Virus record (IMG/VR): IMGVR_UViG_3300037011_000581
Span: 1 to 44,920 of that record
Strand: one strand, 5' to 3'
DNA length: 44,920 bases
DNA from: a virus
Below, piece after piece: positions 1 through 44,920 of the stretch (within the stretch, counting starts at the first letter, position 1; every line of letters starts with the position of its first letter). The translations under genes were made by a program, and so were the position numbers. Under the pieces are notes generated by a model. That model was not told the DNA's origin. It did no database searches and worked only from the letters and a program-made list of their open reading frames with translations.

Positions 1-127
1 GGGGTAGCCGTAGGCGCGGCGGTGCTGCTGGTCTGGAGGTTCGGCAGGCAGATCGGACGCGGGCTGATGTGGGCCGCGGGACTTGCTGCGGTGGTGGCTG
101 TCGCCTGGGCGCTGGCATCACAGGCCG
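1..127. repeat. Left copy of 127-bp exact terminal repeat
   Basis: These 127 bases are identical to 44794-44920. The gene that runs off the right end continues in frame here, so the molecule is circular, or terminally redundant, with a unique length of 44,793 bp. A repeat of exactly 127 bp equals a common assembler k-mer, so it is more likely an artefact of closing a circle than a biological terminal repeat. Confidence 0.95.
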
Positions 128-603
128 AGGCCAACCGCCAGGCAGCGGTGGCAACGACGGTGGCCGCTGCGGGGCAGACGGTGGCTACCACCATCGCTGC
201 GATTATGGTGGCTCTGGTTGTGGCGCTGGCGCTGGCCGTTGTAGCGTGTGTTCTCTATGTCCGACACCTGCGCCGGCGGTTGGTGTCCGCTGTCGCTCAA
301 GCGCAGCACCCTCCCCGGGTGTGGAGATCGGGACCAAATGCGCAGTGGGAGCGCGACGGGGAGGGAGACGCAGGCAACGGTGTGGCGGCGCTGGTTCCTG
401 TTCTGGCGGCGATACTGCAACAGCAACAGGCCCTCACGGTCCTGTTGGCAAATGACCAACGAGCGAGACCAGCCCGTAACATCCCCCAACTGCTCAGTTG
501 GTTCGAGCAGCCGGACGCTGTCGAGGGGGATGTGACCTTTATTGCTCCACCATCACCATCATTCCAACTGCCGCCACCAGCCGATGATTGGAGGTCAACG
601 TGA
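1..603 (+). CDS. Multi-pass membrane protein, 3' part (starts at 44764)
   Basis: This is the continuation of the gene that starts with ATG at 44764 and crosses the window edge; the frame is uninterrupted. The joined protein has about 210 residues. It shows three hydrophobic segments (about residues 5-22, 33-50 and 75-100), a basic stop-transfer stretch (RHLRRR), then a soluble Pro/Gln-rich tail. No family is recognised. The stop overlaps the start of the following lipoprotein gene (GTGA at 600-603), so the two are translationally coupled. The neighbours are a lipoprotein and an FtsK-like ATPase, which suggests an envelope-associated DNA-handling or transfer-like group, but this is inference from context only. 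Confidence 0.8.
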   Translation, partial: GVAVGAAVLLVWRFGRQIGRGLMWAAGLAAVVAVAWALASQAEANRQAAVATTVAAAGQTVATTIAAIMVALVVALALAVVACVLYVRHLRRRLVSAVAQAQHPPRVWRSGPNAQWERDGEGDAGNGVAALVPVLAAILQQQQALTVLLANDQRARPARNIPQLLSWFEQPDAVEGDVTFIAPPSPSFQLPPPADDWRST

Positions 604-1724
604 GGCGCAAGGTGTGGTTTGGGGTGGCCTGCTGCGTGGTCGTGGCGGCGCTGGCGCTGACGGCGTGCGCTCCGATGACGTCACCGGATGGCGGCGCTAC
701 GTTCGGGATGGAAGGGACAGCGGTGACGTCGCCCACGCCCAGCGCCAGCCCGGTTGATGCCCAGGTCGTGACGCTGGTCGCTGCGATCGGGGCCGGGTCG
801 GATGCGAGCGCGGCGGAGGTCGAGGCGGCGCAGTTGCGCGCAACGGCAGACGAGGCTTGGAGGATGGTCACGGCAGAGGCTCAACGACGGTTGGACGAGC
901 AAGCTGCGGAAGAGGAAGAGTTTTGGTTCAACGTGACCAAGACGGCCGTTGCTGCCGCTCAGAGCGCCTGCGAGACCGCCACGGCGGTCTATCGCGTTGG
1001 CCAGACTGCAACGGCTGACGCCCAGGTTACTGAAACGGCTGACGCCAAATCATGCCAGACCGCAACGGCGGTTGGTGGGGCTACGGCGACGACTGCAGCT
1101 GCTGCGCAGCAGACCCACGCGGCAGCGCCGACGGCGACCGCCTTTGCCCGAATGATCCGCCGAGAGGAGCGTCAGGACCGCCAGGCAGCCACGATGGAAA
1201 CGATCTTTTGGATCCTGGTCGTTTTGGCGGTTGTCATTGGTGGGTACGCCGGGTGGAGGGCTTTCAAGGCGTGGGAGTTGAAAAAGCGCCAAGTCCACCG
1301 CGACGAGAACGGTGCGTTGCCTGCGCTCGTTCACCAACCGGACTTGGCTGAATATATCGCAAGTCTTCTATGGGCCATGGCCCAGGGCCTGGAACTGCCA
1401 GAGCCAGGGAAGGTTATCGTGAACAACATGGAGCGGGTGCCTACTGGAGTGTGGACGATTTCCCCGAGCGGCGCTGAGGCACAGCCGATGTCCAGCCCGG
1501 ATGATCAAGCGGAGGTCACGCGGCGGGCGCAGATCATTGAGTTGGCTCTGGCGCTTGCGGCGAGCAACGGCGGGGGAGGGCTTCCCGGACAACCAAGTTT
1601 GTTGCCATCCTCACCGACGGCGCGGCCAGTGGTTCGCGTGCTGCCGGCAGATGAGAGCGCGCGGTTGCTGCGGGTCGTCCGCCAGGAGTTGGTTGCACCA
1701 GATGACGAGGAGCAAAATGGCTGA
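600..1724 (+). CDS. Predicted lipoprotein with internal membrane anchor
   Basis: The start is placed at GTG 600, five bases after GGAGG (590-594); an upstream TTG at 588 lies on the ribosome-binding site and is rejected. The 374-residue product begins with a basic n-region, a hydrophobic core and a lipobox (LTAC), so export and lipidation at the Cys near residue 22 are predicted. It continues with an Ala/Thr/Glu-rich, probably helical region, a second transmembrane segment at about residues 201-222, and a soluble C-terminal part. Thr-Ala-Thr-rich linkers resemble those of Chloroflexota surface proteins (weak host hint). It overlaps the next gene by 8 bp. The function is unknown; an envelope partner of the downstream ATPase is plausible. 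Confidence 0.8.
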   Translation: MRRKVWFGVACCVVVAALALTACAPMTSPDGGATFGMEGTAVTSPTPSASPVDAQVVTLVAAIGAGSDASAAEVEAAQLRATADEAWRMVTAEAQRRLDEQAAEEEEFWFNVTKTAVAAAQSACETATAVYRVGQTATADAQVTETADAKSCQTATAVGGATATTAAAAQQTHAAAPTATAFARMIRREERQDRQAATMETIFWILVVLAVVIGGYAGWRAFKAWELKKRQVHRDENGALPALVHQPDLAEYIASLLWAMAQGLELPEPGKVIVNNMERVPTGVWTISPSGAEAQPMSSPDDQAEVTRRAQIIELALALAASNGGGGLPGQPSLLPSSPTARPVVRVLPADESARLLRVVRQELVAPDDEEQNG

Positions 1725-3018
1725 TCCAATGCAGAGCTATATGCAGCGAGCGGAGGAGCTGGCCGTCCAAGTCCCCAAGGCAATGAGCGGGTTGGGGCGG
1801 GAACCACTGTTTTCCTCGTGGGGGCTGGCCGTCGCGCCGGACGTTGTTGCTGTGGTGGCGACGCTCAATGTGCGTGGCCTCCTGGCCCGGGCGGCCGACG
1901 CCCAGCAGCGGTTCTCGCCGGCCGCGTACACTGATCCCAAGTTTCTGCACAATCTGTCTACTGCGCTGCGCGGGGTGCGTGTCTGCGCGATCAATACGGA
2001 TGGCGTGCGGTTGGCGTTTGTGCTGTCGAAAATCCCCAAGTTGCCCAGGCGAGCCGAGTTCCCCGGCACCGAGCGCGGTCGGGTCGCGGTCGGGGTAGGG
2101 CTGGCCGGGCCGGTGTGGACGCGCTGGGAGGATGTGCGGGTGATGCTGGTCGCGGGGATGCAGGGTTCGGGCAAGTCAAACTTTTTGCGGCTGATGGTCC
2201 ACCAGGCGCTGGCGGATGGGGCGGCGCTGCTGCTGTCCGATCCGCACCAGACTACGTTCCCGATGCTGGCGTCGTCGCCGGCGCTGCTGGCCCCTATCGC
2301 GCACTCGCCGGATGAGACGCGGGCGATTGTCGAGCTGGCCGTCGCGGAATGCGAGCGGCGGGCAGCGATCTATCCGTCCGTGCCCGGGTTCCCGGAGGGG
2401 CTGGACGAGTACAATGAGGCGGCGCGCAAGGCTGGCGGGGAATTGCTCCCGCGCGTGATGGTGGTGCTGGACGAGTTCTCGGCGACGGCTGCGGCGCTCG
2501 GCGGTGGCCGGGCGGACTTTTGCGCTCGTGTCGCGGCGCGACTCGGCTGGGAGGGACGCAAGTTCGGCGTCCGCACGATTTTCTCGGCGCAGGCGTTCCC
2601 GGTTGACCTGGTTGGTGGGCTGCGCCAGCAGACGGATGCGGTTGTCGCGTTCCAGATGCGCGGGGCAGCAATGGCGCGGGCGATTGACTGCCCGGCGGCG
2701 ACCCGGATGCGCGTGCCAGGTCGGGCGGTGACGGACCGGTGGGGGATCTTGCAGACGTACCGGTTGGACAAGGCGCTGCTCGTTGATCACGCCGGGCCGA
2801 CGCTGACCGCAGAGGAGCGGGCGCTGGTCGAGCGGGCGATCCGGGAGGCCGAGGGGCGGATGTCCATTCCGCTCCTGCAGGAGTGGGGATTGGCCGAGCG
2901 GGCGGCGCGCAAGTTGGTCGAGGAATTTGAGGGGCGGCGCTGGCTGGAAAAGCGGCCCGACCAGGCCAATGCCCGGTATGTGACTGAAGCGTTGGTCAAA
3001 CTGATGGAGGAAAAATGA
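1717..3018 (+). CDS. FtsK/HerA-like P-loop ATPase (putative DNA translocase)
   Basis: The start is ATG 1717, behind GAGGAG at 1707-1712. The 433-residue protein has a Walker A motif (GMQGSGKSN, about residues 147-155), a Walker B motif (VMVVLDEFS, near residue 250) and an FtsK-style sensor region with 'FSAQ' after it. The C-terminal 60 residues resemble a small winged-helix unit (LLQEWGLAERAARKLVEEFE...). Members of this superfamily pump double-stranded DNA through a pore. Here the two preceding genes encode membrane proteins that could anchor it. Such ATPases occur in plasmid transfer, chromosome partition and phage-plasmids; which role applies here cannot be told. It is not the packaging terminase, which lies at 19651. 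Confidence 0.85.
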   Translation: MADPMQSYMQRAEELAVQVPKAMSGLGREPLFSSWGLAVAPDVVAVVATLNVRGLLARAADAQQRFSPAAYTDPKFLHNLSTALRGVRVCAINTDGVRLAFVLSKIPKLPRRAEFPGTERGRVAVGVGLAGPVWTRWEDVRVMLVAGMQGSGKSNFLRLMVHQALADGAALLLSDPHQTTFPMLASSPALLAPIAHSPDETRAIVELAVAECERRAAIYPSVPGFPEGLDEYNEAARKAGGELLPRVMVVLDEFSATAAALGGGRADFCARVAARLGWEGRKFGVRTIFSAQAFPVDLVGGLRQQTDAVVAFQMRGAAMARAIDCPAATRMRVPGRAVTDRWGILQTYRLDKALLVDHAGPTLTAEERALVERAIREAEGRMSIPLLQEWGLAERAARKLVEEFEGRRWLEKRPDQANARYVTEALVKLMEEK

Positions 3019-3281
3019 TCCGAACAGCACCTTTGATACTTCTTGCTGCGGAACTAGTCGAGCTGGTCGCTGTGCTGCGCAAAGATGGCGAGCTGCAAAT
3101 AATCAGCGACAGCTTGACTCGGTACGCAAAAGATCACAAGCACGAACCTTTTATCTGCTCCGCAGACGCGAAGCAGATAGCCAAAAGCGCAGTTATATGG
3201 AAAACCACGCTGATCATCCTGAAAACCGAGTGCGATATGGAAACTGAGGGAATGGTCGCCGAGGAGGATCTACCATTTTGA
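3015..3281 (+). CDS. Hypothetical small protein
   Basis: The 88-residue product starts in an ATGA overlap with the FtsK-like gene, so the two are coupled. The N-terminus is moderately hydrophobic (MIRTAPLILLAAELVELVAV) but is interrupted by acidic residues and is more likely an amphipathic helix than a membrane span. The C-terminus is acidic. No family is recognised. Its stop codon lies inside the TTTGAC repeat array. Confidence 0.7.
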   Translation: MIRTAPLILLAAELVELVAVLRKDGELQIISDSLTRYAKDHKHEPFICSADAKQIAKSAVIWKTTLIILKTECDMETEGMVAEEDLPF

Positions 3282-3328
3282 CCGGTTTGACAGGTTTGAC
3301 ACGGTTTGACAGGTTTGACGGTTTGACA
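3277..3328. repeat. Iteron-like array of six TTTGAC units
   Basis: TTTGAC starts at 3277, 3286, 3295, 3305, 3314 and 3322, giving periods of 9, 9, 10, 9 and 8 bp, with GG before five of the six copies. The array is directly upstream of dispersed site S1 and about 1.3 kb before the primase gene. Helically phased short repeats next to replication genes are typical of initiator-binding iterons or of regulator arrays. No initiator protein is obvious, so a replication origin is a hypothesis. Confidence 0.65.
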
Positions 3329-3335
3329 GCAGATA

Positions 3336-3363
3336 GGCACAATAATCGCGGTTATGAGACGAG
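3336..3363 (+). promoter_or_regulatory. Dispersed 28-bp site S1
   Basis: This is a copy of the family GGCnCA-ATAATNNNNNTTAT-GRGACGAG; here the core is ATAATCGCGGTTAT. It ends 12 bp before the ATG at 3376 and overlaps the ribosome-binding region. Its arms have partial dyad symmetry (ATAA-N6-TTAT). See the finding on the ten-member family. Confidence 0.85.
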
Positions 3364-3375
3364 GAGGACGCAAAC

Positions 3376-3627
3376 ATGAAACGAACCATCTGCGAATACG
3401 AGGTGGACGGCGTGAGCCAGGAAACGATGTACCGGATCGCCGGCAGGATGACGATGGCAGAGTTCTTGGTCACCGGGCGGTCAACTCTGGTTCTCGATGG
3501 CAATGGGAAACCCCGCTACAACTTATACTTGCACGTTTACGGAGACCAACCTGACCAGGCATGGTTCGAGAAAGTGGTCAGGGAGGAGTTGACTATCGCC
3601 AGACAAATTCCGTTGGAGGTATCATGA
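3376..3627 (+). CDS. Hypothetical protein
   Basis: The 83-residue protein starts at an ATG behind GAGGAGG (3361-3367), immediately after site S1. It contains alternating strand-like segments (STLVLDGNGKPRYNLYLHVYG) and a C-terminal helix. No family is recognised. It overlaps the following membrane/winged-helix gene by 4 bp and is probably the first gene of the early replication operon. Confidence 0.7.
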   Translation: MKRTICEYEVDGVSQETMYRIAGRMTMAEFLVTGRSTLVLDGNGKPRYNLYLHVYGDQPDQAWFEKVVREELTIARQIPLEVS

Positions 3628-4409
3628 ACAACTTTTTGACCAAGTTCTTGTCGTCCGCGTCGCAGTGGGAGGACGCTGTCGTTGATCTGGTGTCGCGCTG
3701 GATCCCCTGGCTGGCGCCGGTGCCGACGGCGTACATGATCGGGGCGGCGGCGGTGCGCAATATGGGTCTCCCCGTCCCGGTCGCGGTGGTGGCGGCGGTG
3801 GTGATCGAGGCGCTAGGATTCGCCTCGGTGTATCTGGCGGTGACGTTCCTCGAGTACAATGCGACGCGCAAGTCCGGCTACCCCCAAGCTCCCCTCGTCC
3901 TGGCCCTGCTGATCGTTGTAATATACTTTTGCGCGGTGGTGATGTTGACGATCGTGCTGGATCAACGACCCGACCTGATGCACTGGGCGTACATCCTCTT
4001 TATCCTGCTGTCGTTCTCGGGGGCATCGGTGCGGGCGCTGCAAAACGACCATCGCCGGAGGTTGGCAGTGATCGAGCAGGCGCGGGAGGAGCGGCGGGGA
4101 AACCGTCAAGCGAACCGTCAAGCGAATCGTCCAACTGAACGTCCAGCATGGGACGGTGAATCGTCTGGTAATGTGTACAATATCAGGACATTGGACGGTA
4201 GAATGGACGTTCTAGCTGCTGGCCGTCAAGCAAAGCACGACAGATTGTTGGACAGTATTTTGGACGTTTACAGGACACAGCCGGACGCCGGGCCGACGGC
4301 GGTCGGGCGGGCGGTTGGGGCATCGCGCTCGACGGTTTACAACTGCCTGGAGGAACTGAAGCGTGCCGGCAGGGTTCGGCGGAATGGGAACGGGTTCGAG
4401 GTGGTGTGA
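3624..4409 (+). CDS. Membrane-anchored winged-helix DNA-binding protein
   Basis: The start is ATG 3624 after GGAGG. The 261-residue protein has an N-terminal membrane domain of about four hydrophobic segments (roughly residues 25-50, 53-75, 88-112 and 118-135). A basic Arg/Asn/Gln-rich linker with NRQA repeats follows, then a C-terminal winged helix (AVGRAVGASRSTVYNCLEELKRAGRVRR, about residues 226-253). The wHTH resembles MarR/ArsR-type or replication-initiator domains. A DNA-binding domain tethered to the membrane, directly before the primase, could dock the replicating genome at the membrane or act as a one-component regulator. The linker coding region contains repeated GGACGT/CGTCC motifs at about 4127-4275. 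Confidence 0.75.
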   Translation: MNNFLTKFLSSASQWEDAVVDLVSRWIPWLAPVPTAYMIGAAAVRNMGLPVPVAVVAAVVIEALGFASVYLAVTFLEYNATRKSGYPQAPLVLALLIVVIYFCAVVMLTIVLDQRPDLMHWAYILFILLSFSGASVRALQNDHRRRLAVIEQAREERRGNRQANRQANRPTERPAWDGESSGNVYNIRTLDGRMDVLAAGRQAKHDRLLDSILDVYRTQPDAGPTAVGRAVGASRSTVYNCLEELKRAGRVRRNGNGFEVV

Positions 4410-4410
4410 G

Positions 4411-4626
4411 ATGGCAACGGGGATTTGCCGGGTCTGCGGGGCGGTGATAGGCTGGCGGATGACCAGGTCGGGCCGCTGGCAGCCGGTGGATTCCGATGGC
4501 CAAGTTCACTTTCCGACGTGCCGGCGACGGGTCGCCGACGGGCGCGCGATGGTAAGGACGTGGTACGACAGGTTGCAGGCGCAGGTCGCCAAATCCAGTG
4601 AGAGAGGAGTAAACGATGAGGGTTGA
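4411..4626 (+). CDS. Small zinc-ribbon-like protein
   Basis: The start is ATG 4411, just after the preceding stop. The 71-residue product has CRVC near its N-terminus and a downstream HFPTC, a plausible CxxC...HxxxC metal site. It ends 11 bp inside the primase gene, so it is coupled to it. Small zinc proteins next to phage primases are often nucleic-acid-binding accessories. No family name can be given. Confidence 0.7.
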   Translation: MATGICRVCGAVIGWRMTRSGRWQPVDSDGQVHFPTCRRRVADGRAMVRTWYDRLQAQVAKSSERGVNDEG

Positions 4627-7600
4627 CGAGATCAAGGACAAACTCGACATTGCCGCGATCATTGGCAAGTACGTCAAGCTGGAACGGGCCGGTGGAAATT
4701 TCAAGGGGCTGTGCCCGTTCCACCAGGAGAAAACACCGTCGTTTGTGGTGTTCCCGGATAGCCAGCGGTGGCAGTGCTTTGGCGCGTGCAACGCCGGCGG
4801 GGACGTGTTTGATTTTGTTGTCCAGCGGGAGGGGTGGGATTTCAAGACGGCGCTGGCCGAGTTGGCGCGGGCGGCCGGGGTGAGGCTGCCAGAGTGGTCG
4901 GAGAAGGCGCAACAGGCTGTGGAGACGGAGCGCGGGCAAGAGGCGATCCTGGACGTTGCGGTGAGGTTTTGGGAGTCCATGATGTGGGCAGGGACGGACT
5001 CTCCGGGCCTGGCATACGCGCGCGGGCGCGGGTGGGATGACAAGACGATCAAGGCTGCTCGCCTGGGGTACTGGGACGGGAACTTGGCCGCTCTGCGGGC
5101 GGCGTTGTCGGCGGCCGGGGTGGATCTCAATGCTCCGGCAGCGCAGGCGGTCTTACGGACGCCAGGCAGGTCGCTGATCTATCCGCATTGTAGGTATGGC
5201 CGCAGCACGTATTACGCGACTCGGTCTATCGTCGAAAAGAAGCACTGGAATCTCCCCAGGGCGTTGGTAGGTGAAAAGAGACCCTATTTCAACTGGCTGT
5301 GGAATCACCGAGCGAGCGCGGTGGTGATTGTGGAGGGTCAGGGAGATGCGGTTTCGCTGGGCCAGTTGGGGATTGCGGCGGCGGCGCGGGCGGGTTCAAC
5401 TGTCAGCGAGATGCTGATGGCAGAGGTGCGAGGCCGTAAGGGGTTGGTTTTTGTTGGGGTGGAGGGGAACCCTGCCGGCGAGAAGGCGCTGGACGGGCTG
5501 GCTGCGCTCGTTGGGCCACTGGCGCGGGTGCTGCGCTGGTCGTCGGCGTGGGACTGGAAAGGGGTTGAGGACGCGAACGATGTTCTTGCTCGTGCGCTGG
5601 CGGAAGGCGGCAGAACGGTCAAGGATGTGGAGGCGCGGGTTCGGCGGATGATGCAAGATGCTCAGACGTGGATTGACGTCCTGATCTCTCGTGTGCGGGA
5701 TGCAGAGGACAAGGATGCAGCGATCCGCGATCTGTTCCAGGCGATAGCCCGGCTGGATTCGTTTGGCCTGGCGCGAATTCGGGAGCAGGTGGCCCGCGAT
5801 CTGGATATGTCGCTCGGAACGGTTGATGGGTTGCTCCGGGCGGTACGCGCGGAGAGCGGGCTGGACGCCGACGGGCAGCCCATTTATCTTACGGTCGGGG
5901 GACGCATATCGCGGAGGGTCCACGATCGGCTCGGCGGCGACTCGATCATGCCGCTGTGCAATTTCGAGGCGCTGATTGTGCGGGACGTGATGGAGGATGA
6001 TGGTGAGATGCAAGTACGGCGGTTCACGATGGCCGGCAAGTTGGCGGATGGCGCCCAGTTGCCAGAGGTCGAGATTGAGGCTGGAGAGTTTACGCAGATG
6101 AATTGGGTGCTACCCAAGTGGGGGGCCCGGGCGCAGGTTTGCGCCGGGGGTTCGACCAAGGATCACTTACGGGCAGCGATCCAGGCGCTCAGTCAAGCAG
6201 ATGGGCGTGAGGTTGATACGAGATACGAATACAGCCACCTGGGATGGAGACAGGTAGGTAGTCAGATGATCTATTTGCACGGCGGTGGAGCTATTGGGAT
6301 GGAGGGGATCCAGGTGAGGATTTTCCGGGACTTGGCGCGGTACGTCCTTCCAGGAGTTGGCGGAGATGTGCAAGCGGCGATGAAGGCAAGCCTCAAGTTT
6401 CTGGACGTGGCTAAGTGGGAGGTGACAATCCCGCTGTGGTCGGCGATGTATCTGGCCCCGCTGTCCAGCCTTGTTTCTCCGTCGTTCACGATCTGGATTT
6501 TTGGTGAGACCGGTTCAATGAAATCCACGCTGACAGCACTCGCGCTGTGCCACTATGGGAATTTCTCCTATAACACGCCGCCAGCCTCTTGGGAGACGAC
6601 GGCGGGAGCGCTGGAGAAAAAGGCGTTTCTGTGCAAAGACGCGCCTCTTTGGATTGACGATTATACCACCAAGGGGACGGCGCATGGGATGAACGATGTC
6701 GTGAGGATCGCCGACCAACTGCTGCGCAGTTGGGGGAACAGGTCCGGCCGTGCTCGGTTGCAATCAAGTACGGCCTTTCGCAGCACCTATCCCCCACGAG
6801 GATTGGTTATCAGCACGGCGGAGATTCTTCCACCAGGTCAGAGTATCCTATCCAGGTTGTACACCGTCGAGGTATCCGCTAACGCGGTTACGCGGGGAGC
6901 GGGCAGCGCACTGACTGTCGCACAGACGGAAGAGCAGCAATTGTACTCGACGGCGATGGTTGGGTACATTACCTGGCTGGCCAGCCGGTGGGATGGTCTG
7001 GAGGCCGCGTTGCTCGATGAGATTCTGAAACGCACGGAGGAGGCGCGGGCTGCAGGCCAGCACTTACGGATGCCCCGGAACGCGGCGACCATGCTTGTTG
7101 GGCTGAAACTGGGGTTGGAGTATGCGCAGCACGTCGGCGCGATCAGCGCGGACGACTGCGCCGCCATGATCGAGACTGGTTGGAGAATCCTGCTGTCTGT
7201 CGGTGAGATGCAGCACGAGATTGTCGTCGAGGAACAGCCGGTAGAGATGTACATGAGCGCGCTTGAACAACTATTTGCCCAGGGCGTGGCGTACCTACAG
7301 AGACACGATTCTGACGTTCGGGAAACTCTTCCGGAGCAGACAGCAATTAACGCCGAGATGTTGGGATGGTTCGACGACTATTTTTGGTACCTGATTCCTC
7401 GTGCTACGTACAACGCTGTACGAGAGTTCTATCGCGCCGGGGGGACGGTTTTCCCGGATACGGACCGGGGGATCCGGTCGAAACTGGCAGAGAGACAGAT
7501 GTTACTCCCGCAAGGAGACCGCTTTACATACGTGCTTTCGCATAAAGATAATACCTCGGTGCGCGTTTTGAGAATAAAGAGACCCATAGCTGGAAACGGT

Positions 7601-7681
7601 AATACCGGTAATACTGATAATAATGGTAATAGTAGTAGTGTAGATGTGGTTGTTGCTGGTGATCCCCACACTGTCTCTTAG
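4616..7681 (+). CDS. Primase-helicase: CHC2 zinc finger, Toprim and P-loop ATPase
   Basis: The 1021-residue replication protein opens with a DnaG-type zinc finger (C33-x2-H36 ... C54-x3-C58), followed by primase-like sequence. Toprim motif I is EGQGDA at about residue 240; the second acidic motif is atypical (VGVEGNPAGEKA, lacking the usual DxD). A large middle region leads to a helicase-type P-loop, FGETGSMKST (about 629-638), and a Walker B-like LWIDDYT (about 680). The arrangement matches phage fused primase-helicases that make primers and unwind DNA at the fork. The C-terminal tail is Asn/Gly/Ser-rich and is encoded by GGTAAT-like repeats (7598-7640). No DNA polymerase was found, so host polymerase is presumably used. 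Confidence 0.85.
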   Translation: MRVDEIKDKLDIAAIIGKYVKLERAGGNFKGLCPFHQEKTPSFVVFPDSQRWQCFGACNAGGDVFDFVVQREGWDFKTALAELARAAGVRLPEWSEKAQQAVETERGQEAILDVAVRFWESMMWAGTDSPGLAYARGRGWDDKTIKAARLGYWDGNLAALRAALSAAGVDLNAPAAQAVLRTPGRSLIYPHCRYGRSTYYATRSIVEKKHWNLPRALVGEKRPYFNWLWNHRASAVVIVEGQGDAVSLGQLGIAAAARAGSTVSEMLMAEVRGRKGLVFVGVEGNPAGEKALDGLAALVGPLARVLRWSSAWDWKGVEDANDVLARALAEGGRTVKDVEARVRRMMQDAQTWIDVLISRVRDAEDKDAAIRDLFQAIARLDSFGLARIREQVARDLDMSLGTVDGLLRAVRAESGLDADGQPIYLTVGGRISRRVHDRLGGDSIMPLCNFEALIVRDVMEDDGEMQVRRFTMAGKLADGAQLPEVEIEAGEFTQMNWVLPKWGARAQVCAGGSTKDHLRAAIQALSQADGREVDTRYEYSHLGWRQVGSQMIYLHGGGAIGMEGIQVRIFRDLARYVLPGVGGDVQAAMKASLKFLDVAKWEVTIPLWSAMYLAPLSSLVSPSFTIWIFGETGSMKSTLTALALCHYGNFSYNTPPASWETTAGALEKKAFLCKDAPLWIDDYTTKGTAHGMNDVVRIADQLLRSWGNRSGRARLQSSTAFRSTYPPRGLVISTAEILPPGQSILSRLYTVEVSANAVTRGAGSALTVAQTEEQQLYSTAMVGYITWLASRWDGLEAALLDEILKRTEEARAAGQHLRMPRNAATMLVGLKLGLEYAQHVGAISADDCAAMIETGWRILLSVGEMQHEIVVEEQPVEMYMSALEQLFAQGVAYLQRHDSDVRETLPEQTAINAEMLGWFDDYFWYLIPRATYNAVREFYRAGGTVFPDTDRGIRSKLAERQMLLPQGDRFTYVLSHKDNTSVRVLRIKRPIAGNGNTGNTDNNGNSSSVDVVVAGDPHTVS

Positions 7682-7687
7682 ATTTCA

Positions 7688-7727
7688 CTTACCGGTTTAC
7701 CGGTACTTACCGGTTTTACACTTTCCG
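7688..7727. repeat. ACCGGT repeat cluster after the primase gene
   Basis: ACCGGT occurs at 7691, 7699 and 7709 within TTACCGGTTT-like units; another copy lies at 7604 in the end of the primase gene. The 7682-7856 intergenic gap holds this cluster, a G-rich stretch and site S2, and no gene is seen in it. Short direct repeats bordering a replication gene could be initiator- or regulator-binding sites. Confidence 0.5.
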
Positions 7728-7803
7728 GAGATAGGGGGGGAGTTTTGCAAAAAACGGGGGAAGAAGGGCCGGCTTGGGGGAAGAGAAGTGGGTGCAAAAT
7801 TCA

Positions 7804-7831
7804 GGCACAATAATAATCGTTATTAGGCCAG
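7804..7831 (+). promoter_or_regulatory. Dispersed 28-bp site S2
   Basis: The core is ATAATAATCGTTAT, with GGCACA on the left and TAGGCCAG on the right, a weaker right arm than in most copies. It sits 25 bp before the ATG at 7857, which begins the ASCH-ParB-PRTRC operon. Confidence 0.8.
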
Positions 7832-7856
7832 AAAATTGACAACGGCGGAGGGGGCA

Positions 7857-8258
7857 ATGATTCTATCGTTCGCGTGGACGACTGAGGCGGTGCAGTCTGG
7901 GGTAAAATCGGTAACTAGACGGGTGTGGAGTGACCGGCATTTCAGGCAGTGGGTGGCGGCGTATCGCCGGGGAGATGTGTTTCACGATGCGTTTACCAGG
8001 TCGCCACGGTACGGGGGCAAGGGGTTCGGTTTCGTCAAGCTGGTGAAGGAGCCGTACAGGGAGAAGTTGTGGGATATGCCGGTCGAGGACCTGGCGGCGG
8101 AGGGGGGATACTGGAAAGACAAGGACGAGTTTATTGATCTGTTCGGGGGAGATGGGGGGCTGGTGGTGGCGGTTGTCCGGTTCAAGTTTGTATCGTTTGA
8201 GGAGTGGGGGTACGGCACGTTGCTCGAAAATCCAAGACACAAAAGGAGAAACAGATGA
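7857..8258 (+). CDS. ASCH-domain-like protein
   Basis: ATG 7857 follows GGAGGGGG; a TTG 21 bases upstream is rejected because it precedes the Shine-Dalgarno. The 133-residue protein begins MILSFAWTTEAVQSGVKSVTRR, a pattern typical of ASCH domains (PUA-like fold, proposed RNA-binding or nuclease regulators, frequent in phages). A beta-strand, FGFVKLVKEP, and a C-terminal VVAVVRFKFV follow, as expected for this fold. It overlaps the ParB-related gene by 4 bp and is the first gene of that operon. Confidence 0.7.
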   Translation: MILSFAWTTEAVQSGVKSVTRRVWSDRHFRQWVAAYRRGDVFHDAFTRSPRYGGKGFGFVKLVKEPYREKLWDMPVEDLAAEGGYWKDKDEFIDLFGGDGGLVVAVVRFKFVSFEEWGYGTLLENPRHKRRNR

Positions 8259-9757
8259 TCATCAGAGTACACGTTAGCAGGGTTGACCAGAACCCGTACC
8301 AAAGCCGGCTGGAGATGCCGCCGGTTGGGGAGTTGGCGGACGGGATTCTGGCGCTGCGGGAACGGCTGCCGGATACGTCGGGCCTGATCCACACACCGGT
8401 TGGCAGGCTGGTGGTTGGCGGCCAGGCAATGTCCTGGAAGGATTGGGGCGGGACCGGCGACGGGATGCGCGTGGAGGCGGAGGACGGGGTGCGGGTGCAA
8501 CTGGCGTCCGGTCACCGTCGTCTGGCGGCGTTCCGCGTGCTGGCGGCAGGCAAGGACAAGCACGCCAGCGAGTATGAGATGATGCCGATTGAGATTGTCG
8601 CGCTGGATGATCTGGCGATGGCAGATATTGCCTGGCAGGAGAATGAGAAGCGCGAGGACGTCAATCCCGTCGAGCGGGCGCTGGCGCTGCAGCAGGCGAT
8701 GGTTGATTTCAATCTGACGCAGGAGCAGATCGGGAAGCGCCGTGGGCTGACTCAGGCGGCGGTGTCGAATCTGCTGCGGCTGTTGGAGTTGCCTGTGGAG
8801 GTCCAGGTGCTGCTGCGCAAGAAGGTGATCACGGAGCGGCACGCGCGGGCGCTGGTGTCGCTGGTCAAGTTGAATGTGGCACCGGTTCGGATGATGCGGC
8901 TGCTGAGTCGTGGAAAAGACCACCTGGATGCCGATGACATTATCTCGGTGGCGGACGTTGAGCAGGCGGTACGTTCGGAGATCGCGTCTAAGACTGCGTT
9001 GATCAGCAGTTGGCAGCCCGGCTTGCCGCTGATTGGGTGTGAGCGAACATGCGATGAGTGCGAACACCTGATCCGGGTGGCGCGTCAGTTCCGCTGCGGG
9101 GACTGGGATTGCTTTCGGCGCAAGACAACGGCCTGGCGGGAGCAGGTGGATGGCCCGGCGCAGGCAGAAAAGCGGCACGGCGACGGGCGAGGGGTCTTTC
9201 AGCGGTTCGCTGTGACGGGAGTTGAGCGATGTGGGTGCTGTGGCCGGATGGCCCGCGATGTGTCGGATGGGGTAGAGTGGTACAAGCGAGAGGGCGGCGA
9301 TGTGATCTGCAACGGGTGCTGGCAGCGGGCGGGGTTGCCGGAGCCGGAGGCCCAGCCCCAGGATGTCCCGGTCACCGTTGGGGAAGGGGTAGTCCAGGGC
9401 GGGCCGTCGGTCGTTGCTCGTCAGGGTGAGGGTTTCGAGGACGAGGCCGACGAGGATGACGAGCGCGAGATGGGCGGGGATGCCAGGACGGCGCAGCCGG
9501 TGCGACCTGCGCAGCCGTTGGTGATGAAGCCGGCGGGGCCGCCCGCAGTGATTCTGGCGGTGCGGATTCAGCCGGGTGACGAACTGGCGGCCAGGCCGGT
9601 GATGGTCTCGATCGCAGAGCAGGGCAAGCCTCCGTTGGCGGGATTCCTGTCGGGGAGGTATGGCGATTTGGCGACGCTGATCAATCAGGCGTGCGCGACG
9701 TTTTTCGGGGATATTTCCCAGGAAATGCCCCCAGCTCAGGAGGTGAGCAATGGCTAG
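8255..9757 (+). CDS. ParB-related protein (PRTRC ParB type)
   Basis: ATG 8255 follows AAAAGGAG. The 500-residue protein has a ParB/Srx-like N-terminal domain with QNPYQSR (about residues 12-18) and the ParB Box-like GHRR (86-89). A NEKREDVNPVERA segment follows, then a helix-turn-helix (LTQEQIGKRRGLTQAAVSNLL, about 154-174). Two cysteine clusters come next (about 263-287 and 326-350; CxxC pairs, probable zinc sites), then an acidic linker and a C-terminal domain. ParB-family CTPases load at parS sites and spread; PRTRC cassettes are defined by such a ParB with a ThiF-like partner. A perfect palindrome (P1) lies in its last codons. No ParA was seen. A role in plasmid-style maintenance or in cassette regulation is inferred. 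Confidence 0.85.
   Translation: MIIRVHVSRVDQNPYQSRLEMPPVGELADGILALRERLPDTSGLIHTPVGRLVVGGQAMSWKDWGGTGDGMRVEAEDGVRVQLASGHRRLAAFRVLAAGKDKHASEYEMMPIEIVALDDLAMADIAWQENEKREDVNPVERALALQQAMVDFNLTQEQIGKRRGLTQAAVSNLLRLLELPVEVQVLLRKKVITERHARALVSLVKLNVAPVRMMRLLSRGKDHLDADDIISVADVEQAVRSEIASKTALISSWQPGLPLIGCERTCDECEHLIRVARQFRCGDWDCFRRKTTAWREQVDGPAQAEKRHGDGRGVFQRFAVTGVERCGCCGRMARDVSDGVEWYKREGGDVICNGCWQRAGLPEPEAQPQDVPVTVGEGVVQGGPSVVARQGEGFEDEADEDDEREMGGDARTAQPVRPAQPLVMKPAGPPAVILAVRIQPGDELAARPVMVSIAEQGKPPLAGFLSGRYGDLATLINQACATFFGDISQEMPPAQEVSNG
9713..9726. promoter_or_regulatory. Palindrome P1 (ATTTCCCAGGAAAT)
   Basis: This 14-bp inverted repeat lies in the last codons of the parB-like gene, 24 bp before the ubiquitin-like gene start. 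The same palindrome, or its reverse complement, recurs at 13284, 29536 and 43513. Its TTTC..GAAA arms recall bacterial parS (TTTCACGTGAAA) in form, so it is a candidate site for the adjacent ParB. Confidence 0.8.
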
Positions 9758-10274
9758 GACGTTTTTGTACAACGATCAGCAGTACGAGGACCCGGGAGAA
9801 GGGTTCACGAACGAGGACGTGCGCCAACACCTGACGCAGTTTTTCCCGGAACACGCCCAGGCCACCATCGAGGAACGGACGCTGGAGGATGGGACGGTGG
9901 AGGTCCGGTTCGTCAAGAAGGCGGGGACGAAGGGCAGCGACGAGGATGCCAGGCCGCGCTGGGGGATTGTCGAGCTGATGGGCCACCGGGTCGTGGCCGG
10001 CCAGGTCAGTGAGCAGACGATTTTCGGGGGGACGTTTTTGCGAGTGGACGTTCCGGCCTGCGACTTGTCCGCGGCGTTTACGCGGCTCTATGGCGTCTCG
10101 GCGATCTATAGCGTGACGTTCGTATCGGAGGAGGTGGCCCGGACGGTGGCGCGCCATTGCCAGGTTGATCCGATTGTGGTGTACACGCCCGAACTGTCGT
10201 CTATGAGACCACAGCTTGGTTTTGGAGATGGTGAAGGTTATGGCACCGAGTTTGACCGCGATACAACTCTGTGA
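9750..10274 (+). CDS. PRTRC protein C-like ubiquitin-fold domain fused to a second domain
   Basis: ATG 9750 follows AGGAGGTGA. Residues 1-62 match my recollection of PRTRC protein C, a ~65-residue beta-grasp (ubiquitin-like) protein: FLYNDQQYEDPGEGF, then an EDVRQHL helix, then VEVRFVKKAGTKG ending at Gly62. In stand-alone homologues this Gly is at or near the C-terminus, like the tail of ubiquitin. Here a further 112 residues follow (RWGIVELMGHRVVAG...IFGGTFLRVDVP...AIYSVTF), resembling a small domain common in phage and plasmid proteins of unknown function. Conjugation through Gly62 would need proteolytic release, and a JAMM-motif gene lies downstream. It overlaps the parB gene by 8 bp. Confidence 0.75.
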   Translation: MARTFLYNDQQYEDPGEGFTNEDVRQHLTQFFPEHAQATIEERTLEDGTVEVRFVKKAGTKGSDEDARPRWGIVELMGHRVVAGQVSEQTIFGGTFLRVDVPACDLSAAFTRLYGVSAIYSVTFVSEEVARTVARHCQVDPIVVYTPELSSMRPQLGFGDGEGYGTEFDRDTTL

Positions 10275-10494
10275 GCGGCTGGCCAGCGTTCCGCCGTTGC
10301 GGTTGGCGGCGGTGGCGCTGTACAGCCAGGTCGTCGAGAACCAGGTCGGCGTGGCGGAGTTGGTGCAGCGCCAGGGGGAGATTGAGCAGGCGCTGGCGCA
10401 GTTGGATGATCACGTCGTGACGATGATCAAGGTGGTGAAACGATGCGAACGGTTAACTGGAGTTGCCAGCCAGTTGCCCCCATTAGGCTTTTAA
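10240..10494 (+). CDS. Hypothetical protein of the PRTRC cassette
   Basis: The start is uncertain: ATG 10240 is chosen, but ATG 10228 and GTG 10231 are in frame and none has an ideal ribosome-binding site. The product is about 84 residues, helical, with LAELVQRQGEIEQALAQLDDHVVTMIKVVKR-like heptads that suggest a short coiled coil. It overlaps the Ub-like gene by 35 bp and the next gene by 52 bp. The role is unknown; its position is where other PRTRC cassettes carry accessory proteins. Confidence 0.6.
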   Translation: MAPSLTAIQLCERLASVPPLRLAAVALYSQVVENQVGVAELVQRQGEIEQALAQLDDHVVTMIKVVKRCERLTGVASQLPPLGF

Positions 10495-11216
10495 GCTCGA
10501 CGGCGCTGCGCCAGGGGCTGCGGCGCTTTCGACTCCCCCGGTACTCGCTGATGCTGGAAAGCCTGGGAGAGGCGACTGATCTGTTCCAGATCATGGAACT
10601 GTGGGAGGGGGTTTTCCACTGCCAGCCAGGGGAGGATGATCGGGGCAGTGTGTTGGATATGCAGTGCGCGTTTGCCTGTCGAGTACACAATGAACTGTTT
10701 CCGTTGAACCTGGAGTTTATGGACGATCTGGTGAACGCAGGGGAAAACCCCTTTTCATGTGGGATACCGGCACGCAGCTACGGGGTTCCATGGGACGTTG
10801 TTGATCCAGATTGGCTACCTGACGAGTATAAACCGCTGGCGGATGTGCTGGTTCGCTGTGGTGAAATCATGAGTGACGAGTGCGACGTGGATTTGGTGTG
10901 GCCAGATGACGGGTACGAGCAGTTAAGCACGCTTGACGCGCCGCTCGATGGCCTGTCTATCGCGTATAGGTGCGTAATGCGCGAGGACGATTCCATTTTC
11001 CTATCGTGCAGTGAGGATGATGACTGGTGGATGTTTACCTGGACAGTAGAGGACATTCAGCAGTTGACGGTGCTGTACGAGCAGGTGCGCAGTAAGGTGG
11101 CGCAGTTGGAATCGTACCTGGTATGGTTCGGTGAAACACCAGACGCGGCAGAGCGAGTTGAGAAGATTCTGCTGTCGTTGTGTTCCAGTGAAGATGAGGA
11201 GGTGGGCGATGTCTGA
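10443..11216 (+). CDS. Unassigned PRTRC-cassette protein
   Basis: ATG 10443 has a strong upstream AAGGTGGTGA. The 257-residue protein is acidic and rich in Trp, Cys and Asp (for example WPDDGYEQL and CSEDDDWWMFTW), with a helical C-terminal third (QQLTVLYEQVRSKVAQLESYL). No domain is recognised. It sits between the ubiquitin-like gene and protein B with overlaps at both ends, so co-expression with the cassette is near certain. It could correspond to a diverged accessory member (such as proteins E or F of the PRTRC set), but I cannot support that from the sequence. Confidence 0.65.
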   Translation: MRTVNWSCQPVAPIRLLSSTALRQGLRRFRLPRYSLMLESLGEATDLFQIMELWEGVFHCQPGEDDRGSVLDMQCAFACRVHNELFPLNLEFMDDLVNAGENPFSCGIPARSYGVPWDVVDPDWLPDEYKPLADVLVRCGEIMSDECDVDLVWPDDGYEQLSTLDAPLDGLSIAYRCVMREDDSIFLSCSEDDDWWMFTWTVEDIQQLTVLYEQVRSKVAQLESYLVWFGETPDAAERVEKILLSLCSSEDEEVGDV

Positions 11217-11907
11217 TTTACCGACGACTGCATTGGCAATGGCGGCAGCGGGGAAAGGTGACGCTGTGGTGGTATGCCAGCGGTTGATGATGCGCGTTGA
11301 CGTGTTCGAGGAGGCGCTGGTGCTGACGCGGTTCGACACTGATGGCAGGCCGTACAGCACGTTCGAGGTCAGCCCGGTGGACGTGGCGGCGGCGCTGAGT
11401 GGGATCGGGGTCACGACCGGGCTGCTGCCGCGCGAATGCCTGTTTATGGCCCACGTCGGCGGGGGGGAGCGGATAGGGATTTATGTCCCCCCTGGGCGGC
11501 GGTCGCTGCTGGCGTTCCCCGATGAACCTGCGCTTGATGTGCCGCTTCCGGGCTTGGTGTTCTGTGGGGAGGGGGTGCGCTACCGGGTGTTTGCGGTCAA
11601 GCAGCGCCCGGGCGCCGTCGGCGAGCGGTTGTTTGTCGCGCCGATGCCGAACGTCGGGGCAGGCGGGCTGATCTGCGCGGGGACGGTGCGGTTTCCGGTG
11701 GCCTCGACGGCGACGATTTATCAGGCGCTCGATCTGTTCCTGAAGAGCGAGTTCAACGCCGACTTGGCGAATAGCAAGGTTCACTCGGAGCGGGGGGACG
11801 TTCGGGAGCTGTGGCGCAAGTTGGCCGGAAAGACGCGGTTTCCGGTCAACGAGTTGGTCAGGTCCGACTGGGATTTGGGCGAGTTGATCAATGGGGAGGT
11901 GGACTGA
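11209..11907 (+). CDS. PRTRC protein B-like (candidate E2-fold partner)
   Basis: ATG 11209 follows GAGGAGGTG; longer in-frame upstream starts are rejected. The 232-residue protein carries the block LFVAPMPNVGAGGLICAGTVRFP followed by a helix, LDLFLKSEFNADL, which I recognise as the conserved core of PRTRC protein B. Comparative-genomic work has proposed an E2-like fold for such partners; if so, Cys156 in GLICAG is the obvious candidate acceptor residue. It overlaps the upstream gene by 8 bp and shares one base with protein A downstream. Biochemistry for this family is not known to me. Confidence 0.75.
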   Translation: MSDLPTTALAMAAAGKGDAVVVCQRLMMRVDVFEEALVLTRFDTDGRPYSTFEVSPVDVAAALSGIGVTTGLLPRECLFMAHVGGGERIGIYVPPGRRSLLAFPDEPALDVPLPGLVFCGEGVRYRVFAVKQRPGAVGERLFVAPMPNVGAGGLICAGTVRFPVASTATIYQALDLFLKSEFNADLANSKVHSERGDVRELWRKLAGKTRFPVNELVRSDWDLGELINGEVD

Positions 11908-12521
11908 TGCTGCCAAATCCGGTCGCGTATCTGACGCACAGCAACGGGAAAGAGCCGCAGACGCCGGCGGGAAAGGCGTACTCGTACATCCTGGCGGGCA
12001 ATGGGGTGTTCAAGCATGCCCGGAGCCGGTTCGTTGAGGTGTGCGTCCCGCTGGTCGGGGTGCAGGTGGCCGGGCTGAAACCGCTGGCCGGTTTCGTCCG
12101 GCCACGGTACGCGCTGCCGGCCGAGGTGTTGCAATTGATTTTAGCTGACGCCAGGCGGCGGTCGTGGGGCGAGCCGAAGGAGGAAATGTACCACGTCCTG
12201 CTTGGGGAGGACCGTCGTGTACAGATTGTTCATCCAGAGCAGAGCGGCGGGGCGGCGACGCTGCGCTATTCCGGCGGCGACGACGAGCGCATTGTGGTGG
12301 ACGTCCACAGCCACCACCAGATGGGGGCGTTCTTCTCGTCAACAGATGATCAGGACGAGCAGGGGTTCCGGTTCTATGCGGTGATCGGACGGATTTTCAC
12401 CAGCCCGCAAATCGCGCTGCGGGTAGGGGTCTATGGCGACTTTTATCCGCTGCCCGTCGAGCGGTTGTTTTCTGGGCACTCGCCGCTGGTCAGCGTGTTG
12501 GGGGTGGGCAATGGAGATTGA
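11907..12521 (+). CDS. PRTRC protein A-like JAMM/MPN metalloprotease
   Basis: ATG 11907 overlaps the previous stop. The 204-residue protein has a complete JAMM signature: H134-x-H136-x7-S144-x2-D147 (in HSHHQMGAFFSSTD), with an upstream Glu pair (E92/E93) in EEMYHVLL as the probable general base. These residues bind zinc and hydrolyse isopeptide or peptide bonds after Gly in deubiquitinases and in bacterial JAB proteins. Beside a ubiquitin-like protein with a C-terminal extension, it is the natural candidate to cut after Gly62 of that protein. It overlaps the ThiF-like gene by 11 bp. Confidence 0.85.
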   Translation: MLPNPVAYLTHSNGKEPQTPAGKAYSYILAGNGVFKHARSRFVEVCVPLVGVQVAGLKPLAGFVRPRYALPAEVLQLILADARRRSWGEPKEEMYHVLLGEDRRVQIVHPEQSGGAATLRYSGGDDERIVVDVHSHHQMGAFFSSTDDQDEQGFRFYAVIGRIFTSPQIALRVGVYGDFYPLPVERLFSGHSPLVSVLGVGNGD

Positions 12522-13299
12522 GAAGCGATACCGCCTGGAACTCGGCGAGGTGCGAGGCGTGGATATTACGCTGGTCGGGGTCGGGGGGACCGGGTCGTTT
12601 TTGGCGCTGCACCTGGCCAGGTTGGCATACCACGCGCGGGAGCGGCACGGGCTGGAGGTGGGGCTGACGTTGATTGACCCGGACGTTGTGGAGATGCGGA
12701 ACGTCGGGCGGCAGAATTTCTGTGTGGCTGAGGTTGGGGAGCCCAAGGCGATTACTCTGATGCGCCGGTTGAATGCGGCGTTCGGGTTGGAGAGTCAGGG
12801 GGTGGTGGAAAAGTTCAGTCGGGTGGTTTTCTCCCCGGGATATAGCGGCAGTTCGTGGTTGGTGTTGTTGATCGGCTGTGTTGACAATGCCGCGGCGCGG
12901 CGAGAGATTGCCAAGCACGTCGCCGCCAGCAATCGGCGAATTTGGTGGCTGGATTGCGGAAACCACGAGTCGGCCGGCCAGGTGTTGCTCGGAAACCGGG
13001 CGGACCTGTCCGAGCCGGAGATCAGCCCGATGGGGTTTTGCTCCGGGCTGCCCCTACCCAGCATTGTCCACCCGGAGTTGTTGGTGGCCGAGGACAGCCA
13101 GGCGGCCACTGGCGCGTCGTGCGCAGAGTTGGCGCTACAGGACGCGCAATCGTTGATGATCAATCAGATGGTCGCGGGCTGGGCGGCGCAGTATGTGTAC
13201 CGGATGGCGCTGGCGCGGAATCTGGACATGAGCGCGACCTACGTTGACCTGGTGAGCGGGTCGGCGCGGAGCGTGCCGATAACATTTCCCAGGAAATGA
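12511..13299 (+). CDS. ThiF/E1-like adenylyltransferase (PRTRC ThiF)
   Basis: The 262-residue Rossmann protein has the nucleotide loop GVGGTGS (about residues 24-30), the acidic/Arg motif IDPDVVEMRNVGRQNF, the CVDNAAAR segment and LDCGNHESAGQV. A conserved Cys204 in TGASCAEL lies where PRTRC ThiF proteins carry their candidate thioester cysteine. E1/ThiF enzymes adenylate the C-terminal Gly of a ubiquitin-like protein. It closes the cassette; palindrome P2 covers its last codons. The ATG at 12511 is internal to protein A's end, giving coupled translation. Confidence 0.9.
   Translation: MEIEKRYRLELGEVRGVDITLVGVGGTGSFLALHLARLAYHARERHGLEVGLTLIDPDVVEMRNVGRQNFCVAEVGEPKAITLMRRLNAAFGLESQGVVEKFSRVVFSPGYSGSSWLVLLIGCVDNAAARREIAKHVAASNRRIWWLDCGNHESAGQVLLGNRADLSEPEISPMGFCSGLPLPSIVHPELLVAEDSQAATGASCAELALQDAQSLMINQMVAGWAAQYVYRMALARNLDMSATYVDLVSGSARSVPITFPRK
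13284..13297. promoter_or_regulatory. Palindrome P2 (ATTTCCCAGGAAAT)
   Basis: This second exact copy of the 14-bp palindrome ends on the first base of the ThiF stop codon. Together with P1 it brackets the ubiquitin-like to ThiF genes. Site S3 follows 13 bp later. Confidence 0.8.
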
Positions 13300-13309
13300 C
13301 CGTCTGTTT

Positions 13310-13337
13310 TACGTCCAATAAGGTGCATTATTGCGCC
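13310..13337 (-). promoter_or_regulatory. Dispersed 28-bp site S3 (reverse orientation)
   Basis: Read on the minus strand the core is ATAATGCACCTTAT, with GGCGCA on the left and TGGACG on the right, an excellent family match. It lies 16 bp before the ATG at 13354. Confidence 0.85.
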
Positions 13338-13353
13338 AGCCAGGAGGTTAATA

Positions 13354-13548
13354 ATGAACGAATGGTTTTTGATTTCACGCGAGACACTTGATGTTGTACG
13401 TGCTGCATTGGAAGCAGCGGGGATGACTGATGCACTTCACGAACTCGACAGCGGGGCAAATATTACCGATGTTGTGCCGGAAGATTGGAGAGACCCCGTC
13501 GAAAACAAGGAGCTAGATGAAGAAGGGGTTGCTGTGGTTCGACAATGA
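13354..13548 (+). CDS. Hypothetical small acidic protein
   Basis: The 64-residue protein starts behind CAGGAGG. It is acidic (DALHELDSGANITDVVPEDW) with one predicted helix, and no family is recognised. It overlaps the next gene by 32 bp and follows sites P2 and S3. Confidence 0.65.
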   Translation: MNEWFLISRETLDVVRAALEAAGMTDALHELDSGANITDVVPEDWRDPVENKELDEEGVAVVRQ

Positions 13549-13744
13549 CCCGGTGCGGTCGTTGGAGGATAAGGTGGAGCGGGCCGTCCGGCGCTATCGG
13601 GAAAAGTATGGCCGGTCCGCTAACACCTGCTATGTCCACCTGTCGGCGCTGGCGGAGGCGCGGGACGTGGGGACGGTGCGCGTCTCTCCACAAAAGTACG
13701 TGCTGCGTCACCACTTTTTTGTAGGTGAGGAGGAGGCAACATGA
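13517..13744 (+). CDS. Conserved phage small protein
   Basis: ATG 13517 follows AAGGAG. The 75-residue protein has the pattern GLLWFDNDPVRSLEDKVERAVRRYREKYGRSANTCYVH...RHHFFVG. I recognise this as a small protein widespread in phages and bacterial prophages but without an assigned function. It overlaps the following sulfotransferase-family gene by 4 bp. Confidence 0.75.
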   Translation: MKKGLLWFDNDPVRSLEDKVERAVRRYREKYGRSANTCYVHLSALAEARDVGTVRVSPQKYVLRHHFFVGEEEAT

Positions 13745-14898
13745 AAGCACGCCAGCAGTCGCTTTTTCCGCGGATGGGTTTCGATGAGGCGATCTCGTTG
13801 AGCCTGGCCAGCCTGTGCGAGTACGGGTGGCGCTATCCCCACTGGGCGGTGGCGTACAGCGGGGGAAAGGACAGCAGCGCCACAGTGACGTTCGTGGCCT
13901 GGGCGATCAAGGAGAGGTTGGTGCCAGCGCCGAAGACGTTGACGGTGCTGTACGCGGATACGCGCATGGAGATGCCCCCGTTGCAGCAGACGGCGATGGG
14001 CCTGCTCGTGGCGCTGCGCGACGACGGGTTTGACGCGCGGGTTGTCCTGCCCCCTGTTGATGACCGGTTTTTCGTCTACATGCTAGGGAGGGGAGTCCCA
14101 GCGCCAAAGAACCGGTTTCGGTGGTGTACGCCACAGATAAAGGTAGAACCGATGGCCCGCGCGTTGCTCGACCTGCGGGAGCGGAGCGGCCAAAAGTTGC
14201 TGATGCTCACTGGCGTTCGCCTCGGCGAGAGCGCGGCGCGCGACCAGCGGATTGCCGTGTCCTGCTCGAAGGATTCTGGAGAGTGCGGGCAGGGATGGTT
14301 TCAGACGGCGACGGACTCGGCAGTGGCCGACGTGCTCGCGCCGCTGCTGCACTGGCGGATCTGTTTTGTGTACGACTGGCTCTACTATGATCCGCGCAGG
14401 CATGGGTACAAGGTCGTCGCGGACATTGCCACCGTCTACGGAGAGGAGGACGTCCGTACCGGGTGCGTCGGGTGCAATCTGATCGAGCGCGACGAGGCGA
14501 TAGAACGGCTGTGTCGTGAGCCGGTCTGGTCACACCTGGCCCCGTTGCTGGAACTAAAGCCGCTGTACCGCGAGTTGATGAAACCGCAATGGCGAAAGCG
14601 CAAGGTTGTCCCGGAACGGATTGCTGGCGGTAAAAAGTACAGCAAGAACGGGCAGCGGATGGGGCCGTTGACGATGGAGGCCCGGGCGCACGGCCTGGAC
14701 TTTGTGTTGGACGTTCAGCGCCGGGCAGGGGTGGACCTGGTCAATGTGGAGGAGGAGGCGCGGATACGGGAGATGTGGGCGTTGGACGTGTGGCCGGAAA
14801 AGTGGTCTGCGGATGATGCTGACGCCGATTGCCTGATGGATCGGATAACGGTTTTGCCAGGGGGAGATAGTTTGGTGGTTCAGCCGTTGTTGCTGTGA
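13741..14898 (+). CDS. DndC/PAPS-reductase-family ATP-pyrophosphatase
   Basis: The 385-residue protein has the PP-loop SGGKDS (residues 40-45), which binds ATP and drives adenylation. Cysteines in RWCTP (C129) and GCVGC (C242, C245), together with GVRLGESAARD, match the DndC-like branch in which an iron-sulfur cluster and a sulfur carrier act in DNA phosphorothioation. No other dnd genes are in the window, so phosphorothioation by this phage alone is unlikely. Phage PAPS-reductase-like proteins have varied or unknown roles, such as nucleotide or tRNA sulfur chemistry or counter-defence. It is the last gene before a terminator. Confidence 0.8.
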   Translation: MKARQQSLFPRMGFDEAISLSLASLCEYGWRYPHWAVAYSGGKDSSATVTFVAWAIKERLVPAPKTLTVLYADTRMEMPPLQQTAMGLLVALRDDGFDARVVLPPVDDRFFVYMLGRGVPAPKNRFRWCTPQIKVEPMARALLDLRERSGQKLLMLTGVRLGESAARDQRIAVSCSKDSGECGQGWFQTATDSAVADVLAPLLHWRICFVYDWLYYDPRRHGYKVVADIATVYGEEDVRTGCVGCNLIERDEAIERLCREPVWSHLAPLLELKPLYRELMKPQWRKRKVVPERIAGGKKYSKNGQRMGPLTMEARAHGLDFVLDVQRRAGVDLVNVEEEARIREMWALDVWPEKWSADDADADCLMDRITVLPGGDSLVVQPLLL

Positions 14899-14978
14899 GT
14901 TAAAAACACGTACATGGAAACACTGGCCTCGTTGCTGCGGTCTGTGGCGGTGGCAATCGGGATGAGTGTCCAGGTCAC

Positions 14979-15017
14979 GAGGCGCTGTTGGTGCACAGCG
15001 CCTCTTTCGTTTTTTTT
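14979..15017 (+). terminator. Rho-independent terminator after the early operon
   Basis: A perfect 10-bp stem, GAGGCGCTGT/ACAGCGCCTC, with loop TGGTGC is followed by TTTCGTTTTTTTT. It ends the transcript of the PRTRC and PAPS-reductase genes. The stem sequence is reused at 33682-33711. Confidence 0.9.
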
Positions 15018-15083
15018 ACTAGAACAAGAGTAGAACATAAAGTTACAGTTTTCGGAAATTGACCACCAATTTCCCAAAAACTA

Positions 15084-15112
15084 TTGACAATATACGTATA
15101 TTGTGATATACT
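15084..15112 (+). promoter_or_regulatory. Sigma70-like promoter with palindromic spacer
   Basis: TTGACA (15084-15089), a 17-bp spacer and TATACT (15107-15112) are present. The perfect palindrome CAATATACGTATATTG (15088-15103) fills the spacer, a classic place for a repressor operator. The gap 14899-15165 holds only this promoter, the terminator before it and a small hairpin at 15120-15141 (TCAACC/GGTTGA) just after the predicted start of transcription. Confidence 0.85.
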
Positions 15113-15165
15113 ATGGTCATCAACCGAGGAAAACTGGTTGAAATCACAAGAGGAGATAAAATAAA

Positions 15166-15372
15166 ATGACGCTCAACGAATGGAAAGATCAAATAGCTAA
15201 GGAATTTGGTACGACCAGATACTGTGTGGTGGCGGCTGCCTCGTATGCAGCGCGTGGCTACGGCGATCATCGGCGTGAATTGGGACGGGTGACCTCCCCA
15301 TTTGGTGGACGCTACATTGTGTATGCCCACACCACGATTGCCCAAGAACGGAAGGCGGAAGCAAAAGGTTAA
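15166..15372 (+). CDS. Hypothetical protein under the palindrome promoter
   Basis: ATG 15166 lies 11 bases after AGAGGAG in an AT-rich leader. The 68-residue basic protein (MTLNEWKDQIAKEFGTTRYCVVAAASYAARGYGDHRRELG...) is not recognised. Being the first gene behind a strong, apparently repressible promoter, it may be an early or lysogeny-state gene. A nucleic-acid-binding role would fit its charge, but this is a guess. Confidence 0.65.
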   Translation: MTLNEWKDQIAKEFGTTRYCVVAAASYAARGYGDHRRELGRVTSPFGGRYIVYAHTTIAQERKAEAKG

Positions 15373-15389
15373 CGGAACGGTATAAAAGT

Positions 15390-15465
15390 AGAGTGCTACA
15401 GGGGTGAGAATCCCTACAGAATCCCGATTGAGGGATCGGCGAAGCCGAAATTCAGTAAGGGTAGA
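15390..15465 (+). promoter_or_regulatory. Structured leader of the HAD gene
   Basis: Between the small gene at 15166 and the HAD gene lie consecutive hairpins: AGGG/CCCT (15400-15415), ATCCC-GATTGA-GGGAT (15421-15436) and CGGC-GAA-GCCG (15437-15447). No known riboswitch or ribozyme consensus was recognised. It could be a translational control element or a processing site. Confidence 0.4.
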
Positions 15466-15470
15466 GAGCA

Positions 15471-15998
15471 ATGAGATTTGTAATTTTCGATATTGATGAT
15501 GTGCTGGTGGACAAGTGGACGTCCACCCCCCGGACCGGCGTGTCTCATACCATCCGGGACATGGCCGCCCAGGGCGCGCGGTTTGCCATCGCCACTAATC
15601 AGGCTGGCGTTTCCTGGCGGGATGCGACCGGTGACCCCAAGTTTCCCAGCGCTGCTGGTGTGGGCCGTCGGATCGCGGCTCTGGCCAAGGAGCTGCCAGA
15701 ACTGGAAGCGGCCTGGTGGTTTGTGTCCATCGGTGGGGATTCTCGTCTGTCCATCGCGCCGGAGCGGTATCGCGTGCTGTCCGCCGGGGTGTCCCGCGCG
15801 GCCCGGCATCTAAAAGTCCGCACGTCGAGCGACCCGGCATGGCGCAAGCCGAATCCCGGCATGCTCCTGGCGGCGTGCGCGGCCATGGGATGCTCGCCGG
15901 AGGATGCCGTTTTCATTGGCGACCTGGGGACAGATCAGGAGGCGGCAGAGGCGGCAGGGATAATGTTTTGTACGCCAGAAGAATTATTTAAGGAGTAA
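15471..15998 (+). CDS. HAD-superfamily phosphatase
   Basis: The 175-residue protein has HAD motif I FDIDDVLVD (D7 nucleophile, D9), motif II ATNQAG, a motif III Lys in WRKPNPG, and motif IV FIGDLGTDQEAAEAAG. The order and spacing fit subfamily IIIA (histidinol-phosphate/heptose-bisphosphate or polynucleotide 3'-phosphatase type). In phages such enzymes commonly act as nucleotide or DNA/RNA-end phosphatases; no kinase domain is fused here. Substrate unknown. Confidence 0.85.
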   Translation: MRFVIFDIDDVLVDKWTSTPRTGVSHTIRDMAAQGARFAIATNQAGVSWRDATGDPKFPSAAGVGRRIAALAKELPELEAAWWFVSIGGDSRLSIAPERYRVLSAGVSRAARHLKVRTSSDPAWRKPNPGMLLAACAAMGCSPEDAVFIGDLGTDQEAAEAAGIMFCTPEELFKE

Positions 15999-16004
15999 CG
16001 CAAC

Positions 16005-16334
16005 ATGGATAGGAATTTGCAGGGGCGCGTGGGGCCGTTCTCCACCCCAACCGGTGGGGAATGTCGAGAGGTGGTCGGGCAGGCGCAGGGATACATCTAC
16101 TTCGCGCCTGGAGCGACTGCTATTGAGCGTGCGACTGGTACGATGGACAATGTGTTCCATTTCGTCTCCAACGGCCACGAGTACACGACGGTTGTGGCCG
16201 TGCGGGGAATGGCGTTCACCATCCGCACAGTCGCCAGGCGTGGGCGATCAGCCCGCGAGGTCGAGTGGGACAATGACGATAGCCCCAGTTGCGACCGAGC
16301 GGCTTACGTGCGCTACGGCGCGGAGGCTATTTGA
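16005..16334 (+). CDS. Hypothetical protein
   Basis: The 109-residue protein starts behind AAGGAG. It appears rich in beta strands (GYIYFAPGATAIERA, VFHFVSNGHEYTTVVAVRGMAFTIRTV) and may form a small barrel. No family is recognised. It overlaps the next gene by one base. Confidence 0.65.
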   Translation: MDRNLQGRVGPFSTPTGGECREVVGQAQGYIYFAPGATAIERATGTMDNVFHFVSNGHEYTTVVAVRGMAFTIRTVARRGRSAREVEWDNDDSPSCDRAAYVRYGAEAI

Positions 16335-16792
16335 TGAAGATGAAATTGCATCGGACTATCGATACCGACGATCTGCCCCTGGCCGTACTGGAGATCGGCC
16401 AGGACGCGATCCTTTTCCCCTGGGAGGATCTTTTGGCTCTGCGCGAATTGGTTGCAGGGATCGATCCAGAGATGGCCCACGACGAGGACATGCCGATCCA
16501 GCGCGCGGATGGGTGGACCGCTTCTGGTTCCACGTTTGGGATTGCGTTGGATCGGGCCGGATCGCGGACGACGCATTGGGACGCCGCTGACTGGGCGGCG
16601 CTGGCGATAGTGCTGTACGTGGGGGAAGATTTGCTTTCTCAGGTCGAGGTGGCTAGATGTGTGGGTAGGCCGCAGCCTCGCGTTGCTGAGGCTATCGCTG
16701 CTGGATCGTTGTTTGCTTTTCAGCGGCCCGATTTTGAGCGACGGCAGTGGTTGATCCCCCGACGAGGGATGATGGAGTGGATAGGAAAATAG
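16334..16792 (+). CDS. Protein with C-terminal excisionase-like helix-turn-helix
   Basis: ATG 16334 overlaps the preceding stop; the longer in-frame reading from 16289 is rejected. The 152-residue protein ends with VARCVGRPQPRVAEAIAAGSLFAFQRPDFERRQWLIPRRGMMEWI. This resembles the MerR/excisionase-type winged HTH found in DNA-binding adaptors ('helix_turn_helix' domain 17 style). The N-terminal 95 residues are unassigned. It may be a transcription regulator or a recombination directionality factor for the integrase at 41280. A terminator follows. Confidence 0.6.
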   Translation: MKMKLHRTIDTDDLPLAVLEIGQDAILFPWEDLLALRELVAGIDPEMAHDEDMPIQRADGWTASGSTFGIALDRAGSRTTHWDAADWAALAIVLYVGEDLLSQVEVARCVGRPQPRVAEAIAAGSLFAFQRPDFERRQWLIPRRGMMEWIGK

Positions 16793-16820
16793 AGTTGAAA
16801 GCGATATCCGGATCCGTCTA

Positions 16821-16846
16821 AACGCCACCCAAGTGGGGTGGCGTTT
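16821..16846 (+). terminator. Terminator hairpin
   Basis: AACGCCACCC and GGGTGGCGTT form a perfect 10-bp stem with loop AAGTG, followed by a short T run (TTTCTC). It abuts site S4 and ends the 15166-16792 operon. Confidence 0.8.
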
Positions 16847-16874
16847 CTCGTCCAATAAGCCCCATTATTTGGCC
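16847..16874 (-). promoter_or_regulatory. Dispersed 28-bp site S4 (reverse orientation)
   Basis: On the minus strand the core is ATAATGGGGCTTAT, with GGCCAA on the left and TGGACGAG on the right. It lies 33 bp upstream of the -35 box at 16908. Confidence 0.85.
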
Positions 16875-16907
16875 TAAAATTGGTCAAAATCCTGAAGGAC
16901 TTGGGTA

Positions 16908-16935
16908 TTGACAAGTAGAAAAAATTTGCTATAAT
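16908..16935 (+). promoter_or_regulatory. Consensus promoter abutting a start codon
   Basis: TTGACA (16908-16913), a 16-bp AT-rich spacer and a perfect TATAAT (16930-16935) are present. The expected transcription start, about 16942, coincides with an ATG, so the mRNA is predicted to be leaderless. Confidence 0.85.
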
Positions 16936-16941
16936 ATGAGC

Positions 16942-17151
16942 ATGGTTACTGTGCAGGTGGGAGAAAAAAAGCAGCAAGTGACCGGTAGAATGGAACTGAT
17001 CATCCTTGGTTTGCTGGATGATCAGGACCGTATTGCGTCTCCCGAAAAGGTGCAGGTTCAATTTGACTGCGCAGGAGATAGCACGGTCAACATGATGATC
17101 ACAGAGCGCCGACCATTGGGTGTAAGTGGCCGGCGTGTTTTGTGTTCGTGA
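16942..17151 (+). CDS. Small protein from a leaderless transcript
   Basis: An in-frame ATG at 16936 is possible but lies before the predicted transcript start; neither ATG has a Shine-Dalgarno. The product has about 69 residues (MVTVQVGEKKQQVTGRMELIILGLLDDQDR...), with strand-helix-strand character and no recognised family. Its own consensus promoter, flanking terminators on both sides and nearby S4 mark it as an independently regulated unit, such as a lysogenically expressed gene. Confidence 0.65.
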   Translation: MVTVQVGEKKQQVTGRMELIILGLLDDQDRIASPEKVQVQFDCAGDSTVNMMITERRPLGVSGRRVLCS

Positions 17152-17201
17152 CGTAGGCGAATAGCAGCGGCCGGTCTGCGCCGGCTGTGGCGTTAGCGTA
17201 A

Positions 17202-17241
17202 AAAGCGCGCCAGCCCTCGATGAGGAGGGCTGGCGCGTTTT
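17202..17241 (+). terminator. Strong bidirectional-type terminator
   Basis: A perfect 13-bp stem, CGCGCCAGCCCTC/GAGGGCTGGCGCG, with loop GATGAG is flanked by AAAA on the left and TTTT on the right, so it can work on both strands. A smaller GCCGG hairpin lies at about 17169-17185. The gap 17152-17272 holds nothing else that I can see. Confidence 0.9.
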
Positions 17242-17272
17242 CGTTAGTCAAATTTCTGTTGGGAGGATTGAA

Positions 17273-17647
17273 ATGGAAGTGTGGAATCAGATCGCAGCTT
17301 TTCTGCTCAAGGTCGTACAGATGCCAGATGTCAAAGCGCTGCTGACTCACATCTGTGTGAACGCGGTCGTGGCGGTGTCGGCGGCGATTGCCCTGAAGGA
17401 TTTCCAGCTCGCAAAGCTGTTCGAGTTCCTTTGGCGCAAGATCCTGCCGCTGGTCGCGGTTTACACGGTGGCGCGGCTGATCGGTGACGCGGCGGACCTG
17501 TCCTGGTTGGCGACGACGACCTTTGTGATGCTCGAGACCACGCTGGTCGCTGATCTGGTGCCAAACCTGCAAAAGCTGGGAATCCCCATCCCAGACCGGG
17601 TCGTGCAGTTCTTCAAGGTCAGTGACGTCAAGGTGATCGGCGGGTAA
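17273..17647 (+). CDS. Holin-like membrane protein
   Basis: ATG 17273 follows GGGAGGA. The 124-residue protein has two to three hydrophobic segments (about residues 24-42, 55-70 and 74-95) between short charged ends, and lies immediately before a coiled-coil membrane protein and an M23 peptidase. That position and topology fit a phage holin that permeabilises the membrane at lysis. Sequence-level family assignment was not possible. Confidence 0.7.
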   Translation: MEVWNQIAAFLLKVVQMPDVKALLTHICVNAVVAVSAAIALKDFQLAKLFEFLWRKILPLVAVYTVARLIGDAADLSWLATTTFVMLETTLVADLVPNLQKLGIPIPDRVVQFFKVSDVKVIGG

Positions 17648-17651
17648 CGCG

Positions 17652-17936
17652 ATGTCATTAGCCGATTTGATCGGACTACTCGGCGGGCTGCTGGGCGGCC
17701 TCGCCGGGGTGGGGGGCCTGATCAGTTCATTGGCAATTCTACGGCGGGCGCGGGCAGAGATTGCGCAGGCTGAGGCGAATGCACGGCGTTCCGATGTCGG
17801 CGCACTGACGGAGACGATTACCACGTTGCAAGGGGAAAATCGCAGGCTACGCGAGCGGTTAGACCAGATCGAGGATCGGATGATCGAGCTGGAGGACGAG
17901 AACGACAAACTGCGGGAAAAGCTGGAGGAACGGTGA
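17652..17936 (+). CDS. Membrane-anchored coiled-coil lysis accessory
   Basis: The 94-residue protein has an N-terminal Gly/Leu-rich membrane segment (about residues 5-28) followed by a long charged coiled coil (about 40-92, ERLDQIEDRMIELEDENDKLREKLEE). The arrangement resembles second holins or spanin-like subunits near endolysins. Its stop shares a base with the start of the peptidase gene. Confidence 0.65.
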   Translation: MSLADLIGLLGGLLGGLAGVGGLISSLAILRRARAEIAQAEANARRSDVGALTETITTLQGENRRLRERLDQIEDRMIELEDENDKLREKLEER

Positions 17937-18658
17937 TGGACTTGCTGATCAGTGACTTGAATGGCGGTGTGGTGGCCGTTATCACAGGGAACCAGCGGGT
18001 TGATGGGCGTGTGATTTCGGTCTCCCCCGTCCAGGGGCATGAGGACGCGGTGGCCTCGTTGATGGCGCTGGCCGGTGACGCTGGCCCGTCGCCGGCGTTC
18101 CTGGTCGTTACCGGTCAGCGGGTGGCAGCGTTCTTTGAGGTTCCATCGTCGGTATGGAATACGCCGGTTCCGGGGCCAGAGGATTGGTACGCGGCGACCT
18201 GGCACGATCCGACGGGAAAGAAAAATGACGGATACGAGCACACCGGCATTGATCTGAATCTGGACAAGGCTCCTTGGGGAGACGTTGACCGGGGGCAGCA
18301 GGTGCTGGCAATCGCCAGCGGGATTGTGCTGGAGACGGGGTACACGGATGCTTACCTGGGGGTGGTGGTGCTGCTGGTCGAGCACGATGGCGCTCCGCTG
18401 TACGTCCGGTACTGGCATCTGGCGCAGGACGCGACGCATCTGGCGCTGCGAGCCGGGCAGCCGGTGGCAGCCGGGCAAGTGATTGGCAGCCTGGGGGATT
18501 ACAAGGGCGGCGACCATTTGCATTTTGATGTGGCGCGGGACATGTTCAGCTCGCGCTCGTGGCTGACACCGGGGATCCGGTGGATTGACCCGATCCCGGT
18601 TCTCAAAGCGCACCTGAATCCTGATCTGGTTGATCAGATGGTCAGCCGGAACCGGTAG
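17936..18658 (+). CDS. M23 (LytM-type) endopeptidase, endolysin
   Basis: ATG 17936 is preferred over GTG 17933. The 240-residue protein has an unassigned N-terminal ~75 residues and a C-terminal LytM domain: HTGIDLNL (first zinc His and Asp, about residues 102-109), RYWHLA (about 160) and DHLHFDV (about 194-200, HxH zinc/catalytic). M23 enzymes cleave peptide cross-links in peptidoglycan. No signal peptide is seen, in keeping with holin-dependent release. Confidence 0.85.
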   Translation: MDLLISDLNGGVVAVITGNQRVDGRVISVSPVQGHEDAVASLMALAGDAGPSPAFLVVTGQRVAAFFEVPSSVWNTPVPGPEDWYAATWHDPTGKKNDGYEHTGIDLNLDKAPWGDVDRGQQVLAIASGIVLETGYTDAYLGVVVLLVEHDGAPLYVRYWHLAQDATHLALRAGQPVAAGQVIGSLGDYKGGDHLHFDVARDMFSSRSWLTPGIRWIDPIPVLKAHLNPDLVDQMVSRNR

Positions 18659-18664
18659 GGCGCG

Positions 18665-18925
18665 ATGTTGGTGCGCCGGACGGGGGCCAGGCGCGGGGGG
18701 TCGCCGACGTGGTACGTGCAGGCGGATGCGGACGTCGAGCGGGAGGCGGTGCGGCGCGGTCTGCTGGCGGAGACTTTTCCCGACGACATTTGGAGGCGCT
18801 ATGTTTTGGGCTGGGGGTACGGGAGCCGTGCGGAAGCAGCGACGGCGCTGGACGTGTTGCAGCCGGTGGTGGCTGAGGCGCTGCGCCAGTTGGCCGGTTT
18901 AGAGCGGCCATTGGAAATCACGTAA
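18665..18925 (+). CDS. Hypothetical protein between lysis and packaging genes
   Basis: The 86-residue protein has a weak ribosome-binding site. It is basic at the N-terminus and helical afterwards (VEREAVRRGLL...RAEAATALDVLQPVVAEALRQL). No family is recognised. The 76-bp gap after it contains nothing evident. Confidence 0.55.
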   Translation: MLVRRTGARRGGSPTWYVQADADVEREAVRRGLLAETFPDDIWRRYVLGWGYGSRAEAATALDVLQPVVAEALRQLAGLERPLEIT

Positions 18926-19001
18926 TCCTTATTTCGCATAGTCGTTGTTTTTCGGCGCGGGATGAATACGGCCTGGAAGAACGAAAGTCGGCGAGTACAA
19001 A

Positions 19002-19715
19002 ATGAGTACAGCGGTTGGGTGGGCAAGTGATGATCTGACGGCGGCGCTGGCGGCGCTGACACCCCAGCAGGCGCGGGGGGTGGTGCGGATTGTGGTCAAT
19101 GACCTGGCCGGGTTGCCGTTCGAGTCGCTGTTTTCGGGGCCGGACAAGATGTGCTCGCGGGCGACGTACCACGGGCGCAAGGCCGGCGAGGGCTGGAAAC
19201 ACAAGGATGCGTTTCAAGCAGCGGTTTCGCTGGCCCGGCGGGATTATCGCCGGTTCGTTCTCGAGGAGAGTACGACGGATGCGCTGGTGACGTTGGCGCA
19301 GACGGCGCCAGAGGCGGCGCAGGCGCTCCGCCAGCAGGTGGTCGGCGATCCGTCGGCGCTGGCGGCGCTGGAGGTGGCGTTGCAGGCGCAGGAGGCCGGG
19401 CTGCGGATCAATGCGGCGCTGCGATTGGGGGAGACGGGGTTGCCCCAGGCCGGGCGGGCGCTGGCGGCGGCGCTGGTGCGGGAACGGGACGAGACGGTCA
19501 AACAGGCGCTTGTCGAGGCGCTGGGGAAGGTGGCGGGATGGGTTGACGGAGACCGGCGGGCGGCGGCGTTTGGGGTGCTCGACCGGGCGGCGGGAAAGAC
19601 GGCCAGCAAGCAGGTGGTCCAGTCCGTCTCTCTCGACGAGGTGAGTGACGATGATCTCGGGGCAATCGAAGGCGTATTGCGAGCGCAAGCTGCGGGCAGC
19701 CGCCCGGCGCAATAG
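19002..19715 (+). CDS. Putative small terminase subunit
   Basis: The 237-residue protein overlaps the large terminase gene by 65 bp. The N-terminal 90 residues carry helices that could bind DNA (LTPQQARGVVRIVVNDL). Residues about 100-200 form Ala/Leu-rich helical repeats of HEAT type (VKQALVEALGKVAGWVDGDRRAAAFGVLDRA). Position immediately before the terminase ATPase is the main argument for TerS; sequence similarity alone does not prove it. Confidence 0.55.
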   Translation: MSTAVGWASDDLTAALAALTPQQARGVVRIVVNDLAGLPFESLFSGPDKMCSRATYHGRKAGEGWKHKDAFQAAVSLARRDYRRFVLEESTTDALVTLAQTAPEAAQALRQQVVGDPSALAALEVALQAQEAGLRINAALRLGETGLPQAGRALAAALVRERDETVKQALVEALGKVAGWVDGDRRAAAFGVLDRAAGKTASKQVVQSVSLDEVSDDDLGAIEGVLRAQAAGSRPAQ

Positions 19716-21180
19716 CGCGATTTTCGCCAAAGTTTGGCGACAGGGGGTAGGGCCAGGGGCGCATCAGTACGATATGGCGCGGCGGGTGGACGACGAGTCC
19801 ATCAAGTTTCAAGGGGACTTTTGGCCGCGCGACCACGGCAAGAGCGAGATTTTTTGCATCGCGTACCCGCTACGGCGGATATGCGAGGACCCTAACATTA
19901 GAATACTGATCGTCCAGAAGACGGCGGGCGAGGCGGAAAAGACGCTCCAGGTGATCAAGGCGGAGTTGGAGCGGAATGCCTCTCTCAAAAAGTATTACGC
20001 GCCACACTGGTCGCGGTTGGTTGGACAGGAGGATATTTCCAACGCGACGGGGGTGGTAGAACGGGAGGGACGCCGTGAGGGGGCCTGGCAGCAGCGGAGG
20101 ATTTACGTCAAGCGGACGCGCCGGGGGAAGGACCCGACGGTTGAGGCGGTGGGAGTCGGGGGGGCGATCACCGGCGGTCACTTTGACGTGATCATCCTCG
20201 ACGACGTGGAGGACGACGAGAACACGCGGACGCCAGAACGGTTGGCGAGCCTCCGGCAGTGGTTCGCGGGGACGGTGATGCAGCTGCGGGAGCCGCACAC
20301 CAAAATCATTGTGGTGGGGACGCTCAAGACTGCACAGCAGGACATTTACAACACGATCCTGGGAAACCCGGTGTGGAACTGCCAGGTGGTCAGCGCGATT
20401 ATCAGTCCGGCGCTGGATGAGATTGAGTACGAGCCGGTCTATGATGAGCGGCGGACGCTGATCGGGGTGGTGGTCAAGACGGCGGCCGTTGAGGTGCTGT
20501 GGCCGCAGCGGTGGCCCATCGAGGCGCTGCTGTTCGAGATGCTGGCCAGCATCCGCTCGATCTGGATTCGGGAGAAGTTGAACGATCTCCGGGCGCTGGC
20601 CGGGAAGATTTTCAAGCGGTCTTGGTTCCGCTATTTCGATGACGTCACCGATCTGGAACGGATCATCCAGGTTTGGGATACGGCCTGGGATGAGAAGAAG
20701 GAAGCGGACTGGAGCGTCTGCACGACGCTTGGAATAAAGGCCGGACTGATCTATTTGCTGGACGTGTTCCGGGAAAAGTTGGAGACGCCGGCGCTGCTGA
20801 AGGCGGTCGTTGAGCAGTACAGGCGGTGGAAGCCGGTCGAGATCGTCGTCGAGGATTGCGCGAGCGGACGGGCGATCCTACAGGTACTAAAGCGCGAGAC
20901 GGGGCTGCCGCTCGTTGCGGTGTCGCCAGGCGGGAAAGACAAGACGACGCGAGGCCGAGCGATCACACCATACTATGAGAGCGGGCGGGTGCTGCATCGG
21001 GCTGGCGCTCCGTGGTTGGCTCAGGCTGAGGACGAGTTGACGATGTTCCCGGACGGCGCCAACGATGACTTTGACGACACGATGTTTTATGGGGTTCTGC
21101 GGCTGGTGCTGGGCAGTGGGGAGGAGGTCGCGGTCTCTGCGCCAGCGAAAGTGACGCTGGTAACGGGGCTGTTTGACTGA
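19651..21180 (+). CDS. terL: Terminase large subunit
   Basis: The start is ATG 19651 behind GAGGTGAG; GTG 19645 is in frame but less likely. The 509-residue protein has the ATPase P-loop variant WPRDHGKSE (about residues 59-67), a Walker B motif VIILDDVEDDE (about 181-191) and coupling motif IIVVGTLK. The RNase H-fold nuclease has Asp residues in VWDTAWDEKKEADWS (about 341-355), VEDCASG and DDFDDT near the end. It packages DNA into proheads and cuts concatemers. It is the phage hallmark gene of the window. Confidence 0.93.
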   Translation: MISGQSKAYCERKLRAAARRNSAIFAKVWRQGVGPGAHQYDMARRVDDESIKFQGDFWPRDHGKSEIFCIAYPLRRICEDPNIRILIVQKTAGEAEKTLQVIKAELERNASLKKYYAPHWSRLVGQEDISNATGVVEREGRREGAWQQRRIYVKRTRRGKDPTVEAVGVGGAITGGHFDVIILDDVEDDENTRTPERLASLRQWFAGTVMQLREPHTKIIVVGTLKTAQQDIYNTILGNPVWNCQVVSAIISPALDEIEYEPVYDERRTLIGVVVKTAAVEVLWPQRWPIEALLFEMLASIRSIWIREKLNDLRALAGKIFKRSWFRYFDDVTDLERIIQVWDTAWDEKKEADWSVCTTLGIKAGLIYLLDVFREKLETPALLKAVVEQYRRWKPVEIVVEDCASGRAILQVLKRETGLPLVAVSPGGKDKTTRGRAITPYYESGRVLHRAGAPWLAQAEDELTMFPDGANDDFDDTMFYGVLRLVLGSGEEVAVSAPAKVTLVTGLFD

Positions 21181-21188
21181 TCAGCGCA

Positions 21189-21216
21189 GGCTCAATAATG
21201 CGTCTTATGGGACGAG
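21189..21216 (+). promoter_or_regulatory. Dispersed 28-bp site S5
   Basis: The core is ATAATGCGTCTTAT with GGCTCA and GGGACGAG arms, a near-consensus copy. It ends 12 bp before the ATG at 21229 of the capsid polyprotein. Confidence 0.88.
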
Positions 21217-21228
21217 ATTGGAGGGGAT

Positions 21229-24200
21229 ATGGCAGTAAAGGTGAACAATAAAAAGTTCTCCCAGACGGCCTGGGGGGACGTTGACAAGGCGGCGCTGGGG
21301 AGTCGGCTGGCCGAGTTGTACGCCGCCGGGGGTGTGTCGCGGGCGGTGATCCGCGAGGTCTATGGCTATGTGCCAGATGATGCGTTCGGGACGGACGGGG
21401 CAGGCAAACCGACGTTTGCCTACAGCAAGGCGTTCGGGGCGCACCACGAGTTGAGCGGCAACGCGGTGGTCGTGAACCGGGGCGGCGTGCAGGCGCTGGC
21501 CGGGGCGCTGGCCGGGGCGCGGGCAGAGCCGAATTTGGACGCGGCGGCGATGGGAAAGGCGAAGGCGCACGCCCGGAAACACTATCGAGCGATGGGCGAC
21601 GAGGAGATGCCGGACGGGATTCGGGAGAGTCTGCGCCAGGTCGGGCGTGGAAAGGCGTTGGTCGAGGTAAAGGGGTCGTATGGCTATCTGATCGCTCAAG
21701 TGAGGTCCGCTTTCAGGAAGCAGTTTCCTTTTTACCCAGATTGGGATTCGTATTGGGTGTTGGGGGACGAGGTTTTTGACACGTATGTAATTGTGACCAG
21801 CGATGATCTCCCACAGGATGAGTATTACTATGTAACCTATGAATCCGATGGCACTGGTAGTTACACTTTTGCGAACCGCGACCAGTGGGAGGTTGTCGAA
21901 TTGGCGTACAATCCTGCGACGAGTATGGCGGAGTCGCGGAGGTCACCAAAGGGGAAGCGGTTTGTCGAACAGAGCGGGGCCGTAACGCTATTGACCGAGT
22001 CCGCAGAAGATGGACGGCGGCGGATTCGGGCGGTGGGGATCACGGCGGACGTGGTGAACGGGAACGGTAGGCGCTATCCTGCTGCGGTGCTGCGTGCGGC
22101 GGTCGAGCAGGCCAAGACCCATCTGCACGAGTCGCTTGGGCAGGGACGGTACATGTTGCTCGGTGAGGCGGAGCATCCCGACCACAAGCCAACCAGGCGT
22201 CCAAGTCTAACGGAGACGGTCGTTTGTTGGGACGAGTTGGATTTCGATGACCGACAAGTTCTTTTGGAAGGAACGATTATCGAAACCAGCAAGGGGAAGG
22301 ACATCCTGGCGCTGATGGAGGGCGGCGTGATGCCGGGCACGAGCCAGCGCGGATATGGAGAATCGCGGCTCGAAGGGAAGGGGGACGGTCGGGTAGAGGT
22401 GATTACCGACCTGGTGATCACAGGGTACGATTTGGTGCTCGAACCCAGTGACGCCTCAGCAGGTGTGACCTATTTTGAATCACAGGAGGATCAATCTATG
22501 AACCCGGAAGATGTTCTGCGGGTGTTGCAAGAAAGCGGCTTTTTCGACCAGTTGACGGGGACGGTGCGGAAGCAGGTCGAGGAGGCGATGGCTGGGCGCG
22601 ATGCGGCGCTGAAGGAATCCGCGCTGCGCTCGGCGCTCGGGATCGGGCCGGAGGCAGACATTACTGAGGCGGTGCTGCGGCTGGCGCAGCAACGCGGGCA
22701 GCCGGCGGCCGGCGGCGATCTGGACCGCTCGCTGCGCGAGAGCCTGGGGCTGGCCGATACGGACAATCTGTCCGAGGCGCTCAAGGCCAAGCTGACCCGG
22801 GCGCGGGAACTGGAGGAGGCGGAGCAGGAACGGGCGACGGCGGCCTACGTCGAGGCGCAGGTGGCCACGATCAAGTACCCAGACTGGCTGAAGAAGCAGT
22901 TTGGCGAGGCTGTGCTGGCCGCCAAGCCGCGCGGCGAGGAAGCGGCCAAGCGGGTGCTGGTCGAGAAGCGCCGGGAGTATGACGCGATCATGGCCGGGCT
23001 GGAACTGGCGTCGCGGGGGATGCCGGGAATGCGGATGCTCGGCTCGGTGCTGGAGAGCGAGACCGGGACGCCCGAGTTCGCGCGGGCCAGTCACATGCTG
23101 ACCGAGGCGATGGTCAACGCGGGCCGCGCGCCGGCGCGCAAGTGGAACAGGCAACTGGTGGACATGAGCCCGGGCGAGCGGTTGGCCAAGAAGGTGCTGG
23201 AGCGGTTCGACGAGTTGTACGGCAACTATTTGCTCCAAGAGTCGGCGCTGGTCGAGGCGGAGCAGGTCAGCGACCTGAATTTGCCGTATTCGGTGGCCCG
23301 CGCGGTGATCGCGGAGGCGGTGCCCAACCTGGTGGCCGCGAGCATCTTTGATGTGACCACGACGGATCAAGCGCCGTCGCGGCTGTACTATGAGGTCTAT
23401 GCCGGCGAGTCTGGCAGCACGGCCACGGTGACGAACGAAGCGGTCACGCTGACGGCGCTCGATACCTGGTATGCTTTGGCCAACAAGCGTCAGCAGCCCG
23501 GGACGGTCGTTGTGAAGGACACCACGCTGGTCACGACCTACGTCGAGGGCGATGACTATGCCATTGACTATGCCAACGGTCAGGTGCGCGGTATCACCGG
23601 CGGCGGCATCACGGCGGGAGACGTGGTCAAGGTGACGTATACCTACGACGCTGTGCGGAAGGGGGAACTGGCGGCCATCGAACGTGCCAAGCTGACGCTG
23701 GCCTACAAGACGTTGGAGATTCTCGCCGACCGTCTGGCCACCGAGATCAGCACCGAGGTCGTGGTGTTCTCGCGGTCGCAGTTGAGTTGGGACGCGACGG
23801 GGCGGACGTTGGCCGGACTGGTGCGCAAGATCCAGGAGATCATTGACAGGGGCATGTTGTACATGGGCCTGGGGGTGGCGCTGTCGGTGGCAAATAACAG
23901 TGGCGGGACGTGGTCCGCCACGCCCGGCGGAACAGCCACCTACGATGAGAACCTGGACATTCTGTTCCGCTACGTCGGGGTAGCCAAGGTCAAGGTCGCC
24001 AACCGGTACTATGAGCCGACGTTTATCCTATGCTCCGTGACCAATGGCGACTTGGTCTCGAACAGCAAACAGTTTTCGGCCGCGGGAATGCGTCCCGACA
24101 TGGACATTAATGCGGCTGGCTTTGTCGGGCGGGTGAAGGGCTTGCCGGTGTTCCAGTCCACCTTGTTCACCGACGAGTTCATCCTGGTGGGCAATCGGGA

Positions 24201-24363
24201 GTTGGTGATGCACCGGATTTTCCGCCCGATGGTTCTGAAAGGGCCGTACCCGTCGTACAGCAGCAACAAGCTGGTGGGGTCGGAGCAGTACTATGCCGAA
24301 GAGTTCAATGGCACGGATGCGCCGGTCCCGAAGAAGGGGGCATTTGTCAAGCTGACGGCCTAG
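21229..24363 (+). CDS. Prohead protease-scaffold-major capsid fusion protein
   Basis: The 1044-residue protein is one open frame. Residues about 1-130 form a small helical N-terminal domain (HARKHYRAMGDEEMPDGI). A ~100-residue inserted domain of lower GC follows (about 150-240). Residues about 260-415 match a T4 gp21-like prohead protease: NGNGRRYP (277-), GEAEHPDH with His316, and TSQRG with Ser372 as nucleophile. A charged helical scaffold (about 424-640) precedes an HK97-type capsid region (about 640-1044). Protease, scaffold and capsid are usually separate genes. A near-perfect ribosome-binding site with ATG at 22498 would also give a scaffold-capsid product of 621 residues, balancing few protease and many capsid copies. 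Confidence 0.85.
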   Translation: MAVKVNNKKFSQTAWGDVDKAALGSRLAELYAAGGVSRAVIREVYGYVPDDAFGTDGAGKPTFAYSKAFGAHHELSGNAVVVNRGGVQALAGALAGARAEPNLDAAAMGKAKAHARKHYRAMGDEEMPDGIRESLRQVGRGKALVEVKGSYGYLIAQVRSAFRKQFPFYPDWDSYWVLGDEVFDTYVIVTSDDLPQDEYYYVTYESDGTGSYTFANRDQWEVVELAYNPATSMAESRRSPKGKRFVEQSGAVTLLTESAEDGRRRIRAVGITADVVNGNGRRYPAAVLRAAVEQAKTHLHESLGQGRYMLLGEAEHPDHKPTRRPSLTETVVCWDELDFDDRQVLLEGTIIETSKGKDILALMEGGVMPGTSQRGYGESRLEGKGDGRVEVITDLVITGYDLVLEPSDASAGVTYFESQEDQSMNPEDVLRVLQESGFFDQLTGTVRKQVEEAMAGRDAALKESALRSALGIGPEADITEAVLRLAQQRGQPAAGGDLDRSLRESLGLADTDNLSEALKAKLTRARELEEAEQERATAAYVEAQVATIKYPDWLKKQFGEAVLAAKPRGEEAAKRVLVEKRREYDAIMAGLELASRGMPGMRMLGSVLESETGTPEFARASHMLTEAMVNAGRAPARKWNRQLVDMSPGERLAKKVLERFDELYGNYLLQESALVEAEQVSDLNLPYSVARAVIAEAVPNLVAASIFDVTTTDQAPSRLYYEVYAGESGSTATVTNEAVTLTALDTWYALANKRQQPGTVVVKDTTLVTTYVEGDDYAIDYANGQVRGITGGGITAGDVVKVTYTYDAVRKGELAAIERAKLTLAYKTLEILADRLATEISTEVVVFSRSQLSWDATGRTLAGLVRKIQEIIDRGMLYMGLGVALSVANNSGGTWSATPGGTATYDENLDILFRYVGVAKVKVANRYYEPTFILCSVTNGDLVSNSKQFSAAGMRPDMDINAAGFVGRVKGLPVFQSTLFTDEFILVGNRELVMHRIFRPMVLKGPYPSYSSNKLVGSEQYYAEEFNGTDAPVPKKGAFVKLTA
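22484..22500 (+). promoter_or_regulatory. Internal ribosome-binding site and start (scaffold-capsid)
   Basis: AGGAGGA at 22484-22490 is seven bases before ATG 22498, in frame with the 21229 gene (Met424), exactly at the protease/scaffold boundary. This is a better initiation signal than most starts in the window, so a separately initiated 621-residue scaffold-capsid protein is likely. Confidence 0.75.
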
Positions 24364-24417
24364 CCGTCAGCCTGACGAACCCCATTTCATAGTACGAACA
24401 ATTGGAGGAAACAACCG

Positions 24418-25128
24418 ATGAGTAAAAAGTTACAAAGATGTGGTCTGGCTGCCGTTCTGGCAGTCGCTATCCTGATCCTGGCGCTGAATGTGTGCGGCGT
24501 GTCGGCGCGGCCGGCTCAGGCGATTCAGGCTGACCCAGGCCCAGGCAGCGTTTTCAATTACAAGACCGTCGTGTTCGCTGCCGGCACCAGCGCGATCACC
24601 CAGGCCACCTATTACCGCGGTGGGACGAGCACCGGCTATCTGTCCCAGGGCTGGTACATCGCCGACGTGTTTGTGACGGTGGACATGGTGACAACGACCA
24701 ATACGATCACGGTGACGCCACAGGTGAGCGCGGACGGGGTGAACTGGGTGGACGTGCAGTACCTCTCCGAGGATTGGGTGCTGCCGCTGGACTATACGGC
24801 GGACCTGTCCACGACGGCGACGGTGAACGTCTATGTGATCAATACGGTGACGGTGACGAGCACGAACGCGATCACGACGGTGCAGGGGACGGCGGGATCG
24901 TCTGACGACAACACGGACTCGACGTCTTTGTCACATTCGTTTACCAGCGCCAGCGCCGAAAGGGTGAGCGAGTTGGTGCCGTACCGGATCGCGCTCGCCG
25001 CCGATGGGACGGATTATGTTGAAGTTCCGCTGCACGGGAACTATTTGCGGTTTTCGGTGGCGCTGCAGACGGCGACGGCGGTGACGCCGACGATCACGGC
25101 GATTTTCAAGAACTCGGCGGGGCGGTAA
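24418..25128 (+). CDS. Secreted-type Thr-rich protein in the head cluster
   Basis: The start lies behind TTGGAGGAAA. The 236-residue protein has a clear Sec-type signal (basic n-region, hydrophobic core LAAVLAVAILILALNVCGVSA, then ARPAQA). The rest is beta-rich and Thr/Val-rich (VTVDMVTTTNTITVTPQVSADG), like decoration or fibre proteins. It sits directly after the capsid gene, where a head decoration protein is expected, but a signal peptide is odd for a virion protein assembled in the cytoplasm. The segment may instead be a structural hydrophobic N-terminus or an exported lysogenic factor. Confidence 0.65.
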   Translation: MSKKLQRCGLAAVLAVAILILALNVCGVSARPAQAIQADPGPGSVFNYKTVVFAAGTSAITQATYYRGGTSTGYLSQGWYIADVFVTVDMVTTTNTITVTPQVSADGVNWVDVQYLSEDWVLPLDYTADLSTTATVNVYVINTVTVTSTNAITTVQGTAGSSDDNTDSTSLSHSFTSASAERVSELVPYRIALAADGTDYVEVPLHGNYLRFSVALQTATAVTPTITAIFKNSAGR

Positions 25129-25207
25129 GAGAGCGGCCGAGGTTTGGCGGGCAGGGGAAGGCGTTGTGTCTTCTCCTGCTCGCCAGCAAGCAAACGATGG
25201 AGGAGCA

Positions 25208-25531
25208 ATGGCAAAGCGTATAGTAGAACCGTCCGCGAAGGCGGAAGAGCCAGCCAGGGGGGGATTTGTCGTTGAGGTCCCCCCTGGCGACGCGCAGGTT
25301 GAGCCATCCGGCCCCGGGGAAGGACTGATCGTTGAGAACATTCTCCCTGACGCTCTGGCAATGGCGCGGGTGGGAACAGACCTGGTGAAGGTCCGCGTGA
25401 AGGTCGAGCGGGGACTGTTGGGCAACCGGGCGGTATGGCTGAACGAACTGCACGTCGTTCCGTTCTGGCAGTACGAACGGGCGCACCAGGCGAATCCGGC
25501 GGGCTATGAGTTGGTCGGCGACGCGGAGTAA
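25208..25531 (+). CDS. Hypothetical protein of the head region
   Basis: ATG 25208 follows GGAGGAG, so the longer in-frame reading from 25166 is rejected. The 107-residue protein has a disordered Pro/Glu/Gly-rich first half and a folded second half (LVKVRVKVERGLLGNRAVWLNELHVVPFWQYERA). No family is recognised. It may be a minor head protein. Confidence 0.6.
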   Translation: MAKRIVEPSAKAEEPARGGFVVEVPPGDAQVEPSGPGEGLIVENILPDALAMARVGTDLVKVRVKVERGLLGNRAVWLNELHVVPFWQYERAHQANPAGYELVGDAE

Positions 25532-25532
25532 T

Positions 25533-25560
25533 CTGGTCGCATAACCTGCATTATGGGGGC
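25533..25560 (-). promoter_or_regulatory. Dispersed 28-bp site S6 (reverse orientation)
   Basis: On the minus strand the core is ATAATGCAGGTTAT with right arm GCGACCAG; the left arm is the least conserved of the set. It ends 5 bp before the GTG at 25566. Confidence 0.75.
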
Positions 25561-25565
25561 TGGCA

Positions 25566-26234
25566 GTGGCGATTGATTTGGAGACTCTGACGAATCGTTT
25601 GGCGGCGGATGTGCCGGCGCGGGATGGGATCCCCAGCGCCGACCAGTACGAGCGCTGCGTCACGGACGCGGTGGCGGACTGGTCGCGGCGCAACTCGATG
25701 GAACGGTACGTGACGATCAGTGTGGTCTCTGGGACGGCGACGTACACGCTGCCAACCGATTTTCTGCGCGTGATCAGGTTGGTGGCCCTGGGGGGGGTGA
25801 GCGATACGGTCGTCACGGGAGGAGGGGCGCTGATCCCTGTCCCTGCCGGATTCTCAGAGAGCTATACCATTGCCGGCCAGACGATCACCTTTGTCCCGAC
25901 ACCGACGTACACGTTGGAGCGGGAACTGTGGTACGCTGCCGGCCACGTTCTGGACGATGACGAGTACCCGTATCTGACGGATGACGATGTGGCGGTACTG
26001 ATGCTGCTGGCGCAGTCGAAAGCGATCATGTTGCAGGCGAACGCGGCCAGCTTGCAATCGTATCAGTACGCTTTTGGGGATGAACGGGTGAGCAAGGAGA
26101 AGTTGGCGGATAGCCTCCGGGCGCAGGCGAAGGAGCTGGAGACGCAGTACCGCGAGGCGGCGACGCGGGCCGGGGGCGGCCAGGCGTTGGGGATGCGGGC
26201 GACGTATACGGCGACGGAACAGGCGGAGTTCTGA
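25566..26234 (+). CDS. Head-tail connector (adaptor) protein
   Basis: The GTG start at 25566 has only a weak upstream signal (GGGGGCTGG), partly overlapped by S6. The 222-residue protein has the layout of connector adaptors: an N-terminal helical bundle (ETLTNRLAADVPARDGIPSADQYERCVTDAVADWS), a strand-rich middle (YVTISVVSGTATYTLP) and a long C-terminal helix (SKEKLADSLRAQAKELETQYREA). It is followed by head-closure and tail-completion genes in the standard siphovirus order. Confidence 0.65.
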   Translation: MAIDLETLTNRLAADVPARDGIPSADQYERCVTDAVADWSRRNSMERYVTISVVSGTATYTLPTDFLRVIRLVALGGVSDTVVTGGGALIPVPAGFSESYTIAGQTITFVPTPTYTLERELWYAAGHVLDDDEYPYLTDDDVAVLMLLAQSKAIMLQANAASLQSYQYAFGDERVSKEKLADSLRAQAKELETQYREAATRAGGGQALGMRATYTATEQAEF

Positions 26235-26572
26235 TGGTTGCTGGATTGCTCTCGAATGACGACTGGGCGCAGATGCAGGCCGATCTGGCAGCGGTGCGCG
26301 GGGATCGGGAGGAGACGATTACGATCCGGCGCGGGGCGACGACGTTGGATGGCCACCAGGCGGTGCGGATTGCGCGGGCTGGGTCCGGGTCGGTGCGGGA
26401 GAGCGGGGAGGCGCAGGAGAGCGCGAGCCGGGTGGTGGTGATGGGCGGGGTGGACTTGGATATTGAGCCGGGCGACCGGTTCAATGACGCCGGCGGGGTT
26501 CTGTACCAGGTGGTGCTGGTGCGGCCAAATCGGGCGGCGAGTGTGGTGGCTGAGGCGGAGATGGTGGAGTAG
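26234..26572 (+). CDS. Head closure protein (probable)
   Basis: The 112-residue protein overlaps the preceding stop by one base. It carries a short helix and then a small beta-barrel-like pattern (ITIRRGATTLDGHQAVRIARAG ... PGDRFNDAGGVLYQVVLVRP). The latter resembles the stopper/head-closure family, whose 'GDRF...LYQV' strands seal the connector. The assignment rests on this and on gene order. Confidence 0.65.
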   Translation: MVAGLLSNDDWAQMQADLAAVRGDREETITIRRGATTLDGHQAVRIARAGSGSVRESGEAQESASRVVVMGGVDLDIEPGDRFNDAGGVLYQVVLVRPNRAASVVAEAEMVE

Positions 26573-27010
26573 ATGGCCGGGTCGGGTTTCAGGTGGGTTG
26601 TTCCGCCCAGCACGTTTGGGCGGAAGATCAATCAGTACGGCGACAATATGCTGCTGGCCGTTCACGCGGTAGCCTCATACGTGGGCCAGCAGATGCAAAA
26701 TTCGGGGCGGCGTGGAGCACGATGGGAGGATCGGACGGGGAATGCCCGGGGCGGCCTGTTCTATGCGGTAGATGGGTTCGGCCTGCCGCCAGCGGTTGGG
26801 ATGGTGAGTCCTGGGGCGGCCTCTGTCGCTACGGATACGATTGAGATCCAGGGTAGCCTGGATTCGCTCATTCTGATGTTCGGGCACACGGTTTTCTATG
26901 GCAAGTTTCTCGAATTGTCCAACGGGGGACGATACGCGATTGTGATGAGCACGATTGAGCAGCACCTTCCCACGTTGGAGAGGATGCTGCGGCAGATCGG
27001 TGTAGGGTAA
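26573..27010 (+). CDS. HK97 gp10-like tail completion protein
   Basis: The 145-residue protein begins right after the previous stop. Helix ADNMLLAVHAVASYVGQQMQN-like followed by RTGNARGGLFYAV, then strands and HTVFYGKFLELSNGGRYAIV, then a terminal helix (LPTLERMLRQIG) fits HK97 gp10-family proteins at the head-tail joint. The 'YGKFLE...GRYAI' block is diagnostic in my experience of this family. Confidence 0.75.
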   Translation: MAGSGFRWVVPPSTFGRKINQYGDNMLLAVHAVASYVGQQMQNSGRRGARWEDRTGNARGGLFYAVDGFGLPPAVGMVSPGAASVATDTIEIQGSLDSLILMFGHTVFYGKFLELSNGGRYAIVMSTIEQHLPTLERMLRQIGVG

Positions 27011-27021
27011 CGGAGAGCCGA

Positions 27022-28335
27022 ATGGGATTGCGGGAAACAGTGGGGGCATGGCTGCTGAGGCAGCAGCGAGCCGCCCCAATAAATGCGAAAACGACCAGCA
27101 ATGAGATGCGGTCACCCAGTCAGTCGCCGACGGCGACGGTGGCGGCGTTTCAAGCTGATTCGTCTCGGTGGAGTGTCGTCGAGACGTGCCGAAAGATGTA
27201 TGAGCAAGATTCACGCGCAAAGCGGTCTATACGAACGCTGGCGCGGGATATTGTTGGCGGGGGATGGACGGTTGACGTGGCCGGTAACGGCCCGGCGGCT
27301 GAGGTGGCTGCGGATCTGCAAAAGCGGATGGACCTGGTCAAGCGGATGGACGACTGGATCAGGTTGACGGTCCGGGATGGAGATTCGTTTCTGGAGGTTG
27401 GGGTGAACGAGCGGATGGAGATTGCGGAGATTACGCGCAAGCCAACCCTCCAGATGCACCGGGCCAGCAATGACGCGGATCAGTTCCCCGATCCCAGCCG
27501 GGCTTTTTGGTGGTCTCCTGAGACGTGGTACGTTGAGGCTCCCCCTGGGGCGGTGTGGTTTGCGGTCTGGCAGATTGTCCACGCGCGGTGGGACCACGAT
27601 GAGGATAGCCGCTATGGGTCGCCAATGTTCTCGTCGGCGACCGGGGCATGGAAGCGGGTGCGGGAGGGGGAGGTTGACATTGCGGTGCGGCGCAAGACCC
27701 GGGCCGGGATGAAGTTTCTCCACGTCGTTGAGGGGGCTGACGCTGCCGCCCTTACGTCGTACAAGGAGATGAACAAGGACGCGCTCAACAATCCCTTTGC
27801 GGCGGTGGCTGATTATTTTGTCAACAGGGCGGGAGCGGTGACGGCAATCCAGGGGGACGCACGGCTGGCGGAGATTGGCGACGTGCTGCATCACATTCAG
27901 ACGTGGCTGATGGCGAGCGACGTCCCGATGGAGCTGTTGGGCTATGGGGAAAATCTGAATCGGGACGTGCTGGCGCAGAAAAAGGAAGAGTACGACGAGA
28001 CGTTGGTGGGGCTGCGGAAGTGGGCCGAGACGGATTTGATCAAGCCGCTCGTCGAGCTGCAATGGCTGCTGGCCGGGATTTGGCCGGGCGGCCTCGACTA
28101 TACGATCCGCTGGAAGGCCAAGACTACGCTATCGCCGGCGGATGTGCGGGACGTGGCGGACGCGGCGCTCAAGCTCCGGGCGTTGGGGTGGCCGGATGAG
28201 GCGACGTGGGGAGTCCTGGCCCAATTCTTGCCAGGGGTTGACGTGGGGGCGATGCTGGCGCAGCGAGGCGGCGACGAGGGCACGCCGGCGACGGTGGCCG
28301 GCGGCCTGGCGGCGGCGCAGCGGAGGATGGGGTAG
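27022..28335 (+). CDS. Portal protein
   Basis: The 437-residue protein has the size and motifs of a portal: an N-terminal clip-like region, VETCRKMYEQDSRAKRSIRTLARDIVGGGW, a wing domain with WQIVHARWDHDEDSRYGSPMFSSA, and the crown-side helix AQKKEEYDETLVGLRKWAETDLIKPL. It forms the dodecameric DNA channel of the capsid. Unusually the portal gene comes after the connector genes rather than directly after the terminase. Confidence 0.85.
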   Translation: MGLRETVGAWLLRQQRAAPINAKTTSNEMRSPSQSPTATVAAFQADSSRWSVVETCRKMYEQDSRAKRSIRTLARDIVGGGWTVDVAGNGPAAEVAADLQKRMDLVKRMDDWIRLTVRDGDSFLEVGVNERMEIAEITRKPTLQMHRASNDADQFPDPSRAFWWSPETWYVEAPPGAVWFAVWQIVHARWDHDEDSRYGSPMFSSATGAWKRVREGEVDIAVRRKTRAGMKFLHVVEGADAAALTSYKEMNKDALNNPFAAVADYFVNRAGAVTAIQGDARLAEIGDVLHHIQTWLMASDVPMELLGYGENLNRDVLAQKKEEYDETLVGLRKWAETDLIKPLVELQWLLAGIWPGGLDYTIRWKAKTTLSPADVRDVADAALKLRALGWPDEATWGVLAQFLPGVDVGAMLAQRGGDEGTPATVAGGLAAAQRRMG

Positions 28336-28337
28336 GG

Positions 28338-29582
28338 ATGGCCAAGACGCTCGCGGACATTCCGGTAGACAAGGCCGAGTGGGCGCAGTACATTGCGCTG
28401 ATGCGGATGCACCTGTTTCTGATCGGCGAGACGCACCGGATGCTAATTGAGTACGGGCAGCGGGCGCGGGCGACGCTGCTGGGAGCGGCCGGGGAGGATG
28501 GGACGTTGGACGGCGCCGGGCTGCTCAAGGCGCAGAACGCGCTGGTGGAGGACTGGGAACGGGTGTTTGGGGACTGGACGGCGATGTTTGAGGCGCTGCG
28601 GTTGGAGGCGGCCCGGCTTCCGTTTGGGACGGTGGCGGTGTGGCACCAGGGATGGATTGCCTATAACGCGCCCAAGACGGAGCGGCACGGGTCGCCCAGG
28701 TCCGGACGGGAGTTGGTGGAGCAGGAGGGGGGCAATCCGGTGTTCGATCCGCAGTTGCAGAAGGTGATGGCGGCAGCAAACCAGCGGATTTATCAGGATG
28801 GGTTGCAGTTGAGCCAGCGGATTTGGAAGTTGGACACGGACTCGGTGAACGGGATCAAGGCTGCTCTCTACAATGGGGTCGCCAGTGGCGACAGCGCATG
28901 GAACATTGCAAAGCAGTTGGAGCAGTACCTGGGGGCAGGGATGGATTGCCCGCGCTGGACGAGCACCAGGTTGGGTGGGTTGACCAAGACCGACATTGCG
29001 AGTGGGAATCCAGCCGGACTGTACTCGGGCGATGCGTGCGCCAGCCAGGGGGTTTCTTACTATGCGCTCCGGCTGGCGCGGAATGAGATCCAGGCGATTC
29101 ACAATATGGCGACGGACGCGGCCCTGGGCGTGCCCTGGGTAGTTGGAGAACAGATTGTGCTCAGTCCCAGCCATCCGCCGATTGGTTGCGATTGCGAGGA
29201 CATTGTGAAGGGCGGTGAAAACGGGGACGGTGTGTACCCAGTGGGAACGATTCTGCTGCCGGTCCACGTACAATGCCTGTGCCTGAAAATTGCGGTGATG
29301 ATGAACGAGGCGCAGTTTGTGTCCAATCTCAACGGTTGGGTTGCAGGCACAACGCCGTGGGCCGCGATGGACGCTTACGCGGAGACGGTCGGGGTGACGA
29401 ACCGGCCAGATATTTTCACGGTGGCTGTGGGAGCGGCCATGGCCAACTCGTTGACGACCTGGTTGTGGGGGGACGAGGATGCGCTGAATCGGCAGGCACG
29501 TGGCAATGTGCAGTTGCAACTACCGCTGCAAGAGTATTTCCTGGGAAATGTCCCCCTGGGGATGGTGGGATTGTCGTCATGA
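28338..29582 (+). CDS. Minor head / Mu F-like morphogenesis protein
   Basis: The 414-residue protein follows the portal by 2 bp. The N-terminal two thirds are helical. The C-terminal LARNEIQAIHNMATDAALG ... LSPSHPPIGCDCEDI ... YPVGTILLPVHVQCLCL is the hallmark Cys/His block of SPP1 gp7/Mu gpF-type head morphogenesis proteins. Palindrome P3 lies in its last codons. Confidence 0.8.
   Translation: MAKTLADIPVDKAEWAQYIALMRMHLFLIGETHRMLIEYGQRARATLLGAAGEDGTLDGAGLLKAQNALVEDWERVFGDWTAMFEALRLEAARLPFGTVAVWHQGWIAYNAPKTERHGSPRSGRELVEQEGGNPVFDPQLQKVMAAANQRIYQDGLQLSQRIWKLDTDSVNGIKAALYNGVASGDSAWNIAKQLEQYLGAGMDCPRWTSTRLGGLTKTDIASGNPAGLYSGDACASQGVSYYALRLARNEIQAIHNMATDAALGVPWVVGEQIVLSPSHPPIGCDCEDIVKGGENGDGVYPVGTILLPVHVQCLCLKIAVMMNEAQFVSNLNGWVAGTTPWAAMDAYAETVGVTNRPDIFTVAVGAAMANSLTTWLWGDEDALNRQARGNVQLQLPLQEYFLGNVPLGMVGLSS
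29536..29549. promoter_or_regulatory. Palindrome P3 (ATTTCCTGGGAAAT)
   Basis: This is the exact reverse complement of P1 and P2. It lies 33 bp before the end of the minor head gene and 36 bp before S7, repeating the P-then-S arrangement seen at 13284-13337. Confidence 0.8.
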
Positions 29583-29585
29583 GCA

Positions 29586-29613
29586 GGCGCAATAATGACG
29601 CTTATGAGACCAG
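29586..29613 (+). promoter_or_regulatory. Dispersed 28-bp site S7
   Basis: The core is ATAATGACGCTTAT with GGCGCA and GAGACCAG arms. It lies 15 bp before the ATG at 29629. Confidence 0.87.
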
Positions 29614-29628
29614 AAAAACGGCGGACAG

Positions 29629-29847
29629 ATGAACCAAGACGAATCAACTAACCAAAAGTTGGCCGCGGCGCTCGGGTCGACGCTCGCGCTTCTGCAGACG
29701 TTTATGGACGTGCAGTCCTGGGAGGATTTTGAAAAGATCAGGGACCAGGTGCGGCCTATTCTTTCTGGTCAATTAGGTGAAATGACCAGGCTGGCCAGGA
29801 AGCGGCCAGCGTCGGGGAAAACAGGAAAGCGCAGGGTGAAGAAGTGA
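29629..29847 (+). CDS. Small basic hypothetical protein
   Basis: The 72-residue protein has an acidic/Asn N-terminus, a helix (ALGSTLALLQTFMDVQSWEDFEKIRDQV) and a Lys/Arg-rich tail (KRPASGKTGKRRVKK), likely nucleic-acid-binding. No family is recognised. It overlaps the tail terminator gene by 4 bp. Confidence 0.6.
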   Translation: MNQDESTNQKLAAALGSTLALLQTFMDVQSWEDFEKIRDQVRPILSGQLGEMTRLARKRPASGKTGKRRVKK

Positions 29848-30263
29848 GAAGCGAGATCGCCGACTATCTGGCGGATGATACGACGCTGATGGCGCTGTTG
29901 ACCGGAGGCGTGTATACCGGGACGGAGATCAGCCGGCAGAATACGCCGGATGCGTTCGACGAGAGCGGGGAGATCCTACCATGTGCGCTCGTCACGGAGG
30001 AGAGTGACACGCAGGCGGGGCCGTTCACGGAGGCTGGAAACGTCTCGACACGGCTGTTTGTCGCGGTGTTCTTTTACCAGCGGGTCGGGTACGACACGAT
30101 TGACGCGGCGATGGATCGGACGCTGGCGCTGTTGCAGCGGGCCAAGCTGGCGGCAGGAACGTGGGAGATCGCCTGGGCGGATGATGTGCGCGACCAGCGG
30201 GATGAGGCGATGCGCTGCTCGATGGGGATGAGCCGGTACGTGGCAACGAGGAAACGGGGGTAA
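29844..30263 (+). CDS. Tail terminator protein
   Basis: GTG 29844 forms a GTGA overlap. The 139-residue protein (IADYLADDTTLMALLTGGVYTG... LFVAVFFYQRVGYDTIDAAMDRTLALLQ) matches the alpha/beta fold of siphovirus tail-terminator (lambda gpU / SPP1 gp17-like) proteins that cap the tail tube. Gene order, between head completion and tail tube, agrees. Confidence 0.7.
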   Translation: MRSEIADYLADDTTLMALLTGGVYTGTEISRQNTPDAFDESGEILPCALVTEESDTQAGPFTEAGNVSTRLFVAVFFYQRVGYDTIDAAMDRTLALLQRAKLAAGTWEIAWADDVRDQRDEAMRCSMGMSRYVATRKRG

Positions 30264-30265
30264 CG

Positions 30266-31282
30266 ATGACCTGGTCGTTTATGGGTTTTCACATGCCGCG
30301 TGACGGGTACGGGTACGCGACGATCAAGATTGCGCAGGCGCTGCAGCGCGAGAGCAGCAGCGTCGGCGTGGTGGATATGCGGGAAGTGGGCGGGGGGTTC
30401 GGGGACTCGAAGCTACGGGCATGGAGTTGTCTCGGCGACGCGCTGGCGCTCTGTACGCCGGATTGGTTGCGGGCGATTGGGACGACCAGGTTGGTCAATT
30501 ACACGATGTTCGAGGCGACCCGGCTGCCCGTCGGGTGGGTGAATTTGATCAATCGGTACGCGCAGGTGTGCGTTGTGCCGTGCGAGTGGAACAAGACGGT
30601 GTTTGTCGAAAACGGGGTGACGGCGCCGGTGCGGGTGGTGCGCTGGGGGGTGGACCCGGCAGACTATTGGCTGCTGGATCGGGCGGATCACGGCAGCAGG
30701 CCGTACACGTTTCTGTGGAGTGGGACACCGGACAGGCGCAAAGGATGGGACATTGTATACAAAGCGTTCTGGCTGGCGTTCCGGGATAGTCCCGATGTTC
30801 GGCTCAAGATGCACTTCCGCTCGCTGCCGCGAGGGGTGAAGGGATGCCGTGATGCGAATGTGGAGATCGTCCACGGGCTAGTGGGGAGGACGGCGCTGCG
30901 AAGGATGCTGGCGGATGCTGATGCGTTCGTCTTTCCGTCGCGGGGGGAGGGGTGGGGGCTGCCACCCCGTGAGGCGGCGGCGACGGGGCTGCCGGTGATC
31001 GCTACGGATCAAGGCGGCCTGGCTGAGGAAATCGCCTCGTGGGCGCTGCCGCTACGGGTGGCCGGAAAGAGTCCCGCAGATTACGGTTTCTGGGAGTGGG
31101 GGGAAATCGGGGACTGGGTTGACCCTGACGTTGAGCACTGCGCGGAGCTGATGCGCTGGTGTTTCGAGAATCGTGAGGACGCGGCCAGACTGGGAGAGGC
31201 GGCGGCTGATTGGATCGCGCAGAAAGCGACCTGGTCGCGGACGGCGCGAGGGCTGATCGAGGTGATGGGAGGTGACGCATGA
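30266..31282 (+). CDS. GT4-type glycosyltransferase
   Basis: The 338-residue protein has the donor-binding core of family GT4: VFPSRGEGWGLPPREAAATGLPVIATDQGGLAEE (EX7E-like), with an earlier LWSGTPDRRKGWDIVYKAF. It would move a sugar from a nucleotide sugar to an unknown acceptor. Its insertion between the tail terminator and tail tube genes suggests glycosylation of a virion protein or of a host surface, though DNA-base glycosylation cannot be excluded. Confidence 0.85.
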   Translation: MTWSFMGFHMPRDGYGYATIKIAQALQRESSSVGVVDMREVGGGFGDSKLRAWSCLGDALALCTPDWLRAIGTTRLVNYTMFEATRLPVGWVNLINRYAQVCVVPCEWNKTVFVENGVTAPVRVVRWGVDPADYWLLDRADHGSRPYTFLWSGTPDRRKGWDIVYKAFWLAFRDSPDVRLKMHFRSLPRGVKGCRDANVEIVHGLVGRTALRRMLADADAFVFPSRGEGWGLPPREAAATGLPVIATDQGGLAEEIASWALPLRVAGKSPADYGFWEWGEIGDWVDPDVEHCAELMRWCFENREDAARLGEAAADWIAQKATWSRTARGLIEVMGGDA

Positions 31283-31563
31283 GGATTCGATGGAACGGGT
31301 CGGCGGTGGTGCGGCGGATCGTCGCCGGGTATGAGTGGAGCACGGCCACGGGTTTTGTGCAGGATGTGACCGACGACGATCTGGCGCTGGAACTGCTGAC
31401 GGAGCCCGGCGGCCTGTTTGTCGCGGAGGATGGCGACGCGGAAACGCTGCTGGCCAGCGGGGTGCTGGCGCAGGGCCAGGTACCGCCAGCAGCGGTGAAA
31501 CGGAATCGGCGAAAGAGAGCGGGCGAAGGCTCGCAAGAACAACCTATTACTGAGGAGGATTAA
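31279..31563 (+). CDS. Hypothetical small tail-region protein
   Basis: The 94-residue protein overlaps the glycosyltransferase by 4 bp after GGGAGGTGA. The first half is strand-rich (IRWNGSAVVRRIVAGYEWS), followed by an acidic segment and a basic tail (KRNRRKRAGEG). It resembles small proteins next to tail-tube genes but has no assigned function. Confidence 0.55.
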   Translation: MRIRWNGSAVVRRIVAGYEWSTATGFVQDVTDDDLALELLTEPGGLFVAEDGDAETLLASGVLAQGQVPPAAVKRNRRKRAGEGSQEQPITEED

Positions 31564-32097
31564 ATGGGCGCAGACTCTTATGGAAACGATCCGTTTGGTC
31601 TGTACGATGTCAAACTGACCAACATTGGCGGAACGGTGGTGCAGGTTGACTTGCCGGCCGCTCAGACGCTCAAGTTTACCGAGCGAGTTAAAAGCGGCGA
31701 ACTGATGGGTGACGACGCGATCAAGGCCGTGGCGGCTTACACTGAGGCTGTCGAATGGTCGCTGGAGGCTGGCGGGATCAGCCTGGAAGCCTATGCGCTG
31801 ATCACTGGTCGCACGGCGACGGAGAGCGGGACGACGCCGACGCGCACCAAGACCTTGACGGGCCGGGCTGGGGCGCACTATCCCTATTTCAAGATCTATG
31901 GCAAGGTCATTGGCTCTGGCACCGACGACGTCCACTGCAAGATTTTCAAGGCGAAAGTGACCGGCAACGTCGAGGGGACGTTCAAGGGCGGCGAGTTCTG
32001 GGTGACGTCCTGCTCCGGGATCGCTGTGGACGACGGGACGAACCGCATCTATGAGTTCGTTGAAAACGAGACGGCCACCACGCTGCCCGCGTCGTAA
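31564..32097 (+). CDS. Major tail tube protein
   Basis: The start lies behind GAGGAGGAT. The 177-residue protein is beta-rich, with LYDVKLTNIGGTVVQVDLPAAQTLKFTERVKSGELMGDD and HYPYFKIYGKVIGSGTDDVHCKIFKAKVTGNVEGTFKGGEFWVTS. It ends with a strand-rich region, typical of siphovirus tube proteins that stack as hexameric rings. Its position just before frameshifted tail chaperones and the tape measure supports this. Confidence 0.8.
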   Translation: MGADSYGNDPFGLYDVKLTNIGGTVVQVDLPAAQTLKFTERVKSGELMGDDAIKAVAAYTEAVEWSLEAGGISLEAYALITGRTATESGTTPTRTKTLTGRAGAHYPYFKIYGKVIGSGTDDVHCKIFKAKVTGNVEGTFKGGEFWVTSCSGIAVDDGTNRIYEFVENETATTLPAS

Positions 32098-32176
32098 CCT
32101 GGGCGGCCTGGCCGCTGCGAGGATGCGCAGGCTGGGCGCGAATCACGCGCTGGCTGTTGCGCGGAGGAGGAGTGTC

Positions 32177-32575
32177 GTGAATCTGAGCGAGTGGCGCGCA
32201 GGGCGGACGACGGAGATGACGCTGCCCAGTGGCCTGGCCGTCAAGATCAAGCCGGTGACGGTGCTGGACCTGGCCATGGGCGGGCAGATTCCAGCGCCAT
32301 TGATGGCAGGGCTGGAAAAGGTGATCGGGGCGGGGGACTCGGCCGAGTTCTCGTTGGCGACGTTCTCCGAGCTGGCGCCGGCAATCAATGCACTGGTGAA
32401 GGCGGCCGTGGTTGATCCACCGGTCGCCGATCAGCCCGACGACGAGCACCTGGGCGTGGAGGAGCTGTCGGCGATAGACCGCTTTGCCATTTTCAAGCAA
32501 GTCCACCAGGCGTCCGGGGCGGGCGACCTGGGGATGTTTCGCCAGGGACAAGCGGAACCTGTGGCTGCTGCATAG
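32177..32575 (+). CDS. Tail assembly chaperone, N-terminal product
   Basis: GTG 32177 follows GGAGGAGGAG; longer in-frame starts into the tube gene are rejected. The 132-residue protein (MNLSEWRAGRTTEMTLPSGLAVKIKPVTVLDLAM...) resembles gpG-type tail assembly chaperones. The reading frame ends at 32575 while the next frame already carries conserved C-terminal sequence. A +1 slip at TTT-C (32537-32540; Phe tRNA re-pairs UUU to UUC) would extend it. Confidence 0.75.
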   Translation: MNLSEWRAGRTTEMTLPSGLAVKIKPVTVLDLAMGGQIPAPLMAGLEKVIGAGDSAEFSLATFSELAPAINALVKAAVVDPPVADQPDDEHLGVEELSAIDRFAIFKQVHQASGAGDLGMFRQGQAEPVAAA

Positions 32576-32843
32576 CCTGGGAGCGGCGTACAGTTGCAGG
32601 CCGTCAGCGATCCTGGGGGTAGAGGATTCGTGGGCGGCGTACCAGGTTGATCTGGCGTGTCTGCGCATCGGGCGGCAGGCCGAGGAGGCGCTGGCCAATC
32701 GCGGAAAGCGAGCGGCCGGTGATGTGCTGGCGGCGGTCCTGGGCGCTCCCCCTGGGGGGGAAGCGCCTGGCGGCCGGCGGTTCCGCGATCCACGGGGACG
32801 GGTGAAACGGCGCATGGCGATCCCGAAAAGTGGCATCTGGTAG
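32538..32843 (+). CDS. Tail assembly chaperone, frameshift extension
   Basis: This frame has no convincing start of its own. It carries NLWLLHSLGAAYSCRPSAILGVEDSWAAYQVDLACLRIGRQAEEALA, the pattern of the second tail chaperone part (gpT-like). It lies in the +1 frame relative to 32177-32575, so expression requires a +1 (or -2) shift. The proposed TTT-C slip site gives ...GDLGMF-ARDKRNLW... . Other slip positions in the overlap (32484-32575) are possible. Confidence 0.7.
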   Translation, partial: FARDKRNLWLLHSLGAAYSCRPSAILGVEDSWAAYQVDLACLRIGRQAEEALANRGKRAAGDVLAAVLGAPPGGEAPGGRRFRDPRGRVKRRMAIPKSGIW

Positions 32844-32870
32844 GCGCGATAATATGAGTTATGCGACGAG
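32843..32870 (+). promoter_or_regulatory. Dispersed 28-bp site S8
   Basis: The core is ATAATATGAGTTAT with GGCGCG and GCGACGAG arms. It begins at the last base of the chaperone stop and ends 9 bp before the -35 box at 32880. Confidence 0.87.
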
Positions 32871-32879
32871 AATCACCGG

Positions 32880-32908
32880 TTGACACCGGCAAGAGGGTGT
32901 GGTAGAAT
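32880..32908 (+). promoter_or_regulatory. Sigma70-like promoter inside the tail operon
   Basis: TTGACA (32880-32885), a 17-bp spacer and TAGAAT (32903-32908) are present. The expected start is near 32915, four bases before the first arm of the pseudoknot-like leader. Site S8 sits directly upstream. Confidence 0.85.
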
Positions 32909-32918
32909 GTTAACAACA

Positions 32919-33083
32919 GAGCCTCACAACTCTAAGCGCGAGAGGATTTTTTATTGCCAAGTGCATAACGCCGGGCGTGGTGAGCCACGTTCGGTCTGTT
33001 GTCGCCAAAGTGCTGCGACGGCAAAAACCTCCCGCCCGAGTTGTGAGGCTCCCGGTAGGCAATTCCGTCGCAGCACTTTGGCG
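32919..33083 (+). ncRNA. Pseudoknot-like structured leader RNA
   Basis: Two perfect, interleaved inverted repeats occur. Arm A (32919-32932, GAGCCTCACAACTC) pairs with A' (33038-33051). Arm B (33003-33021) pairs with B' (33065-33083) over 19 bp. The order A-B-A'-B' is that of a pseudoknot. CTCACAA next to the start codon (33111-33117) is complementary to TTGTGAG in A', so A' could pair alternatively with the translation start. The element lies between a promoter and the two small genes at 33118 and 33406. It may be a cis-regulator or a free small RNA. Confidence 0.75.
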
Positions 33084-33117
33084 TTTATTCCCAAGACGGG
33101 GAAAAGGAGTCTCACAA

Positions 33118-33375
33118 ATGTTAGTCGGAAATGTCAACGCAGGTGGCGCGGATGGGATCATGCTGCGCCTGGAGGATCTGAAGGCTCTGTCGGCGGCCTG
33201 CCAGACCCAGTTGCGCGAGGTGCTGATCCGTCCCGATCAGGAGCAGGAGGCGGCGCTCGTCGAGTCCTTGCAGGCATTGTTGGCAGCTACCGCTTTGAAC
33301 GTGGAATTGCTGCGGGACGTCCCTGCAAGAAAGAAGCGGGTGAAGGTGGCCGGTTTGACGGCGAAACCGATCTGA
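33118..33375 (+). CDS. Moron small protein 1
   Basis: ATG 33118 follows AAAAGGAG. The 85-residue helical protein (MLRLEDLKALSAACQTQLREVL...LVESLQALLAATALNVELLRDVP) is paralogous to the next gene. Both have a strand, then two helices with Ala-Ala-Cys in the first. No family is recognised. It is controlled by the promoter at 32880 and the structured leader rather than by the tail operon alone, so it may be expressed in the lysogen. Confidence 0.65.
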   Translation: MLVGNVNAGGADGIMLRLEDLKALSAACQTQLREVLIRPDQEQEAALVESLQALLAATALNVELLRDVPARKKRVKVAGLTAKPI

Positions 33376-33405
33376 CGCCAGCCGGACAAGAAGGGACTGG
33401 CGCAA

Positions 33406-33648
33406 ATGAAGACTGTCGAAAAAACCAGAGCCGGTGTGAAGGTCAACCTGAGCTATGCAGAGGTAAAGGCATTGGCGGCGGCCTGCAGGATCCGTTTGGA
33501 AGAGATAGCCGATACGGGCCAGGCGGAGGAGGTGGCGCACGTCAAGGATCTGCAAGAGAATTTTGCAGCGTTGGCCTGGTTGATGGAAGCGTTGAAGAGC
33601 ACCCCCGGCAGCACGTTCACGATACCAGAAAAGATGGTCGTCATGTAA
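33406..33648 (+). CDS. Moron small protein 2 (paralogue)
   Basis: The 80-residue protein (LSYAEVKALAAACRIRLEEIA...VKDLQENFAALAWLMEALKSTP) aligns along most of its length with the 33118 product, showing an old tandem duplication. A strong hairpin follows. Possible roles include superinfection or host-interference proteins; no evidence for any one of these is visible. Confidence 0.65.
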   Translation: MKTVEKTRAGVKVNLSYAEVKALAAACRIRLEEIADTGQAEEVAHVKDLQENFAALAWLMEALKSTPGSTFTIPEKMVVM

Positions 33649-33681
33649 CGGTTGCCGCCGGACAATTGAATAGTCGGAAAG

Positions 33682-33711
33682 ACGAGGCGCTGCGCGTTCA
33701 CAGCGCCTCGT
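33682..33711 (+). terminator. Strong hairpin ending the moron
   Basis: ACGAGGCGCTG (33682-33692) and CAGCGCCTCGT (33701-33711) form an 11-bp perfect stem. It is not followed by a T run, so termination would be partial or factor-dependent. The stem matches that of the true terminator at 14979. Confidence 0.6.
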
Positions 33712-33739
33712 TGCGCGCCCAGGGCCGGGAGGTGTGGTT

Positions 33740-36700
33740 GTGTCGCCGGTGATGCTTGGGTCGGCATACGGGCAGATCATTATTGACGGCAGCGGCGTCC
33801 GCTCCGGGGTGAAGGAGGCGCAGTCGGCGCTCGGGTCGTTCCAGAGCACGGCGCAGGGCATTCTCCAGTTCGCCACCGGCCAGCTTGTGGCTGTGGGGTT
33901 CCAGGCGGTCATGCGCGGGCTGATGGATATGGGGCGTGAGGCGATCCAGAGCGCGTCCGACCTCCAGAACTTGACGATCTCGCTGGAGACGTTGGCGGCC
34001 AGGGAGATTTCGCGCGGGGAGTTGATGACGGAAACTTCAACTCAGATTCGTCAACTGACTGCCGAGGAAACAGAGCAGCTTGGCGAGTTGCAGTTGTCAT
34101 ACCAGGAGTTGGGGTACCAGGTCGAGATTGCTGCGGATCGGTACGCGACGCTGGCGGAACGGCATGGTGAGGAAAGCGCCGAGGCCGGGCTGTCTCTGAT
34201 GAAATTGCAGGAGTTGCAGCGGAATTATGCCGACACGGGGGCGGCGATTGCGGCGCTGTCCGGGCAGCAGGGGCAACTCGTGACCACCAGCAGGCAGGTG
34301 CGGGTCGGTACGATGTCCATCGAGGACGCGATGGGGCAGGCGAAGGGACGGGCGCAAGAACTGCTCAACCAATTGCGCGACCTGTCGTTGGTGTCGCCGT
34401 TCGAGTACCGGCAGGTGGCGGATACGTTCCGGCTGAATATGGCGTTCGGCGCGACCTCGGACACGGCGATGGAGTTGACCGGAGCGGTGCTGGACACGGC
34501 CTCCGCCCTGGGGCTGTCGGGGGATATGCTCAACCGGGTCAGCTACAACCTGGCACAGGCGCTGGTGCAGGGCGACCTGACGGCGGCGAATATGCGCCAG
34601 TTGCGGATGGTCGGGCTGGACCTGGCGGACGTGTTCAGCAGCACGTTGGGGATGAGCGTGGAGGATGTCAGCGCCGCGCTCGAGTCCGGACGGATGACGA
34701 TGGAGGAGGTAAGCAGCGCGTTCGTGCAGTACGCCGGCGAGAACTTTGGCGGGGCGGCTGAACGGATGAGCCGGACGTTCTCCGGTCTAAAGTCGTCTAT
34801 CAATGACCTGTTCTTTTTTGCCGGGGCTGACCTGGTCACGCCGGCGCTGGAGGAGATGACGGGTTTCCTCGGTACTATTTTCGACGAGGCGCGGGGACTG
34901 GTGACCAGCGGGTTGCTGGCGAACATTGGGGCCGACCTCGGCGCGGGGTTGCAGTCGGTGCTTGGACCTGCCAAAAGCGTGCTGAATCAGTTGGGTCGGC
35001 TCAAGACGATTTTCACCGGCCTGGGGGCAGAGGCCGGCACGATGGCGCTGGTTGACATGATCTTTCCACCAGAGGCGCAGGCCGGAATGCGGGAGGCGGT
35101 CGGGTTTATTTTCGATGTGTTTGACCAGGTCAGCGCGTTCGTGAACACGTACTGGCCACCGATCCGAACGGCGGCGGAGGAAACGTGGGGGTCAATCCAG
35201 GCGACGATTGAGGAGCTGGCGCCGGTGTTCGAGGATGCGTTTGCCAGGATGGGGTCGGCCTGGGGGACGATGGTGGGAGAGGAGATGGCAGCCGGGGCCG
35301 GGTTCATTCCAACGCTGATTGAGGGGATCGGGGCGCTGGCAGAGGATTTGATCCGCCTGGCGGCGGGGGCCGTCCCGTTCCTGGCGGATGCGTTCACGTT
35401 CCTGACGGATAACTGGGAGTACGTCGCGGCGGCTGCCGGGGTGGTGGCGGCGGTGCTGCTGGCGATGGAGGCCCCAGCCGCGCTGGTGGCGGCTGCGGTG
35501 GCGGCGCTGTATCTGGCCTGGCAAAACGATTGGGGCGGGATTCGGACGACGTTGATGGAGGTCTGGGCGCAGGTCCAGCCGGCGCTGGCGGGGATGTGGG
35601 AATGGCTGTCGGTCAATGTGCCGCTGGCGATTGCCTCCTTAAAGGCGGCCTGGGAGACGCAGTTTCTTCCGGCGCTGCAAACGGTGTGGGAGTTTATTCA
35701 GATCAATCTCCTCCCGATCCTGACGGATCTGTGGAATTGGCTGTCGGTCAATGTCCCGCTGGCGATCCAGACGCTGCAGACGGCCTGGGAGACGCAGTTG
35801 TTGCCGGCGTTGCAGACGGTGTGGGATTTCATCCAGGCCAATGTCGTCCCGATCCTGACGGATTTGTGGAACTGGCTGTCAGCAAATTTGCCGACGGCAA
35901 TCCAGGCTTTGCAGGAGGCATGGGATACGCGACTGCGGCCAGCATTAGAACTGGTCGCGTCTGTGCTGGCGACGGTATTGGGGCCAGCCCTGACCGGTGT
36001 GGCGCACTATGCTGAGGTGGTAAAGTTCGCGGTGAATCAACTGGCTGAGTACTGGGAGCGCGTGCTCCTGCCTGTGCTACGGACCCTCTATGATTATTTC
36101 CAGACAGCGATCATGCCAATACTCAGGACCGTGGCTGATGTGATCAGCAATTACGTCGGGATCGCAGTGACGGGACTGGCCGCATACTGGCAAAACGTGT
36201 TGCAGCCCGCGTTGGCGATGGTTTGGTCGTTCTTCCAGGACAATATCATCCCAATTTTGGAGTCAGTGGGGCATGTCATGAACGCTGTTCTCGGCGTGGC
36301 TGTGAGGGCGCTGACCGGACTGTGGGAGAATGTGCTCCTGCCGGCGATACGGTCGGTTTGGCAGTTCATTGATGATCACATCATGCCTATTTTCCACTCT
36401 GTTACCAGTGCGATACGGAACGCGCTCGGCCCTGCGTTCCAGTGGCTTGGGGATCATGTGCTGCCAATCATCCAGGGAGCGTTGGATGGGATTGGTGAGG
36501 TGGTCCAGACGGTGACGGGGTGGCTCAACACTCTGGCCGAAAAGATCACAGGGCTGGGCGACAGTCTTCCATCCTGGTTGCAACCAGGATCACCGACGCC
36601 GCTGGAGCTGGGGCTGGTAGGAATCAGGCGGGAAATGGAAGCGCTGGCGCGGATGGGGGTGCCCCAACTGGCGACCAGTTTGACGATGATGCCGGCGCTG

Positions 36701-36886
36701 GCCGGGGCGGTGGCCGGGGGCAGCGCGGCCGCGCTCGGAGCGTCGAGCGGTGCAGGAGCGAGGAACGATAATCGGGATTATGGGACGAGCCTGACGATTG
36801 AGACAGTCGTCCTGCAGGGTGTCCAGGACGCCAAGGGGCTGATCGAGCAACTGTACGATTTGTCCCTGCCAGGTGGAAGGTCATAA
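33740..36886 (+). CDS. Tail tape measure protein
   Basis: GTG 33740 is preferred to GTG 33734 because GGGAGG (33727-33732) is then 7 bases away. The 1048-residue protein has a helical N-terminal region, a conserved tape-measure segment (LRQLRMVGLDLADVFSSTLGMSVEDVSAALESGRMTMEEV), hydrophobic helices (about residues 560-600) and long Trp-rich repeats. It sets tail length; at about 1.5 angstrom per residue this predicts roughly 150 nm. No peptidase or lysozyme domain is evident. Site S9 lies in its last ~40 codons. Confidence 0.9.
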   Translation: MSPVMLGSAYGQIIIDGSGVRSGVKEAQSALGSFQSTAQGILQFATGQLVAVGFQAVMRGLMDMGREAIQSASDLQNLTISLETLAAREISRGELMTETSTQIRQLTAEETEQLGELQLSYQELGYQVEIAADRYATLAERHGEESAEAGLSLMKLQELQRNYADTGAAIAALSGQQGQLVTTSRQVRVGTMSIEDAMGQAKGRAQELLNQLRDLSLVSPFEYRQVADTFRLNMAFGATSDTAMELTGAVLDTASALGLSGDMLNRVSYNLAQALVQGDLTAANMRQLRMVGLDLADVFSSTLGMSVEDVSAALESGRMTMEEVSSAFVQYAGENFGGAAERMSRTFSGLKSSINDLFFFAGADLVTPALEEMTGFLGTIFDEARGLVTSGLLANIGADLGAGLQSVLGPAKSVLNQLGRLKTIFTGLGAEAGTMALVDMIFPPEAQAGMREAVGFIFDVFDQVSAFVNTYWPPIRTAAEETWGSIQATIEELAPVFEDAFARMGSAWGTMVGEEMAAGAGFIPTLIEGIGALAEDLIRLAAGAVPFLADAFTFLTDNWEYVAAAAGVVAAVLLAMEAPAALVAAAVAALYLAWQNDWGGIRTTLMEVWAQVQPALAGMWEWLSVNVPLAIASLKAAWETQFLPALQTVWEFIQINLLPILTDLWNWLSVNVPLAIQTLQTAWETQLLPALQTVWDFIQANVVPILTDLWNWLSANLPTAIQALQEAWDTRLRPALELVASVLATVLGPALTGVAHYAEVVKFAVNQLAEYWERVLLPVLRTLYDYFQTAIMPILRTVADVISNYVGIAVTGLAAYWQNVLQPALAMVWSFFQDNIIPILESVGHVMNAVLGVAVRALTGLWENVLLPAIRSVWQFIDDHIMPIFHSVTSAIRNALGPAFQWLGDHVLPIIQGALDGIGEVVQTVTGWLNTLAEKITGLGDSLPSWLQPGSPTPLELGLVGIRREMEALARMGVPQLATSLTMMPALAGAVAGGSAAALGASSGAGARNDNRDYGTSLTIETVVLQGVQDAKGLIEQLYDLSLPGGRS
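35587..35930 (+). repeat. 138-bp tandem repeats within the tape measure gene
   Basis: A 46-codon unit (AWETQLLPALQTVWDF-IQ-N--PILTDLWNWLS) occurs about 2.5 times with 138-bp spacing, seen at 35647/35785 and 35716/35854. Diverged units continue to about 36420. They encode Trp-rich helices typical of tape measures and can change tail length by unequal recombination. Confidence 0.75.
36762..36789 (+). promoter_or_regulatory. Dispersed 28-bp site S9 (inside CDS)
   Basis: The core is ATAATCGGGATTAT with right arm GGGACGAG. It is the only copy clearly inside a coding region; it encodes NDNRDYGTSL near the C-terminus of the tape measure. Its retention there argues for function at the DNA level. Confidence 0.85.
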
Positions 36887-36900
36887 AAAGGGGGGCAAGC

Positions 36901-38772
36901 ATGACAAAGGTTATTTCATTCGGCGGCCACACGTTTGACGCTGACGAGTACGTGGCGACGCTGCAGGACCGCACGGGGCTGTCGCTGCCACGGGTGGCTG
37001 TAAATCTGGTCGGAAGGCAGAACGCCTGGCCGGTGATCGCCGGGCTGGGCCGGCCAGGTCGCACTATCCCGATTGGGATTGCCATAGAGGACATTGCAAA
37101 CGTGCTCGCGCTGCGGGATCAACTGTTCCAGTGGCTAGACCCAAACAACGAAACGCCCGAGCGGTTGGTGATTGCCGAGGACGACGACAGCCGAGAGCGG
37201 TACGTGATGGCGCTGGTCGAGTTGTTGGTGACTACTGACCAACCCACGCACTACAATGCGCGGGCGGTTGTTGATGGCGACGTGTTTTGGCGGGGAACGA
37301 CGCCTGCATCGGATACGTGGAGTGTTACGGCGTCCGGGCAGAAGAAGGCGCTGACCAACGCCGGCACAGCTCCAGCGTATCCGATTCTCAAGATCAAGCC
37401 AACGTCGGCAAAGACGGGGGGGTATGCGTACAAGGTTTGGGCGCCGGTCCGCTGGATTGTGTCCGAATCGGCGACCAAATACCCGTTCGACCTGGCCAAC
37501 AATGCCTGGGATACTGCCGCTCTCGTCACTGCCGTAAAGATGCAGGCAGATGGCGACGATCTGCGCGTGCAGGTGGATGGGGTGGAGGTCGGGCGCTGGC
37601 TCGATGGGATCAATACCACAACGACGCAGGTGTGGGTAAACCTCGACTTTGCACCAAAGCAGGAGTTTACGCTCAAGACCGGTATCCTCATTGGAGATAC
37701 GGTGACGATCTTGGATGTGAACGAGGATATTTCTGGCGCACCCAATGTGGGCATTCTGATGATTGACTCGGAGGCGTTCACGTACACCGGCAAGACCGCA
37801 TCGCTCAAGCGGTTCACTGGCGTCAGCCGGGCGCAGCGGGGGACGTCGGCGGCGGGGCACAGCGCGGCCGCTACAGTATGGTGGGTACAGCACGATGTCT
37901 GGATTCTCTATGGCAATTCGAGCGCGACTGCGCCGACGGTTGACGACAATTACAAGCCAGCGTTCGAGTTGACTTCTCTGAACGCTAGTTGGGTGTACGC
38001 CACGTTTGGAGAGGACGATGGGCTGCGGGCTGGGCAGTGGATCAGGGATCCAAATCCAACAGGAGGATCAGGGGGTTACTGCTATACAGCTAACCGGGTG
38101 ACGAATGCAAGTCCGTGGACAGAGATTGGTGTGAGCGCGCAACTCGTTGGTTTTGGCAGCTCGGCAAGGTTCTATTTGTTCAATCCCTGCGGAATAACTG
38201 CCGCCAACTTTACGAACGGAGAAAAGTACGCATTTGATCTTGGCGGGTGGACTGCCAAGATTCAGAGCATTCAAACTGGAGCGCCGTGGGTTGACGAGTA
38301 TACGATAACTCAACCATCATCTGCTAGTACGTGGGAGAGTTGGAGTCGGAATGAAACGCTGGTATCTGGCAGCCGGTTCGTGGGGATATATGTCGCTGTC
38401 GTGCCTCCGGGAACGGCCAACAATTTGGAGGCGGCTGACTGCACCATCACTGTCACCAATCCGCCAACGTGTACGTTGGGGTCAGAGCAAGCAAACTATC
38501 CCTTGGCAGTAACGATCACCAACGAAACGACTGGTGAGGTAGTGACGTTGACATTTACGATGGAGGTGAACCAGGAGCTCGAACTGAACACTGACGCGGG
38601 GACTGTGACCTATCTGAAAGATGGGCAGGTCCACATGGAAACGCTCACTGTGGTATCTGGCCCACGGCTGGATTGGCTGCCGCTGGCCCCGGGATCGAAT
38701 ACGCTCCGGTTCGATGACACGGGCACGAACGCGGTCACGGTAACGATCACTTGGGAAACCAGGTACTATTAG
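36901..38772 (+). CDS. Distal tail (Dit-like) protein with large insertion
   Basis: The 623-residue protein starts behind AAAGGGGG. The N-terminal ~130 residues (FGGHTFDADEYVATLQDRTGLSLPRVAVNL... IAIEDIANVLALRDQLFQWLDPN) and the C-terminal strand region resemble siphovirus Dit hub proteins. The middle is long and strand-rich (residues about 130-520), probably carbohydrate-binding-like insertions that aid adsorption. The middle of the gene has lower GC than its neighbours around 38060-38560. Confidence 0.7.
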   Translation: MTKVISFGGHTFDADEYVATLQDRTGLSLPRVAVNLVGRQNAWPVIAGLGRPGRTIPIGIAIEDIANVLALRDQLFQWLDPNNETPERLVIAEDDDSRERYVMALVELLVTTDQPTHYNARAVVDGDVFWRGTTPASDTWSVTASGQKKALTNAGTAPAYPILKIKPTSAKTGGYAYKVWAPVRWIVSESATKYPFDLANNAWDTAALVTAVKMQADGDDLRVQVDGVEVGRWLDGINTTTTQVWVNLDFAPKQEFTLKTGILIGDTVTILDVNEDISGAPNVGILMIDSEAFTYTGKTASLKRFTGVSRAQRGTSAAGHSAAATVWWVQHDVWILYGNSSATAPTVDDNYKPAFELTSLNASWVYATFGEDDGLRAGQWIRDPNPTGGSGGYCYTANRVTNASPWTEIGVSAQLVGFGSSARFYLFNPCGITAANFTNGEKYAFDLGGWTAKIQSIQTGAPWVDEYTITQPSSASTWESWSRNETLVSGSRFVGIYVAVVPPGTANNLEAADCTITVTNPPTCTLGSEQANYPLAVTITNETTGEVVTLTFTMEVNQELELNTDAGTVTYLKDGQVHMETLTVVSGPRLDWLPLAPGSNTLRFDDTGTNAVTVTITWETRYY

Positions 38773-38782
38773 GAGAGATGCC

Positions 38783-39805
38783 ATGTATGCTCAAGTTTCT
38801 CTCGCGGATCGAAACGGGCTGTTGATCGCCGAGACGCACGCGCTGGTCGAATCGGCGACGTGGCGGCTGAACGGCGTCGGGATGGCAAAATTGTGGCTGG
38901 CCTGGTCGGACGAAAATTGCACGCAGGAAAAGCTGGCGTTTGGTAATGTGGCGCTGATTCAGTTCGATAATGGCCTGCCGTTGTGGGGCGGGGTGATTGA
39001 TCCGCCTCGTCGCCGTGTGCATGGGTCGGTCGGCATAACTGCGTACAGCGGTGAGCGGTTGCTCGACTGGCGTGTGACGGCAAAGAGTAGAGCATTCAAC
39101 TCGACTCCTCCCGGACAGATTTTTCAATCGTTGATCGAAGAAGAGAATGCCGAGTATCCAACCGGCGTGGAGATTGGAACGATCTATGCGGGCGGGACGG
39201 GCCGCTCTATCGAGTATCACTATCACGATCTGCTGCGCCGGATTATGGACCTGGTCAGGCTTACTGGCAACGAGTTTGCGGTGCTGCCAGAACTGGCGGC
39301 GGGACGAGTGTCGTTCAAGGCGCACTGGTATCAGCGCCGCGGACAGGACAAGCGCAATACGACGTGGTTTCTCGATGGTAAGAACATTGGGGAAGCGACG
39401 ATGGATGAGCAAGGAACGCTGGCGAATCAGATATGGCTCGCTGGGAGTGGGAGCACATGGGGGAGCGATAGATTGACAGCAGACGCTGCGAATGCTGCAA
39501 GTCGGGATGCGTACCGATACCGTGAGTATGCGGAGGTGCAGTCCGGGGTGACGGTTCAGGAGACGCTGGACGCCAATGCTGCGGAGTTACTGGCGAAAAA
39601 GGCGTACCCGCAAAATGTGTTCTCGATCTCGGCGACGAACAAGGCGCCGGGGATATTTGCGAGCTATGACGTGGGGGATATTGTCACTGCGAAACTGTTC
39701 CAGGATAGCCCGGAGTGGGCAGTCAGCGCGACTGTCCGAGTTGTTGCGCGCGAGGTGCGCTCGGACGGATCGTGCGGGTTGGAGGTGATAGAATGGATGG
39801 ACTGA
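38783..39805 (+). CDS. Tail-associated (Tal / gp37-like) hub protein
   Basis: The 340-residue protein has the layout of Tal-type hub proteins: VSLADRNGLLIAETHALVESATWRLNGVGMAKLWL, WGGVIDPPRRRVHGSVGITAYSGERLLDWR, and a C-terminal LLAKKAYPQNVFSISATNKAPGIFASYDVGDIVTAKL, as in the siphovirus 'ReqiPepy6 gp37-like' group. It forms the tail tip below Dit. It overlaps the fibre gene by 13 bp. Confidence 0.75.
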   Translation: MYAQVSLADRNGLLIAETHALVESATWRLNGVGMAKLWLAWSDENCTQEKLAFGNVALIQFDNGLPLWGGVIDPPRRRVHGSVGITAYSGERLLDWRVTAKSRAFNSTPPGQIFQSLIEEENAEYPTGVEIGTIYAGGTGRSIEYHYHDLLRRIMDLVRLTGNEFAVLPELAAGRVSFKAHWYQRRGQDKRNTTWFLDGKNIGEATMDEQGTLANQIWLAGSGSTWGSDRLTADAANAASRDAYRYREYAEVQSGVTVQETLDANAAELLAKKAYPQNVFSISATNKAPGIFASYDVGDIVTAKLFQDSPEWAVSATVRVVAREVRSDGSCGLEVIEWMD

Positions 39806-40509
39806 CGCGGGATCATCTTCCAGGGAATCCGCTGGATCGCATAGATGATTTGGAGAGGAGGCTCGCTGAACTGGAACGGTTCGCGCTGGTCGGCGCGACG
39901 GGGGCGGGGTCGAATCTGGACGCGGACATGTTGGACGGGTATCACGCGGGAAGCGCTGCTAATACGGTTCTCCTGCTGGATGCGTCTGGCAACGCGATCC
40001 TCACTGTCGGAGACATTCGGACACCAGGAGGAATCTATGCCGGCGCGACAAATACCGCACCGGGGGCGGGAGAGATTCATTACACCAGCAACTTGAGGCC
40101 AGTGCGGGGGGGGAGTACCTATACGGCGTATCCAGAGGTCTTGTTGAGTTCTCCTCTAACTAGCACGTCGTGGGATGGTGATTCGTACAGCTCCAACCCA
40201 AGCGGAACACCTATTAAGATTGATCTCTCGACCGTGTTTGGTGTCCCTGCAAATGTCAAGGGGATAAAGGTGTCCAGCGCGATTCGTGACAGCGCCAGCG
40301 CCACAACAGAGTGCTATTTTGTCCTCGGGCCAGATACCACTACCGCAAACAGACCGCACTTTCGTTGTAGTGGATTGACAAACGACAAGTTTGCAGCAGC
40401 GTCATTCGACGTTGTTTGCGACGCGAATGGGGACGTCTACTATACAGTAGTGGCAAGTGGCACAAATACGATGGATGTTTATTTGGCGATTTGGGGATAT
40501 TATTTCTAA
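39793..40509 (+). CDS. Tail fibre / receptor-binding protein
   Basis: The start is ATG 39793 behind GGAGGTGA. The 238-residue protein begins with a trimerising helix (LDRIDDLERRLAELERF), then NLDADMLDGYHAGSAA, the 'ADxLDGxHA' motif common in phage fibres. A beta-rich C-terminal domain ending IWGYYF follows. It converges with the minus-strand gene at 40506. Confidence 0.8.
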   Translation: MDGLTRDHLPGNPLDRIDDLERRLAELERFALVGATGAGSNLDADMLDGYHAGSAANTVLLLDASGNAILTVGDIRTPGGIYAGATNTAPGAGEIHYTSNLRPVRGGSTYTAYPEVLLSSPLTSTSWDGDSYSSNPSGTPIKIDLSTVFGVPANVKGIKVSSAIRDSASATTECYFVLGPDTTTANRPHFRCSGLTNDKFAAASFDVVCDANGDVYYTVVASGTNTMDVYLAIWGYYF

Positions 40510-40910
40510 AGCTTCCAATTTGTAACTGGTGAGGCGCGACGATGGGCTTCCTCCAGGTCCACTTGGGCGAGTTTGAGGTACCGCTGGACCATTTCTAGGG
40601 TGGTGTGGCCGAGCAGGTATTGAAGCTCGAAAACTGTTCCGCTGTTCCTTAGAAAGTTGATGGCGAAGGTGTGGCGAAATCGGTGAGGATGCGCTCCAGG
40701 TATGCCTGCTCGCGCACCCAATCGCTTGATCAGTCGAAGGAGGCCCGCTGTTGTAAGCGGGTCTCTTTTCGTTCCCACGATGAGGGGGTCGGTTGGGATA
40801 GAGTCGCTGATTGTGGCAATAGATAGCGAGGATCGTCTTGCCAACTCTCGCATCGTCCAACCACGACTATCTGTTTCCTGTACAAGCCAATCTGACAATT
40901 TGTCTGGCAT
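40506..40910 (-). CDS. Chimera: XRE repressor N-terminus joined to tyrosine-integrase C-terminus
   Basis: The only convincing minus-strand gene encodes 134 residues. Residues 1-37 are the first helices of an XRE/Cro-type HTH (LSDWLVQETDSRGWTMRELARRSSLSIATISD). From about residue 42 the sequence is the C-terminal part of a tyrosine recombinase: PLTTAGLLRLIKRLGARAGI, H76-x-x-R79-H80, H102 in LLGHTTLEMVQRY, and nucleophile Tyr111. The first catalytic Arg and the Lys are missing, so it should not be an active integrase. It either fuses two decayed lysogeny genes or is a repressor read into an attachment region. It is transcribed divergently from 41031. Confidence 0.75.
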   Translation of the reverse strand: MPDKLSDWLVQETDSRGWTMRELARRSSLSIATISDSIPTDPLIVGTKRDPLTTAGLLRLIKRLGARAGIPGAHPHRFRHTFAINFLRNSGTVFELQYLLGHTTLEMVQRYLKLAQVDLEEAHRRASPVTNWKL

Positions 40911-40916
40911 TTTTTG

Positions 40917-40947
40917 ATTGTACCTCGTGAACTGCTAGAATGGTCAA
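40917..40947 (-). promoter_or_regulatory. Possible promoter of the chimeric gene
   Basis: On the minus strand TTGACC (40942-40947) and TACAAT (40917-40922) are separated by 19 bp, longer than ideal. If used, the transcript begins within a base or two of the start codon (leaderless), as for many phage repressors. A GAGGT 11 bases before the ATG would instead serve as a ribosome-binding site for an upstream start. Confidence 0.4.
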
Positions 40948-40967
40948 GCAATTCGTTAGAAAAGCCC

Positions 40968-40995
40968 TTGACAAGAGACGAATTTCGTGTATAAT
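40968..40995 (+). promoter_or_regulatory. Rightward promoter with operator-like palindrome
   Basis: TTGACA (40968-40973), a 16-bp spacer and TATAAT (40990-40995) are present. The spacer holds the palindrome ACGAATTTCGT (40978-40988), and a related AATTCGT lies at 40950-40956. It drives the RHH and integrase genes and diverges from the chimeric repressor-like gene. Confidence 0.85.
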
Positions 40996-41030
40996 GATAG
41001 GTGTACCGATCAGTATGCTAGGAGGAAAAT

Positions 41031-41279
41031 ATGGCAATAGAAAACGGTCAACAGATAAAAGTCGTTTATCCTGAGCGACTATATCTGCTTCTCGAAGCAG
41101 AAGCGGTAGCTACAGGAGTGCCGATCGCCAGCATCGTCCGGGTCGCAACGGTGGAATACTACCGGCAGAAGGGCATGCTAAAGATCGGCGTGGCAGACGT
41201 GGCGACCGTGGCGAATGATGGCGTTCCTGCTGACCTGGTCGGGGACGGCCAGGGCCACCAGGTTGACCAGGTCGGGTAG
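41031..41279 (+). CDS. Ribbon-helix-helix-like DNA-binding protein
   Basis: ATG 41031 follows TAGGAGG. The 82-residue protein fits the RHH (Arc/MetJ/CopG) pattern: strand QQIKVVYPE (about 7-15), helix RLYLLLEAEAVATG, turn, helix PIASIVRVATVEYYRQKG, then a Val/Asp-rich tail. RHH dimers bind short inverted or direct repeats and often act as Cro-like or plasmid-copy repressors. It is the best small-protein candidate to bind the spacer palindrome upstream or the ten dispersed sites. It abuts the integrase gene. Confidence 0.7.
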   Translation: MAIENGQQIKVVYPERLYLLLEAEAVATGVPIASIVRVATVEYYRQKGMLKIGVADVATVANDGVPADLVGDGQGHQVDQVG

Positions 41280-42641
41280 ATGGCTACGCCAACCCCCCTG
41301 CCCCTGCCTGGCCCTCTGGCCGTTATGGACGCGGTTATCTCCCCTGGGGAGGGGCCGCTGTTTGGCGTCTTCTCAGCAGAGGAGGATCTTTGGGCGGCCT
41401 GGGACCAGGCTCAGACAGCCTGGCTGGACTCGAAGCGTAGGAAATCCGGGCGTGATAATACGGCGAAGGCTTACGCGATGGCGGTGCGCCAATTCTTCTC
41501 CTGGGCTAAATGTCCCCCATGGCGGGTGTCGCCAATGCTGGCGCATGAGTGGGTGCGCGAGTTGGAAGCGGGAACGCCATGCGACGATACGGGGCAGTGT
41601 TTCGTAGGCAATGCCCGCTCAAAGGTGATCCACCGCCCAGGATGCCGGGCGATCCCTCTGGACAAGTACCAAAAGGCATATCCAACGCTTGATGCGGCGG
41701 TTTCGGACGGGTATCGGCTTTGCAATCAATGTCTTGAAGCCAAAACCAAACGAAGCCAGGCAACGATCAATGCCAAGCTTGCAGCACTCGGTTCGTTGTA
41801 CGAGTTTGTACAGACGGAATACGTGATGCAGACGTCAGAAGGCCGAATTGTGGCACTGTGGCCGGCCGATCGTATGAATCCGTTCCAGGCTGTTAAACGG
41901 GTCAAGATTTCTCCGTACGGCCGGGCCAGGTTTCCAACCTATGACGAGGTGTGCAAAATCATTGGCGCAATCAACAGGTCGTGTTTGGTTGGGAAACGCG
42001 ACTATGCACTGCTCTACACGATTGTGACGACGTGTCGAAGATTTAGCGAGATCATCAACCTGCGCTGGGGGGATTTGCGAGAACTGCCAGACGGTACTTT
42101 TTCCTTCTCCTATATCTACAAGGGCGGGGTGGAAAAGACCGATGTGTTGCAACGCGACTGCTATGATGCGATCTGCGAGTACCTGGTCGCTAGCGGGCGC
42201 AATCCAGCCACAATGAAGGCCGAGGATGCGGTATTCACGGCGCTGTACCAGGACCGGGTGTTGCGGATGATGCCAGGGTTATCGGCAGACGATAACTCAC
42301 CTTTGACGAACAAGAGCGCTAACCGTATTCTGAAAAAGTATGCCAAGCGGGTCGGCGTCGACCCAATCAGAGCACACATCCATGGCTTACGACATGCTGG
42401 GATGAGACAGCGTAAGAACGAGATGAAGAAAAACGGCTGTGTTGATTTAGAAGAGTTGATGAAGAAAGCCGCACATTCCAGCCTGGCCGTAACTCAGATT
42501 TATTTGGAGAATGTTCTTGATGATCCCAGTGATCCCGGGGGGAAAGCAGCAGCAGAGGCTTTCAAGCAAAAGCCGGGTCAACAACGACGGAGACGAACGA
42601 GAGCGGTTTCCAGTGCGCAGGACAAGCTGCCAGGGATGTGA
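41280..42641 (+). CDS. int: Tyrosine integrase with an Ada-type zinc insertion
   Basis: The 453-residue protein has a core-binding region (TAKAYAMAVRQFFSWA) and a C-terminal catalytic domain: Arg in TCRRFSEIINL, Lys in YKGGVEKT, H-x-x-R-H in IHGLRH, His in AAHSS and Tyr in LAVTQIYLE. Between the N-terminal helices, residues about 107-151 read CFVGNARSKVIHRPGCRAIP...AVSDGYRLCNQC, which matches the Ada-type metal-binding fold (GNxxSxxxHxxxC...GYxxCxxC). This insertion is unusual for an integrase. The enzyme should integrate the phage genome into the host. Confidence 0.85.
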   Translation: MATPTPLPLPGPLAVMDAVISPGEGPLFGVFSAEEDLWAAWDQAQTAWLDSKRRKSGRDNTAKAYAMAVRQFFSWAKCPPWRVSPMLAHEWVRELEAGTPCDDTGQCFVGNARSKVIHRPGCRAIPLDKYQKAYPTLDAAVSDGYRLCNQCLEAKTKRSQATINAKLAALGSLYEFVQTEYVMQTSEGRIVALWPADRMNPFQAVKRVKISPYGRARFPTYDEVCKIIGAINRSCLVGKRDYALLYTIVTTCRRFSEIINLRWGDLRELPDGTFSFSYIYKGGVEKTDVLQRDCYDAICEYLVASGRNPATMKAEDAVFTALYQDRVLRMMPGLSADDNSPLTNKSANRILKKYAKRVGVDPIRAHIHGLRHAGMRQRKNEMKKNGCVDLEELMKKAAHSSLAVTQIYLENVLDDPSDPGGKAAAEAFKQKPGQQRRRRTRAVSSAQDKLPGM

Positions 42642-42659
42642 TGTTAATGAGCAGGACGG

Positions 42660-42793
42660 CGACGGCAGTGGGCAGGGATAAGGCCCGCATAGGGCGGCGA
42701 AGCGTGGCACTCTGTTGGGGGGCGCCTGGGGCTCCGGTCACCGGTGAAGGCCTCCGATGGTGCGAATCCATCTATCCCTGCCCACTGCTGTCG
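42660..42793 (+). ncRNA. Long-stem structured RNA or attachment-site element, tRNA-like 3' half
   Basis: Arms at 42660-42680 and 42773-42793 pair over 21 bp with one G.U (inner 16 bp perfect: GCAGTGGGCAGGGATA). Inside, GATGG-TGCGAAT-CCATC (42756-42772) looks like a tRNA T-arm directly abutting the 3' arm. I could not fold a standard D-arm or anticodon arm, so it is not a convincing tRNA. It lies directly after the integrase gene, where a tRNA-targeting phage would carry attP. It accounts for most of the gap 42642-42825. Confidence 0.55.
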
Positions 42794-42825
42794 GAAAACA
42801 TTCTACCATAGGAGGAGCAGGAAAA

Positions 42826-43158
42826 GTGATTGGGTATCGGTGGGGCTGGATTGTGGGGGTGTACGGGGTGCTGTTTGTGGCCGGGTTCGGCTACAATGCC
42901 CTGGTGTCGTACCTGGAACGGCGCGGGTACGACGATGGGTTTACAGCTCCGTTGGTGGTTGTGGGGGTGCTGTTCACGATCGGGGGGGTTGCTCTCGTGG
43001 ACTGGCGCGCGGCGCTGCTGACGTTAGGGGCGTTTGCGGCGTCGGGGTTCTGGATGGTCATTGGGTCGTGGTGGCGACACGTTACGGCGCGACGCCACAG
43101 CCAGGAGGCCCTGCGCTCCGAGGCGCTGCTGCCTGAGCGCGAAAGTGGGGAGGAATGA
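42826..43158 (+). CDS. Small multi-pass membrane protein
   Basis: GTG 42826 lies eight bases after GGAGGAG; an ATG at 42757 would extend into the structured element and is rejected. The 110-residue protein has three hydrophobic segments (about residues 5-26, 44-60 and 64-83) and a charged C-terminus. No family is recognised. As a post-integrase membrane protein it could be a superinfection-exclusion factor, which is inference from position only. Confidence 0.65.
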   Translation: MIGYRWGWIVGVYGVLFVAGFGYNALVSYLERRGYDDGFTAPLVVVGVLFTIGGVALVDWRAALLTLGAFAASGFWMVIGSWWRHVTARRHSQEALRSEALLPERESGEE

Positions 43159-43373
43159 CCAAGCAGCGTTATTGGCCCAACAACGCGAAGGAGGCCCGCG
43201 ATCGGGCAGCGGAGGAGGCACAGGCCGGGATAAAGGCGTTAGCACCAGTGGTGCATGGGGACGGCAAATTCGACAACACGGATGTCTTGCGCCGGCAGGC
43301 GCGTGCGTTAAGTGCGCTGCAAAATATCGCACGGTTTATGGAGCAACAGGGCGCTCCGACGCGCCCGGAGTAA
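43155..43373 (+). CDS. Hypothetical small helical protein
   Basis: The 72-residue protein overlaps the preceding gene by 4 bp. It is mostly helical (AKEARDRAAEEAQAGIKAL ... DVLRRQARALSALQNIARFMEQQG) and might form a coiled coil. No family is recognised. Confidence 0.6.
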   Translation: MTKQRYWPNNAKEARDRAAEEAQAGIKALAPVVHGDGKFDNTDVLRRQARALSALQNIARFMEQQGAPTRPE

Positions 43374-43464
43374 ACGAGAACCGGGCCGGAGGCTGTCGGC
43401 CTCGGCCCGGCTCAGGTGGGCAACGGTGGGTCCGTTGTCTGCTCGGGAGTGGGGTCCCAAGACA
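43374..43464 (-). ncRNA. Predicted minus-strand small RNA (~90 nt)
   Basis: Downstream of the minus-strand promoter at 43471-43498 lies a small hairpin (CAACGG-CCGTTG, 43421-43437). A 12-bp GC-rich hairpin with one bulge follows (43381-43410), which on the minus strand is succeeded by TTCTCGTTTA, a plausible terminator. Promoter, body and terminator fit between two genes without touching coding sequence. Target unknown. Confidence 0.6.
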
Positions 43465-43470
43465 CCCCCC

Positions 43471-43498
43471 ATTGTAGCACAGATTTTCTGTGTGTCAA
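43471..43498 (-). promoter_or_regulatory. Minus-strand promoter with palindromic spacer
   Basis: On the minus strand TTGACA (43493-43498) and TACAAT (43471-43476) are separated by 16 bp. The spacer carries the perfect palindrome CACAGATTTTCTGTG (43478-43492), the same design as at 15084 and 40968 but with a different operator sequence. Confidence 0.8.
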
Positions 43499-43509
43499 TA
43501 CTCCCCGGC

Positions 43510-43529
43510 AGTATTTCCTGGGAAATACT
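43510..43529. promoter_or_regulatory. Palindrome P4, extended to 20 bp
   Basis: AGTATTTCCTGGGAAATACT is the longest copy of the ATTTCC..GGAAAT family. It lies 12 bp behind the minus-strand promoter and 25 bp before the + strand gene at 43554, so it could affect both. A half site, CCTGGGAAAT, occurs at 43756. Confidence 0.8.
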
Positions 43530-43553
43530 TTCAGGAAGCGCAGGAGGTGCGCA

Positions 43554-44000
43554 ATGGCAGTGATCGGTTTTCTGACATACGAGGACCTGGTCGCGGAACT
43601 GGCATGGCGACAGCATATCTACGCCGGACTGTACGTCGTGCGGGTTCAGACCTTTACCAGGACGCGCAGCAGCCAGATCGGGCTGGAGTTGGTGGAGTTC
43701 CTACTCGAAGTAGGCGTTGAGGTTGCCGGGGACACGCTGGTGTGTCGGTTCAGCCTGGGAAATGAGTGGGATGTCGCTGCGGATCGGGTCAAGCGAGATC
43801 GTCGGACCGCCAACGCGGATGAGGGGGCAAGAATAATCTCCTCCGACCTGAAGCGCCTGGGATACTCTGTTCACGCTGGAATCATTTCCGCAACCAAAGA
43901 GTCTACAGCGGAGGCTTCCCAAACGACTCTATGGCGCTTTGAGAAAGACAAGGATGATCTTCCTGCGCGGCTGGTCGCGTTGGAGGACCACCATGATTAG
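43554..44000 (+). CDS. Hypothetical protein
   Basis: ATG 43554 follows AGGAGGTGCGCA. The 148-residue protein has an alpha/beta look (IYAGLYVVRVQTFTRTRSSQIGLELVEFLLEVGVEVAGDTLVCRFSL) and a charged second half. No family is recognised. It overlaps the GIY-YIG-like gene by 8 bp. Confidence 0.65.
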   Translation: MAVIGFLTYEDLVAELAWRQHIYAGLYVVRVQTFTRTRSSQIGLELVEFLLEVGVEVAGDTLVCRFSLGNEWDVAADRVKRDRRTANADEGARIISSDLKRLGYSVHAGIISATKESTAEASQTTLWRFEKDKDDLPARLVALEDHHD

Positions 44001-44289
44001 GAGCGGGCCGGGGGTGGTGTACCTGTTACACCTGGACCGCCCAATGGGTGATCTGACGAATCCGCGAGGGCAGGCCCAGCACTATCTCGGGTTCTCGTGG
44101 AAATTGGACGCCCGTCTGGCTATGCACCGGGAGGGCCGAGGGGCCAAGATGCTGGCCGCTGCAAGACGGCAGGGGATCGGGTGGACGTTGGCGCGGACCT
44201 GGCTCGGCGGGCCGGATCTGGAAAAGGCGCTCAAGCGCCAGCATGCACACCATCGGCTCTGCCCGCTGTGCAAGATGGAGCACGGATAG
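43993..44289 (+). CDS. GIY-YIG-like endonuclease
   Basis: The 98-residue protein has VVYLLHLD ... QHYLGFSWKLDARLAMHREGRGAKMLAAARRQGIGWTLARTWLGGPDLEKALKRQHAHHRLCPLC. This follows the small GIY-YIG (UvrC-type/URI) nuclease pattern, with the first motif as VYLL/HYLG, Arg and His in RLAMHR, and an acidic Glu in LEKALK. A C-terminal CPLC may bind zinc. Such proteins in phages are repair-type or homing-type nucleases; no intron or host gene is seen here. Confidence 0.75.
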   Translation: MIRSGPGVVYLLHLDRPMGDLTNPRGQAQHYLGFSWKLDARLAMHREGRGAKMLAAARRQGIGWTLARTWLGGPDLEKALKRQHAHHRLCPLCKMEHG

Positions 44290-44292
44290 GAC

Positions 44293-44529
44293 ATGGCGCT
44301 GGAAACGGAGTTGCAGGCAGGGGACGTTGTCCGCATCGCTGGCAAGCCTTGCTCACGGAATATTGAACCGGAGAATGCGGGTCGGGAGGCGGTTGTTGTC
44401 AAGGTCCCCTGCTGCGACGGCCGGGCGCTGATTGAGATTGTCGGCGCGACGCCACGTTGGAGGCGGTGTGTGCTCTGTGCTGATTTGACGATGGTGCTCC
44501 CCAAAGGTGGTCAATTTCGTCTGCTGTAG
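44293..44529 (+). CDS. Hypothetical Cys-containing small protein
   Basis: The 78-residue protein is strand-rich (GDVVRIAGKPCSRN, AVVVKVPCCDGRALIEIVG, RRCVLCADLTMVL), possibly an SH3-like barrel with a four-Cys metal site (CC...CVLC). No family is recognised. Confidence 0.6.
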   Translation: MALETELQAGDVVRIAGKPCSRNIEPENAGREAVVVKVPCCDGRALIEIVGATPRWRRCVLCADLTMVLPKGGQFRLL

Positions 44530-44532
44530 GCA

Positions 44533-44560
44533 GGCGTAATAATGGGACTTATGGGACGAG
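44533..44560 (+). promoter_or_regulatory. Dispersed 28-bp site S10
   Basis: The core is ATAATGGGACTTAT with GGCGTA and GGGACGAG arms. A 7-bp hairpin follows (GGCCGCA-ACAAA-TGTGGCC, 44564-44582), then the ribosome-binding site of the 44612 gene. Confidence 0.87.
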
Positions 44561-44611
44561 GATGGCCGCAACAAATGTGGCCCTGCAGAAACAAAAAAGT
44601 GGAGGTGAACC

Positions 44612-44764
44612 ATGTGGTGGATGCTGCGCGAACTGAAAGCGTCCCTGGCTGATGCCTGGGAACATGGCGACCTGGTTGGTCACCTGAAAGCGTGGTGGTC
44701 AATCGTGTGGTGGATAGACAATGGCAAGTACACCACCAACATCACCAAAGAGGAGATGATCTGA
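44612..44764 (+). CDS. Small Trp-rich protein
   Basis: ATG 44612 follows GTGGAGGTGA. The 50-residue product (MWWMLRELKASLADAWEHGDLVGHLKAWWSIVWW...) has six Trp in WW pairs and an amphipathic helical pattern, suggesting membrane-surface association. It ends in a TGATG overlap with the membrane protein at 44764, so the two are coupled. Confidence 0.65.
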   Translation: MWWMLRELKASLADAWEHGDLVGHLKAWWSIVWWIDNGKYTTNITKEEMI

Positions 44765-44920
44765 TGCCTGGGTGGGTGGGCGTTGCCGTGGGTGGGGTAG
44801 CCGTAGGCGCGGCGGTGCTGCTGGTCTGGAGGTTCGGCAGGCAGATCGGACGCGGGCTGATGTGGGCCGCGGGACTTGCTGCGGTGGTGGCTGTCGCCTG
44901 GGCGCTGGCATCACAGGCCG
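44764..44920 (+). CDS. Multi-pass membrane protein, 5' part (continues at position 1)
   Basis: ATG 44764 begins MPGWVGVAVGGVAVGAAVLLVWRF, the first membrane segment, and reads in frame across the circular junction into 1-603. From 44794 on the sequence duplicates the window start. Confidence 0.8.
   Translation, partial: MPGWVGVAVGGVAVGAAVLLVWRFGRQIGRGLMWAAGLAAVVAVAWALASQA
44794..44920. repeat. Right copy of 127-bp exact terminal repeat
   Basis: This is identical to 1-127 and establishes circular closure; see the left copy. Confidence 0.95.

Follow-up and report, generated by a model that had tools for sequence, protein, structure and literature searches.

The locus addressed here lies in the tail operon of an uncultured, temperate siphophage (IMG/VR virus record IMGVR_UViG_3300037011_000581; the whole analysed stretch of 44,920 nucleotides is referred to below as the window). 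It raises the question whether the non-coding leader that precedes a small gene of this operon, with its two interleaved inverted repeats, controls the translation of that gene or has a different role or origin.

An insert between the chaperone and tape measure genes

The gpGT stop codon (32843) and the start of the tape measure gene (33734) are separated by 890 bp that contain, all on the plus strand, a promoter, some 200 nt of non-coding leader, a pair of small ORFs that are paralogues, and a hairpin resembling a terminator (Table 1). Related tail operons were located with the major tail protein and the tape measure protein as queries. In one of these, L010 (major tail protein 71% identical), 160 nt lie between the gpGT stop (10975) and the tape measure start (11136); in another, L006 (63% identical), the space between the gpGT stop (5546) and the tape measure gene (5756) holds an unrelated small ORF. 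No DNA or protein match to the insert was detected in the comparison loci L004-L010, and a search of its borders for terminal or target-site repeats, as the ends of a mobile element, revealed none that were convincing. The insert is thus found in one phage and is missing from relatives with the same flanking genes, and carries what is, judging by sequence, its own promoter (11/12, with an extended -10). Given its position, its absence from the relatives and this promoter, the assignment of the insert as a moron is well supported, its expression being a prediction. This agrees with the earlier note, which had placed a moron with its own promoter inside the tail operon; the slot, from gpGT to the tape measure gene, is the one that gp15 occupies in HK97. 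The annotated HK97 moron (AF069529) is likewise a small sense-strand gene in the order chaperone pair, moron, putative terminator, tape measure gene, but differs in that only about 58 nt separate gp14 and gp15, with no long leader and no crossing repeats, and in that it consists of a single gene.

Table 1. Features of the moron locus and of the flanking tail genes (positions in the window)
Feature	Position	Strand	Remarks
Major tail protein gene	31564-32097		siphophage tail operon
Tail assembly chaperone gene, gpG-like	32051-32575		overlapping second frame runs to 32843
Lineage-specific insert (moron)	32844-33733	+	same flanking genes in L010 and L006, insert absent
Predicted sigma-70-type promoter	32880-32908	+	TTGACA-17-TAGAAT, TG before -10; 11/12 consensus match
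Arm A	32919-32932	+	pairs perfectly with A' over 14 nt; near +5 to +18 of the predicted RNA
Hairpin C	32965-33002	+	11 bp (32970-32980:32985-32995) and 5 bp (32965-32969:32998-33002), G-U pairs included
Arm B	33003-33021	+	perfect 19-nt complement of B'
Arm A'	33038-33051	+	inside the 43-nt loop of B:B'; complementary to A or the SD region
Arm B'	33065-33083	+	UUUAUU (33084-33089) directly 3'
GGAGUCUCACAA, SD end and spacer	33106-33117	+	SD is AAGGAG, 33104-33109; 12 pairs with 33041-33052, one G-U
ORF1, 85 aa	33118-33375	+	no known family; two predicted helices; coding signal in this frame only
AGGCTCTGT in ORF1	33182-33190	+	complementary at all 9 nt to 32916-32924, the predicted 5' end
ORF2, 80 aa	33406-33648	+	paralogue of ORF1 (38% over 56 aa, E 3e-8)
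11-bp hairpin at insert end	33682-33711	+	stem identical to that of the terminator at 14977-15004; no T run
Tape measure gene	from 33734		siphophage tail operon

Both ORF1 and ORF2 show phage-like codon usage and are preceded by an SD-like sequence; a structure model of ORF1 has a pLDDT of 65. Searches with the two proteins yielded nothing above chance in phage records (best E of 1) or in Pfam, PHROGs, PADLOC and NCBIfam, and no relatives in viral contigs. The hairpin at the end of the insert shares its stem, ACGAGGCGCTG...CAGCGCCTC, with the hairpin at 14977-15004, an identity that is not expected by chance.

Some further features of these tail operons can be recorded here. The second frame that overlaps the chaperone gene (119 aa, within 32051-32843 of the window) lies in a different register and ends in SGIW, as in L006 and L010; the two frames resemble a gpG/gpGT frameshift pair that would, however, require a shift of +1 or -2 instead of the usual -1. 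A glycosyltransferase-like gene (about 340-380 aa, judged by eye) is located directly upstream of the major tail gene in the window (30266-31282) and in L010 (7896-9032). The L010 operon contains two major tail genes in tandem and belongs to a contig binned as a Kaiserbacteria genome, which is probably a phage contig placed there by binning. In L007 and L008, repeats of the TCAGCTAGTCAGC type between tail genes form hairpins of 20-28 bp.

A non-coding leader with crossing repeats

The promoter of the insert, called consensus in the earlier note, is near-consensus with an extended -10, and its 11/12 score puts it among only about five sites scoring 11-12/12 across the 44.9-kb phage; its -35 element sits within a small palindrome, CCGGTTGACACCGG. 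Transcription from it would start near 32915. The other near-consensus promoters of the phage are at 15084, 16908 and 40968 on the plus strand and at 43498 on the minus strand; the one at 15084 contains an 18-bp, operator-like palindrome, ACAATATACGTATATTGT.

When scored with a codon model built from the long genes of this phage, the leader is non-coding in all six frames (about -0.2 per codon), and the ORF1 frame reaches +0.31 per codon from 33118 onwards. Although this frame is open from 32914, an N-terminal extension of ORF1 into the leader is rejected given the non-coding codon usage in every frame, and the six-frame analysis likewise rules out a gene on the opposite strand. The G+C content drops from about 0.67-0.73 just upstream to 0.53-0.55 within the leader, and the z-score of the leader RNA fold against shuffles is -5.4. 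Rfam covariance models give no match at the gathering level anywhere in the window, and for the leader only two microRNA models, far below threshold, are reported, so that a known riboswitch or other Rfam family is rejected as well. No relatives of the leader were found in phages, plasmids or IMG/VR. A second strongly structured non-coding stretch of this phage (42660-42793, plus strand; fold z-score of -4.1) comes just after the integrase ORF (41280-42641) and forms a 21-bp stem (20/21) around some 92 nt; a T-arm-like GATGGTGCGAATCCATC precedes the 3' strand. Neither Rfam nor ARAGORN gives a match to this stretch, which could be a tRNA piece of the attachment site or a small RNA; the integrase ORF is adjoined on its other side by a C-terminal fragment of a tyrosine recombinase (134 aa, 40506-40910, minus strand).

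The two interleaved inverted repeats of 14 and 19 bp described in the earlier note are exact (A/A' 14/14, B/B' 19/19) and exceed the shuffle expectation: no perfect inverted repeat longer than 16 arose in 5000 dinucleotide shuffles of 32909-33130, and a crossing pair of at least 10/10 bp appeared in a single shuffle. The order A-B-A'-B' means that the repeats cross; across the window and the eight loci used for comparison (about 97 kb), perfect repeats of at least 11 bp cross nowhere else. The same note called the arrangement a pseudoknot; the crossing order indeed allows one, whereas folding restricted to nested pairs retains one of the two helices, B:B' or A:A', according to the point at which the RNA is cut. 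The motif GAGYCTCACAA occurs in exactly three copies, in A, in A' and in the start region of ORF1, and nowhere else in the phage, which dismisses a phage-wide operator family; nor does the phage contain a further sequence that closely copies or complements either A or B and could act as a partner in trans.

These properties bear on the main neutral explanation, namely, that the arms are products of recent inverted duplications (template switching), or else DNA-binding sites, and have no role at the RNA level. Such an origin would be compatible with the perfect Watson-Crick pairing of the main arms, which show no G-U pairs or compensated changes (hairpin C does include G-U pairs), and with the orphan status of an element whose motif is confined to this leader. 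However, two crossing repeats and a third copy placed on the SD, all in one 200-nt leader, are much to ascribe to a neutral accident, and the arms are not palindromic, unlike the usual operators; on balance, this explanation seems unlikely.

Predicted alternative pairings at the start of ORF1

The complementarity of A' to the CTCACAA next to the start codon is longer than the earlier note had claimed: 12 contiguous pairs (33041-33052 with 33106-33117) take in GGAG, the end of the SD, and the whole spacer as far as the ATG at 33118. A complement of this length was reached in 39 of 20,000 shuffles of the start region. At other starts of the phage, the longest complement within 150 nt upstream is mostly 6-10, but it is 12 at 18918 and 13 at 41280, so that this 12-pair match, taken singly, is not unique. 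Arm A repeats the start region in direct orientation, with 78% identity over 18 nt, and it is because of this resemblance of the RNA 5' end to the start region that a single A' fits both. The mutually exclusive pairings proposed in the earlier note thus exist as complementarity and include the SD itself, with estimated energies of about -25.6 kcal/mol for A:A' (14 bp) and -19.1 kcal/mol for A' with the SD region (12 bp).

The leader might instead protect the 5' end of the mRNA or be processed by RNase III, with A:A' tucking in the 5' end and B:B' serving as a cleavage or stability element, such that the level of the mRNA, not initiation, would be altered. The start of A about 4 nt from the predicted transcript start and the perfect 19-bp helix of B:B' are what one would look for in this case, but the 12-pair match to the SD is then unexplained, and we consider such a role unlikely. 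It is, in our estimate, quite unlikely that the leader is an attenuator or the source of a small RNA, in which B:B' followed by UUUAUU would end most transcripts near 33090 and release a structured RNA of about 175 nt, and A:A' would delay or alter B:B' to let the polymerase continue. Here, the 19-bp stem with TTTATT directly after it scores as terminator-like, and folds of the growing transcript have A:A' forming at end 33050, ahead of B' synthesis, which fits this scheme. Nevertheless, B:B' lacks the short-loop G+C-rich hairpin and long T run of intrinsic terminators: it has a 43-nt loop and is followed by TTTATTCCC, with a short T run and then CCC, unlike the clear intrinsic terminator of this phage (14977-15018), which combines a short loop with a long T run. 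The attenuator scheme, too, leaves the match between A' and the SD without a role.

The interpretation that we favour, with a probability of roughly 0.45, is that the moron leader acts in cis as a translational switch on ORF1, as suggested by the complementarities and energies. In the proposed mechanism, A would emerge first and capture A' once it is made; with A' held by A, the SD would be free and ORF1 translated, and B:B' would close around A' as a pseudoknot. When A is unavailable, being bound otherwise, trimmed or locally folded, A' in the B:B' loop would pair with GGAGUCUCACAA, covering the SD and the spacer and turning translation off. That the RNA is made, that the two pairings form in vivo, which way the switch acts and what might trigger it are predicted parts of this scheme. 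Where the earlier note spoke of the leader as controlling a moron, the mutually exclusive, SD-covering pairings hold on paper, and the regulation itself is what we infer from them.

The relative stability of the states was compared by summing duplex energies and adding a pseudoknot penalty of 9.6 kcal. With this penalty, A:A' together with B:B' is the best state for 3' ends from 33120 to 33160; when A is removed, A':RBS with B:B' ranks first in RNAs ending as far downstream as 33200. In longer RNAs, the order shifts, with A':RBS winning at 33200 and all states falling within about 2 kcal at 33250, mainly because the 5' end can also pair with 33182-33190 in the added coding sequence. The latter pairing has a high probability in the full-length nested fold, but as a signal it is weak, given that 148 of 5000 codon shuffles reach 9 nt. 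In nested ensembles of the full mRNA, the SD is roughly half open and neither A:A' nor A':RBS appears; each of these forms a pseudoknot with B:B', a configuration that such ensembles cannot display.

Taken together, the crossing repeats that beat chance, the fit of A' to both A and the SD region, the early formation of A:A' in folds of the growing transcript, the non-coding character of the leader and the strong promoter favour a translational switch, as does the timP mRNA, where such paired states, one of them pseudoknotted, can control translation (PMC11228461). The hypothesis is weakened by the lack of a detectable homologue, by a state preference that is not robust and by the comparably long complements at other starts.

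If the switch operates, a possible use would be to keep lysogenic expression from the moron's promoter apart from late read-through of the tail operon. A more specific version, in which the first 18 nt mimic the start region such that the moron is translated only from RNA of its own promoter and is silent in late read-through, appears improbable. In read-through RNA, A is indeed predicted to be occupied by the promoter-spacer sequence, but shuffled upstream sequence does the same in 62 of 300 and 16 of 150 cases, too often for this loss of A to carry any weight. Finally, an invertible DNA switch, in which B/B' recombination flips the 43-bp loop, turning A' into A with loss of both pairings, is very improbable: A' is flanked by perfect inverted repeats and the phage encodes tyrosine recombinases, but the segment is very short, no dedicated invertase adjoins it, and no other contig with arm B, nor a flipped copy, was found.

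Relation to known leaders and morons

A limited search of the open-licence literature identified no leader of this kind for a moron. The nearest functional analogue is the timP mRNA of the timPR type I toxin-antitoxin system. It switches between conformations that exclude each other, the translatable one containing a pseudoknot, and has a long structured 5'UTR in common with the phage leader, together with sequestration of the SD as proposed for the latter (PMC11228461). It differs in being encoded in an enterobacterial chromosome, in producing a membrane toxin under the control of the antisense RNA TimR, and in having a 7-bp pseudoknot with covariation (PMC11228461), whereas the phage leader has far longer perfect arms, a soluble-looking 85-aa product and no clear antisense promoter. 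In the aapA3 type I toxin mRNA, alternative anti-SD arms and a long-distance interaction likewise cover the SD, but they do so as hairpins and by pairing of the 5' and 3' regions, in contrast to the perfect repeats that cross within the phage leader (PMC6733600). The alternative pairings that cover the SD in type I toxin mRNAs thus have a counterpart here at the level of complementarity. The highest 19-residue hydropathy mean is 1.41 for ORF1 and 0.85 for ORF2, below the 1.6 usual for a membrane helix, and the best antisense promoter-like site (TTGACA-18-GAGACT, 33137-33108) scores 9/12 with a poor -10. Because neither protein has the hydrophobicity of a membrane toxin and the antisense site falls short of a convincing promoter, the leader is not classed as a type I toxin mRNA.

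The repZ leader of plasmid ColIb-P9, a classic pseudoknot switch, is reportedly driven by translation of a leader peptide together with the antisense Inc RNA. Neither a leader peptide nor an antisense RNA was identified in the phage leader, which distinguishes it from repZ. What the two leaders would have in common, going by the title of Asano and Mizobuchi (1998) as cited in PMC10724649, is the RNA pseudoknot as a translational switch.

Among morons, tab of the Pseudomonas phage JBD26 is an 83-aa orphan that has a promoter of its own within the late operon and is expressed in the lysogen; Tab demonstrates that a late-operon moron product of 80-90 aa can defend the lysogen and then must spare its own phage (PMC10884400). 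It differs from the present case in lying on the opposite strand, in the terminase region, and in that a protein, anti-Tab, rather than an RNA leader resolves the conflict with its own phage (PMC10884400). By analogy, Tab could provide a reason why separate control of a moron might pay, as distinct from evidence of such control in this phage.

The crossing arms would make an unusually clean natural pseudoknot switch, represented so far by one orphan example. Morons within structural operons risk being read through in lytic growth; if the proposed switch is real, a leader able to tell the moron's own RNA apart from RNA that reads through the operon would solve this problem without a protein.
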